Part shown: one piece after another, positions 1-42,154 of the stretch
Layout: every line of letters begins with the position of its first letter
Numbering within the stretch: the stretch's first letter is position 1
Source: a virus
IMG/VR virus record: IMGVR_UViG_3300034280_000140
Location: 1-42,154 of that record
Reading direction: 5' to 3' (one strand)
Length of the DNA: 42,154 nt
Made by a program: the position numbers and the translations under genes
Notes under the pieces: generated by a model
The model's input: only the letters and a program-made list of their open reading frames with translations
Databases searched by the model: none
Told to the model about the DNA's origin: nothing

Positions 1-2
1 CC

Positions 3-149
3 ATCAGTCTCCCGGTAGAACTGCGTGACGGCGGCGTGATCGACTTCGGTCGTGAGCACGGCCTCGCCTGGTACGCAATCTGGGGCTTCGGCGTCATCAC
101 CCACGAAAGCCGTGTCATCCTGAACACGCTTGGTGGCGCTATCGCTTGA
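3..149 (+). CDS. Major capsid protein, C-terminal fragment (probable)
   Basis: An open frame enters from the left edge and ends at a TGA. Forty-eight residues are visible, including a stretch around 'REHGLAWYAIWGFGV' and ending 'LNTLGGAIA'. A Trp/Tyr-rich hydrophobic strand near the C-terminus, following 'LRDGGVIDFGREH', resembles the C-terminal tail of HK97-fold major capsid proteins of actinobacterial myoviruses. A very strong terminator lies directly behind it, as expected for the end of a highly expressed capsid transcript, and head-tail connector genes follow. The assignment rests mainly on position and a short stretch of sequence. Another late structural protein is possible. Confidence 0.55.
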   Translation: MSLPVELRDGGVIDFGREHGLAWYAIWGFGVITHESRVILNTLGGAIA

Positions 150-167
150 TAGCACCCAGCAGTAAGT

Positions 168-203
168 AAAGAGGGGGGGTGGTGCTGAACCACCCCCCTC
201 TTT
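168..203 (+). terminator. Strong rho-independent terminator after the capsid gene
   Basis: A GC-rich inverted repeat has a left arm AAAGAGGGGGGGTGGT, a five-base loop (184-188) and a right arm ACCACCCCCCTCTTT. One G is bulged because there are seven Gs against six Cs. The A-tract and T-tract flanks make it usable on both strands. It separates the capsid gene from the next gene, which has its own ribosome binding site. Confidence 0.9.
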
Positions 204-246
204 CTGTTATCATGAACTGTACCCAATCCAATTACAAGGAGTAGCA

Positions 247-486
247 ATGCCTTCAAAGAAGAACGTCGTTGAATTCGCTGAAGAGTTTGATGACAACGAA
301 GATGAAGTAGTACTCGCTGAGGAAACTGTTGTAACACAGGATCTCAAGAGTGCACGTGTGAAGGGCACTTGGACGATGTTCTGGGGTAGCGCCCATTACG
401 ACTTTGAAGATGGTAAGCGGTACCGCATCCCCATGGACCTGTATCAGTACCTAAAGTCTCGGTCTTGCATCTACGACACCCTGTGA
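247..486 (+). CDS. Small acidic protein downstream of capsid, unknown function
   Basis: A 79-residue protein with a clear Shine-Dalgarno (AAGGAG) 7 bases before ATG. The first 30 residues are strongly acidic (EEFDDNEDE). The C-terminal half has a compact aromatic pattern: 'GTWTMFWGSAHYDFEDGKRY' followed by 'IPMDLYQYLKSR'. Small proteins with this 'W..F..GKRY.iP.dLy.YL' layout often sit just after the capsid gene in tailed phages, but no function is firmly attached to them. The strong terminator upstream implies either read-through or a weak promoter between 204 and 240; I could not identify the latter. Confidence 0.75.
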   Translation: MPSKKNVVEFAEEFDDNEDEVVLAEETVVTQDLKSARVKGTWTMFWGSAHYDFEDGKRYRIPMDLYQYLKSRSCIYDTL

Positions 487-496
487 GGATGGGCTT

Positions 497-1888
497 ATGC
501 CTTTCATTATCCCCAATGCCTTAGACACTACTGGAGGTCAGCGCTACGCTGCTCTAGACCAGGCAGAGCCGGATTCACTTGACTTTGAAATCCTTGGCAA
601 CAACACCTCTGGTGTTCTGTCTGGCTGCGAAGTAACCGCTCAAATCTCCGGTGGCGATACAGTCAACGTATCTAGCGGTTACGTGGTGTTAAACAGCGTC
701 GCTTACCCTGTTGCAGCGGTGACCAACCAAGGCCTAGCCAATGCCCCAGTAGGTAACCAATTTAACTTGGTAGTGGCCCGTAAAAAGGCTGATAACACCA
801 TTGAAATCAGGGTCATCCCAGGCACCGATAGCACCACGAACCCGACGTACCCTCGCAGTATCTCTCGCATTGATGGTGCAACTGTCGGGACTAGCACCAC
901 CATTGACCCTAACACCGACGTTGTACTCGCAGCGGTCTACCGTACCGGGTCGTCTCCTGTCACCAAGGCCAACGTCGTTGACAAGCGGGTATCGGTAAAG
1001 TCAAACGTGTCGTTCCAGGGCAGCACCGTTCCAGACAACAACGTTGGCTCTAACGGTGATCTTTACTACCGGACTGCTAACCAGGTGTCCTCGGGTGTCT
1101 ATGTTAAAACGAACGGCATTTGGATTGAGTTGGCCAAGTATCCAATTGATCCTGGTGTCCCCATTGGCACCCCAATCATGTGGCCCCACCCCACGGTCGA
1201 TCCAAATGCTGCTGTGTGGGTTGAGGCTAATGGAAGTGCAGTAAACCGCGCAGGAACATATGCTGACCTATACGACGTGATAGGCACTACCTGGGGGGTC
1301 GGTAACGGGACAACTACCTATAACTTGCCTGACTGGCGAGGTTTCTACTTGGCCGGTCTACCAGCGTCGGGTGCAACCATGGGCACCGCTGCTGGTGCTC
1401 CTAACAACCTAATCACGCTCTCAGTTAACCAACTGCCCGCGCACGCTCACCCAATAACTGCCCTGCCAACTGATCCTGCTAACCCACACGTACATGCTAT
1501 TACCCATACCCACACCGGGTCAACCGGTCAAGATGGGGACCTGCACACCCACACCTTTTCGGGCACCACTAGCACGACTCAATCTAGAACAATGCAAAAC
1601 TTGATCACTACTAGTGGTTCCGTACCAGGGTATGCCACCAGCAACTCCGTAAGCGCCGTTGATTCACCTAACAACAACATCGCACACGACCACCCCTTCA
1701 GCGGTAGCACCGACAACGCATCAGGAAAGCACCAACACACAGTATCGCTACCCTTTACGGGAGACTCACAACCAGCCGGACAGCACTCTCACGTGTCTAA
1801 TGGGAACACCGACCCCGTTGGGAGCAGCGCAACAATTAACGTGGCTCCCCAAACTCATTACGTTAGGTACTTCCTGCGGTATGCCTAA
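497..1888 (+). CDS. Receptor-binding tail fibre tip: tail-collar domain plus His-rich HxH region
   Basis: 463 residues. The first ~200 are beta-rich, with residues ~1-90 probably the attachment part. Residues ~219-290 form a phage tail-collar domain: 'GTPIMWPH', 'NGSAVNRAGTYADLYDVIG' and 'NGTTTYNLPDWRGFYL'. Residues 316-432 contain seven HxH motifs (HAH, HVH, HTH, HTH, HDH, HQH, HSH). HxH pairs in a trimeric fibre tip coordinate iron in T4 gp37, and collar-HxH proteins are typical receptor-binding tips. The protein probably forms the distal end of a short or long tail fibre and contacts the host surface. It lies among head-tail connector genes, away from the baseplate genes. The ATG is preceded by GAGGA. 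Confidence 0.85.
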   Translation: MPFIIPNALDTTGGQRYAALDQAEPDSLDFEILGNNTSGVLSGCEVTAQISGGDTVNVSSGYVVLNSVAYPVAAVTNQGLANAPVGNQFNLVVARKKADNTIEIRVIPGTDSTTNPTYPRSISRIDGATVGTSTTIDPNTDVVLAAVYRTGSSPVTKANVVDKRVSVKSNVSFQGSTVPDNNVGSNGDLYYRTANQVSSGVYVKTNGIWIELAKYPIDPGVPIGTPIMWPHPTVDPNAAVWVEANGSAVNRAGTYADLYDVIGTTWGVGNGTTTYNLPDWRGFYLAGLPASGATMGTAAGAPNNLITLSVNQLPAHAHPITALPTDPANPHVHAITHTHTGSTGQDGDLHTHTFSGTTSTTQSRTMQNLITTSGSVPGYATSNSVSAVDSPNNNIAHDHPFSGSTDNASGKHQHTVSLPFTGDSQPAGQHSHVSNGNTDPVGSSATINVAPQTHYVRYFLRYA

Positions 1889-2027
1889 CATCACTACGCA
1901 CCCCACAAATCCAAATGATGCGATTGTGCGCCGTATGGTGATGTCAGAACGGTATCGCGATCCACAGCCTGCGATCAATGAGCCTTATCAGGACACCATT
2001 CCTGAGGTGAGTTCAGGAGACACCTGA
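1881..2027 (+). CDS. Small hypothetical protein (48 aa)
   Basis: ATG at 1881 overlaps the last 8 bases of the fibre gene, so translation is probably coupled. The 48-residue product starts MPNITTHPTNPNDAI and is rich in Pro, Thr and charged residues, with an 'RRMVMSERYRD' segment that could form a short helix. It ends two bases before the next gene. The tight packing between two structural genes supports it being real. I recognise no family; a small virion or assembly component is conceivable. Confidence 0.55.
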   Translation: MPNITTHPTNPNDAIVRRMVMSERYRDPQPAINEPYQDTIPEVSSGDT

Positions 2028-2029
2028 CC

Positions 2030-2833
2030 ATGGCGACGATTGACGACGTTACGACTATTGCCAGAAATTACCTGCGGGACTTCCCCCGGTTCTTTCAGAC
2101 TACGTTTCCAGTGGTGGGCCGCACCTACCAACTAGGCCACCCTAACGTTGACACCACGAGTCTCTATGTAGCCAAATACGTACCTGGTGCTGGTTCAGCC
2201 TCTGTAATCTCAACCACAGAATACTCACTAGACGAGCGTAATGGCATCCTACGGTTAGCATCCACACCGGCGTCTACCAACAGCATCATGGTAGAGGGGT
2301 ACCACTACGAGTGGCTTACTCCCTCAGACTTGACCTTCTTTGCAAAGATCGCAGTAAACAAACACACCTCTACTCTGAACGTCCCCCTCGGTGGACTTTC
2401 GGAGGTAGTTGTAGACGTAATTGGCATGGCCACTGTGGTGGAGGCCCTGTGGTCGCTCCTTACCGAGTACAGCCGTGATATCGACGTGATTACATCTGAG
2501 TCCGTGCACATTCCTGCATCTCAACGTTTTCGTATGGTGCAGTCTCTTCTGGGGCAGTGGGATGAAGAGTATCGCCGTGCGGCCAAGGCTCTCAACATTG
2601 GGCTTGAACGTATGGAGGTGTTCACCCTTCGTAGGGTCAGCCGCACCACTAACCGCCTCGTTCCCCTCTACAAGGCCAAGGAACTCAATGATTACGGCCC
2701 AATGGAACAGTTGTTCCCACCAATTGACGATGGTCTGATCGAACTCACTCAAAAAGAAGACGATCTTCGCACCGATGTATACATCGACGGTATGCCCCGA
2801 TCTGGTGGTCTTACTCCTAACGCGTTCTTCTAA
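2030..2833 (+). CDS. Head-tail connector / neck protein (probable)
   Basis: 267 residues, with a Shine-Dalgarno (AGGAGA) 10 bases before ATG. The N-terminus 'TTIARNYLRDFPRFFQTTF' followed by a beta-rich stretch is a layout often seen in neck or virion structural proteins of actinophage myoviruses encoded between capsid and sheath. The middle region (residues ~95-180) is helical and hydrophobic; the C-terminus is charged and ends in 'GLTPNAFF'. Gene order (capsid, this gene, three smaller genes, sheath) suggests an adaptor or head-completion role. I see no catalytic motif, and the precise identity is inferred from context. Confidence 0.55.
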   Translation: MATIDDVTTIARNYLRDFPRFFQTTFPVVGRTYQLGHPNVDTTSLYVAKYVPGAGSASVISTTEYSLDERNGILRLASTPASTNSIMVEGYHYEWLTPSDLTFFAKIAVNKHTSTLNVPLGGLSEVVVDVIGMATVVEALWSLLTEYSRDIDVITSESVHIPASQRFRMVQSLLGQWDEEYRRAAKALNIGLERMEVFTLRRVSRTTNRLVPLYKAKELNDYGPMEQLFPPIDDGLIELTQKEDDLRTDVYIDGMPRSGGLTPNAFF

Positions 2834-2842
2834 GGAGGTGTT

Positions 2843-3382
2843 GTGGATACTCGTCGTGAACTGGACCTAATCCATAAACACTTCATGGGTCATCACAAGT
2901 CGGTTGGGGAAACCGTCGTGTGGTTTGAGTTCAGACCTCTTGCGGCCTCTGCCTCAGCAGGCAGCCTGTACGACGATGTGTATGACGAGGGTACCCAGTC
3001 AACCGGTGGTCGTAGTTACAACACTGGTGTAGTGCTTCCTGTATTGCTGGCCGCTGAAAACGAAGACCAGAAGAGGGCCATCCCAGAAGGCCGTCAAGTG
3101 GTGCAAACCATAGATATCTTCATTCCTTATCGGGCAATGTTTGAAGCAGGTATCTCAAACCCTTACGAATATCGTAAGCACCTAAACGATTTGTTCCTGT
3201 ATGACGGTAGGTTCTACTCAGTGTTCAACTACCGAGCACGGGGCCGTCTTCGTGATGAAGTGTTTGTATTGGTTAGTGGTCAAGAGATTTACATTGATCA
3301 AGAGTTAATTAATGATCCTGGCCCAGAGCCTCTTGGTATCAAGAACCCGCCTTGGCCAACAACGCTTCCTTTAATAGGCTAA
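2843..3382 (+). CDS. Head-tail joining protein (probable head completion or stopper)
   Basis: 179 residues starting with GTG at 2843, chosen because a near-perfect Shine-Dalgarno (TAAGGAGGTG) sits just before it. The N-terminus 'ELDLIHKHFMGHHKSVGETVVWFEF' leads into a beta-rich core; 'YDGRFYSVFNYRARGRLRDEVFVLV' looks like the last strands of a small beta-barrel. Size, fold impression and position third after the capsid gene match head-closure or stopper proteins of contractile phages. No signature motif is visible. Confidence 0.5.
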   Translation: MDTRRELDLIHKHFMGHHKSVGETVVWFEFRPLAASASAGSLYDDVYDEGTQSTGGRSYNTGVVLPVLLAAENEDQKRAIPEGRQVVQTIDIFIPYRAMFEAGISNPYEYRKHLNDLFLYDGRFYSVFNYRARGRLRDEVFVLVSGQEIYIDQELINDPGPEPLGIKNPPWPTTLPLIG

Positions 3383-3442
3383 TATAGAGGTATTCATGAT
3401 GAGCGTCATGAGTACCATCTGCCTAGAACCTAAGGAGAGTCC

Positions 3443-3829
3443 ATGGGGACTCATAACTTATCGTTAAGTTCTTCAGGTTCTTTCATCGCTGGCTCACCCA
3501 CTCTCGTTAACTACTTTGAGTCCTATGGCACTCGGTACACGAAAGCCCTGCAGCGAGCGGTCACAGACGCTGCTCAAGAGTACGAGCAGAAGGTGCGGTC
3601 ACGTGCACGATCCGCATGGGGTGAACTGGCTGATCACATCACGGTAACCGCTAACCCCGACTTCTCCCTTTCGTTCGCCATCGAAGAGGGGTATGAAGAT
3701 CTAGCAGTAGAAAAAGAGTTTGGGAGCCTTAGCGAATCCCCCGCCGCTGTCCTTCGTATGGCTGCAATTAATGCCAACAACGAACTCGCCGCTCGTATCC
3801 AGTCGGACGTGGACCGGTACATGTCATGA
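3443..3829 (+). CDS. Tail-completion / neck protein (HK97 gp10-like in size and position)
   Basis: 128 residues. ATG at 3443 follows TAAGGAGAG. After a Ser-rich start there is a long helix (residues ~25-60, 'YTKALQRAVTDAAQEYEQKV') and a beta segment, then 'EDLAVEKEFGSLSESPAAVLRMAA', which resembles the 'E.G......P.....A' region of HK97 gp10-type tail-completion proteins. The stop overlaps the next gene by four bases. The 60-base gap before it carries only a weak 23-codon frame. Confidence 0.5.
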   Translation: MGTHNLSLSSSGSFIAGSPTLVNYFESYGTRYTKALQRAVTDAAQEYEQKVRSRARSAWGELADHITVTANPDFSLSFAIEEGYEDLAVEKEFGSLSESPAAVLRMAAINANNELAARIQSDVDRYMS

Positions 3830-4524
3830 ACCCAGGGTTCCTACTTGCCGAAGACGCCGCCGTCAAAGAGCGCTTTACTGGGATCACCGTAAGTGATGAC
3901 CGTAAGGTGAGTCGTCCCGTGAAAGTGTTCTTCCGGTACCCAGAGGGGGAAACCGAGAAGGAGTTCCCGTTCATCACCGTTGAGAACATAGGGCTATCAC
4001 ACGCACGCAACCTGCAACACTCTGAGCAGACTTACTACTACAACCCATCAAGTTCCGAAGAGTCCGTTACTTCTTTGAACTACTGGCCCTCAGAGCACGA
4101 CCGTGCATGGCTGGAGGCTAATGATGGGGACGGTCTTGGATACTTGAGCGCTGAGTCGTTTGTGCCTGTGTACTTGACTTATCAGATCTCAACGTATGCA
4201 CGAAGTGCCCTACATGATCGTCAGTTAACTGCCAGCATCCTCAAGTACGTAGCACCGTTTCGCCGTGGATCTATCTACGTTTCAGAGGACGATACGGTAC
4301 GCCGCTTCGACATGCTGGGGTGGACAAATGCTGACGTACTTGACCAGGAGGCTGGTTATCGAAAGCGTATCTTTCGTAAAGTTTACACAATTCAAATGAC
4401 CTCTGAGTTACCCACGTCCGAACTCGTTAACGTTAAACGTGCTGCCTCAGTTATTGGTACTATTAAGAACGCAAACAATTCGGATATCCGTGTCCCATAC
4501 GCCACATTCTCGGAGGAGTTCTGA
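3826..4524 (+). CDS. Tail terminator-type protein (probable)
   Basis: 232 residues. It overlaps the previous gene by four bases (ATGA), and its stop overlaps the sheath start (TGATG). Residues ~25-50 ('RPVKVFFRYPEGETEKEFPFITVEN') and later 'FVPVYLTYQISTYARSALHDRQL' have the alternating beta/helix pattern of tail terminator or tail-completion proteins, which sit immediately upstream of the sheath gene in many contractile phages. It would cap the sheath and tube at the neck. The identity is inferred from order and fold impression only. Confidence 0.5.
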   Translation: MNPGFLLAEDAAVKERFTGITVSDDRKVSRPVKVFFRYPEGETEKEFPFITVENIGLSHARNLQHSEQTYYYNPSSSEESVTSLNYWPSEHDRAWLEANDGDGLGYLSAESFVPVYLTYQISTYARSALHDRQLTASILKYVAPFRRGSIYVSEDDTVRRFDMLGWTNADVLDQEAGYRKRIFRKVYTIQMTSELPTSELVNVKRAASVIGTIKNANNSDIRVPYATFSEEF

Positions 4525-6050
4525 TGCCCGCTTACCAAAACCCCGGCATTTATGTAACCGAAAGCCCACTAACCAGCAACGTAACAGCAGCCGACAATGC
4601 TACGTCTGTTGCAGCCTTCATCGGTCCCGCTCCACGCGGTCCAGTAGAGGCCACCCTCATCAACTCTTGGGCTGGGTATAAAGCCCTCTACGGTGACATC
4701 AGCACCAGCTTTGAAATGGGCTATAGCGTGTACCACTACTTTGCTAACGGCGGTCGTGATGCCTACATCGTGCGCGCACTGTCCGGTAGCGCATCTACCT
4801 CAGGTGCAAGCGTTTCTTACTTCCCCACTGGAGGCTCAACCTCTGGCACCCTATTCACCGCCAGGGCGGTAAGCCCCGGTATCTGGGGTAACACCCTTTC
4901 TCTTGTAGTTAGCAACGGCATAGTGGCTGGCAGCACCACTCAAATCCCCACGTTCAACCTGACCGTGAACATCAGCGGCGTTGAGGTAGAGCGTTGGAAC
5001 GAAGTATCGACGGACCCAACCAGTAACCGTTACCTTGATGTTGTAATTAACAACTACAGCAAGTACATCGACGTTACTACCACTACTAATGCCAAGTCGC
5101 CTACCACTGGCTGGACGTTCAACAACAACACTTTCACCTTGTCAAGCGGTACTGATGGCGGTGCCGTAGATACTGCGGCCTACACGACCGCAATCAACCG
5201 ATTGGATTTGGTAGAGAACGCACTAGTAATCAACGCCCCAGGCGTTGGTGGTCAGAGCAGCGCAATCGTGACAGCCCTACTCAACAAGGCAAAAGACCGG
5301 GGTAACTCCTTCGTAGTAATTGATCCGACGCCTGACTCAGTGGCTGCGACAATCAACACTATTGCAAGTTCATACACAGCAGCGACCACCTCGTCCTATG
5401 GTGCGGTGTACTACCCAATGCTTAAGATGGCTGACCCCACCAAGTCTGGTGTTGGCGCAGTACGGGACACCTACCCAGGTGGCGCAGTTGTTGGTGCTTA
5501 TATCCGGTCAGAGGTCAACCGCACGGTCGCAAAAGCACCAGCCGGTTATGGGCTTACCATTAGCAACGCATTTGGTCTCTCCACCACGTTCACGCCATCT
5601 GAAACTGCAACGATGTATGACTCCTTTGGGGTCAACACCTTTAAGTCAATTCCAGGTGGCGGTGTCATCATCAACGGCACCCGCACGCTAGACAAGACCA
5701 CTCCAGGTAAATACATCCCTATTCGTCGGTCACTGAACTACGTAAAGCAGACGCTCAAGGACGTGTCAGCCTTTGCGGTGTTTGAACCCAACGATGAAAA
5801 CCTCTGGAACCGGCTAACCCTGAAGTGCGCCGCCATCCTTAGTGAGTTCTGGCGTGAAGGTGGTCTCAAGGGTGCAAACACTCAGCAGGCTTTCTACGTC
5901 ATCTGCAATGCCACCAATAACACCGCTGAATCAGTTGCACAGGGAATAGTAAACGTAGAAGTAGGCGTAGCACTTCAATACCCCGCTGAGTACATCGTCA
6001 TTAACGTCAGTCAGTGGACTGGCGGTTCAAACGCCGTTTCAAGCCTCTAA
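4524..6050 (+). CDS. Contractile tail sheath protein
   Basis: 508 residues. The N-terminus 'YQNPGIYVTESPL' and 'SVAAFIGPAPRGPVEATLINSW' is the classic sheath opening, followed by 'FANGGRDAYIVRAL'. The C-terminal domain contains 'SLNYVKQTLKDVSAFAVFEPND', 'LWNRLTLKCAAILSEFW' and 'FYVICNATNNT', all typical of sheath domain I that connects neighbouring subunits. The middle region (residues ~85-220) is a variable surface insertion rich in Ser/Thr/Gly. The sheath contracts to drive the tube through the envelope. Start codon and overlap with the upstream stop are unambiguous. Confidence 0.95.
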   Translation: MPAYQNPGIYVTESPLTSNVTAADNATSVAAFIGPAPRGPVEATLINSWAGYKALYGDISTSFEMGYSVYHYFANGGRDAYIVRALSGSASTSGASVSYFPTGGSTSGTLFTARAVSPGIWGNTLSLVVSNGIVAGSTTQIPTFNLTVNISGVEVERWNEVSTDPTSNRYLDVVINNYSKYIDVTTTTNAKSPTTGWTFNNNTFTLSSGTDGGAVDTAAYTTAINRLDLVENALVINAPGVGGQSSAIVTALLNKAKDRGNSFVVIDPTPDSVAATINTIASSYTAATTSSYGAVYYPMLKMADPTKSGVGAVRDTYPGGAVVGAYIRSEVNRTVAKAPAGYGLTISNAFGLSTTFTPSETATMYDSFGVNTFKSIPGGGVIINGTRTLDKTTPGKYIPIRRSLNYVKQTLKDVSAFAVFEPNDENLWNRLTLKCAAILSEFWREGGLKGANTQQAFYVICNATNNTAESVAQGIVNVEVGVALQYPAEYIVINVSQWTGGSNAVSSL

Positions 6051-6065
6051 TAAGGAGATACCCCT

Positions 6066-6674
6066 ATGGCTCGCTCTGCAAAGTCTGACCCTATCCGCAA
6101 CTTTAAGTTCCGAGTAACCATCAACCCCGGTGCTGGTGCCCTAGCGACAGACACTGTTGGTATTGGCTCTATCGGATTTGCTGTGGTGTCAGGTCTAACC
6201 GTAAACAACGAAATGGTCGGCTACCGTGAAGGTGGCATGAACACCCATCCACATAAGTTTGTGGGCCAGTCTGACTTTGCCCCTGTGAACTTCTCTCGGG
6301 GTGTGTTTGAGAAGCAATCACAACTTTACAAGTGGCAACAGTTTCTTCACGCCTGGAACCAGGCAAGTGGTAAAAGCACTTCGGCAGACAACAACTATCG
6401 TTGCGACATCTTTGTTGAGGTGTTTGACCACCCCGTGTCAAGCGGTGTGTACGCTACGCCTCAAGGGGGTACGCAAACGCCTGACCCTGCGACAAACCTT
6501 GGTGACAATCGCTGGGGTTTCAAACTGTTTAACTGCTGGCCAGGTGCTTACAGCCTCAGCGATCTGAACGCTGGTGACAGCGGCATTGTGATCCAACAGA
6601 TGACGGTTCACCATGAAGGCTTTGTGGTAGCGTGGGATTCTGCGGAACTAAACGCACTTAAAGCCGTCTCGTAA
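6066..6674 (+). CDS. Tail tube protein
   Basis: 202 residues with a strong Shine-Dalgarno (AAGGAG). It has the T4 gp19-like tube layout: 'DPIRNFKFRVTINPGAGALA' at the start, 'GFAVVSGLTVNNEMVGYREGGMN' and 'VNFSRGVF' mid-protein, and 'WGFKLFNCWPGAYSLSDLNAGDSGIVIQQM' near the end, where tube proteins bind and switch partners. It forms the rigid inner tube surrounded by the sheath. Its position directly after the sheath gene is diagnostic. Confidence 0.93.
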   Translation: MARSAKSDPIRNFKFRVTINPGAGALATDTVGIGSIGFAVVSGLTVNNEMVGYREGGMNTHPHKFVGQSDFAPVNFSRGVFEKQSQLYKWQQFLHAWNQASGKSTSADNNYRCDIFVEVFDHPVSSGVYATPQGGTQTPDPATNLGDNRWGFKLFNCWPGAYSLSDLNAGDSGIVIQQMTVHHEGFVVAWDSAELNALKAVS

Positions 6675-6695
6675 TATACTTAGGAGTCCTACAAG

Positions 6696-7487
6696 ATGTC
6701 ACAACAGCAGTCTATTGAATCTGCTCTCAAAGACCCTGCACCAGAGATTGGTTACCCCCTCCCGGCTACGGTGGAACTCCACCGTGGTTTGTTTGACCAA
6801 ACCACAGGCACTTGGCAAACGGCAGCGGAAGTGCGAGAACTAACCGGCGCTGACGAAGAGTACCTAGCAAGTTTTGAGGCAAAGGCAACCACCACGTACG
6901 CTGACTACACCTCTGCTCTGCTCAAAAGGGCTGTAGTAAGTGTTGGCTCCATCAATATCGAAGAATCACCAGAAGTGATTGAGCACCTCATCCTGGGTGA
7001 TCGTGACACATTGTTCATGGCTATCGTCAAGGCAACCTATGGGGTAAACCGTGAGTACGTAGTCAAGTGCCCCAGTTGTGGGAACAAGAATGATGTAGTC
7101 GTCAACCTTGACGATGACTTTCCAGTATCGTCTACAGACAAGGATATCCAGGGGCCTCTTACGACCACACTCCGCAACGGGAGTTCAGTTAAGTTCCGGC
7201 TACCTAACGGTTCAGACAGTGTGCATGTGGCCAAGCACGCAACCAACACGGCTGCACAGAACACCTTGATGTTAGCCCGCTGCGTAATTCTTTCACCAGA
7301 AGAACTAAAGGGGAAGTCCCCTGAAGACTGGGCTAAGTCCCTTAACATTGCAGATCGTAGTAAACTAATTAAGGCGATCCTTGAAATTAAGGTTGGCCCT
7401 CAACTAGAGGAGGTGAACGTCCAGTGTGCTCACTGCGGAACCAATATGCCGCTAGGGATCACCTGGATGTCCCTTTTATTCGGTTGA
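6696..7487 (+). CDS. Tail assembly chaperone, N-terminal frame (zinc-ribbon, T4 gp26-like region)
   Basis: 263 residues between tube and tape-measure genes, the normal place for tail assembly chaperones. It carries 'VRELTGADEEYLASFEAKA', 'HLILGDRDTLFMAIVKATYG' and two CxxC pairs, C125/C128 (CPSCG) and C244/C247 (CAHCG), that probably bind one zinc. This pattern resembles the phage baseplate-hub or chaperone family related to T4 gp26. The frame stops with TGA at 7485, but a second conserved-looking frame without a start codon follows at once (next entry), indicating a programmed frameshift product of about 307 residues. The short form should predominate. Confidence 0.8.
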   Translation: MSQQQSIESALKDPAPEIGYPLPATVELHRGLFDQTTGTWQTAAEVRELTGADEEYLASFEAKATTTYADYTSALLKRAVVSVGSINIEESPEVIEHLILGDRDTLFMAIVKATYGVNREYVVKCPSCGNKNDVVVNLDDDFPVSSTDKDIQGPLTTTLRNGSSVKFRLPNGSDSVHVAKHATNTAAQNTLMLARCVILSPEELKGKSPEDWAKSLNIADRSKLIKAILEIKVGPQLEEVNVQCAHCGTNMPLGITWMSLLFG

Positions 7488-7620
7488 TCTTAAATACACT
7501 TATTGGGAATACGAACTAGTCGCTTCAGTATACAAAGGGTTCAACTTATCTGATTTACGGTCAATGACCGTACGGCAGCGGCTGTTCTGGACTGGGATGG
7601 CTCGCTGGAGGAAAACGTAA
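7456..7620 (+). CDS. Tail assembly chaperone extension, read by +1 (or -2) ribosomal frameshift
   Basis: In the +1 frame relative to the upstream gene an open stretch runs from the stop at 7453-7455 to TAA at 7618-7620, with no ATG, GTG or TTG before codon 7564. From 7486 it reads 'DLKYTYWEYELVASVYKGF' and 'LSDLRSMTVRQRLFWTGMARW', which looks like real protein and like the short C-terminal extension of tail chaperones. The shift must occur between 7456 and 7487. Candidate sites are CTT TTA (7473-7478, where CTT can slip onto TTT as in the RF2 site) and GGT TGA (7482-7487, a slow stop codon). The extension ends ten bases before the tape-measure start. Confidence 0.75.
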   Translation, partial: GSPGCPFYSVDLKYTYWEYELVASVYKGFNLSDLRSMTVRQRLFWTGMARWRKT

Positions 7621-7629
7621 GGAGAACTA

Positions 7630-10440
7630 GTGGCGCTTGGCTCTGAACCTTCATTAAGTGGCATGGAGAGGTTTGGCAACGCCATGTCCCATATCGGGGT
7701 TGGCATGAAGGTCGACACCAACCCAATCAACGACCTAACTAAAGCCTTTCGTGACCTCAACAAACAACTGAGTGACATTGAAAAGCAGATGAAGGCTGTC
7801 CAGAAGGAAGCCGATAAAGCAGCCCAATCGCTGGGGAGCGCTTCTAAGGCTGGCAGTTCTACATCCACTACTGCTAGCGGCACCAAGGTCCTCGGTACGC
7901 TAGAGAACTCCTCCCCAAGCAGCACGGCAGGTCTGGCTACGAGCGCTGGTGGTTCCGGTGGGGGTGGCGGTGGCATCTCGGGCAAGTTCACTCAGATGCT
8001 GGGTGGCATGTCTGGCAAAGGTGCTATGGCGGCTGCTGGCGTATCGGTGGCTGCATCTGCCGTGCAGGCAGGTATCACCGCTATCGACAACCGAGTTGAT
8101 AGCGCCCGCAGTTATGCCCTTACCGCAGACCGCATGTCGGTGATGTACCAGCAGATGACTGGTAAGAGCCAACTGGATGTGCAGAGCACCTACCGTCGAC
8201 CACTGGATAACTACCGCCTAGGTTATGGCGGTAAGGAAGCACTGCTTGGGCTACAGGCTCGTACTGGAATCAATGCCAACCAGCAAGCAAGCAGCGTTGA
8301 GGCTCTGCGCACGTACAGTGGGTTCTCACTTTCCGCTGCTGATGGTGCCAACATGCTGGAGTCTCTCGCCCAAGCACCGACTGCTAACCGCATGTTCATG
8401 ATGGGCGGTGGCGGGCTTGTTGGTATTGGTGGCAAGCAAAACAGTATGCAATCGGTATTACAGAATGTTGTCAAGTCTGCAGGGCTAACAGACGAACGAC
8501 TGGTAGATGGGGCCTTTGCACCAGGGTCTATCACCCGCTCACGGTTAACCAACATGGGCATTACTGGGGACATGCAAGATCAAGTTCTGCAGTACGCCAA
8601 GTCGAACATTCAGTACAAGAAAAAGGGAGGCGTCGGGATGTACGATGCCTCTAATAAGAGTGCCCGTGAACTCATGGGCATTGAAGACAACTTCGCCACC
8701 CAGGTCGAAGAGACTGACCGTGTACGTGGTGCAAGAGACGAGCAGTTCTACCGCCGTCAGGCAGACAACTTCGCTGACCTGGAGAAGCAGACTCAAAAAC
8801 TCATCCAGGTGTTTGGTTCTCTAGAAGACAAACTCTCAGGCATTATCGGTGCCCGCACCAGCAACCGCATCTCATCCACTATTGCTGGTGGTGTCGGTAT
8901 GGCATTGGGCGGGTTGGTCGGCAGTCTTCCAATATTTGGTGGTCCAGGGGTTGGCACTATGGTCGGTGCTGGTGTCGGTCAAATGCTGGGAACCGCCGTT
9001 GGGGGCATGATTGGTGACCCTTACCCTGTTGGGGGGTCCTCACCCAAAGGGATGGCTTTCCGTCGTGGTGACCCAGTAGGTGCAGACAAGGGTTCCGGCT
9101 CTGATAGCACGGTGCGCGTTCCCACATATGGTGGCAAAACCGTAACGCTGGATGAAGTAAAGAAGTTCGGGTCGTTCAAAGGCCTGCATCCAGGTATGCA
9201 AGAGCGAGTTCTCAAACTGCTCCGTGCCAACCCAAAGATCGGCTTTGGTGAAGGTAAGCGGTCAATAGAGGATCAAAAGAAACTGTTCCTTAGTCGTTAC
9301 CGTAAAACCACTCAAAAGACCAATATCCAATGGGATGGGTCTTACTGGGAGCACGTCTCTGGTGCTCCCGCTGCGCCTCCTGGGCGCTCTATGCACGGTA
9401 TCGGGCTTGCCGCTGACCTCATCCTTCCCCAGGACGGTTCCCAAACAGCGTGGCTTGACAAGAATGTTGGACAGTACGGCCTCAAGAACTTCACCCAGGT
9501 AAACGGTGAACCGTGGCACGTTCAACCAGCGGAACTTCCTAGCGGTTTTGGTGATTACATTAAGGGCGGTGCCCCCTGGGGTACCGGCGATATGCCAATC
9601 AGTCCAGAAGAACGCTCTACTGTTCTCCACTCAGAAGCGGCCAGTGGGTTTGACACCGACCACAGCAGTGGCTCATCAGGGGGCGTTGGCGGCATTATCG
9701 CGTACGCCTCCATCTCAGAGCGCGTGGCTAGCCGCATCGGTGGTGGTGGCGGTGGGGGCGGCGGTGGTGGTGGGCGCAGCGCTGGCCACAACTCCAACAG
9801 CATCGGCAGCACCGCTGTGTCACTCAATGTGGACTCTTCGGGAGCGCTGGCGGGCGAAGACGTTGCTCGGATGTTGTACAACGAGGGGTTCCGTGGTCAA
9901 GACCTGATCAAGATGGTCGCTATTGCGCATCGTGAATCACGATTTAGACCAAGTGCCTACAACGGAAACCGGTCAACCGGTGATGACTCTTACGGTCTAT
10001 TCCAACTCAACGTGCTCGGTGACCTTCGTAAGTGGTATGAAGACCAAGGTATTAATGACCCGAAACAACTGTTGAACCCACTTACCAACGTAAAGATGGC
10101 TCGCAAACTGTTTGAGGCCAACCAGAAATGGTTCAAAGGTAACGGATTCCACGCTTGGGGTGACTACGCAAACAGCGGGCCAGGGTCCTCAAGTGGTCAC
10201 ACTAATATGGCGCAGGCAGAGTCCTATGTTAGGAACGCAAATATTGGTGACCCCATCGTCGCTACTTCATCCCCCTCTGGTAACTCAGGTAACATCAACG
10301 TTAAGGGTGGCAACGTATTCAACATAACAATCCCCGTTACCGTGATGAATGGTACCAACGCAGACATCCAGACACTGGCCAAGAACATTTCAAGACTCGT
10401 CAAGAGAGAACTTGAGTTTGAAGGCATGAGGAGAAACTAA
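7630..10440 (+). CDS. Tape-measure protein with two muralytic domains (M15 peptidase and lytic transglycosylase)
   Basis: 936 residues from GTG 7630, with Shine-Dalgarno TAAGGAGA. Residues ~30-75 are a coiled coil ('NDLTKAFRDLNKQLSDIEKQ'); ~415-455 form a Gly/Ala-rich hydrophobic segment likely to enter the membrane. Residues ~535-640 match a VanY-type M15 peptidase: 'SMHGIGLAADL' gives H589 and D596, and 'EPWHVQP' gives H630, the three zinc ligands. After a 12-Gly linker (704-715), residues ~755-850 match a lytic transglycosylase: 'AHRESRF' with catalytic E769 and 'DDSYGLFQLN'. It sets tail length and probably cuts peptidoglycan during injection. Both enzymes keep their key residues. The next gene starts at the last base of its stop codon. 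Confidence 0.9.
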   Translation: MALGSEPSLSGMERFGNAMSHIGVGMKVDTNPINDLTKAFRDLNKQLSDIEKQMKAVQKEADKAAQSLGSASKAGSSTSTTASGTKVLGTLENSSPSSTAGLATSAGGSGGGGGGISGKFTQMLGGMSGKGAMAAAGVSVAASAVQAGITAIDNRVDSARSYALTADRMSVMYQQMTGKSQLDVQSTYRRPLDNYRLGYGGKEALLGLQARTGINANQQASSVEALRTYSGFSLSAADGANMLESLAQAPTANRMFMMGGGGLVGIGGKQNSMQSVLQNVVKSAGLTDERLVDGAFAPGSITRSRLTNMGITGDMQDQVLQYAKSNIQYKKKGGVGMYDASNKSARELMGIEDNFATQVEETDRVRGARDEQFYRRQADNFADLEKQTQKLIQVFGSLEDKLSGIIGARTSNRISSTIAGGVGMALGGLVGSLPIFGGPGVGTMVGAGVGQMLGTAVGGMIGDPYPVGGSSPKGMAFRRGDPVGADKGSGSDSTVRVPTYGGKTVTLDEVKKFGSFKGLHPGMQERVLKLLRANPKIGFGEGKRSIEDQKKLFLSRYRKTTQKTNIQWDGSYWEHVSGAPAAPPGRSMHGIGLAADLILPQDGSQTAWLDKNVGQYGLKNFTQVNGEPWHVQPAELPSGFGDYIKGGAPWGTGDMPISPEERSTVLHSEAASGFDTDHSSGSSGGVGGIIAYASISERVASRIGGGGGGGGGGGGRSAGHNSNSIGSTAVSLNVDSSGALAGEDVARMLYNEGFRGQDLIKMVAIAHRESRFRPSAYNGNRSTGDDSYGLFQLNVLGDLRKWYEDQGINDPKQLLNPLTNVKMARKLFEANQKWFKGNGFHAWGDYANSGPGSSSGHTNMAQAESYVRNANIGDPIVATSSPSGNSGNINVKGGNVFNITIPVTVMNGTNADIQTLAKNISRLVKRELEFEGMRRN

Positions 10441-12194
10441 TGAGTTACCGTGACGATGCGTTCTTTAACATTGCAAACATTGAGCCTCGCGCTTATGGCG
10501 ACAACGACAACGCCAACTTTCTGTACCCAGATAACCAAATCAGGTTCCTGGCAGCCCAATCTGCGTTAGACGGCACGAACAACCAGTACAAAATTAAGCG
10601 GGGGTACATCCGAGGATTGGCACAGCCTGGGCTGCTTGAGGAAGCAGCGTTCACCTCATACAAGTGTTCGTTCCAATTCAACCCACAAACAATCCAGCAA
10701 ACGGTGACTATGAGTCAAGACACATATCTACCCTTGCTGCAAGACCCCTACCAGTTCAGTCAACCTATGGGCAAGTCCACGAACTTTCAATTTGACTTGC
10801 TATTTGATAGGTCCAGAGAGGTAGCAAAGGGCATGGGTAACCCTGGGCCAAATTCTCCGTATGCAATAGGTCAACTAGAAAATGGAGTGAACTACAGTGC
10901 AGATGTTTACGAAATCGGTGCGCTCGCAGACCTGCAACTACTGTACGCAATCATTGGCCAAGGGTTCTCAAAAGAACTAATTGACTTCCAAGTCCAACGT
11001 CTAGCGCAAGCAGCCATCACCGCATACAACGCTAACAGCGAATCTGCTTCTGCTGGACTCTCAACGTCTGCTACGGCCATTGACTCATCAGGATCAAACA
11101 TTAATGAACTGGCAAGAACTGCAGTATCAGCAAACTTTGGTAACTCCGCTTTCATCATCCCTGCACCAGTTCGCGTAATGTTCTCGTCCTTGTTCATGGT
11201 AGACGGGTTTGTTACTGGCACCACCGTTGACTTCCTCAAATTCAGTACCAATATGGTACCCCTTCAGATTCGTGTAGGCATATCAATGGAGGCTATGTAC
11301 ATCGGCTTTGCTCGCAAGAAGACATTCCTGACTGACAGCCTTGAGAAGGCTGGTGCGGCGCTGCAACAACAGGCCGCTGAGGAGCAGGCACAGCAAAGGG
11401 CGGCCAACACTGAGATGGTTACAGCACTTAAGCGCTACTTAAACAGTATCCAATTTGGATGGAGTTACAACGCAAATTGGGTTATGGCCTCAACAAGGGA
11501 GTCGACAAGCGTAGATGTAGGTGGCGATAACGCACCAGTACTATTGTACGAACTTATATTCAAAGAACCCAAAGAGGGGTGGACAAGGGCTTTTAATATT
11601 GGTTTTAAAGCGGCGGTTAACAGCGGTGCTGGTACCAACACTGGTTTAAATGGTGTTCGTGAAAACACTGTAATAGATCCGCTAACTGGGTTAACAGTTA
11701 AAGAAACACTATTAGACAATGGGGAACCCACTGTGCTAACCGTTGCCTGGAAGTTTAAAGTTTGGGGACCCTTTGACTCCCCTAATATTAGTACTAGCAC
11801 CTACAACTCACCTATTAGTTACGTGCAGAATCAAAGTAACCCCCCCGAATCGGTGCTAGTAGGGGCTTACGAAAATGCAGTGTCTAGTGATGACTCTTGG
11901 TTCTTTGCTAAAACCTTTAATAGTTCTAGTCAACTTAGAAACACTGCTCCCAACGCTAAACTTCATTCGGGGCTAGTGCCGTACACCAGTTGGAGAAATG
12001 ATAAGTACTACGTATGGTCAATGGAGATTACGATGACCGCAACCCGCACCACCGGTGGTGGTCCCGTTACCCTTTCTAAAACTGTAAAGAAGTATGACTG
12101 CTACAGGGGTGATCGTAAAGTATTTGGATCATTCTCGTTCAATTGGGTTGGGCAAGGCCGTGGCGTGGATTCCGGTGCAGGCTCTCAAACATAA
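10440..12194 (+). CDS. Tail tube initiator / CIS-tube-type baseplate hub protein (probable)
   Basis: 584 residues, overlapping the tape-measure stop by one base (TAATG). Residues ~75-120 contain 'YKCSFQFNPQTIQQTVTMSQ' and 'PMGKSTNFQFDLLFDRSREV', a pattern typical of CIS-tube / tube-initiator proteins ('FNP..i' then 'L.fD.S') that lie directly before a LysM protein. The middle (~295-330) has a Gln/Ala-rich helix; the C-terminal half is beta-rich. It probably joins the hub to the first tube ring. Codon use between about 11500 and 11960 is richer in A/T-ending codons than the flanks. Confidence 0.65.
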   Translation: MSYRDDAFFNIANIEPRAYGDNDNANFLYPDNQIRFLAAQSALDGTNNQYKIKRGYIRGLAQPGLLEEAAFTSYKCSFQFNPQTIQQTVTMSQDTYLPLLQDPYQFSQPMGKSTNFQFDLLFDRSREVAKGMGNPGPNSPYAIGQLENGVNYSADVYEIGALADLQLLYAIIGQGFSKELIDFQVQRLAQAAITAYNANSESASAGLSTSATAIDSSGSNINELARTAVSANFGNSAFIIPAPVRVMFSSLFMVDGFVTGTTVDFLKFSTNMVPLQIRVGISMEAMYIGFARKKTFLTDSLEKAGAALQQQAAEEQAQQRAANTEMVTALKRYLNSIQFGWSYNANWVMASTRESTSVDVGGDNAPVLLYELIFKEPKEGWTRAFNIGFKAAVNSGAGTNTGLNGVRENTVIDPLTGLTVKETLLDNGEPTVLTVAWKFKVWGPFDSPNISTSTYNSPISYVQNQSNPPESVLVGAYENAVSSDDSWFFAKTFNSSSQLRNTAPNAKLHSGLVPYTSWRNDKYYVWSMEITMTATRTTGGGPVTLSKTVKKYDCYRGDRKVFGSFSFNWVGQGRGVDSGAGSQT

Positions 12195-12213
12195 AGGATC
12201 GGTGTAATCACTA

Positions 12214-12456
12214 ATGGCTAGTTACACATCAACATCACGCTACCTTCTTACTAACAGTGGCACTAACGCTGACCGTAAGGACAAGGTGATTTCATACTAT
12301 TCGCAGTACACCACTAGGCAGGGCGACTCACTAGAGTCGATTGCGGCCAAGTTGTTCAACGATGGTACTCGCTATTGGGAGATCGCAGACCTCAACCCAC
12401 AGATTGACTTTCCTGACAACATCCCAGTAGGAACCGTTCTTCGACTACCACGATGA
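12214..12456 (+). CDS. LysM-domain tail protein (gpX-like)
   Basis: 80 residues. The C-terminal 50 form a LysM repeat: 'YTTRQGDSLESIAAKLFND', 'WEIADLNPQI' and 'IPVGTVLRLPR'. Small LysM proteins stabilise the hub-tube junction in P2-like phages and contractile injection systems. In all these systems the LysM gene precedes the gpD-like hub gene, as here; the two overlap by four bases (ATGA at 12453). Confidence 0.9.
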   Translation: MASYTSTSRYLLTNSGTNADRKDKVISYYSQYTTRQGDSLESIAAKLFNDGTRYWEIADLNPQIDFPDNIPVGTVLRLPR

Positions 12457-13616
12457 TCGCCAAGAGCAGTAACCCCTTATCTCCTGACGTGACGATCAGG
12501 TTCAATAACATGGAGGTTGACTACGGGTCCGTGGTCTCCTTCTCGCTGAGCCTGGAAGAGAACAAGCACGACACGTGCACCATCACCATGAGGGGTATCC
12601 ATCCCAAAGCGATCACCGACTTCATTGACACTCCTGTACGGGTGATGGTCTCATCAGGAGAACTGCGCAAGCAAGAGTTCTGTGGCTATGTACTCTACGT
12701 AGAGCCTGTGTCTGAAACAAGAGAGGGCCTAGTAAACGGTAGCCCATTTCAAACGGCGCGTATCGTGTGCTTTGGTGCGACTGTTGTAATGAAGGGTGCC
12801 GATACTAAAGTGTGGGAAAACACTTCTATTGGTGTGCTGTCTCAATACATGGCTAACACTTATGGGTTTAGTTTGGACACCCCATACGATACGTTTGCGT
12901 TCCCGCGTCAGGTCCAGAAGGCAGAGTCGGACTGGGCATTCCTTACCAGAGTGGCTAGTGCGTATGGGTACCGAGTAACTGTGCATGGCACACATATGCA
13001 TGTGTGGGACCAAACCAAGTCCCTGGGGCGCAAGGCTTCATTCAATGTCCTTACCACGATGCGCAAGCAGATGGATGCAGCCCCAGGGATGATTCTTAGA
13101 TTTGAGGGCAGTTTTGGCTACCTTACCCCTGACGGGGATGCCACCACCTACAGAACCACCACGCTAGACCCATCCGGCAAATCGTTGACCGTAACCAGCA
13201 AAGACATCCCCAACATCTCTATCTCTGGGTATCCCTCGGATGCTGAATACTCTGACACAGCGTTTCGACCTTCACAGAGCACCGAGGAGGCACGCCGCTT
13301 TATTGATGAGAAAAACAAGGGCGGCTTCCCGTTTAACGCTTGGGTCGATGTTACCGCAGGTGCAGGGATCGTCCCAGGTGGTGTGGTGTATATTGATGAA
13401 TACAACTCTAACTTTGATGGTATCTGGTATGTAAAATCAGTTACTCATGAAGTCGGTGGATCAATGTACATAACGAAACTTGAAATAGGTAGAGACTTCA
13501 CATTGGGTACTGAGTACCAGGTGCCACTGGTTGAGCCTTTCGCAACCCCACCTGCACCTAGGTTCCTAAACAACGTTTGGACCTCTTCACTTCCGCGGGT
13601 GAACAAGTATGTATGA
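12453..13616 (+). CDS. Baseplate hub protein (late control gene D / gp27-like)
   Basis: 387 residues. The N-terminal 'SFSLSLEENKHDTCTITMRG' and 'EFCGYVLYVEP' followed by 'WENTSIGVLSQYMANTYGF' and 'QVQKAESDWAFLTRVASAYGYRVTVHG' match the gpD/gp27 hub family; the stretch with 'SDWAFLTRVA..YG' is its most recognisable part. The C-terminus has the beta-barrel ending 'GIWYVKSVTHEVGG.MYITKLEIGRD'. As a trimer it adapts the sixfold tube to the threefold spike, whose gene follows and overlaps it by eight bases. Confidence 0.9.
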   Translation: MIAKSSNPLSPDVTIRFNNMEVDYGSVVSFSLSLEENKHDTCTITMRGIHPKAITDFIDTPVRVMVSSGELRKQEFCGYVLYVEPVSETREGLVNGSPFQTARIVCFGATVVMKGADTKVWENTSIGVLSQYMANTYGFSLDTPYDTFAFPRQVQKAESDWAFLTRVASAYGYRVTVHGTHMHVWDQTKSLGRKASFNVLTTMRKQMDAAPGMILRFEGSFGYLTPDGDATTYRTTTLDPSGKSLTVTSKDIPNISISGYPSDAEYSDTAFRPSQSTEEARRFIDEKNKGGFPFNAWVDVTAGAGIVPGGVVYIDEYNSNFDGIWYVKSVTHEVGGSMYITKLEIGRDFTLGTEYQVPLVEPFATPPAPRFLNNVWTSSLPRVNKYV

Positions 13617-15312
13617 GGGTATGTCCCTATATCGTGCCGTAGTGGCCACAGCGGTCAGCGCCACTGGCGAGATCACGGTACGGATACCGTCTGCGTTAGG
13701 CAGCAAATCAACACTACCTATCAGCACCGTTGGCCGTGCCCCGGTATCTCCTGGCGTATGGAACGTACCTGCAGTGGGCGACCAAGTCATTGTAGCGGTA
13801 GAGGATGAGAAGTTTTCTAACCTGTTCTTGATTCCCATATCAGAATCGGGGCAGTTAGAAGGTCTCACAGTGTCGGGCAACCTCAGTGTTACTGGCAACG
13901 TAACGGCAGCAAACCTGCTAGGTAACGGCTCAAGCCTCACCAGCCTCAACGCCTCAAACCTAGCATCTGGAACCGTACCCGCAGCCCGACTAACCGGCGC
14001 GTACACCGGTATCACCGGACTCGGCACCATCGCCGGAACTCTCACCGTGGGTTCTCTGAACGTGACGGCACTGACCCATAGCAGCAGTACAGCAGAATCC
14101 CTGAAGTCGGTTGGTGCAGGGGCGGGTTTCACGTTTGAGTCTCGCCAGGGTTCCGCTAGCGGATACAACACTTGGTATCGCTTCAATAACGATGCGTACT
14201 TATGGAACAGCACGACCGGTGCCAACGTCATGTCGGTGAGTAGTGCTGGCGTGATCGGATGCAACGGCGTCACGGCTACGACATTCTCTGGGTCCGGTGC
14301 GTCACTCACGAGCCTTAACGCCAGCAATCTGGCGAGCGGCTCTGTCCCCGCCGCTCGCCTCAACTCAATCGGCTACACGTTTCTGCCGTTTGCCATTTCG
14401 GCGCAAGGAGGTGCTGAGGGGGCAGAGGTTACATGGACTGGAGGTTCTGGCTACTCCAACTGGCAGCAGGACGTGAATGTCAACCAGATGCGGTTCTTCA
14501 CGGGCGGCACGGTGCACATGAGCATCGCTGAGACCGGCGCATTGTCAGTTCGCTCGTCTGTTTCTGCGCCCACGATGTCGGTTTCCAGCACTGACGGCTT
14601 CGCCTTCAGCAACGGCGGCGGCAAGTTGTGGATGCAGGACACCACATGGGTGCGCACCGACAAGAGTTTCTACAACGGTGGGAGTGTGCTCGCCAACGAC
14701 GGCCATCTTTCGATCGGCTACGGAGGTGCTACAGACGGGACGTACCGTGCTCGGGTCAATGGCAATATGAATATCGCCTCAAACACGCTGATCGGCGGAG
14801 CGTTGTTCGTCGCCTACGCAGGTTCGGTCACGGATAACGGAAACGGGAGCATCAGAGCGTCGGCAAACGCTAGTTGCACAGGGGTCACCGTCTACTCGAC
14901 CGCTGGGTCGAGTAATTTCGATCCATTCTTGGCGTTCTACGACCAAACCAACGGGACTAACGCTGTTGGCAGCGTCTCTAGCCCTGCGAACTCTTCCACG
15001 ACGACCTACTTCACCACGTCTGACTATCGGTTGAAGCGTGATGTTCTGCCCCTCACCGACTCACTCAGAAGAATAATGCTGTTGCGTCCAGTGACGTTCA
15101 AGTGGAAGAACATCTCGTCCAGTCGTACCGAAGAAGGGTTCTTGGCTCACGAGGTTGCCGCCGTCGTACCCACTGCCGTATCGGGGCACAAAGACGAAGT
15201 GGACGAGAACGGGGAGCCTGTCGTGCAGCAGATGGAGTTGGCACGCCTCGTCCCCGTGCTGATCGGCGCTGTCCAAGAACTCGCACACCGTCTAGAGCAG
15301 TTAGAACAATAA
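13609..15312 (+). CDS. Baseplate spike OB domain fused to a fibre with a C-terminal S74 chaperone
   Basis: 567 residues; ATG 13609 overlaps the hub gene, with an alternative ATG at 13621. Residues ~5-80 form a gpV/gp5-type OB domain ('YRAVVATAVSATGEITVRI', 'PGVWNVPAVGDQVIVAVED'). Residues ~100-465 are fibre-like and contain two copies of a 'LTSLNASNLASG.VPAARL' repeat (13930-13992 and 14302-14361). Residues 469-567 are an S74 intramolecular chaperone: 'TSDYRLKRDV' supplies S471 and K476 for self-cleavage, then 'FKWKN' and 'EEGFLAHEVAAVVPTAVSG', ending in a helix. Cleavage before S471 would release about 97 residues. Most phages keep spike and fibre separate. Confidence 0.85.
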   Translation: MYEGMSLYRAVVATAVSATGEITVRIPSALGSKSTLPISTVGRAPVSPGVWNVPAVGDQVIVAVEDEKFSNLFLIPISESGQLEGLTVSGNLSVTGNVTAANLLGNGSSLTSLNASNLASGTVPAARLTGAYTGITGLGTIAGTLTVGSLNVTALTHSSSTAESLKSVGAGAGFTFESRQGSASGYNTWYRFNNDAYLWNSTTGANVMSVSSAGVIGCNGVTATTFSGSGASLTSLNASNLASGSVPAARLNSIGYTFLPFAISAQGGAEGAEVTWTGGSGYSNWQQDVNVNQMRFFTGGTVHMSIAETGALSVRSSVSAPTMSVSSTDGFAFSNGGGKLWMQDTTWVRTDKSFYNGGSVLANDGHLSIGYGGATDGTYRARVNGNMNIASNTLIGGALFVAYAGSVTDNGNGSIRASANASCTGVTVYSTAGSSNFDPFLAFYDQTNGTNAVGSVSSPANSSTTTYFTTSDYRLKRDVLPLTDSLRRIMLLRPVTFKWKNISSSRTEEGFLAHEVAAVVPTAVSGHKDEVDENGEPVVQQMELARLVPVLIGAVQELAHRLEQLEQ

Positions 15313-15327
15313 CACAAGGAGATAAAC

Positions 15328-15471
15328 ATGCAAGAAGAACAGATTGATGTGCAGGCTGTGTTGGACGATCTTCGTCGTCAACTGGCTGACAAGAGCCTGG
15401 AGTTGGCCATTGCTAACGCTCGCCTAACACAGGTAACCAAGGCATTACAAAAGGTCGATAAAGAAGATTGA
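15328..15471 (+). CDS. Small coiled-coil protein (47 aa)
   Basis: ATG at 15328 follows CAAGGAGATAAAC, a strong Shine-Dalgarno. The 47-residue product is almost one continuous amphipathic helix ('VLDDLRRQLADKSLELAIAN' with Leu/Val at heptad spacing) and highly charged. It sits between the spike-fibre gene and the baseplate wedge gene. It may be an assembly factor or a fibre accessory chaperone; nothing identifies it further. Confidence 0.65.
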   Translation: MQEEQIDVQAVLDDLRRQLADKSLELAIANARLTQVTKALQKVDKED

Positions 15472-15518
15472 TACAATTAAAGATGTAGTAAACCGCTTGA
15501 GTAAAGACGGGTGAGGCA

Positions 15519-15929
15519 ATGTCCGCTATAAAGATCCCATTTCAATTTACGAATGGAAAACTAGAGGTAACTAACTCGCCTGACGTTGTGGCCCGTCAGA
15601 AGATCATTGACGTGCTCACAACAGAACGTTTTGAACGAGTAATGCGTCATACCTACGGTGTAGGTATCCGATCATTGCTGTTTGAGAACATTGACGATCT
15701 AGCGTTTGCTGACATTAAAATAGATGCTATGCACACCATATCTGAGACCGTCTCACGAGTGGATGTCTTAGATCTAGTAATTAGTGAAGTTCCACCATCT
15801 AACTATTACGGAAATGACGAAACCACTGTGGCGATAAACGTGGTATACAAACTACCCCTAGGGTCACCACGTGTTCTCTCCTACAATGTAGCGGTACCAG
15901 GCGCGCTAAACGAAGAGACCCCGATCTGA
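15519..15929 (+). CDS. Baseplate wedge protein, gp25 / gpW-like
   Basis: 136 residues. It has the lysozyme-like baseplate wedge family pattern: 'IPFQFTNGKLEVTNSPDVVARQ', 'ERFERVMRHTYGVGIRSLLFEN' and 'VLDLVISEVPP', with the typical strand-helix-strand order. In contractile systems gp25-like proteins nucleate the sheath on the baseplate. Despite the family name it is structural and lacks evident lysozyme active-site residues. The J-like gene follows seven bases later. Confidence 0.88.
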   Translation: MSAIKIPFQFTNGKLEVTNSPDVVARQKIIDVLTTERFERVMRHTYGVGIRSLLFENIDDLAFADIKIDAMHTISETVSRVDVLDLVISEVPPSNYYGNDETTVAINVVYKLPLGSPRVLSYNVAVPGALNEETPI

Positions 15930-15936
15930 GGCATGA

Positions 15937-17421
15937 ATGGCTGACAACCCAAGTTTCGATTTCTCAAGCAGAGACTATGCGAACATCCGACGAGACCTGC
16001 TGGACCGTGCCAGCCGTCGTATCCCAGAGTGGACCGACAGAGACCCCTCTGACTTTGCCACCGCCCTCGTAGACCTTTGGGCATACACCGGTGACGTGAT
16101 GCACTACTACATCGACCGAGCCGCACAGGAAGCCTTTATCACATCCGCAACCAAGCGGGAAAGCGTGCTCGGCTTAGCCAACTTGTTTGATTACACGCCA
16201 CGATTCCGTGCTGCCGCATCCGGCACGGTGTTCGTCACCAACTCTTCGGGCGCATCGGTAAACATCCCTGCTGGCACTTCATTCAGCGGCATATACAACG
16301 ACACCCTGTACTCATTCTTCGCCAGTTCTTCCACCACTCTATCTTCGGGGTCGACTGTCGGAATCACTTTGACCGAAGGCAAGTTGGCCTCAAACCAATT
16401 AGTAACGTCATCTGCAAATGGTCAGATTGGTCAACGTTATACCCTGCCTGCGGTAGGAGTCGTACCGACATCAGTACGTGTGTTTGTAGCAGAAGGTGGA
16501 GCAGCAGCAACTGAGTGGGTGCGCACTGCCAACGTAAACACGTTACCTCCAAACACTGCAGGCTTCAGCGTATACGTGAACACGGATGAAACCGTTGAGA
16601 TTGTATTCGGCAACCGTCTGAGCGGCAAGATCCCAGCAGTGGGGTCAACAATTACTGCCACCTATGCAACCTGTTCGGGAGCAGCAGGCAACGTACCCGC
16701 TAACACGGTCACCTCTTTTGCGTCAGTCACACCCACTGGGCTATCGCTGGGTACGAGTAGTGCGTTCTCATCCGGTGCTGACACCGAGTCCATTGAGTCA
16801 ATAAAAAGGTCGCTCAAAGCAACGGTACGAACGCAAGAACGTGCCGTCACGATTCAAGACTTTGCGGACTACGCCAACCTAACCACGGGCGTGTACCGTG
16901 CCGTTGCCTCGTACACGGCCTCAGCGGGGGCTTCAGCAGGGGTGGTCACCCTGCACGCCATGCCGTACACCAGCAACTTCACGTCGTACAGCGGGGCGTC
17001 GGTCCCGGTACCAACCCAGGTGCAGACGGACCTGGTGACCACCATTCAGCCAGTGGCGCTTCTTGGTGTGACGGTTGCTGCCGCCACGAGCGTCTTGTTG
17101 TGCAGGGCAAACCTTACTGCGGTAGTCAACGTGCTTCCCAACTACGTGGCCACCACGGTGGTAGACAACGTGACTAACGCCTTGAACGGATTGTTTGAAC
17201 TAGACCAACTGAACTTTGGTACAGAAGTGCGAATTGGCGACATCTATCGAACTATTCTCGGAGTGTCGGGTGTTGACTATGTAACCATATCGACTTATCA
17301 AATTGTTGACCCCAACAACGGTAATGCTGTAGTTGCAACGTTTGCAACGTCATTTCCAACGCGCTTTCTATGCAAAGGATCGTTTAACATCACTTCTTCC
17401 GGTGGGATAACGTCGGCATAA
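15937..17421 (+). CDS. Baseplate J-like wedge protein (gp6-like)
   Basis: 494 residues. The N-terminus 'FDFSSRDYANIRRDLLDRA' then 'DFATALVDLWAYTGDVMHYYIDRAAQEAF' is the hallmark of baseplate J proteins, as are 'SATKRESVLGLANLFDYTPR' and the later 'KRSLKATVRTQERAVTIQDFADYA'. C-terminal 'LNFGTEVRIGDIYRTILGVSGVDYV' matches the family end. It forms the wedge ring around the hub. Order gp25-J-I is the standard baseplate operon. Confidence 0.92.
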   Translation: MADNPSFDFSSRDYANIRRDLLDRASRRIPEWTDRDPSDFATALVDLWAYTGDVMHYYIDRAAQEAFITSATKRESVLGLANLFDYTPRFRAAASGTVFVTNSSGASVNIPAGTSFSGIYNDTLYSFFASSSTTLSSGSTVGITLTEGKLASNQLVTSSANGQIGQRYTLPAVGVVPTSVRVFVAEGGAAATEWVRTANVNTLPPNTAGFSVYVNTDETVEIVFGNRLSGKIPAVGSTITATYATCSGAAGNVPANTVTSFASVTPTGLSLGTSSAFSSGADTESIESIKRSLKATVRTQERAVTIQDFADYANLTTGVYRAVASYTASAGASAGVVTLHAMPYTSNFTSYSGASVPVPTQVQTDLVTTIQPVALLGVTVAAATSVLLCRANLTAVVNVLPNYVATTVVDNVTNALNGLFELDQLNFGTEVRIGDIYRTILGVSGVDYVTISTYQIVDPNNGNAVVATFATSFPTRFLCKGSFNITSSGGITSA

Positions 17422-17422
17422 C

Positions 17423-19429
17423 ATGGCACGCGCTTCCTTTGTACTCAGAAGTGAATCCACCGATAAGGGTTCCTACCTGGCATACCCCCCTGCGTCTGCT
17501 TCCGCTGGGCTGGCTGAGCGCACCGATGACGACACCTATCTCAAGGCAGACGATTTTCAAGTCGTCACGGCGATCACCACTGTGGTGCCCGGTGGCAACC
17601 AGTGGTCTGCTGTTGGTTTCTTCAACGTGGAACCTATTGAGTACGACCGAATGCGCATCAGTTGGGGCATACCACTTGCCACATCGGTAACAGCCATCAC
17701 GCAGCCTGTGCAGGCGCTCATCGTGTACTCACCACAGGGCGAACCCGCCACTGTCAATGAAGGGTTTGCGCTGGTAGAGACCACATCAACTGATGGTGAG
17801 TTCTACCACGATGTGACCCCAGGAGAGTGGGCGTACTACACGGTGTTCATCAAGTACCAGGACAACGGCGGCACACTGTACTACGAGCCTGCCGCAGCGC
17901 TGTCGGCTCTGGCACCAAAGAACTACGGTAGTTCAGACGCTATGTACAGCAGGATTCCTGCCTACTATAGGCTACAGGATGACTACTTAAACGCAGGAGA
18001 TGGTGGACCTCTCTATAAGTACCTGTCTCTTATTGGGTGGGACGTAGACAGGTTCAAGACCCTGCTTGATTACATGATCTCATGTAAAGATCCGCAGGTA
18101 GCCAACAGCCAAACACTAGACCTGCTGGCTAGCGATCTAGGGGTAGACCTCACCAGTGAAGAACTGGGTGCTGCCAGGCTGCGTGCTCTACTGAATGACA
18201 TCGGATACCTGCGCCGCTCCAATGGCACCGCCACCACCTTGTTGTCCACCGTATCTGCCCTTACCGGGTCAATCGTTACCCAAAGCGGCACTAACATACG
18301 GATTCAACCTCAACGTGTTAACTACGTTTGGAACCCCACGCTCACCAGCGTGGGGACTCTCGGTGCGGATGGTGGCTTGCCTGATTCTTCCTATTCAGAA
18401 TCAATTGATGGTGGCGTTCCTAACTCTGCGTCAACACCGGCGGCTTGGGGGTCCAACACCCCGTACGGGGAACCTCCAAACAACCGTCCCGTTGACGGTG
18501 GTAGTCCAAGCACGTCGTTTGTAGGGTCTGGTGTTTGGTTCTACACCCCTGTTGGCGTGACGGAAGTACTCCGAACAACAAGCGCATCAGTACCCGTTGT
18601 CGCTGGTGACACACTGTACTTCTCTTGTCACAGTACAGGACAAGACGCCATCAACAGTTTCGCCCTGGAGTACCTCCAAGGGACCAACCGAGTTGTTATC
18701 GGTAACGAGGTTACAACTCCGCAGACCTCGGGTACCCGTAAGTACTGGCGGCTAAACGTGCCCTCTGACTTCACAGCCACGCTGCCTACCGTGTCCTCGG
18801 TGACGGGGGCAACTACTACAGCGGTGACGATTACATTCTCCTCCCCACACGGCATCTCATCGGGGTTGGTCAACAACGGACTACGGGTGTCGTTCGCCGG
18901 ATTTAGTGGCGGTGCCGCTTCGGTGGCTACCAACTGGGCCACCACCGTGCCTGTAGCCAGCGTCACCAGCAATACCATGACGGTCACGTTCCCCAGCGGC
19001 CCTGGTGTGCCTTCAACCTTGGGCACCGTAGCCTCTACGGCTATCTTGGCGGCTATCAAAGTGGTGTACACCCCACCGGGAACTTCCACTCAAGACCCTA
19101 AGTCGGTGCTTGGGGGTTCCCTTCTGTTGGAGAAGAACTACATCGGATCGTACTTTGATGGAAGCACACGGCGAGGTGGTGTGGTCCGTCAAGGTGGGTC
19201 AATCTTCGACCACCGTTGGCTCCAACCCGCCAACCCCAATAACTCATTCTCTATCTACACCGAGAACTATCAGAAGACACGCTTTGTTACAACGCGTCTC
19301 CTCCAGACTATGCTTCCGGTTACCAACGTGGTACCCATCGGTACCACGCTGTTCAGCAACCGAACTGCAACGTACACGGGCAGTTCCCCACGTAACCTAG
19401 TTTGGGATTACATTCCCAACTACTCATAA
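17423..19429 (+). CDS. Baseplate tail protein I-like with extended beta-rich C-terminus
   Basis: 668 residues, starting two bases after the J-like gene. Residues ~170-290 match phage tail protein I / contractile baseplate wedge: 'MYSRIPAYYRLQDDYLNAGD', 'YKYLSLIGWDVDRFKTLLDYM' and 'LDLLASDLGVDLTSEELGAARL'. About 165 residues precede this core and 380 follow it; the latter are rich in Gly, Ser, Thr and Asn, and include 'SSPHGISSGLVNNGLRV', suggesting beta-sandwich modules facing outward. P2 gpI is only ~180 residues, so this is a long, multi-domain version that may also anchor fibres. Confidence 0.8.
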   Translation: MARASFVLRSESTDKGSYLAYPPASASAGLAERTDDDTYLKADDFQVVTAITTVVPGGNQWSAVGFFNVEPIEYDRMRISWGIPLATSVTAITQPVQALIVYSPQGEPATVNEGFALVETTSTDGEFYHDVTPGEWAYYTVFIKYQDNGGTLYYEPAAALSALAPKNYGSSDAMYSRIPAYYRLQDDYLNAGDGGPLYKYLSLIGWDVDRFKTLLDYMISCKDPQVANSQTLDLLASDLGVDLTSEELGAARLRALLNDIGYLRRSNGTATTLLSTVSALTGSIVTQSGTNIRIQPQRVNYVWNPTLTSVGTLGADGGLPDSSYSESIDGGVPNSASTPAAWGSNTPYGEPPNNRPVDGGSPSTSFVGSGVWFYTPVGVTEVLRTTSASVPVVAGDTLYFSCHSTGQDAINSFALEYLQGTNRVVIGNEVTTPQTSGTRKYWRLNVPSDFTATLPTVSSVTGATTTAVTITFSSPHGISSGLVNNGLRVSFAGFSGGAASVATNWATTVPVASVTSNTMTVTFPSGPGVPSTLGTVASTAILAAIKVVYTPPGTSTQDPKSVLGGSLLLEKNYIGSYFDGSTRRGGVVRQGGSIFDHRWLQPANPNNSFSIYTENYQKTRFVTTRLLQTMLPVTNVVPIGTTLFSNRTATYTGSSPRNLVWDYIPNYS

Positions 19430-19440
19430 CATGAGGTTTC

Positions 19441-19686
19441 ATGATCATCTGTGCACTGGCTGTCTACAAGTTGGCCCAGATTTTGGACTCCCTAATGCCC
19501 AAAGAGGCAATGCCCTGGGTGAAACTCCTGGTAGTAACCGCCTTATCGTATGGGGCAACATTCCTAATGGGATTAGAAAACCCGTTGATTTCAGGACTCT
19601 CCGTGGCTACACTCGCTGGTGTCGTCCATACCTTGCTTCGGTTAATGACCCTGCTAGGTGACCGGGCGCAGAAGCAAACCCGCTAA
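19441..19686 (+). CDS. Holin candidate, two membrane segments
   Basis: 81 residues, with ATG 19441 preceded by GAGG. Two hydrophobic stretches, ~26-45 ('WVKLLVVTALSYGATFLMGL') and ~49-69 ('LISGLSVATLAGVVHTLLRL'), are separated by a short turn, and the C-terminus is basic ('GDRAQKQTR'). This is the layout of small phage holins, which open the inner membrane for lysis. It lies directly after the baseplate genes. No separate endolysin gene is next to it in this window. The overlapping frame from 19431 is rejected because it lacks membrane character. Confidence 0.65.
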   Translation: MIICALAVYKLAQILDSLMPKEAMPWVKLLVVTALSYGATFLMGLENPLISGLSVATLAGVVHTLLRLMTLLGDRAQKQTR

Positions 19687-19698
19687 AGGAGAGCCACC

Positions 19699-20532
19699 AT
19701 GTATGGAATCTTGGGAGCAGGATCTGCTCCAGCAAAAGTCATCGTCGCGTCCCTGCAAGACTTGGGTCACGACAGCCACTACGTCATCCCGTGGTACGGA
19801 GATGTGACGCCAGGCCTAGAGGCAGTCTATGACTGGGTGTTGGACCACAACATCCAGTTCACCCTGGTGCAGAACCCCGATGGCAAGAAAGCCCCGTCTG
19901 TGCTGCGCACCATGTGCGAGACCCTACATGACAGTCAAGATGTGAATGCATCCATCGTCAAGATGCTCATACCTGCGTACGGACATGCACTCATCCTTTG
20001 GGATGACAAGAACGAAGATGCGTCGTTTGTGGTTGCTACCCAGGCAATCGAAGCGGGGCTTCCCACGTTGGAACTCACCAACGGGTTGGTGCCTATCGTG
20101 TTCGATGACCAAGAGCAATCATCTGAGTCAGTTGCCGATGAGGCTGACATCATGGTGGAAGGTGATTCCGATGAGAGCACTACTCCTTGGGATCGGGACA
20201 CGTTGGAGAACATGCCAGCCGCCGTGTTGAAGCGCATGGCCCAGAGTGCTGGTGCTACCACCAAAACCAAAGAGGAAGCCATCAAGGCAATCCTTGGTGA
20301 AGATGAAGAAGACCCCACCGCAAAGTGGGTGCCCGTCCCTGTGCCAGAGCGAGAGAACATTAACGAAGAGTTCGCACTGGTAGATGCAGCACCTGCTGAC
20401 AGCCCTGCAGAGGAAGCCCCATACAAGATCACCGTTGAGATGTACGGGGGTCGGCAGGTGTCGTTCTACGGCACCAACAGCATTCTGAAAAAGATGCTGG
20501 ATGTAGTTGCATCCGAGTTGATCAGTCAGTAG
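19699..20532 (+). CDS. Protein of unknown function, acidic with a SAP-like C-terminal helix pair
   Basis: 277 residues after a strong Shine-Dalgarno (AAAGGAGAG). The first ~140 residues ('MYGILGAGSAPAKVIVASLQ' onward) alternate strands and helices like a small Rossmann-type fold, with a Gly-rich first turn. Residues ~145-170 are acidic and probably disordered. Residues ~172-200 ('TLENMPAAVLKRMAQSAGAT' then 'KTKEEAIKAIL') resemble a SAP-type or Rho-N-type helical motif that binds nucleic acid. The C-terminus returns to beta and helix. It is the last gene before the terminator. A DNA-binding or host-takeover role is possible but unsupported by any catalytic motif. Confidence 0.6.
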   Translation: MYGILGAGSAPAKVIVASLQDLGHDSHYVIPWYGDVTPGLEAVYDWVLDHNIQFTLVQNPDGKKAPSVLRTMCETLHDSQDVNASIVKMLIPAYGHALILWDDKNEDASFVVATQAIEAGLPTLELTNGLVPIVFDDQEQSSESVADEADIMVEGDSDESTTPWDRDTLENMPAAVLKRMAQSAGATTKTKEEAIKAILGEDEEDPTAKWVPVPVPERENINEEFALVDAAPADSPAEEAPYKITVEMYGGRQVSFYGTNSILKKMLDVVASELISQ

Positions 20533-20543
20533 TGTGAGTAGCA

Positions 20544-20631
20544 CCACGGGAAACCCGTGGTAGACGAGCCGGAAAGTCCGGTAAACGTTGACACACACAG
20601 CACACAGCCATGGTTTGTTCCCCTCAAACCA
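20544..20631 (+). other. Three consecutive hairpins in the late-transcript 3' end
   Basis: Before the terminator three perfect inverted repeats stand in line. They are CCACGGG-aaa-CCCGTGG (20544-20560), CCGGA-aag-TCCGG (20569-20581) and TGGTTTG-ttcccct-CAAACCA (20611-20631). No credible gene occupies this stretch. Together with the terminator they could form a protected 3' end or a small RNA. Function is inferred only. Confidence 0.5.
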
Positions 20632-20632
20632 A

Positions 20633-20664
20633 TGAAAGAGGCCCCCTTGCGGGGGCCTCTTTCA
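20633..20664. terminator. Bidirectional rho-independent terminator between convergent operons
   Basis: A perfect 14-bp stem, TGAAAGAGGCCCCC, with loop TTGC and right arm GGGGGCCTCTTTCA. A-rich and T-rich flanks on both sides suit termination in either direction. It separates the plus-strand tail/lysis genes from the minus-strand operon that ends at 20669. Confidence 0.92.
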
Positions 20665-20668
20665 GTTA

Positions 20669-20785
20669 TCACTTCTTCTTTGCTGGGGCCTTCTTCTTGC
20701 TATCCGAAGCCTTGGCGTTCTTTGGACCCTTACCGAAACCGGGGTCCTTTGGGTTGGACAGGCTGCAACCGCACTTCTTACACAT
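20669..20785 (-). CDS. Tiny Lys-rich protein with CxxCxC motif (38 aa)
   Basis: Read on the minus strand from ATG 20785, whose A is the last base of the previous stop (TAATG). The product begins MCKKCGCSLSNPKDP and ends in a run of Lys/Ala, with three Cys in the first seven residues and about a third of residues basic. The Cys trio could bind a metal; the tail could bind nucleic acid. Same operon style as its two upstream neighbours. I know no function. Confidence 0.65.
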   Translation of the reverse strand: MCKKCGCSLSNPKDPGFGKGPKNAKASDSKKKAPAKKK

Positions 20786-20952
20786 TATGTACCTCCCTTC
20801 TTTTTCTTGGAGGCATTCATGTTGTCAACAAGGTTGGGGTAAGGCCTACCGGCCTTCTTGGCTGCCGCCTTAGCGGATGCCTTCTGAGAGGGGGTCAACT
20901 TCTTATCCTTCTTTGAAGGGTCTTTGGTATCCCACACCTTCTTGTCAGCCAT
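20785..20952 (-). CDS. Small Lys/Ala-rich protein, 'GRPYPNLVDNM' type (55 aa)
   Basis: Read on the minus strand from ATG 20952, overlapping the upstream stop by one base (TGATG). The 55-residue product has a Lys-rich start, an Ala/Lys helix ('TPSQKASAKAAAKKA') and the motif 'GRPYPNLVDNMNASKKKK'. As I recall, this motif recurs in small basic proteins of environmental phages and bacteria, always unnamed. Strongly basic, so nucleic-acid or virion-DNA contact is plausible but unproven. Confidence 0.7.
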   Translation of the reverse strand: MADKKVWDTKDPSKKDKKLTPSQKASAKAAAKKAGRPYPNLVDNMNASKKKKGGT

Positions 20953-21227
20953 CAACAATCCCAGGCGCGCAACGACTTGTTGATACGACTGTTGGGATCG
21001 TTGGCAGTTTTGCTGCTCGTGTTCTTCTTCTTCATACCCTCCATGCGGGCGCAGAACGACTCACGACGAGCGGCAGACTTCTTTGACTTGGCAGCCTCTT
21101 CCTTCTTCACAGGGGGCTTCAAGTTGCTACCAGGGTTGGCCTTCTCATAGGACTTACGCCCCTTCTCGTTAAGGCCACCCTTAGGGTCTTTGCCTTCTTT
21201 ACGCTGCCAGGCTTCTGACTTAGCCAT
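20952..21227 (-). CDS. Small basic protein of the DUF6321 type (91 aa)
   Basis: Read on the minus strand from ATG 21227 with Shine-Dalgarno TAAGGAGA. The opening 'MAKSEAWQRKEGKDPKGGLN' followed by 'KGRKSYEKANPGSNLKPPV' and 'RRESFCARMEGMK' is the conserved signature of a small basic family common in environmental phages and some bacteria, which I associate with DUF6321. Function is unknown. About a third of residues are Lys or Arg. It leads a three-gene translationally coupled set. Confidence 0.75.
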   Translation of the reverse strand: MAKSEAWQRKEGKDPKGGLNEKGRKSYEKANPGSNLKPPVKKEEAAKSKKSAARRESFCARMEGMKKKNTSSKTANDPNSRINKSLRAWDC

Positions 21228-21254
21228 AGTGGTCTCCTTAATGTTTAGTATTTG

Positions 21255-21443
21255 TTAGTTTGGATTCAAATTTGACTGATTACGATAAACCCATCTGGCG
21301 TAAACCTCATCGCGACGCGCCGACCGAGGTATGTAATCAGGGTTATCCATTTGGTGCTTGTGCAATTGCATAATGGTTGCATCAACATACTCATCTTCGC
21401 TACTGAACTGCGCGGGGTTAAGGTGGCGGGGCGGATCTTTCAT
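21255..21443 (-). CDS. Small hypothetical protein, first gene of the minus-strand operon (62 aa)
   Basis: Read on the minus strand from ATG 21443, with GGAG eight bases upstream. The 62-residue product starts 'MKDPPRHLNPAQFSSEDEYV' and contains 'LHKHQMDNPDYIPRSARRDEVYARWVYRN', a helical, charged segment. It is less basic than the other three genes of the operon. No family recognised. The promoter must lie in the gene-free region to its right. Confidence 0.65.
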   Translation of the reverse strand: MKDPPRHLNPAQFSSEDEYVDATIMQLHKHQMDNPDYIPRSARRDEVYARWVYRNQSNLNPN

Positions 21444-21688
21444 TTAGCTCCTAATACAGAAAAGACCGTGAGTCTTATGGCTAGTTTACACTAACCAACG
21501 GACTCACGGCCTGATCTGCGTTGCCCACCGGGCACCACCACTGGAGAACCACCAACCAGTGATGGCTTCAACCATACCGCCAAGAAATCCTCACCCACAA
21601 CCCTGGGGGGAGTTGTGGGGCCGAATTACTAGGTGCTACAGTCCAAGGTCCCGGTGACTGGGGTCACGTGGGCCAACAGGAGGTACCG
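21444..21688. other. Gene-free divergent control region with several inverted repeats
   Basis: About 245 bases separate the minus-strand operon from the replication operon, so promoters for both should lie here. No convincing -35/-10 pair is visible. Structures seen: CCGTGAGTC/GACTCACGG (21466-21509); CACTGG/CCAGTG (21539-21561); CCCACAAC/GTTGTGGG around a Gly-like G-run (21594-21619); and GTGAC/GTCAC extended by outer GGUCC/GGGCC pairing (~21648-21673). The last two lie just before the first replication ORF and could fold in its leader RNA. Confidence 0.55.
21466..21509. promoter_or_regulatory. Putative operator: 9-bp inverted repeat around a possible promoter
   Basis: CCGTGAGTC at 21466-21474 is repeated inverted as GACTCACGG at 21501-21509, 26 bases apart. 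The spacer is AT-rich with -10-like hexamers on both strands (TACACT on plus, TAAACT on minus). It lies 23 bases upstream of the minus-strand operon's first ATG. A repressor dimer site controlling divergent transcription would look like this, but no protein is known to bind it. Confidence 0.3.
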
Positions 21689-21754
21689 ATGATCGTACAC
21701 GACGAGCACGGGGTACGCAACCCATTAGAGCAAAAAGGTTATGAGGTACAATGA
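21689..21754 (+). CDS. Leader-type small ORF (21 aa) coupled to the replication initiator
   Basis: A very good Shine-Dalgarno (CAGGAGGT) precedes ATG 21689. The 21-residue frame begins MIVHDEHGVRNPLEQ and its TGA overlaps the next ATG (ATGA at 21751). It follows two stable hairpins. Either it is a true micro-protein or it serves to couple and meter translation of the initiator gene, whose own ribosome binding site is weak. Confidence 0.5.
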   Translation: MIVHDEHGVRNPLEQKGYEVQ

Positions 21755-23004
21755 GCGTGCGCGTCATGACCTGGGTGTGGGACCAGGACCTACCTCCCAA
21801 CTTGAAAATCGTGTTGCTCGCGATAGCGGACCACAGTAACGATCAAGGCTGTGAGGCCTACCCATCGCAAGACACCCTGAGCAACAAGACGGGATACACC
21901 GTGCGCCAGGTGCGCCGGATCATCGACCAACTTGTGGAGGTGGGGTTGTTGGAGGTGTCAAAGGCGTGCTTGCCGGGTCGTCGGGGCGACCGCCAACCGA
22001 ACCTGTACCAGATCAACATGGCCACCCCGGTGCTCACCCGACGCTCCACCAGTGAGACAAATGTCACACAAAAGGAGGCCTGGCCAGCCACCAACGGGCG
22101 GACATCTTGGCACCAACGGGCGGACATTTGGGACACTCACGGGCGGACATCCATGTCCTCCTATCCATCCATAGAACCATCCATAGAAACATCCAAGTTA
22201 TACCTACTTCCTACGGAAGTAGGTGTGGGCCTTGCGGCCCACCTGGGAAATGGGAGTGCAACCGTGATTCTTGGCCAGGACCCAGATGACCAACCCACCG
22301 AGGTGGAGGCCCCAGCCAAACGGCCTGGGTCAGATCTGGTGGGGCTGGTGGGGCACTTCGTGCGGCACCCAGCCATCGTGATGTCACGGAGGTATTCACA
22401 GCAGGACACGATGATCCTCCGCAAGAGTGTGAAGTCATTGCTGGATGCTGGAGTTACCCGCTCCACGGTGGTGGCCATGATCGACAAGTTCTATGCCACT
22501 GACCGGTTCCGCACAGCGGAGCGCCCAGTGCTGTTGTTCAGCAAGAAAGACCTGCAACAGGAGTTGCTTGTTGCGGTGAATGGCTCTACAGTCGAATCCA
22601 ACCCTGTACTGGCCCTGCTTCAGCAGGAGTTCCACCGGCCCCCCGGCTTGGAACTACCCTGGTCATCAGAGTTGGATGCAGTACTCCGTCGTATTGTGAT
22701 GCGGCACTGCTTCGATGCCTGTTACCGATACCCAGAACTGGTTGCTGCTTTGATCTCTCACTTCGCTGATGACTTTCACAACGTGCAGTTTCCACAGTCG
22801 CTTGAAACACTTGACACCCTGCTTTCCAAAACTGCTGATGAGCATGACACAGACGACCTGCAACCCTACGTTGACACCCTCGCATCAATCATTACCTTGC
22901 CCAAAGAATTAATGAAACCCTCTCTAAAGACACTTCGCAAAGACGCTGATACGATAGAAGAAGCAATCTACGCTTATCGGAGGTCTTCCAATGTTCGCAG
23001 ATGA
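21751..23004 (+). CDS. Replication initiator with N-terminal winged helix (lambda O-like arrangement)
   Basis: 417 residues. Residues ~8-75 form a winged helix of the wHTH_36 type: 'LPPNLKIVLLAIADHSNDQG', 'AYPSQDTLSNKTGYTVRQVRRIIDQL' and 'VGLLEVSKA'. The middle (~100-190) is variable and holds three 22-bp DNA repeats read in two different frames, so it is shaped by DNA rather than protein constraints. The C-terminal ~200 residues are helical and have no motif I recognise. Genes for a helicase loader, a helicase and a primase follow, so it probably binds the origin and recruits the loader, as lambda O does. Confidence 0.75.
   Translation: MSVRVMTWVWDQDLPPNLKIVLLAIADHSNDQGCEAYPSQDTLSNKTGYTVRQVRRIIDQLVEVGLLEVSKACLPGRRGDRQPNLYQINMATPVLTRRSTSETNVTQKEAWPATNGRTSWHQRADIWDTHGRTSMSSYPSIEPSIETSKLYLLPTEVGVGLAAHLGNGSATVILGQDPDDQPTEVEAPAKRPGSDLVGLVGHFVRHPAIVMSRRYSQQDTMILRKSVKSLLDAGVTRSTVVAMIDKFYATDRFRTAERPVLLFSKKDLQQELLVAVNGSTVESNPVLALLQQEFHRPPGLELPWSSELDAVLRRIVMRHCFDACYRYPELVAALISHFADDFHNVQFPQSLETLDTLLSKTADEHDTDDLQPYVDTLASIITLPKELMKPSLKTLRKDADTIEEAIYAYRRSSNVRR
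22089..22155 (+). repeat. Three 22-bp iterons, candidate replication origin
   Basis: Copies at 22089-22110, 22111-22132 and 22134-22155 share the core ACGGGCGGACAT. The first two are tandem and match at 20 of 22 bases. The period of 22-23 bases puts the cores on the same face of the helix. Because 22 is not a multiple of three, the copies encode different peptides (NGRTSW, QRADIW, HGRTSM), so conservation is at the DNA level. They lie inside the initiator gene, as lambda's iterons do. Confidence 0.75.
22156..22242. other. AT-richer direct repeats and two hairpins beside the iterons
   Basis: Right after the iterons, 22161-22200 is about 62% A+T and contains repeated ATCCATAGAA. Then come a perfect 10-bp hairpin, ACCTACTTCC-tac-GGAAGTAGGT (22202-22224), and a 7-bp hairpin, GTGGGCC-ttgc-GGCCCAC (22225-22242). 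Iterons followed by an easily melted stretch and hairpins is the usual order of a theta-type origin. Still inside the initiator reading frame. Confidence 0.5.
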
Positions 23005-23272
23005 TGATCAACCGATGGTAATGCTGGGGTTTGGCTCTATGGATGATCTCATCCACTTCATCAACTGGGTGAACAACACGTTTGATGACCCCGAAGAACT
23101 CAAAGCGTACTTTGAAGATCAGTACGGCCACGGGTATGACAGTGATAACGATTGCACCCGCTCCGCAGCGGACAGCAAAGCACCGAACGACTTTGAGTTC
23201 TGGGACATTGTAAAGAACTCGTTCAAGAACCACCACGAGGAATCCAATGACGACCTTCATAACACCGACTGA
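22991..23272 (+). CDS. Small acidic protein in the replication operon (93 aa)
   Basis: ATG 22991 follows CGGAGG and overlaps the initiator gene by 14 bases; its own end overlaps the loader gene by 26. The product is acidic throughout ('MFADDDQPMVMLGFGSMDDL', later 'FDDPEELKAYFEDQYG'), with a helical middle. No family recognised. Its position between initiator and loader suggests a replication accessory or a small protein modulating one of them. Confidence 0.65.
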   Translation: MFADDDQPMVMLGFGSMDDLIHFINWVNNTFDDPEELKAYFEDQYGHGYDSDNDCTRSAADSKAPNDFEFWDIVKNSFKNHHEESNDDLHNTD

Positions 23273-23831
23273 CTGGAAGTCAGCAACATGGTGGCAAAAC
23301 CGATCCGTTGAAGAGCGCCTCTTTCACGCAAGGTTCCCCAAACGGTATGGGGACACAGACTCGGGGTTGAACCCCGAAGTCCAGCGATGGGCTGCTGGAT
23401 ACCAACCTGGTGACAGCCTGCTGTTGTACGGAGCCAGCGGTGTGGGAAAGACGACAACTGCTGTTACTGCCCTGACAACTCTGATCAATAAGCAGCAGGT
23501 GTCAGGTCGGTTCGTGAGTGCTGACACGTACATCGAAATGTTGAAAGACCAGTTCGGTGGGTCCGACAACCTGCTGCCTGAGATGTACAGCACTCCGTAC
23601 TTGGTGAAGTACATCCAGGGTGTGTTCGATGTTGTCATCGTGGATGGCTTGGGTCAGGAGCGGGAAACAGAGTTTGCCATTCATGAGATTGGTTCTCTGT
23701 TGCGCCGCCGCTTTGATGACATGCGTTCTACGGTCATCACTACGACGCTTTCACCCATGAACCTCATTCGCCGGTACGGCGAGCGTGTGTCGGGTGTGGT
23801 CAACGCCATGACCGTTGTCAGGGTTGCCTGA
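23247..23831 (+). CDS. DnaC-like AAA+ helicase loader
   Basis: 194 residues. Walker A 'YGASGVGKTTTAV' puts the nucleotide-binding Lys at residue 68; Walker B 'FDVVIVDGLGQE' lies near residues 127-137. The C-terminal 'IGSLLRRRFDDMRSTVITTT' with 'LIRRYGERVSGVV' matches sensor-I and arginine-finger regions of DnaC/IstB-type ATPases. It would load the phage DnaB-like helicase at the origin. It is shorter than E. coli DnaC (245), mainly at the N-terminus. Confidence 0.85.
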   Translation: MTTFITPTDWKSATWWQNRSVEERLFHARFPKRYGDTDSGLNPEVQRWAAGYQPGDSLLLYGASGVGKTTTAVTALTTLINKQQVSGRFVSADTYIEMLKDQFGGSDNLLPEMYSTPYLVKYIQGVFDVVIVDGLGQERETEFAIHEIGSLLRRRFDDMRSTVITTTLSPMNLIRRYGERVSGVVNAMTVVRVA

Positions 23832-23832
23832 C

Positions 23833-24282
23833 ATGGAACGTGGTGACATTAGTGGTCACACTGCTCCATCACAGGTGTGTGTGTTTGAGGGGTTACTTGC
23901 TTCTCCACCGTCGAAGAAGAACGTCAATCTGTTGAAGCATCAGGTGTATGTCCGTCAGGGGAAGTGGGATTTAGCACTAGCGTTCTGGACTGCTAACGAA
24001 CTTCCGTTGAAGTCAATGGTTCACCATTACACACACTTAGGGATAGCCACTGATGTGGTTACGTTCCTGTCACCCGATGCGGTGGAACCCATCTACAGAT
24101 GGTTGTTGCGCAAGGTTGAGTCGGTGCCCAGCATCCTGTACTATCCCTCCCCTTCGGCCTACGCCGACGATCTGAAGTACAACCGTTCGATCACCTCGGT
24201 GTACGTACCAGACCAGTCGATGGCCTTCGACATTGGTATGCGGGCTACCACCGTGTCACCATTAACTACCTGGGGGTTGTGA
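23833..24282 (+). CDS. Unknown replication-operon protein (149 aa)
   Basis: ATG 23833, one base after the loader stop, is preferred over an in-frame TTG at 23815 inside the loader gene. The product contains 'LLASPPSKKNVNLLKHQVYV', 'WDLALAFWTANELPLKSMVHHYTHLGIATDVVTFL' and 'YYPSPSAYADDLKYNRS'. It is helical and aromatic, without a motif I know. Its place between loader and helicase, with overlapping ends, implies co-translation and a possible role in the same complex. Confidence 0.65.
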   Translation: MERGDISGHTAPSQVCVFEGLLASPPSKKNVNLLKHQVYVRQGKWDLALAFWTANELPLKSMVHHYTHLGIATDVVTFLSPDAVEPIYRWLLRKVESVPSILYYPSPSAYADDLKYNRSITSVYVPDQSMAFDIGMRATTVSPLTTWGL

Positions 24283-25541
24283 TGTCGTCCAGCGAGTTGC
24301 ACCTCATTTCCAAAGTCATCCATGACAAGGATCTGAGCGTTCCGGTGAAAGCCGGATTGAAAGCCGACCACTTCGTTGGCGAGTGGTCAGCCATCTGGCG
24401 GTGGTTGATCGACTACACCGGCTTGCACGGCATGGTTCCGACACCTCGCGTGTTTGCCCAGGACTGGGGTGACATCCAGTTGTACGACCCCTCCGATCTA
24501 GCGGACGAACCGTACACACGTTTGCTTGATGAGATCCTGAGTGCCTACCGCAAGCGGTGCTTGCTAGATGCTCTGCAACCTGCCATCTCTGCTCTGAACG
24601 CTGACGACCTGGCAACGGCTACCGCCACACTTCACGCCGGTCTGCAAAAGGCGATGGTGGAAGCAGCCCGTATGCGGGACGTGGATATCATCCAGAACTG
24701 GGAATCCCGCCTTGACCGGTACGAGCAGATGCGAAACACTCCCAACGCTCTGCGGGGTATCCCTACCGGGTTTATTGGGCTGGATCGAATCACTCATGGC
24801 CTGCGGCCTCAGCAGTTCATTGTCTTTGCCGGTGAACCAAAGCGTGGTAAGAGCCTCTTCGCTCTCATCCTGGCGAACAGCGCACACATTCACGGCTTGC
24901 GTCCGTTGTTCGTCTCGTTTGAAATGAGCATCGAAGAGCAGGAAGCGCGGTACGACGCGCTGATTTCCAAGGTTCCTTATGACAGGATCTTGAGTGGCGA
25001 CTTGTCGAACAGCGAGATGAAGAGGATCAAGCAGGAGTTGTCACGTCGCAAGAACATGCAACCGTTCCTGTTCTCCGAAGACACGGCGTCCCTCACCACG
25101 GTGGGTGCCATTGCTGGCAAGGTGCAGGAGTACCGCCCTGATGTGTTATTCGTGGACGGCGTGTACCTGATGGATGACGAGGAGGGAGAAGACAAAGGGT
25201 CGCCCCAGGCGTTGACAAACATCACCCGGTCATTGAAGCGTCTAGCCCAACGGTTCGATATCCCCGTCGTGGCGACCACCCAGGTTCTGGCCTGGAAACT
25301 GAACAACAAGAAGACACGAGCAGTAACCGCCGACAGCCTTGGGTACAGTTCCAGTTTCTCCCAGGACGCTGATCTCCTGTTAGGCGTAGAACGTAACCCT
25401 GACTTTGATAACCAAGCGATCATCAGAGTGGTTATCGCCCGCTCCAGCCCCTCCGGCGAGGTGCACGTGAAGTGGGATTGGACCACCATGGAGTTTACTG
25501 AGATTCTGGACCACTATGGCAGCGACCCATCTTTCGACTGA
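24282..25541 (+). CDS. Replicative DNA helicase, DnaB family
   Basis: 419 residues from ATG 24282 (an adjacent GTG at 24279 is possible); the ATG overlaps the previous stop. Walker A 'AGEPKRGKSLFAL' (Lys ~190), 'LFVSFEMSIEEQEARYDALI', Walker B 'DVLFVDGVYLMD', then 'DIPVVATTQVL' and 'LGYSSSFSQDADLLLGVER' are DnaB motifs in order. The N-terminal ~140 residues form the primase/loader-binding helical part ('LIDYTGLHGMVPTPRVFAQDW'). A hexameric 5'-3' helicase is expected. The primase gene overlaps its end by 26 bases. Confidence 0.92.
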   Translation: MSSSELHLISKVIHDKDLSVPVKAGLKADHFVGEWSAIWRWLIDYTGLHGMVPTPRVFAQDWGDIQLYDPSDLADEPYTRLLDEILSAYRKRCLLDALQPAISALNADDLATATATLHAGLQKAMVEAARMRDVDIIQNWESRLDRYEQMRNTPNALRGIPTGFIGLDRITHGLRPQQFIVFAGEPKRGKSLFALILANSAHIHGLRPLFVSFEMSIEEQEARYDALISKVPYDRILSGDLSNSEMKRIKQELSRRKNMQPFLFSEDTASLTTVGAIAGKVQEYRPDVLFVDGVYLMDDEEGEDKGSPQALTNITRSLKRLAQRFDIPVVATTQVLAWKLNNKKTRAVTADSLGYSSSFSQDADLLLGVERNPDFDNQAIIRVVIARSSPSGEVHVKWDWTTMEFTEILDHYGSDPSFD

Positions 25542-26442
25542 GATTCAGGAACTTCTTGAATCGGTAGGGGTAGATATCACACGGGCCGGTGATCGTGAGA
25601 TCACTGGTCGATGCCCTGTACACGAACGCGTCACTGGTCACGCTGATCGCTCTCCATCATGGAGTATTAATTCCAATACAGGCCTTTGGATCTGTTTTAG
25701 TTGTGGTGCCCGTGGCACCCTCTCCAGCCTGTTAGCAGAGTTATCAGGAGATAGCGGTCTATCAGCGCAATCATTTCTTATCCAATCTGGCCTCAACCGG
25801 CTTGTGGATAACTTTGATAAAGACAATAAACCCCAATATACGGAAGCGCCAGCAGTCCGACTGGATGACTACTACCGCTTCGTGCGGGTGAGTGATAGTC
25901 GTTGCGAATCACGTAACCTCAACGCCGACGCTACGTGGCGCTATGGCGTGAGGTGGGACCCAGAGGATAAGGCTTGGGTTGTTCCTATAGTTTCTCCGAT
26001 GGGCAAATTACAAGGGTGGCAGGCGAAGAAGGTTGGTTGGTTCCGCAACCGCCCCGATGGTGTGGAGAAAGGGCTGACGTTGTTCGGTGTTGAGAGGTTC
26101 AGGCACCGTGTTGCCGTCCTCGTAGAATCACCGTTAGACGTAGTGCGTCTAGCGTCAACAAGTGTTGACGCCCAAGGCCTCGCCACCTTTGGTGCCCAGG
26201 TTTCTAGCGAACAAGGTAGGCTTGTCGCCCACCTCTGTGATACAGTGATAATTGCTATGGACAACGACAAGGCAGGCCTTGAGTCCAGCAAGCGGTTGTA
26301 TGCCACCCTGACACCACCACGTCACGGCATCAAGTGGTGGAATTACACCGGCGTGTCAGCCAAAGACATCGGGGACATGACGGACGAAGAGATCGTGCGG
26401 GGCTTTGAAACCGCAACAGTTGTACCACCCTGGATACGATAG
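25516..26442 (+). CDS. DNA primase (CHC2 zinc finger and Toprim)
   Basis: 308 residues. The zinc finger uses C33, H36, C60 and C63 ('GRCPVHERV' and 'LWICFSCGARG'). The Toprim core has E204 ('VLVESPLDVVRL') and D249/D251 ('IAMDNDKAGLESS'), the metal-binding residues for primer synthesis. The protein is half the length of bacterial DnaG and lacks the C-terminal helicase-binding domain, as in many phage primases. It starts inside the helicase gene. Confidence 0.9.
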   Translation: MAATHLSTEIQELLESVGVDITRAGDREITGRCPVHERVTGHADRSPSWSINSNTGLWICFSCGARGTLSSLLAELSGDSGLSAQSFLIQSGLNRLVDNFDKDNKPQYTEAPAVRLDDYYRFVRVSDSRCESRNLNADATWRYGVRWDPEDKAWVVPIVSPMGKLQGWQAKKVGWFRNRPDGVEKGLTLFGVERFRHRVAVLVESPLDVVRLASTSVDAQGLATFGAQVSSEQGRLVAHLCDTVIIAMDNDKAGLESSKRLYATLTPPRHGIKWWNYTGVSAKDIGDMTDEEIVRGFETATVVPPWIR

Positions 26443-26449
26443 GAGAACC

Positions 26450-26674
26450 ATGCTTTCAGACAAAGAATCCGAAGACCGTGAAGAGCGGTTCCGGTTTACC
26501 TACATCGGTCTAGTTGCTGAATCCTTCGGCAATAAAGAGCAGGCCGAAAAGACCACCAACTCTATGTTGGAGGAACTTGAACTACGGGGCTACGGCTTTT
26601 ACGTAGAGGATCGGTTTAATCTGCATAACTATGTGATTGACGATATGCCTGAAGATAACGTCCCCCTTACCTAA
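26450..26674 (+). CDS. Small acidic hypothetical protein (74 aa)
   Basis: ATG 26450 is preceded by a clear AGGAGA, so it is chosen over in-frame codons inside the primase. The product 'MLSDKESEDREERFRFTYIG' continues with 'FGNKEQAEKTTNSMLEELELRGYGFYVEDRF', helix then a short strand. It sits between primase and SNF2-type helicase. No recognised domain. Confidence 0.65.
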   Translation: MLSDKESEDREERFRFTYIGLVAESFGNKEQAEKTTNSMLEELELRGYGFYVEDRFNLHNYVIDDMPEDNVPLT

Positions 26675-26685
26675 TAGTTAATTCA

Positions 26686-28239
26686 ATGACGTTCAAAGGC
26701 ACCCTCTACCCGTATCAAGCCGAGTCAGTAGACCGCATGGTCGACACCGGCTGTATGTTGTTAGGCCTTGTGATGGGGGCTGGCAAAACCGTTACGACCA
26801 TCTCGGCGGTGGAGACCCTTCTGAGCAGGGGCGATGTAGATCGGTGCTTGGTAGTAGTGCCTGCCTCATTGAAGTACCAGTGGTTTCGGGAGATCACCAA
26901 GTTCACCGACTCTCGCGCCCTCGTCATTGACGGCACACCCAAAGAGCGAGAACGGTTGTGGCGGTCATCCATTTCGTCGCACTACGTGATCGTCAATCCT
27001 GAATCTTTGGCCCGAGATGCACCCTCACTCAAAGGCATGAAGTGGGACTGCATCGTGGTGGACGAATCCACCATGATCAAGTCTCGGTCGGCAAAGCGCA
27101 CCAGGCTGATCAAGAAGATTGGCAAGGCGATCCCGTACCGCTTTGCCCTCACGGGTCAGCCGATTGAAAACAAGCCAGAAGAACTGTTCTCCATCATGGA
27201 GTTCGTAGACCCTGATGTTCTTGGTCGGTATGACGTGTTCGACCGGACGTTCATCGTGCGTGATCACTGGGGCAAGCCGATTCGGTACAAGAACTTGAAG
27301 CCGTTGTTTGCCACGTTGAGCAACCACATGATCCGCAAGACCCGAGAAGATATTGCTGATCAGTTGCCCAAGATCATTCACCAGACCATCCCGGTACCGT
27401 TCGATACCAGGGGGGCAGTGCTGTACAACAGGATATCCGCAGCCCTGCTTGGGGATATCTCTAAGGCTATATCCATGGGCGGTGGTGGTGGTTTCAACCT
27501 GTGGCAGCACTACAACGACCCAGCCGCCAACGAAGCGCAGGGGCAGATCATGTCGAAGTTGACGGCGTTGCGGATGCTCTGTGACAGCCCTGAACTACTG
27601 CGTAGGTCTGCTGCCCTGTACAACGACCCCACCAAACCAGGGCAAGGCAGTGCCTATGCCTCGCTCTTGTTGGAGGAGGGTGCGCTGTCAGCGGTGATGG
27701 CACAGCCCAAGGTAGATGCTGTGCTGGAGTACATCACCGAGGTGCTGGCTGAGTCACCGAAGAACAAGGTGGTGATCTTCTCGTTCTTCAAAGAGAACCT
27801 ACGCCTCTTGCAAGAGGAGACGCGCAAACTGTGTGGGTCAGTGTTGTTCACTGGCGACATGAATGCGGAAGAGAAGGACGTTGCCAAGCAGCAGTTCTCC
27901 ACCGATGAGCACGTACGTCTGTTCCTGTCCTCTGACGCTGGCGGCTACGGTGTGGACTTGCCGATGGCCAATTACCTGATCAGCATGGATCTTCCGTGGA
28001 GCAGCGGTAAGTTGGAGCAGAGAGAGGCCCGCATCATCCGGTTGTCGTCACAGTTTGATCACGTGACGATTGCGACCTTCTTGATGCAGGGGTCCATCGA
28101 AGAGCGCCAGTTTGAGATGTTGCAACAGAAGAAGTTGATCAACGAAGCCTGGGTTGATGGCAAGCACCACGATGTCAAAGGTGGGTTTGAGTTGACCCTT
28201 AGCAGCCTTTCCTCATTCCTACGAGATTCAAAGGTGTAA
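26686..28239 (+). CDS. SNF2-type superfamily 2 DNA helicase/translocase
   Basis: 517 residues. Motif I 'GLVMGAGKTVTTISA' (K34), Ia 'CLVVVPASLKYQWFREI', motif II 'CIVVDESTMIKS' (D126, E127), motif III 'FALTGQPIENKPEELFSIM'. The second RecA-like lobe has 'KVVIFSFFKENL', 'LFTGDMNAEEKD', motif V 'LFLSSDAGGYGVDLPMANYLI' and motif VI 'LEQREARIIRLSS'. All helicase motifs are present, spaced as in Swi2/Snf2 ATPases. It probably remodels protein-DNA complexes or forks during phage replication or recombination. Confidence 0.92.
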   Translation: MTFKGTLYPYQAESVDRMVDTGCMLLGLVMGAGKTVTTISAVETLLSRGDVDRCLVVVPASLKYQWFREITKFTDSRALVIDGTPKERERLWRSSISSHYVIVNPESLARDAPSLKGMKWDCIVVDESTMIKSRSAKRTRLIKKIGKAIPYRFALTGQPIENKPEELFSIMEFVDPDVLGRYDVFDRTFIVRDHWGKPIRYKNLKPLFATLSNHMIRKTREDIADQLPKIIHQTIPVPFDTRGAVLYNRISAALLGDISKAISMGGGGGFNLWQHYNDPAANEAQGQIMSKLTALRMLCDSPELLRRSAALYNDPTKPGQGSAYASLLLEEGALSAVMAQPKVDAVLEYITEVLAESPKNKVVIFSFFKENLRLLQEETRKLCGSVLFTGDMNAEEKDVAKQQFSTDEHVRLFLSSDAGGYGVDLPMANYLISMDLPWSSGKLEQREARIIRLSSQFDHVTIATFLMQGSIEERQFEMLQQKKLINEAWVDGKHHDVKGGFELTLSSLSSFLRDSKV

Positions 28240-28242
28240 CAA

Positions 28243-28662
28243 ATGGAAACAGCAGAACGATCACGACTCGTACGCGAGTACGTAGAGGCAAAGAAGTTTG
28301 CTGAATCAGCAGCCAAACGTTCCGACGAGTTGAAGCGTGTATTGCGCCAGGTGGTTATTGACGACGGCAAGCCTGATGATCGAGGAAGCGTTTGGTGCCC
28401 TGCTGGTGATTGGCAATTGAAGCACGAACGTCGTGTATCAGAGAGGTTCGACACAGAAGCCGCAGAGCAGTGGGCCAAGGAGAACGGCCATTGGGAGGCG
28501 CTGCGTGAGGTAACCGTTATCGAACGGCTTAACGAAGATGCACTTATGGCACTTGGTTGGGAGAACCCAGAGATCAGCCCTATCATTGCTTCGTTCTACA
28601 AAGAGACAGAGACCTGGGCCTTCAAGGTCGTTGAGAAGAAGGGTTACGACGACGATGAGTGA
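28243..28662 (+). CDS. Unknown protein downstream of the SNF2 helicase (139 aa)
   Basis: Starts three bases after the helicase stop. The N-terminus is a long charged helix ('RSRLVREYVEAKKFAESAAK'), followed by 'VWCPAGDWQLKHERRVSERFD' and 'WENPEISPIIASFYKETETW'. The layout (helix, small beta domain, helix) resembles several unnamed actinophage replication-region proteins. Its end overlaps the first gene of the small-gene array by eight bases. Confidence 0.65.
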   Translation: METAERSRLVREYVEAKKFAESAAKRSDELKRVLRQVVIDDGKPDDRGSVWCPAGDWQLKHERRVSERFDTEAAEQWAKENGHWEALREVTVIERLNEDALMALGWENPEISPIIASFYKETETWAFKVVEKKGYDDDE

Positions 28663-28990
28663 CGAAACGCAAGACATCGTGCAAGAGTTGTACGATTGGG
28701 CAGACATCATTGACGGGGTACAAGGCAAAGCCAACGTGGTGATGCTTAGTAGTGCCGTGTTCGTTGATGCGGCTGCTGAGATCACACTGCTACGAGAGGA
28801 GCGTGACGACCTACAGGTGCTTCTCCGAGGCAGGACAGCAGAGTTGCAATCAGAGAACGAGCGGTTACGCACTGCTGGTAATGCGCTGGCTGATGCTGTG
28901 GTGGTGTGGTATGCTAAGGCGCTTCCCCGTACGGCGACGACACGCCTCAGCGACGCCCTTGCCGCATGGCAGGCAGGAGGCCCGTCGTGA
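28655..28990 (+). CDS. Array gene 1: coiled-coil protein with 'RLR.AG.AL' and 'ALAAWQ' C-terminus (111 aa)
   Basis: ATG 28655 overlaps the previous gene by eight bases. After an acidic helical start ('MSDETQDIVQELYDWADIID'), a coiled coil runs through 'ITLLREERDDLQVLLRG' and 'LQSENERLRTAGNALADAVV'. The C-terminal ~45 residues are a paralogue of the next gene's: both have RLR-x-AG-x-AL, a Y-x-K pair, and end in ALAAWQ. Its 3' end carries the first copy of the start cassette that launches the next gene. No biochemical function can be read. Confidence 0.6.
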   Translation: MSDETQDIVQELYDWADIIDGVQGKANVVMLSSAVFVDAAAEITLLREERDDLQVLLRGRTAELQSENERLRTAGNALADAVVVWYAKALPRTATTRLSDALAAWQAGGPS

Positions 28991-29322
28991 GCGGTGACAT
29001 CAAGGCTGGAGACCGAGTGAGTGACTACTCTCGTGACCACGGCACCGTTATTGCAGTCCATCTCAATATGGCATGGGTTCAATGGGACTACGGACACCGT
29101 ATGTACCCAGGTAAGTTCAACCTCAACCATGTTGAGCCTCTTGAAAGGCTCGTTGTTGTTCCTGCCGACGACGACATAGCACGTCTGCGGGCCGCTGGCG
29201 ATGCGCTGGAGTTCATGCTGAGTTTCTACGTCAAGCACTTCAGCCCCGTAGGAACAGGACACATGGCGAAAGAGGAAGCACTCGTCGCCCTGGCCGCATG
29301 GCAGGAGGTCCGACGTGGCTGA
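28987..29322 (+). CDS. Array gene 2: KOW/SH3-like small domain plus 'RLRAAGDAL' C-terminus (111 aa)
   Basis: GTG 28987 in the cassette GGAGGCCCGTCGTGAGCGGT overlaps the previous stop by four bases. N-terminal 'MSGDIKAGDRVSDYSRDHGT' with 'VIAVHLNMAWVQWDYGHRM' looks like a small SH3-like barrel (a 'G.rV.d....GtV..v....v.V.wd' pattern). The C-terminal half ('DDIARLRAAGDALEFMLSFY' ... 'ALVALAAWQE') is paralogous to array gene 1. It seems to be a modular two-domain protein built by exchanging N-terminal modules. Confidence 0.65.
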   Translation: MSGDIKAGDRVSDYSRDHGTVIAVHLNMAWVQWDYGHRMYPGKFNLNHVEPLERLVVVPADDDIARLRAAGDALEFMLSFYVKHFSPVGTGHMAKEEALVALAAWQEVRRG

Positions 29323-29404
29323 AGTAGTAGCCGAGGCAGTGACAGTTGTTCTTGGAGTCATCACTGCGTGGTTCCTCGTGTTTGGTGGTCGTCGTGAGCG
29401 GTGA
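29315..29404 (+). CDS. Array gene 3: 29-aa single-pass membrane micro-protein
   Basis: GTG 29315 lies in a cassette-like sequence (GGAGGTCCGACGTG) and overlaps gene 2 by eight bases. The product has one hydrophobic helix, 'AVTVVLGVITAWFLVFGG', flanked by an acidic N-terminus and the basic end RRER. It overlaps the following gene by 11 bases. Short, but ribosome binding site, overlaps and membrane-helix composition support it. It may target the host membrane. Confidence 0.5.
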   Translation: MAEVVAEAVTVVLGVITAWFLVFGGRRER

Positions 29405-29693
29405 CATCGTGGTCGGGAACGTCAAGTATCGCCGTATCCAAGGCGTTTGGACAATGACGCCTAGTGGCACTGGCGGCATGTTTCACATCGACCCACGCCG
29501 CCGTGAACTACTTGACGAGATCGAACGACTGCGCGCCGAGGCGAGTCGTAGTTGCATAAATTGCGCAAGCGGTGTTGCTCGTCAGCGCAACGAGCCGGGA
29601 GAAGTTGTTGTCTCATGTCGTGGCCCACTGAGAGGCAACGCATTCCTGATGCCGTTTTCCTGCTCCCAATGGAAGGAGCGCAGTGAGCACTGA
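29394..29693 (+). CDS. Array gene 4: small Cys-containing protein (99 aa)
   Basis: GTG 29394 in GTCGTGAGCGGTGACATC. Product begins 'MSGDIVVGNVKYRRIQGVWT', continues with the coiled 'RRRELLDEIERLRAEAS', and ends in a four-Cys arrangement: 'CINC' ... 'VVSCRG' ... 'PFSCSQW', likely one zinc site. 'EIERLRA' is the array's shared helix. The stop overlaps the next start by 11 bases. Confidence 0.6.
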   Translation: MSGDIVVGNVKYRRIQGVWTMTPSGTGGMFHIDPRRRELLDEIERLRAEASRSCINCASGVARQRNEPGEVVVSCRGPLRGNAFLMPFSCSQWKERSEH

Positions 29694-29982
29694 CGGCGTG
29701 GAGCGGGTGAGGCTCAGTGACCTTTTGGCTGGCTGGGCACCTGGGTCGTATGACGACCGATGGACGTGGAACGACGAGCGCGAGTGGCTCTGGCACTGCC
29801 ACCGAGAGCAAATGGTGGACCTCGTTGCCGACATCTCAGCAAACGGGGTCAGGGAGCCAATCCTGCTCGGTGATGACGGGCGTGTGTGGGATGGACATCA
29901 CCGCATCTGCGCAGCGATAGAACTCAATCTCACCGAACTGCCGGTTGCGCAACATCATCGGCCACAAGGAGGCCCGCCGTGA
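29683..29982 (+). CDS. Array gene 5: ParB/sulfiredoxin-fold domain protein (99 aa)
   Basis: GTG 29683 in GCAGTGAGCACTGACGGC. Residues ~44-90 read 'MVDLVADISANGVREPILL' then 'DGRVWDGHHRICAAIELNL', the ParB N-terminal signature with D70-G-H-H-R74. In ParB and its nuclease and sulfiredoxin relatives this loop binds nucleotide. There is no helix-turn-helix or dimer domain, so it is a stand-alone ParB-like domain, a type found in phages as nucleases, ADP-ribosyl-transfer-like enzymes or regulators. Activity cannot be assigned. Confidence 0.75.
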   Translation: MSTDGVERVRLSDLLAGWAPGSYDDRWTWNDEREWLWHCHREQMVDLVADISANGVREPILLGDDGRVWDGHHRICAAIELNLTELPVAQHHRPQGGPP

Positions 29983-30275
29983 GCGGTGATGTCCGGCATC
30001 CAGCCTGCGTCTCCGCATGGCCCGAGTGCATCGACGGCGAATACCACCCAGACTGCTGCCGCTTCCCGAAGTCGTGCAGTTGCGCCACGGTTTGGCCTAC
30101 TGAGAAAAGAGCGGCCGTGGCCGACGACCGAGAACTCCATTGGTGCTCCACGCACGGGGAGCCAGCCTGGCTGTACGGGGATGGTTCGATGCAGTGCATG
30201 TACGACCTCATTGTGGAGCGGTGCAGCAACGACCACATCCTCGTCCCCATCAGTGTCAACTTCGCGGACACCTAG
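29979..30275 (+). CDS. Array gene 6: Cys/His-rich small protein (98 aa)
   Basis: GTG 29979 in the cassette AAGGAGGCCCGCCGTGAGCG. The product has nine Cys, in 'ACVSAWPEC', 'DCCRFPKSCSC', 'LHWCSTHGEP', 'MQCMYDL' and 'VERCSND', plus several His, so one or two zinc sites are likely. It is the last gene before a 136-base gap, where the chain is interrupted by a promoter. No family recognised. Confidence 0.55.
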   Translation: MSGDVRHPACVSAWPECIDGEYHPDCCRFPKSCSCATVWPTEKRAAVADDRELHWCSTHGEPAWLYGDGSMQCMYDLIVERCSNDHILVPISVNFADT

Positions 30276-30355
30276 TTCTTTTCACAGAACTATGTCGATG
30301 GAGAACATACCGATTCCTCGCGGTCTACGAATCTCCCCTGATAGGCTCTACACAG

Positions 30356-30385
30356 TTGACTTATCAGTTACTGCCGACGTAAGAT
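30356..30385 (+). promoter_or_regulatory. Sigma70-type promoter inside the small-gene array
   Basis: TTGACT at 30356-30361 and TAAGAT at 30380-30385 with an 18-base spacer. It lies in the only gap of the array (30276-30411) and 26 bases before the next gene's ATG, with AGAAGGGA as ribosome binding site between. A 33-codon ATG frame (30292-30393) overlaps it and is judged non-coding. Confidence 0.45.
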
Positions 30386-30411
30386 ACCGGTAGCAGCACA
30401 GAAGGGATCAC

Positions 30412-30648
30412 ATGGAGAGCAACATCGAACAGTCGGCGGAGAGTGACCGAGGCGGGAAGCGCACTCATGTCACCATCCGGGAGACACACTTCCCCAATCA
30501 GACGGTTGTTGACATCGTGCATGTCTCCACTGGCGAGGTGCTCATGTCCGACTCCTTCTCCGGCCGATGGGGTGGCCTGGACTACCAGCGCGGATGGTGG
30601 ATGGAGCAGTGCGAGGCTTACGGCTGGGAGATGGTCGATCGTGCTTGA
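30412..30648 (+). CDS. Array gene 7: small hypothetical protein (78 aa)
   Basis: First gene after the internal promoter, with ATG 30412. The product 'MESNIEQSAESDRGGKRTHV' continues with beta-rich 'HFPNQTVVDIVHVSTGEVLM' and 'WGGLDYQRGWWMEQCEAYGW'. It lacks the MSGD start, consistent with having its own promoter and ribosome binding site. The stop overlaps the next GTG by eight bases. Function unknown. Confidence 0.6.
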   Translation: MESNIEQSAESDRGGKRTHVTIRETHFPNQTVVDIVHVSTGEVLMSDSFSGRWGGLDYQRGWWMEQCEAYGWEMVDRA

Positions 30649-30847
30649 CGACGACATCGTGACGCCGACAGATCGTTGTAGGCAGATCCCCAGCGGCGAC
30701 CAGCCCATCGTGGTCTGCGAACGTGAGACATTGTGGGCCGAGATCGACCGGCTGCGAGGCTTACTTGCCGAATTGCTGACCGACTGCGAGAACTCGGGTT
30801 ATGCGCCCAGCCCCCGCTACGCCGAAGCACTGGAGTGCGTGTCGTGA
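30641..30847 (+). CDS. Array gene 8: small coiled-coil protein (68 aa)
   Basis: GTG 30641 in a diverged junction ('MLDDDIVTPTDRCRQIPSGD'). Contains the array helix in 'WAEIDRLRGLLAELLTDCEN'. Three Cys are present but not paired as a zinc motif. Its 3' end forms the next start cassette (GTCGTGAGCGGTGAC), overlapping by four bases. No family recognised. Confidence 0.55.
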   Translation: MLDDDIVTPTDRCRQIPSGDQPIVVCERETLWAEIDRLRGLLAELLTDCENSGYAPSPRYAEALECVS

Positions 30848-31095
30848 GCGGTGACCTCATTCAGCAGTTACTGGACGACCTCGCCGCCGAGCGGGCGCTG
30901 GCCGACAGATTGGCCGACGCGCTGCGAGCAACCAAGAGTAGCAATCGGTCATGGTCCGATCGCCTTGCTGACGTAGCGCTTGCCGCCTACAAGAATGCCC
31001 GTCGTGCGTCGATGACGGGGGCTGAGCGGTATTTCGCTGCCCGCCTTGCTAACCCCGAGTACCGACAGGCATACGAGGAGGCCCGCCGTGAGTGA
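30844..31095 (+). CDS. Array gene 9: helical charged protein (83 aa)
   Basis: GTG 30844. 'MSGDLIQQLLDDLAAERALA' starts a long Ala/Arg-rich helix followed by 'WSDRLADVALAAYKNARRAS' and a C-terminal 'YRQAYEEARRE'. The EARR end is produced by the next cassette's DNA read in a second frame. Likely all-helical; function unknown. Confidence 0.55.
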   Translation: MSGDLIQQLLDDLAAERALADRLADALRATKSSNRSWSDRLADVALAAYKNARRASMTGAERYFAARLANPEYRQAYEEARRE

Positions 31096-31402
31096 GCGAG
31101 ACATCGTGGAACGGCTGCGTGACGCGCACCAGACCGTACCGATCCCAGCCATTGCATCGCTCTACAGCAATGCTGCCGACGAGATCGAACGGCTGGGTGC
31201 CGAGATGGAGCGGCTGCGTGCTGCTCTGCGGTACATCTCCAGCCCCACCATGTCGCTGCCAGGCGGTGCAGACGCAGCGCAGCACGCCCTTGTTGCCGAC
31301 GAGCGTGCCGTTCGCCTGGCGCTGGAGACGTGCATCCGCACGGCCCGAGAGGCGCTCACCAACGGTAGCGCCAGCGCTGCACATGTGGGAGACCCGTCGT
31401 GA
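31088..31402 (+). CDS. Array gene 10: helical protein with repeated 'ERLR' heptads (104 aa)
   Basis: GTG 31088 in GAGGCCCGCCGTGAGTGAGC. 'MSERDIVERLRDAHQTVPIP' leads to 'NAADEIERLGAEMERLRAAL', a coiled coil, then a helical 'DERAVRLALETCIRTAREAL'. The 'DIVERLR' start is shared with the next gene, indicating duplication. Ends in GDPS from the cassette read in its first frame. Confidence 0.55.
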   Translation: MSERDIVERLRDAHQTVPIPAIASLYSNAADEIERLGAEMERLRAALRYISSPTMSLPGGADAAQHALVADERAVRLALETCIRTAREALTNGSASAAHVGDPS

Positions 31403-31647
31403 GCGGTGACATTGTGGAGCGGTTGCGAAATCATCTTGACAGCATGTGCATGAACAACATCGTGTGTGGCGACGCCGCCAACGTGCTTGACGCCATCGAC
31501 GCACTGCCCGACACGATCCGGTTAGCCGGGTTTCACATGACCCCAGCCGCCCAACTGCTGGCAATGGAGCGTGAGCGTGGCTACGCCGACGCCATGCGCC
31601 AGGTCAAGGCCCTGCTCCACCCGAGGGAGGCCCGGCGTGAGCGGTGA
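31399..31647 (+). CDS. Array gene 11: 'DIVERLR' protein (82 aa)
   Basis: GTG 31399. 'MSGDIVERLRNHLDSMCMNN' is an N-terminal paralogue of array gene 10. 'NIVCGDAANVLDAIDALPDT' then 'ERERGYADAMRQVKALLHP' follow, and the end is REARRER. The 'DIVERLR' plus 'DAA..L/I' opening is typical of small phage proteins of unknown role. Overlaps the next start by 11 bases. Confidence 0.55.
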   Translation: MSGDIVERLRNHLDSMCMNNIVCGDAANVLDAIDALPDTIRLAGFHMTPAAQLLAMERERGYADAMRQVKALLHPREARRER

Positions 31648-31876
31648 CATTTGCGATTGGCTTGCCGAAGAGGAAGCCGCTGCCGAACAGTGGGGCGGCT
31701 TGGGCGGTGCCCAGTTCTATCGGGAACGGTTCGCCGCCGCCCGTGCCGAGATCGAACGGTTGCGGGCACTGGTCGATTCTGTGCTGGCATGTGACGGATC
31801 AGACCGCACCACGCACGTCACGGTTGAAATCCCGTTTGATTTGTACCACGAACTTGAGGAGGCCCGCCGTGTCTGA
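31637..31876 (+). CDS. Array gene 12: helical acidic protein (79 aa)
   Basis: GTG 31637 in GGAGGCCCGGCGTGAGCGGT. 'MSGDICDWLAEEEAAAEQWG' is followed by the array helix 'RAEIERLRALVDSVLACDGS' and a beta stretch 'THVTVEIPFDLYHELEEARR'. Ends in EARRV. Last gene of the array with the MSGD start. Function unknown. Confidence 0.55.
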   Translation: MSGDICDWLAEEEAAAEQWGGLGGAQFYRERFAAARAEIERLRALVDSVLACDGSDRTTHVTVEIPFDLYHELEEARRV

Positions 31877-32303
31877 TCCACTTGATCTGTTCAGAGATCT
31901 TCCTGACTACCCAGGTAACACTAAGCCCCGTAACCGCACAGCCCCGGCTAACAAGCCGGTAGCAAACGACTACCTCAACGGCGCAAAGTCCAAGGTGTAC
32001 CGCATGGGTGGCGTTGACCGTGAGTTCTTTACTGTGGGGGAGTTGGCTCGCGCCCTGAACCGTAAGCCCGTTACGGTGCGGATGTGGGAGCAGCGTGGTT
32101 GGATACCCAAGGTGAAGTACCGCACTGCCCCACCGGCTGGTACGCAGTTGCCAGGAAAACCGACGAAGGGTCGTAGGCTTTACACGAAGAATCAAGTAGA
32201 GTGTCTAGTGGAGGCAGTCGAACGGTTCCGGTTGGACGACCACAAGGCACCCAACTGGGTAGGGTTCCGTGAGTTCATCAGAACCAATTGGCCCTCCGAC
32301 TAA
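31869..32303 (+). CDS. MerR-like helix-turn-helix DNA-binding protein (144 aa)
   Basis: GTG 31869 uses the cassette's ribosome binding site (GAGGAGGCCCGCC) but the protein starts 'MSDPLDLFRD'. Residues ~53-80, 'FFTVGELARALNRKPVTVRM' then 'WEQRGWIP', form a MerR-type winged helix, followed by 'RLYTKNQVECLVEAVERFRL', the helix that continues the domain. No effector-binding domain is present. It may regulate the array or the polymerase operon that follows, or act in replication. Confidence 0.75.
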   Translation: MSDPLDLFRDLPDYPGNTKPRNRTAPANKPVANDYLNGAKSKVYRMGGVDREFFTVGELARALNRKPVTVRMWEQRGWIPKVKYRTAPPAGTQLPGKPTKGRRLYTKNQVECLVEAVERFRLDDHKAPNWVGFREFIRTNWPSD

Positions 32304-32326
32304 CACACACACACACACACACACAC
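32303..32326 (+). repeat. (AC)12 dinucleotide repeat
   Basis: Twelve perfect AC units begin at the last base of the MerR-like gene's TAA and end four bases before the GAGG ribosome binding site of the ssDNA-binding protein gene. Perfect dinucleotide tracts of this length are rare in phage genomes and prone to slippage. Here slippage would change only the spacer length. Confidence 0.95.
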
Positions 32327-32339
32327 TGAGGTAAACATC

Positions 32340-33002
32340 ATGGGACGTTACGACGACGCCGACGAAACAGCAGAGACTGAATCACCAGTCCAGACAACCA
32401 CTCCCCCACAGCCACGCATCATCAACCGTGGGTGGGCAGCAGCCGACAAGTTGAAGACGGCAAACAGCCCGTACGCGCAGCGGCTCAAGGTTGCTGCTGA
32501 GCCAATCATCATCAAGTTCTTGGAGGATGAGCCATACGCCTCCTGGCACTCGCACTGGTTGGATGGTCGCAAGGGTCAGCAGTCGTTCACCTGCATTCGG
32601 GACATTGACCCAAAGGGTTGCCCCCTGTGCGATATGGGTAGTCGTGCCCCCGGTAAGTTTGCTTTCAACGTGATCTTGCTGGAGCGGGAAATCGAACCTG
32701 TGGTGCGCTCGTATGAGGTCGGCATCAAGGTTGTAGACCAGTTGAAGAACTTCCACACCGACCCTCGCATGGGTCCACTTACCAAGAACTACTGGGCGGT
32801 AAGCCGCACTGGTGAGGGCACTACCTCGCTCACCAACCACCAGCCCATCAAGGAACGTGATCTCCTTGATGACTTCGGGGTGTCTCCTCTTGACGAGGCC
32901 ACCATCAAGGTTCTGCGCTCACAGGGTTACGGCCCCGACATCGTGCCCGTTCCTGACTACAAGACCCTCAAGACGGTTGCGTTTGAAGAGCAGGACGACT
33001 GA
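32340..33002 (+). CDS. Single-stranded DNA-binding protein (gp32-like, zinc-containing; probable)
   Basis: 220 residues. After a disordered acidic/Pro-rich start and 'NRGWAAADKLKTAN', the core has 'LEDEPYASWHSHWLDGRKGQ', 'FTCIRDIDPKGCPLCDMGSR' (C-x7-C-x2-C, likely zinc with a nearby His) and 'FAFNVILLEREIEPVVRSYEVG'. This pattern is typical of phage ssDNA-binding proteins encoded next to DNA polymerase in actinophage-like genomes. The very acidic end ('FEEQDD') matches the acidic tail used for partner binding. It would coat ssDNA during replication and RecA-dependent recombination. Confidence 0.75.
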   Translation: MGRYDDADETAETESPVQTTTPPQPRIINRGWAAADKLKTANSPYAQRLKVAAEPIIIKFLEDEPYASWHSHWLDGRKGQQSFTCIRDIDPKGCPLCDMGSRAPGKFAFNVILLEREIEPVVRSYEVGIKVVDQLKNFHTDPRMGPLTKNYWAVSRTGEGTTSLTNHQPIKERDLLDDFGVSPLDEATIKVLRSQGYGPDIVPVPDYKTLKTVAFEEQDD

Positions 33003-33008
33003 TCCTTT

Positions 33009-35093
33009 ATGGCATTCGACGGTTTGGGGGGCAGCAATGCCCCCCATATCGTTTTTACGGTCGAAGGTCTGCAGGAGATAGTTCGTGCGGTAGAAGAGCA
33101 CGGTGAGTTCTGCTTCGACGTAGAAACGCGTGGAGTTGTTTCCCGGCACCCAGATGTTCTCGCCCAGATCGAAGACGAGTGGAAACTTCACTCCACCACT
33201 TTGAAGAGCACCCATCCTGACGTACTGAAGCGCTCCAAAGACTCCATTGTTGAGCGCTGGACGAAGACCCTTGCGCTAGATCCTCTGCGTAACGAAGTGA
33301 TCTGGCTAGGCATAGCGGTCACTGGCAAGTCGTGGGTGATTCCGGTTGGGCATCCGAATGGGTCGGTGTTGGAACCAGCACTCCGTGGTGACGGCTCAAC
33401 AGTGCCACCACCTGGCTACCGCAAGGTGTTAAAGAGCGGTAAGGAGTCTTTAGCAAAGGCTTCCTTTTTCAAGCCCGCTGTGTTCTCTCCCCCTCCTGAG
33501 CAGTTACCTAAGTCTGTGGTGTTTGACACTCTTCGTCCCATCTTCTTTGGCGACGCTGTGAAGATCGGCCACAACGTTAAGTTCGATGCCCGGTCTGTAC
33601 GCAAGTACTTCGGTGGTGACCTCCCAACTGGGCCGTTCTACGACACCATGCTGATTCAGCACGTACTCAATGAGAACCTAATGGCGTACTCATTGGAAGC
33701 ACTCATTGCCCTCAACTTTGAGGGGTTCAACCCCTACAACCTTGATGGGAAACTGGGCGCGGTCATCACCGAGGTGCCGTTCTTATCGGCTGCTCGTTAC
33801 CTGCATCTAGATGTTCGCTGGACCTGGTTGCTCTATCAGAAGTTGATGGGCAGGCTCGTGAAAGACCCAGTGTTGATGAACTGCTTTACGCAGGACTCAC
33901 AGGTACTGCGCGTACTGATGGCGATGGAAGACAACGGCATCCCTGTCAACCACCGTGCGATGAAGACCCTGGGTAAGAACTTGGATCGTCGGTTAGATGA
34001 ACTGATGCTTGACATGTACCAGTACGCCCCAGTGGGGTTCAACCCTGGAAGTACTCGCCATAGGCAAGATCTTCTCTTTGCCAAAAAGGCGCAGGGGGGT
34101 CTGGGGTTGAAGCCCTCTAAGTTGACCCCTGGCGGTCAAGCGTCTGTTGACGAAGAGACACTGCGCAAGTTAGAAGACAAACACCCTGTTATCCCCATGC
34201 TTCTGGAGTACTCAGACATAAAGAAGTCTGTGTCTACCTACGTAGACGGGTTGCTGCCACAACTTGTAAAGGGTCGTCTGCACCCGAACTTCAACCTGCA
34301 CCGCACGGTTACAGGTCGTCTGAGTGCTTCAAACCCTAACCTGCAGAACATTCCTCGTGACAGCGACATCCGTAGTTTGTTTGTGGCCCCAGATGAGTAC
34401 ACCTTGCTGGTGGCTGACTACGACCAGATCGAACTCCGTATCATGTGCATGTTCTCTCAAGACAAGAAGATGAGCGAGTTCTTCCTTACTGGTGCTGACA
34501 TTCACGCTGGTGCTGCGGCTCTCTGCCTTGGTAAAGACCTTGCTGACATCACTGCAGAAGAGCGGCAGATGGGCAAGGGTGCCAACTTCTTGGCAGCGTA
34601 CGGGGGTGGTGCCACTAAGTTGGCAAAGGCTGCCCGTATCCCAGAGGATCTGGCTAAGCAGTTTTTGGCTTATTACAACAAACAGTTCATAGGCATAACC
34701 AAGTGGAAGCGGCAGGCAGTTGCTGAAGGCGTAGCCCATGGTTATGTCACCACTATGTCTGGGCGTCGCCGTCGACTACCCGACCTCCGGTCATCCGATG
34801 ATGGTCTTCGGGCGCGAGCAGAACGCCAGGCAGTGAACGCCATTGTTCAGGGCACTGCGTCTGATATCTGTAAGCAAGCAATGGTGGCGTGCTATGACGC
34901 TTTCCAGGGAACTGACGCTCAGATGTTGGTTCAGGTTCACGACGAACTTGTGGTTGCCGTACCCTCTGAGCAGGCATCGGATATGAAGAGCATCCTGACT
35001 GCGGCTATGGGTGATGGTAGAGTAAACCTTGGGATTCCTCTCAAGGTTTCTTGCCATTCCGCTCATAGTTGGGACGAGGGTAAGGGTAAATGA
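33009..35093 (+). CDS. DNA polymerase I family A with 3'-5' exonuclease domain
   Basis: 694 residues. Exonuclease: 'FCFDVETRG' (D37, E39), 'KIGHNVKFDARSV' and 'YLHLDVRWTWLLYQ' supply Exo I-III residues, so proofreading is likely. Polymerase: 'HRTVTGRLSASNPNLQNIP', motif A 'VADYDQIELRI' (D470), motif B 'RQMGKGANFLAAYGGG' (R519, K523, F527, Y531) and motif C 'VQVHDELVV' (D645). No 5' nuclease domain. The position equivalent to E. coli F762 is Phe (F527). The start has no clear Shine-Dalgarno and lies six bases after the upstream stop. Main replicative polymerase. Confidence 0.95.
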   Translation: MAFDGLGGSNAPHIVFTVEGLQEIVRAVEEHGEFCFDVETRGVVSRHPDVLAQIEDEWKLHSTTLKSTHPDVLKRSKDSIVERWTKTLALDPLRNEVIWLGIAVTGKSWVIPVGHPNGSVLEPALRGDGSTVPPPGYRKVLKSGKESLAKASFFKPAVFSPPPEQLPKSVVFDTLRPIFFGDAVKIGHNVKFDARSVRKYFGGDLPTGPFYDTMLIQHVLNENLMAYSLEALIALNFEGFNPYNLDGKLGAVITEVPFLSAARYLHLDVRWTWLLYQKLMGRLVKDPVLMNCFTQDSQVLRVLMAMEDNGIPVNHRAMKTLGKNLDRRLDELMLDMYQYAPVGFNPGSTRHRQDLLFAKKAQGGLGLKPSKLTPGGQASVDEETLRKLEDKHPVIPMLLEYSDIKKSVSTYVDGLLPQLVKGRLHPNFNLHRTVTGRLSASNPNLQNIPRDSDIRSLFVAPDEYTLLVADYDQIELRIMCMFSQDKKMSEFFLTGADIHAGAAALCLGKDLADITAEERQMGKGANFLAAYGGGATKLAKAARIPEDLAKQFLAYYNKQFIGITKWKRQAVAEGVAHGYVTTMSGRRRRLPDLRSSDDGLRARAERQAVNAIVQGTASDICKQAMVACYDAFQGTDAQMLVQVHDELVVAVPSEQASDMKSILTAAMGDGRVNLGIPLKVSCHSAHSWDEGKGK

Positions 35094-35497
35094 ACGACGT
35101 AATTGACAAGCGTAACTTCTTCCTAGCCCTGTCTGTGCTGAACGGCCAGCGGATTGCGCACAGTGCTGGGTTCTCCACGCCCTCAGAGGATGTGCAGCAG
35201 AGCGAAGTGCTGGACACTATTCATAAGTGGGTCATCCTCTCTGGCTCTGGCATTATGAAACAAGTTCAGAAGTGTATTGATTGGACGCTTGAGGTTACTA
35301 CTGAGGAAAACGACCTATCCGAGGACGAGAGAGAACATACCCGTGAAGTGCTCGTTGCTTACAGCGCTGCAACCATTTCACACCTTCTGGATAAAGGTAT
35401 GTTAACATTGTCTCCCGATCTTGAGATGGTCGAAGGAAACACAGCAGAGTTCATTAGCGAATTGTTTTCATCAGTTGTTGAGGATCTAGATGAGTAA
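35090..35497 (+). CDS. Unknown protein after DNA polymerase (135 aa)
   Basis: Overlaps the polymerase stop by four bases (ATGA), so translation is coupled. The protein is helical and acidic ('MNDVIDKRNFFLALSVLNGQ', 'LDTIHKWVILSGSGIMKQVQ', 'DLSEDEREHTREVLVAYSAA'). No recognised domain. Coupling to the polymerase suggests a replication accessory. The next gene overlaps it by eight bases. Confidence 0.65.
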   Translation: MNDVIDKRNFFLALSVLNGQRIAHSAGFSTPSEDVQQSEVLDTIHKWVILSGSGIMKQVQKCIDWTLEVTTEENDLSEDEREHTREVLVAYSAATISHLLDKGMLTLSPDLEMVEGNTAEFISELFSSVVEDLDE

Positions 35498-35885
35498 CGC
35501 AGACTGGTACAGTCGCCGGTTGCAGAGCCAAACGCCCCCCACACCCCAGCGCTCGGCCACACCACCAGTGTCTCCACCTGTCAGGTTTCCTGTACAGGTT
35601 CCCGTTCAGCAGCAGGCCGTTCAGCCTGCTCCTGCTAACGCTAACCTGTTAGATCCTCGTCGTGCACCATCTGACCAGATCCCAATGGGTGAAGCACTTC
35701 GACTGTGGCAGGGTGGCGAGGCTACCCGCCGTGAAGGTAACCTGTCTTGCCCTTCGTGCGGGTCACACCTCGTGTTCTCTCGCTCTAAGGGCGGTATCTC
35801 AGGGCACGCGCCAGCACCACGCTGCTTTAGTTGTGGTTACAACGGTCTATACGATCAGGGCGACCAGGCCAACTGGGCCGTCTGA
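35490..35885 (+). CDS. Zinc-ribbon protein with Pro/Gln-rich N-terminus (131 aa)
   Basis: Residues 1-60 are Pro/Gln/Val-rich and likely disordered ('FPVQVPVQQQAVQPAPANAN'). The C-terminal part has 'LSCPSCGSHLVFSRSKGG' and 'APRCFSCGYNGLYDQGD', two CxxC pairs forming a zinc ribbon. Small zinc-ribbon proteins between DNA polymerase and RecA genes are common in such phages. Nucleic-acid binding is plausible. Confidence 0.75.
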   Translation: MSNADWYSRRLQSQTPPTPQRSATPPVSPPVRFPVQVPVQQQAVQPAPANANLLDPRRAPSDQIPMGEALRLWQGGEATRREGNLSCPSCGSHLVFSRSKGGISGHAPAPRCFSCGYNGLYDQGDQANWAV

Positions 35886-35896
35886 CTAGGAGCATC

Positions 35897-36925
35897 ATGA
35901 AACTTGAGCAGAGGGAGAACCTCGCTTCTATTGTCGCTGCCGTAAACAAGAAGTACGGTGACGACATCATCATCCAAGGTAGTCAGGTAAAGGGAGACCT
36001 GCCTCGTATCACCACTGGCGTACTGGCGTTCGACCTTATGCTTGGTGGTGGGTGGCCTACGAACCAGTGGTCTGAGATCATTGGTAACGAGAGTTCCGGT
36101 AAGACCGCCCTGGCATATAAAACGATTGCCGCTAACCAGGCAGCAGATCCCGACTGGATCGCCATGTGGGTAGCTGCCGAGGAGTTCGTTCCTGATTACG
36201 CCGCTGCCATTGGGGTTGATTTGGATCGGTTGTGGGTGGTAGAGACCAATATCATGGAGCACGCTTATGACCTGGTGCTTCGGTCTTTGGACAACCGTGC
36301 GGTTGACTGCATCGTCATCGACTCGCTTCCGGCCCTTGTCCCCACGGTGGAAGATGAAAAGGAGATGCTGGAGATGACCATGGGTCTTGGTGCCCGCATC
36401 ACCGGCAAGTTCTTGCGCAAGTCGTCAAAGGCTCAACGCCGTTCTCTCGTTCTTGAAGATCGTGGCTGCACCGGGTTGATCATCAACCAGTGGCGAGAGA
36501 AGATCGGCGTTATGTACGGTGACCCGCGTACTACTCCCGGTGGTAAGGCTAAGAACTTCCACTACTTCAGTCGTGTTGAAGTGGCTCGTGATGAGTGGCT
36601 CAAAGATAAAGACGAGACCGTTGGTCAGATCATCCGTGCTCGTACTCTTAAGAACAAGACGTACCGACCGCAGCAGACTGCCCAGGTGGACTTCTACTTT
36701 GCGGACACCAAGGGATTCCAACTTGGTGACTTTGATACCGTCAAAGATGCTGTCAACATCTGTATCGCTATTGAGGTCATCAAGCGGGGCGGTGCTTACT
36801 ACAACTTCAACGACCAGAAGTGGCAGGGTAAAGAAAACCTGCTCCAGGCAGTTCGTGAAGACATTGATCTTCAAAATCAGTTGAAGCAGATTGCCACTGA
36901 TCACTTCTTGAAAGGTGCCCAATGA
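35897..36925 (+). CDS. RecA recombinase
   Basis: 342 residues from ATG 35897 (TAGGAGC ahead), preferred over in-frame upstream codons inside the previous gene. 'GVLAFDLMLGGGWPTNQWSE' followed by Walker A 'GNESSGKTALAYK' (K69), then 'WVAAEEFVPDYAAAIGVD', Walker B 'VDCIVIDSLPALVP', the loop region near 'GARITGKFLRKSSKAQ' and 'LIINQWREKIGVMYGDPRTTPGGKA' follow the RecA order. It promotes strand exchange on the phage ssDNA-binding protein. The C-terminal region is reduced relative to bacterial RecA. Confidence 0.93.
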   Translation: MKLEQRENLASIVAAVNKKYGDDIIIQGSQVKGDLPRITTGVLAFDLMLGGGWPTNQWSEIIGNESSGKTALAYKTIAANQAADPDWIAMWVAAEEFVPDYAAAIGVDLDRLWVVETNIMEHAYDLVLRSLDNRAVDCIVIDSLPALVPTVEDEKEMLEMTMGLGARITGKFLRKSSKAQRRSLVLEDRGCTGLIINQWREKIGVMYGDPRTTPGGKAKNFHYFSRVEVARDEWLKDKDETVGQIIRARTLKNKTYRPQQTAQVDFYFADTKGFQLGDFDTVKDAVNICIAIEVIKRGGAYYNFNDQKWQGKENLLQAVREDIDLQNQLKQIATDHFLKGAQ

Positions 36926-37467
36926 TCGTTGCGCAGAAAGATCGTACTGACACCCATTCGTGGGTGGGGTCGATTATTACCGCAAGTGGGATTCAGTTTG
37001 ACGTACTCCACCCTCGGATGGACCGGGTAGATGTCTATGACGTTGCTAGGTCACTGTCACACATCTGTAGGTACAACGGGCATCTACCAGGGTTCTACAG
37101 CGTTGCTGAACACTCAGTCCGTGTATCAGAGCATTTGCAGACCAGCGGCGAAGACCCCCTTGTTTGCCTCACCGGGTTGCTCCATGATGCTGCCGAGGCA
37201 TATATTGGTGACATGGTTCGGCCTATCAAGAAACTTCCTGAGATGAAGGTCTTTGAGGAAGATATCGAACCCCGTGTGGCAGTAGTGCTGCACGAAGCCT
37301 TGGGTGGTGTTTACCCATACCCTGATGCCATCCACCAGGCTGACAAGGCAGTATACGAATGGGAAGTAGCCAACATCCGCACAGGCATCTGCTTTGGTAA
37401 ATCTCCACAAGATGCCTTCAACGACTTCTTGAGTCGCTACGCACACCTGCGTAGACTGGTCAAGTAG
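36922..37467 (+). CDS. HD-domain phosphohydrolase (YfbR-like 5'-nucleotidase type)
   Basis: 181 residues, ATGA overlap with recA. Metal ligands: H64 ('YSVAEHSVRVSEHL'), H88-D89 ('LTGLLHDAAEAYIGDMVRPIK') and a late Asp in 'IHQADKAVYEWE'. The 'HS.....LLHDAAEAYiGD....K' pattern matches phage HD nucleotidases of the YfbR/YedI type, which act on nucleoside monophosphates. It could supply or clear dNMPs for replication, or degrade signalling or depletion nucleotides used in host defence. Confidence 0.85.
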   Translation: MIVAQKDRTDTHSWVGSIITASGIQFDVLHPRMDRVDVYDVARSLSHICRYNGHLPGFYSVAEHSVRVSEHLQTSGEDPLVCLTGLLHDAAEAYIGDMVRPIKKLPEMKVFEEDIEPRVAVVLHEALGGVYPYPDAIHQADKAVYEWEVANIRTGICFGKSPQDAFNDFLSRYAHLRRLVK

Positions 37468-37486
37468 TCACTACCTAAGGACAACC

Positions 37487-37663
37487 ATGACCTCACCTAA
37501 GACTGCCCAAGACCTATGGCTAGAGCGCTTGCTCAATGGTACCTGGACACCAGAACGCCTTGTTCCCGAGATGCAGGCCGCAGCACGGTCAGCCGCTGAG
37601 AGCATCAACTCCATGAAGATGCTGATTGAGGCTAGCGCAACTAGCGCAACTAGTGGATCATAA
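37487..37663 (+). CDS. Small hypothetical protein with repeat-encoded C-terminus (58 aa)
   Basis: ATG 37487 follows CTAAGGACAACC. 'MTSPKTAQDLWLERLLNGTW' continues through a helical 'PEMQAAARSAAESINSMKML' and ends 'ASATSATSGS', encoded by a 9-bp tandem repeat. No family recognised. Its end overlaps the resolvase-like gene. Confidence 0.6.
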   Translation: MTSPKTAQDLWLERLLNGTWTPERLVPEMQAAARSAAESINSMKMLIEASATSATSGS

Positions 37664-37681
37664 AGGCATCATAAAGGCATC
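37632..37681 (+). repeat. Two adjacent short tandem repeats at a gene overlap
   Basis: CTAGCGCAA occurs twice (37632-37640, 37641-37649) with a third partial CTAG. It is followed by ATCATAAAGGC twice (37657-37667, 37668-37678) plus a partial ATC. The second repeat lies just after the GTG start of the next gene and its 11-bp unit is not a multiple of three, so gain or loss of one unit would shift that gene's frame. Confidence 0.9.
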
Positions 37682-37964
37682 TCGTAAGCAAGAGGATCGA
37701 ACAGCCTCGGCTTATCGGGGCAGCCGTAACTCTGGGTCTGGCTCAGGGTGGTTGCGTAAGAACGATGTGCGCTCAGAGCACTTCCTTATTGAGAACAAAC
37801 TGACTACTAACGCCAAGAGTTACTCGGTCAAGTTCACCGACCTACGAGACCTCTGCACTAGAGCAGTTCTAGAGGATAGAACTCCAGTTCTGCAGTTCGA
37901 CCTTGGTGGTCGACGCTTTGTGATCCTTACCGAAGACGACTTCTTGGAGTTTCTAGATGACTGA
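37653..37964 (+). CDS. PD-(D/E)XK nuclease, Holliday-junction-resolvase-like (103 aa)
   Basis: GTG 37653 is the likely start (a TTG at 37626 is possible). 'SRNSGSGSGWLRKNDVRSEH' then 'FLIENKLTTNAKSYSVKFTD' gives D38 and E47-x-K49, the catalytic core of small Hjc-like or VSR-like PD-(D/E)XK enzymes. 'RTPVLQFDLGGRRFVILTEDDFLEF' ends the fold. It probably resolves branched DNA before packaging. The gene overlaps both neighbours. Confidence 0.75.
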   Translation: MDHKGIIKASRKQEDRTASAYRGSRNSGSGSGWLRKNDVRSEHFLIENKLTTNAKSYSVKFTDLRDLCTRAVLEDRTPVLQFDLGGRRFVILTEDDFLEFLDD

Positions 37965-38838
37965 GACTCCGTGGTACCTGAAGAACTACAAAGAGTCTTT
38001 GACAAAGCGTGGACGAGTTATCCCTGTTGTTGAGCGCGAACTCACTCGCAAGGTGACTGAGCGCAATGCTCACCGTGATACAGACCACCTGCACCCCAGT
38101 GACTTGTCCAAGAAGAACTGGTGCCCAAGAGCGTCGTGGTACCGCATTACTGGTGCTCCTAAGACAGCAGAGTCTTTCTCGTTTCAGCGCCTAAACGTCT
38201 TTGAAGAAGGCCACAGCATCCACAATAAGTGGCAGACATGGTTGTGGGATGCAGGACTGCTTATTGGGCGCTGGGTGTGTCACGCCTGTGACAACTCTTG
38301 GTTCGCCAAAAGCCCTGAAGGGTGTTTGAGTTGTGGTTCGTCTAACATCTCGTATCGTGAAGTGCCCATCCGCGATGACGAGCACCACATCATTGGGCAC
38401 GCTGATGGAGAGATTGAAGACGATAAGGGTAGGGCACTCATTGAGATCAAGAGCGTAGGCATCGGCACTGTTCGATTTGAGAAGCCTTCGCTGTTCGATG
38501 ACTACCAGAGTGGCAAGTTGTCTATTGATGATGTGTGGAAGAACATAAAGACCCCTTTTGCATCGCACATTCGCCAGGGCAACTTGTACATGCACTGCCG
38601 CAAGGTAGACACCATCGTGTTTATCTACGAGTGGAAGCCCACTCAGGCAGTCAAAGAATTTGAGGTACGCCTCAACTCTGACATTGTTGCCCCTATGCTA
38701 AAGGGTTGTAAGCAAGTGATGTCTCATCTGGAGAGTAGCACTGTCCCTGATCGCCCTTCCTGGGCTGTAGGTAAGTCCTGTGACGGGTGTAAGTGGTGCG
38801 AGTTCAAGAAGGAGTGCTATGAGAGTTCTCAGCCGTGA
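37957..38838 (+). CDS. Cas4/RecB-like exonuclease with iron-sulphur and zinc-finger cysteines
   Basis: 293 residues. The PD-(D/E)XK core is 'GHADGEIEDD' (D150) and 'ALIEIKSVG' (E163-x-K165). One N-terminal Cys (C56, 'NWCPRASWYR') and a C-terminal group C275, C278, C281, C287 ('CDGCKWCEFKKEC') match the 4Fe-4S staple of Cas4/AddB-type nucleases. An extra zinc finger (C108, C111, C123, C126; 'CHAC' and 'CLSC') is inserted before the core. Phage Cas4-like enzymes process DNA ends for recombination. No cas1, cas2 or CRISPR array is present here. Confidence 0.85.
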   Translation: MTETPWYLKNYKESLTKRGRVIPVVERELTRKVTERNAHRDTDHLHPSDLSKKNWCPRASWYRITGAPKTAESFSFQRLNVFEEGHSIHNKWQTWLWDAGLLIGRWVCHACDNSWFAKSPEGCLSCGSSNISYREVPIRDDEHHIIGHADGEIEDDKGRALIEIKSVGIGTVRFEKPSLFDDYQSGKLSIDDVWKNIKTPFASHIRQGNLYMHCRKVDTIVFIYEWKPTQAVKEFEVRLNSDIVAPMLKGCKQVMSHLESSTVPDRPSWAVGKSCDGCKWCEFKKECYESSQP

Positions 38839-39319
38839 AGTGCCTACAGAAGACACTCCGCTATCACGCTTCAAGCGCCAGTTCTCGCTTCCAGATCGAC
38901 CCACCGATACACTGCCTGACCTGCCTCACAACCTAGATGACCTCTGTGATGCTGATCTCATGGAGCATTACCGTGAGTTCGTCGCTTGGGTGTCATTCGC
39001 CAAAGCCGAATTGGTCAAAGCAGAGATTGACGAGGAACGGGCAGCGCACGATTGCAAGGTGGTGGAGTCGAAGGCACTGATCGGCCAGTGGAGCGCAGAG
39101 GCCAAAGGTGATCGTGTAACCCTGGCCAAAGCCCGTAGGGATGTAGACCCCAAGGTACTGGACCACCAGGAAGCCCTGCTGAAAGCACGTGCTTATCGTA
39201 AGTTGGCAGACGCTATGTTTGATCGCTGTGATCGTGGCGCGCAGTTGCTATCACGAGAACTATCAAGGCGAGTAGGTTCTGGACATCGTGATAATAGAAA
39301 TGCTAGGATGAGCGCATGA
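38819..39319 (+). CDS. Unknown helical protein (166 aa)
   Basis: ATG 38819, 20 bases inside the nuclease gene's end, has AAGGAG correctly placed. The product is mostly helical and charged: 'MRVLSREVPTEDTPLSRFKR', 'DLMEHYREFVAWVSFAKAEL', 'RVTLAKARRDVDPKVLDHQE' and a basic end 'LLSRELSRRVGSGHRDNRN'. The layout resembles small phage recombination-associated proteins, but nothing specific can be assigned. Overlaps the next gene by four bases. Confidence 0.65.
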   Translation: MRVLSREVPTEDTPLSRFKRQFSLPDRPTDTLPDLPHNLDDLCDADLMEHYREFVAWVSFAKAELVKAEIDEERAAHDCKVVESKALIGQWSAEAKGDRVTLAKARRDVDPKVLDHQEALLKARAYRKLADAMFDRCDRGAQLLSRELSRRVGSGHRDNRNARMSA

Positions 39320-39597
39320 CCTTCTATGACACTACTCGCCCCATCCCAGTACCTGACAAGTACTCAAAGGGGTTCAGCAGCGGGAGCACTACTACTACTA
39401 CGCTTACCTATCCAATAACGCCCAATGGCGTGTGGGCTGCATACACGGATTACCCCACCCTGTTTGAGATGGACCCCCCTGTTGTGCTATTCGGCAGCGA
39501 ACTAGAGGCCTTGCGGTACGCCATCAAGGACACCTCACGGGTTGTCAAAGTGGCGTTTGTACCCTTTGGGGTATCGCTAGCAACCAAGTTGATCTGA
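39316..39597 (+). CDS. Small hypothetical protein (93 aa)
   Basis: ATGA overlap with the previous gene. 'FYDTTRPIPVPDKYSKGFSS' followed by a run of five Thr, then 'NGVWAAYTDYPTLFEMDPPV' and 'GSELEALRYAIKDTSRVVKV'. The last part, strand-helix-strand with 'ALRYA', is similar in style to small phage proteins that carry a 'F.se.eAlryA' element. Function unknown. TGATG junction with the next gene. Confidence 0.6.
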   Translation: MTFYDTTRPIPVPDKYSKGFSSGSTTTTTLTYPITPNGVWAAYTDYPTLFEMDPPVVLFGSELEALRYAIKDTSRVVKVAFVPFGVSLATKLI

Positions 39598-39761
39598 TGG
39601 CCATTGGTAGTGAAGCCCCGATTGGGGAACGGTTCTCTACCTGGGGTGCTATGTCCTCTGCCGAGCGCTCCGAGTGGTTTGAATACATGCGCACTGAGTG
39701 GTCCCCCAACCTCATGGCTGGGTACGCGACCCTTGTGGATAGGGTGTCTAACTGTGGCTAA
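39597..39761 (+). CDS. Small hypothetical protein (54 aa)
   Basis: ATG 39597 shares its first base with the last base of the previous stop. The 54-residue product contains 'RFSTWGAMSSAERSEWFEYM' and 'MAGYATLVDRVSNCG', three Trp and an amphipathic helix. Its stop overlaps the next GTG by eight bases. The perfect end-to-end packing supports it. Function unknown. Confidence 0.6.
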   Translation: MAIGSEAPIGERFSTWGAMSSAERSEWFEYMRTEWSPNLMAGYATLVDRVSNCG

Positions 39762-40116
39762 TACGGCTAAGCAAAAAGGCACCACGATGGAGACCCTCGT
39801 TCGGGAGTACCTGAACGATCACGGGTTTCTACACGCCCACCGCACACCCCTTCAGGGTGGTGGAGACACCGGTGACATCAACGGGATCGTCAATGAAGCC
39901 GGTCGTAAAGTAGCGGTGCAGGTAAAGAACCAGCGCAAGTTCAACCTGAGCGGTTGGTTGGATGACACGGTTGAGCAGGCCCGTAGGTTAGGTAACGCTG
40001 TTCCTGCGCTTATTGTTAAGCGGCCTGGTAAAGGCAAAGCCAACCTAGGTGATACCTACGTTGTTATGCGGCTTAGTGACTTGGTTGACCTTCTAAAAGA
40101 GGCCAACTACCACTAG
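39754..40116 (+). CDS. PD-(D/E)XK nuclease, resolvase/restriction-like (120 aa)
   Basis: GTG 39754 is chosen because it overlaps the previous stop as in neighbouring junctions. 'QKGTTMETLVREYLNDHGFL' (Glu 13), 'GGDTGDINGI' (D41) and 'RKVAVQVKNQRKFNLSGWLD' (Q56-x-K58) form a PD-(D/E)XK core in which the usual Glu is Gln, a known variant. 'LGDTYVVMRLSDLVDLLK' closes the fold. Similar proteins are annotated in phages as Holliday-junction or endonuclease-like. This is the third such nuclease within 2.5 kb. Confidence 0.75.
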   Translation: MANTAKQKGTTMETLVREYLNDHGFLHAHRTPLQGGGDTGDINGIVNEAGRKVAVQVKNQRKFNLSGWLDDTVEQARRLGNAVPALIVKRPGKGKANLGDTYVVMRLSDLVDLLKEANYH

Positions 40117-40123
40117 TATTGAT

Positions 40124-40145
40124 CCAACTACTTGTTCCTAGTTGG
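40124..40145 (+). promoter_or_regulatory. Inverted repeat in the leader of the SpoVS-like gene
   Basis: CCAACTA-cttgttcc-TAGTTGG forms a 7-bp perfect stem that ends nine bases before the ATG at 40155 and contains its Shine-Dalgarno region (TTGGAG). It may act as an operator or an RNA hairpin controlling translation. CCAACTAC also occurs once at 40103-40110. Confidence 0.4.
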
Positions 40146-40154
40146 AGTACTAAC

Positions 40155-40439
40155 ATGTCACACGATTTCAGTTCTGACGATATTGTCAAAGTGTCTGCCA
40201 CCAGCAGTCCCCAAAGTGTTGGGTCGATTGTAGCCCGAGCGGTTGTGGCAGGCCAGACGCCTAAAATGCGAGCCATTGGAGCGGGTGCCGTCAACCAGGC
40301 GGTTAAATCATGTGCTATTGCACGTGGCTTTGTTGCCCCGAGAGGTATTGACCTTTTGTTTACCATTGGCTTTGATGACATTGAAGGGGATAACGGTGAA
40401 TCCATCTCCTCCATTTCATTTAAGCCTGTTATTCGGTGA
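40155..40439 (+). CDS. SpoVS-like protein (stage V sporulation protein S family)
   Basis: 94 residues from ATG 40155, with GGAG upstream; in-frame codons before it would read through the hairpin. Residues ~11-94 match the SpoVS family nearly end to end: 'VKVSATSSPQSVGSIVARAV', 'MRAIGAGAVNQAVKSCAIAR', 'GFVAPRGIDLLFTIGFDDIE' and a closing strand 'SISSISFKPVIR'. SpoVS is a small Alba-like, probably nucleic-acid-binding regulator in sporulating and some non-sporulating bacteria. A phage copy could alter host gene expression or chromosome architecture. It stands alone with its own leader and is not overlapped by neighbours. Confidence 0.88.
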   Translation: MSHDFSSDDIVKVSATSSPQSVGSIVARAVVAGQTPKMRAIGAGAVNQAVKSCAIARGFVAPRGIDLLFTIGFDDIEGDNGESISSISFKPVIR

Positions 40440-40484
40440 CGTGGTAAAATACCTTAGACAATTCCGTTAAGAATGAGGTGTCTG

Positions 40485-42154
40485 ATGGCGTCTAACGACG
40501 ATACTACCGAGGATTCTCCACTAGCAAAGTACATTGAGCCAGCGCTAGCGTCCTACCTGTCGACGGTCCGCCGTGGAGCCAACCAGACTCGGTCGGAAGC
40601 CACCTCTCAAGGGTTTTCAGACCCATCTAAGTATGTCGCTGATATGCGCGCCCGTATCAGCGCCCGTAGGGACGCTCGTGCAGCAGAGCGTGCGACCTCC
40701 TCAGACTCTGATTTAGATCAGAGTCTGGCAGAAGAGTCGGTTGCCCGTGCAGGACGTAGTGCCGCCATGTATAAGTCAGAACGTCTTATAAAGTCAAATA
40801 AGATGAGGCAACCAACACCTGGTGGCGGCGATCTAGTAGACGCTATGAACACGTCTAACATGCTAGATGAGCAACTAGAAAATGAAGTACTTAATTACTC
40901 AGGAGAAAAAGCGCCAATAAAAAAGGCACTGAATGACCTTCAGTTTTGGATGGAGGGCAACCCCGACAATATGTCGAATGATGAGATCCGAGAGGCTGGT
41001 GGCCTTGAGGCCATCACTAGAGATCGTATTCCCGACTTTAGTGGGTCACGAAACAACTCACCCCGTCCCGTTCTTCGCGCACGCATCGGCAAAGCTTATG
41101 ACGACTATGGTCCCACCTCTGACCAAGAGATGGTACCCCCGACTAAGCAAGAGTGGGATGCCAGCGTTGAGCTGACAAGATCGAAGCAGAACCAGCGTGC
41201 GTATAACAAGCGAAAAGAAGGTGATGGTACCTCAAGTGGCAAAGCTGCGGTAGTACAAAAGCGTTCAGAGCAGGCTGCTAATCTACGAAGCAGGGGGCGC
41301 ACCGCTCAAGCAAAGGTCCTTGAGGACGCTAACGCGCAAGAGGAGGCCAACCCTGGGTCTACTACAAGAGATACAGTGGCAACTAACTCCGGTAATGATC
41401 GTGCTTACCGGGTTCTTCCTGCTTCACCTAAGGTGATAGGGTCTGCGTGGCTTCGGAGCAGCAACGCTGAGGCTCGCAGGGCCGGGGGTGGTCTTACTCC
41501 CGCAGAGCAGGCTACCGTAGGCGCTCTTGTTGAAGATAAGAACAAGCGTATACAGAATATGATGACGACACCTCCAGGTGGTCGTCCCACCCGCACTACC
41601 GGTGGTGGTCGAGTTGGCAGGGGTGAAGTGACCCCCGACAACGTGGTAGCGACGAGGATAACAGTGCCGCTCCGTCGACTGCAGCAAGAAACGAATGAGA
41701 TTGAAAACCTGCAAGGCCAAGTAGATGCGCTGTCAGGTAAGGCAGATAAAGATTCGGTTACTGCTAAAAGGGACCTTAGGGCGAGGATCAATACTCGTAA
41801 ACGTGGCACCTCTGAAAAGGTGAGCACTTATAACATCCTTGGTAAGGATGGGAAAGTGGTACAACCTAATAAGTACGTTGTTGCAGACGTTAACTCTGTT
41901 GAGCCATTGAATCAAGGCCTCAACGTTGAGGGTGTGGGACAATACCCCTCTAATCGCGAACTGAAAGCCTTGCCCGAGTCTCAGGGTGTCCCTTCAGGGG
42001 TAGTTCAGCGGTCCACAAGGTCTCGTGGGTATGCGATGCGCAATACCAACCGATTTGGAAAAGACTACGGTAAGCCTACTGGCGAGCGCGGTTCGTACCC
42101 AGTACGCTCACAAGGTAACCCCACACCACAACCAACCACCGCCCCTGCTATGTC
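40485..42154 (+). CDS. Large Arg/Lys/Ser-rich protein, incomplete at right edge (at least 556 aa)
   Basis: ATG 40485 follows GAGGTG and the frame stays open to the window end. The product is polar and mostly disordered in appearance: 'KYIEPALASYLSTVRRGANQ', 'DMRARISARRDARAAERATS', 'PGGRPTRTTGGGRVGRGEV' and a coiled 'LRRLQQETNEIENLQGQVDA'. Long stretches of basic helix alternate with Gly/Thr linkers. No enzyme motif is visible. Candidates are a virion-internal or scaffold-type protein or a DNA-associated protein; none can be supported. The remainder lies outside the window. Confidence 0.75.
   Translation, partial: MASNDDTTEDSPLAKYIEPALASYLSTVRRGANQTRSEATSQGFSDPSKYVADMRARISARRDARAAERATSSDSDLDQSLAEESVARAGRSAAMYKSERLIKSNKMRQPTPGGGDLVDAMNTSNMLDEQLENEVLNYSGEKAPIKKALNDLQFWMEGNPDNMSNDEIREAGGLEAITRDRIPDFSGSRNNSPRPVLRARIGKAYDDYGPTSDQEMVPPTKQEWDASVELTRSKQNQRAYNKRKEGDGTSSGKAAVVQKRSEQAANLRSRGRTAQAKVLEDANAQEEANPGSTTRDTVATNSGNDRAYRVLPASPKVIGSAWLRSSNAEARRAGGGLTPAEQATVGALVEDKNKRIQNMMTTPPGGRPTRTTGGGRVGRGEVTPDNVVATRITVPLRRLQQETNEIENLQGQVDALSGKADKDSVTAKRDLRARINTRKRGTSEKVSTYNILGKDGKVVQPNKYVVADVNSVEPLNQGLNVEGVGQYPSNRELKALPESQGVPSGVVQRSTRSRGYAMRNTNRFGKDYGKPTGERGSYPVRSQGNPTPQPTTAPAM

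Follow-up and report, generated by a model that had tools for sequence, protein, structure and literature searches.

The window is the whole stretch of viral DNA analyzed here, 42,154 bases long. It is probably a fragment of a larger genome, because related contigs reach 86–99 kb; one of them carries a 127-bp terminal repeat. Contractile tail genes are present in the window (sheath phrog_23, baseplate wedge and hub by family matches), and the sheath and baseplate confirm the myovirus-type genome named in the initial annotation. On the plus strand, a replication block runs in the order initiator, small ORF, DnaC-like loader, 155-aa ORF, DnaB, DnaG-like primase, SNF2-type helicase, and family A polymerase (Table 1). 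The succession of initiator, loader, DnaB, and primase is confirmed by family matches.

Table 1. Positions of the window, the replication genes, and the candidate origin elements
Feature	Coordinates	Strand	Details
Window	1–42,154		Virus DNA; IMG/VR record IMGVR_UViG_3300034280_000140
Replication initiator gene, 417 aa	21751–23004	+	HTH_36, E 2.9e-15; phrog_1032/391 ('replication initiation', 'O-like')
Iteron 1	22089–22110	+	Core 22094–22105
Iteron 2	22111–22132	+	Core 22116–22127; reading frame differs
Iteron 3	22134–22155	+	Core 22139–22150
Least stable 46 bp of the initiator gene	22161–22206		Nearest-neighbour duplex stability; overlaps the start of hairpin 1
Hairpin 1	22202–22224		Perfect 10-bp stem, loop TAC
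Hairpin 2	22225–22242		Perfect 7-bp stem, loop TTGC
Small conserved ORF, 93 aa, between initiator and loader	22991–23272	+	Relatives at ~23–34% identity
DnaC-like helicase loader	23247–23831	+	phrog_50, E 1.2e-18; kept in relatives
ORF, 155 aa, between loader and helicase	23815–24282	+	No family match; conserved in relatives
DnaB-like replicative helicase	24279–25541	+	DnaB_C, E 2.7e-35; phrog_19
DnaG-like primase	25516–26442	+	CHC2 zinc finger and Toprim (family matches)
Family A DNA polymerase	33009–35093	+	PF00476, E 2.5e-105

Several other features were observed in the window, in which tRNA and Rfam searches gave no match. An imperfect 29-nt inverted repeat (76%; 21457–21518, no Rfam match) is intergenic, between a DUF6321 gene (minus strand, 20952–21227) and the replication block. 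A Cas4-like exonuclease family protein is encoded in the replication arm (37957–38838; phrog_2506, phrog_1990), and an AC dinucleotide run (32303–32326) lies between two genes. In the stretch 28964–31651, which is 59–63% GC, a 38-nt unit that ends in GTCGTGAGCGGTGACAT occurs six times, as does AGGAGGCCCGCCGTG. The copies lie roughly where small ORFs with GTG start codons begin, and they may be a recurring signal that starts translation or transcription in a set of paralogous small genes.

The initiator protein consists of a winged-helix domain (residues 1–91), a disordered linker (92–192), and a helical C-terminal domain (195–416), as judged from HTH_36, the O-like PHROGs, and AlphaFold2. The AlphaFold2 model has a mean pLDDT of 66.9 with a low-confidence linker, and its domain arrangement serves as a rough guide. 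The O-like profiles cover residues 1–149 only. Homology to the lambda O family is confined to this N-terminal part, and full-length membership in the family was rejected. No phage record spanned 80% of the initiator query. With the C-terminal domain, a PDB fold search returned nothing beyond general winged-helix matches to the N-terminus; the matches in a viral structure library comprised a single full-length relative and numerous HTH phage proteins with replication or unknown functions. Initiator families of the RepE/pi/TrfA type were absent among the Pfam matches, apart from one sub-threshold RP-C match. Fold matches to the N-terminal domain of plasmid RepA (PDB 5kbj, 4pql, 4pt7) were weak (TMt ~0.45), with E-values of 0.3–0.8, and therefore point to general winged-helix likeness only.

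Repeats, unstable DNA, and hairpins in the linker-coding region

Exactly three copies of the core ACGGGCGGACAT are present in the whole record, all inside the initiator gene; the reversed-pattern control gave zero matches in the record. The copies belong to three 22-bp repeats (22089–22155), as the initial annotation had stated, and follow each other at 22 and then 23 bp. The repeats had also been said to be read in two frames. This is correct, with codon phases of 1, 2, and 1 (NGRTS, QRADI, HGRTS), and none of 5,000 synonymous-codon shuffles of the gene contained any 12-mer three times. The half-sites GGACA/TGTCC number five in 65 bp of the linker versus one in the remaining 1,189 bp. Iteron 3 together with 22145–22158 forms a perfect dyad, GGACAT-CC-ATGTCC. 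A full dyad is seen in the window at iteron 3 only; the iterons are otherwise mostly direct and asymmetric, and copies 1 and 2 are adjacent and 91% alike.

The DNA behind the iterons had been described as AT-richer. By GC content alone this is weak (0.47 versus 0.54 expected, z −2.0). GC content is ambiguous as a measure of AT-richness for the window, and duplex stability was used instead. By the nearest-neighbour measure the description stands, in that 22161–22206 is the least stable stretch of its length in the gene and ranks within the bottom 0.4% for the window. It is probably a DNA unwinding element. The 'ATCCATAGAA' repeats noted in this stretch are present in the window as a CCATCCATAGAA pair (22165–22176 and 22177–22188), but they are not conserved, and the pair is not repeated in the nearest relative, L009. 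Because an offset of 12 bp keeps both members in the same frame, the pair alone is uninformative on selection at the DNA level. We rejected it as an origin repeat, given the single frame and its absence from L009.

Two perfect hairpins occupy 22202–22242, as originally proposed, with a z of −6.2 against dinucleotide shuffles. A hairpin as good as the first arose in 2 of 1,000 synonymous shuffles; the first, with its 10-bp stem, lies at +43 from the last iteron. The hairpins of L009 are weaker and overall non-significant, and many other relatives have short stems only, often reached by shuffles. Inside the initiator gene of the L057–L068 group, a perfect 15-bp hairpin was observed at +58 (5185–5218 in L068). 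It occurs as three sequence types, with two compensatory base-pair changes between them.

Relatives and the recognition helix

Near relatives of the window initiator are limited to identical copies and L009, at 56% identity in the alignment, and the window type of repeat is common to L009 and two identical contigs only. Loss of the repeats in close relatives, named beforehand as a refuting sign, does not overturn the reading: L009 keeps one copy of the core, a GGACA-N4-TGTCC dyad (GGACA-CCCA-TGTCC, the counterpart of that at iteron 3), and five half-sites in 60 bp. GC skew, also suggested as a check, reaches its minimum close to the initiator in two cases, the window (23343) and the L009 contig (5959), but elsewhere in the more distant genomes checked. 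With no consistent support beyond these two, it was dropped as independent proof of an origin.

A wider set of relatives was gathered through the DnaB gene (80 loci, 60–100% identity). In about 50 of these, the initiator matches that of the window mainly in the C-terminal half (24–44%) and has a different winged-helix domain in front. Their linkers carry three to four palindromes at the same linker position, mostly GGGTCA-N4-TGACCC. A search of whole records with GGGTCANNNNTGACC found two to four copies in each of 14 records of 57–94 kb, in one cluster within ~100 bp. The cluster was at the initiator linker wherever the gene was read, with no copies elsewhere in the records; the reversed control gave none.

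Counted with at most two mismatches, 22 representative genes have three to four palindrome sites in the linker. The sites are spaced by 22, 23, 33, 34, 44, or 45 bp only, in ten arrangements. The spacings follow a period of ~11.1 bp (mean vector 0.96), and none of 4,000 random sets under the same frame limits did as well, in a test that ignores common descent and in which some of the 45s may represent a lost middle copy. The palindrome is read in two of the three codon phases; the third would place TGA in frame. Reading in two frames is thus a property of the whole family, which argues for selection on the DNA. The palindromic iterons of most relatives suggest binding of dimers, as in lambda; the mainly direct repeats of the window may leave room for monomers.

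In 24 of 24 family genes, the least stable 46 bp of the gene start 2–48 bp past the last repeat. In a more distant group, the initiator is split (L073, L075, L076, L078, L079, L082, L083, L085, and L087), and the corresponding stretch begins between +1 and +14 in six of eight members. There the winged-helix ORF ends soon past the iterons, and a separate C-terminal ORF of ~140 aa is found just before the loader.

The nearest cultured relatives reach only ~33% identity in the helicase, and a family-alignment search of prophages in bacterial genomes gave no relative. Streptomyces phage Alone3 was considered as a cultured counterpart and rejected; it has DnaB and a loader, without an adjacent winged-helix initiator or iteron array. 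Gene 111 of Alone3 (L129, 3142–3615) resembles the stand-alone C-terminal ORF that precedes the DnaC-like loader. In the open-access literature, our search found no paper describing this phage group.

When repeated dyads past the recognition helix were searched for without supervision, the repeat emerged at nearly all loci. Across 37 distinct winged-helix sequences, residue x of the motif T-V-x-R-S predicts the type of repeat without exception. Lysine (26 sequences) goes with GGGTCA, glutamine (one sequence) with AGGTCA, and isoleucine or methionine (ten sequences) with GTGTCA (six) or GGTAGC-N6-GCTACC (four). The association also separates a related pair at 56% identity, in which L132 has isoleucine and GTGTCA and L133 lysine and GGGTCA. 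On the tree, about four helix–repeat changes suffice, and as few as three or four may have occurred; the independent events are therefore few. In the alignment, the window initiator has R55 at position x.

We tentatively propose a specificity code, as a possibility that falls a little short of an even chance. One residue of the recognition helix (K, Q, or I/M) would set the outer base pairs of palindromic iterons, which lie on a lattice of ~11 bp within the codons of the linker. Binding domain and target would be inherited, exchanged, and evolving as one cassette, split initiators included. The window, with R55 and its GGACA-type repeat, would represent another state of this code, remote from the others.

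The predicted origin and its alternatives

Region 22089–22242 is very probably a phage replication origin set in the linker-coding part of the initiator gene, with binding of the iterons, opening of AT-rich DNA, and the loader and DnaB following. The layout, the conservation, the covariation of helix and repeat, and the gene order all argue for this reading, and it is from these that binding, melting, loader recruitment, and origin activity are predicted. Comparison with relatives supports the initial annotation in placing an iteron origin within the initiator, and the relatives make the lambda-type form of the reading strong. N-terminal winged-helix domains would occupy the three iterons, probably aligned in register on the DNA. 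The resulting nucleoprotein complex would strain and open the AT-rich stretch, and the C-terminal domain of the initiator would recruit the DnaC-like loader. The loader would then place the phage DnaB on the melted strand, with the phage primase and polymerase next. The downstream hairpins would form part of the origin, either bound as a dyad or folded in single-stranded form.

The hairpins, as distinct from the iterons, could instead be RNA elements unrelated to the origin, such as an attenuator or a determinant of mRNA stability. They are part of a gene that is transcribed, and the transcript would form the same folds. We consider this unlikely, since no T-run stands behind the hairpins and no terminator is listed there, the inverted repeat of lambda ori is found at the same distance, and the stems differ in sequence among groups while the window and L057–L068 both retain their place past the AT-rich DNA.

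It is very improbable that the repeats serve as an intragenic operator, through which the initiator regulates its own transcription, with the true origin elsewhere. Palindromes with about one helical turn between half-sites do resemble operators of dimeric repressors or of the CRP type, and the recognition helix of the family resembles that of CRP. Initiators of iteron replicons often also autoregulate. However, the sites are deep inside the gene, and a search for sigma-70-type sites gave no promoter-like match nearby. An operator has no need of the conserved unstable stretch that follows the repeats in every case, and the order of the elements matches lambda ori.

We see almost no chance that the repeats reflect protein-level selection for a repetitive linker peptide, or a recent tandem duplication, with no function in the DNA: linkers tolerate repeats, iterons 1 and 2 are adjacent and as alike as after slippage, and the CCATCCATAGAA pair keeps a single frame, but the iterons use two frames at a spacing that follows ~11 bp, are palindromic in relatives, covary with the recognition helix, and are not reproduced in threefold 12-mers by synonymous shuffling.

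For a large group of uncultivated myoviruses, this reading supplies a well-supported predicted origin. The set of relatives forms a natural experiment in which initiator and origin specificity change together when one encodes the other, and in which the demands of coding frame and helical phasing are reconciled. The predicted sites could be used in tests of origin function or for a readout of replication from metagenomic read depth. Two features seem to merit further work, namely the relation of helix to repeat and the strict spacing seen in many relatives.

Comparison with known replication origins

The predicted origin of the window phage is of the embedded kind already known, in a group without close cultured representatives. 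In iteron plasmids, the repeats are ~22 bp long. Those of R6K, RK2, and P1 resemble the window in having helically phased direct repeats beside AT-rich DNA (PMC5043065). In contrast to the window, most iteron plasmids have their iterons outside the rep gene, and their initiators are from another family; most bind monomers.

Embedded origins with protein-specific repeats are known from lambda (PMC7466680), the Salmonella phages P22 and L (PMC8022706), and SPP1 (PMC6316719). In gene 18 of P22 and L, as here, the type of repeat is specific to each O-like protein and is located in the coding region (PMC8022706). The repeats of phage L, TGTCCAACGGA, include the half-site TGTCC that is also present in the window and L009, which may be chance (PMC8022706). 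Phage L has six 11-bp repeats, in contrast to the three 22-bp units of the window.

The Bacillus phage SPP1 likewise has direct repeats and an AT-rich unwinding element (oriL) within gene 38, which encodes its origin-binding protein; a loader (gp39) and a DnaB-type helicase (gp40) of its own come next (PMC6316719). The initial annotation had treated a phage-encoded loader and helicase beside an embedded origin as unusual; both are indeed present, but genes 38-39-40 of SPP1 set a precedent. Initiation steps equivalent to those of lambda have been shown experimentally for the products of these genes (PMC6316719). Unlike the window phage, SPP1 is a siphovirus with a second origin, oriR, and depends on the host primase (PMC6316719).

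For lambda O and P, it has been shown experimentally that the initiator binds the repeats, AT-rich DNA opens, and a handover to the loader and DnaB takes place (PMC7466680, PMC5043065). As in lambda O, the window has a winged-helix-type N-terminus and mid-gene iterons, then AT-rich DNA, then an inverted repeat (PMC7466680), and the loader gene comes after that of the initiator. The C-terminal domain of the window initiator, unlike that of lambda O, matches no O family here. Lambda P takes the host DnaB, whereas the window phage encodes a DnaC-like loader, DnaB, and primase of its own. The iterons of lambda are inverted, and those of the window mostly direct. The claimed lambda O/ori arrangement holds when computed on lambda O itself: its iterons are spaced by 20, 24, and 23 bp, its least stable DNA is at +10, and its inverted repeat lies ~44 bp past the last iteron, against ~43 bp for the equivalent in the window.
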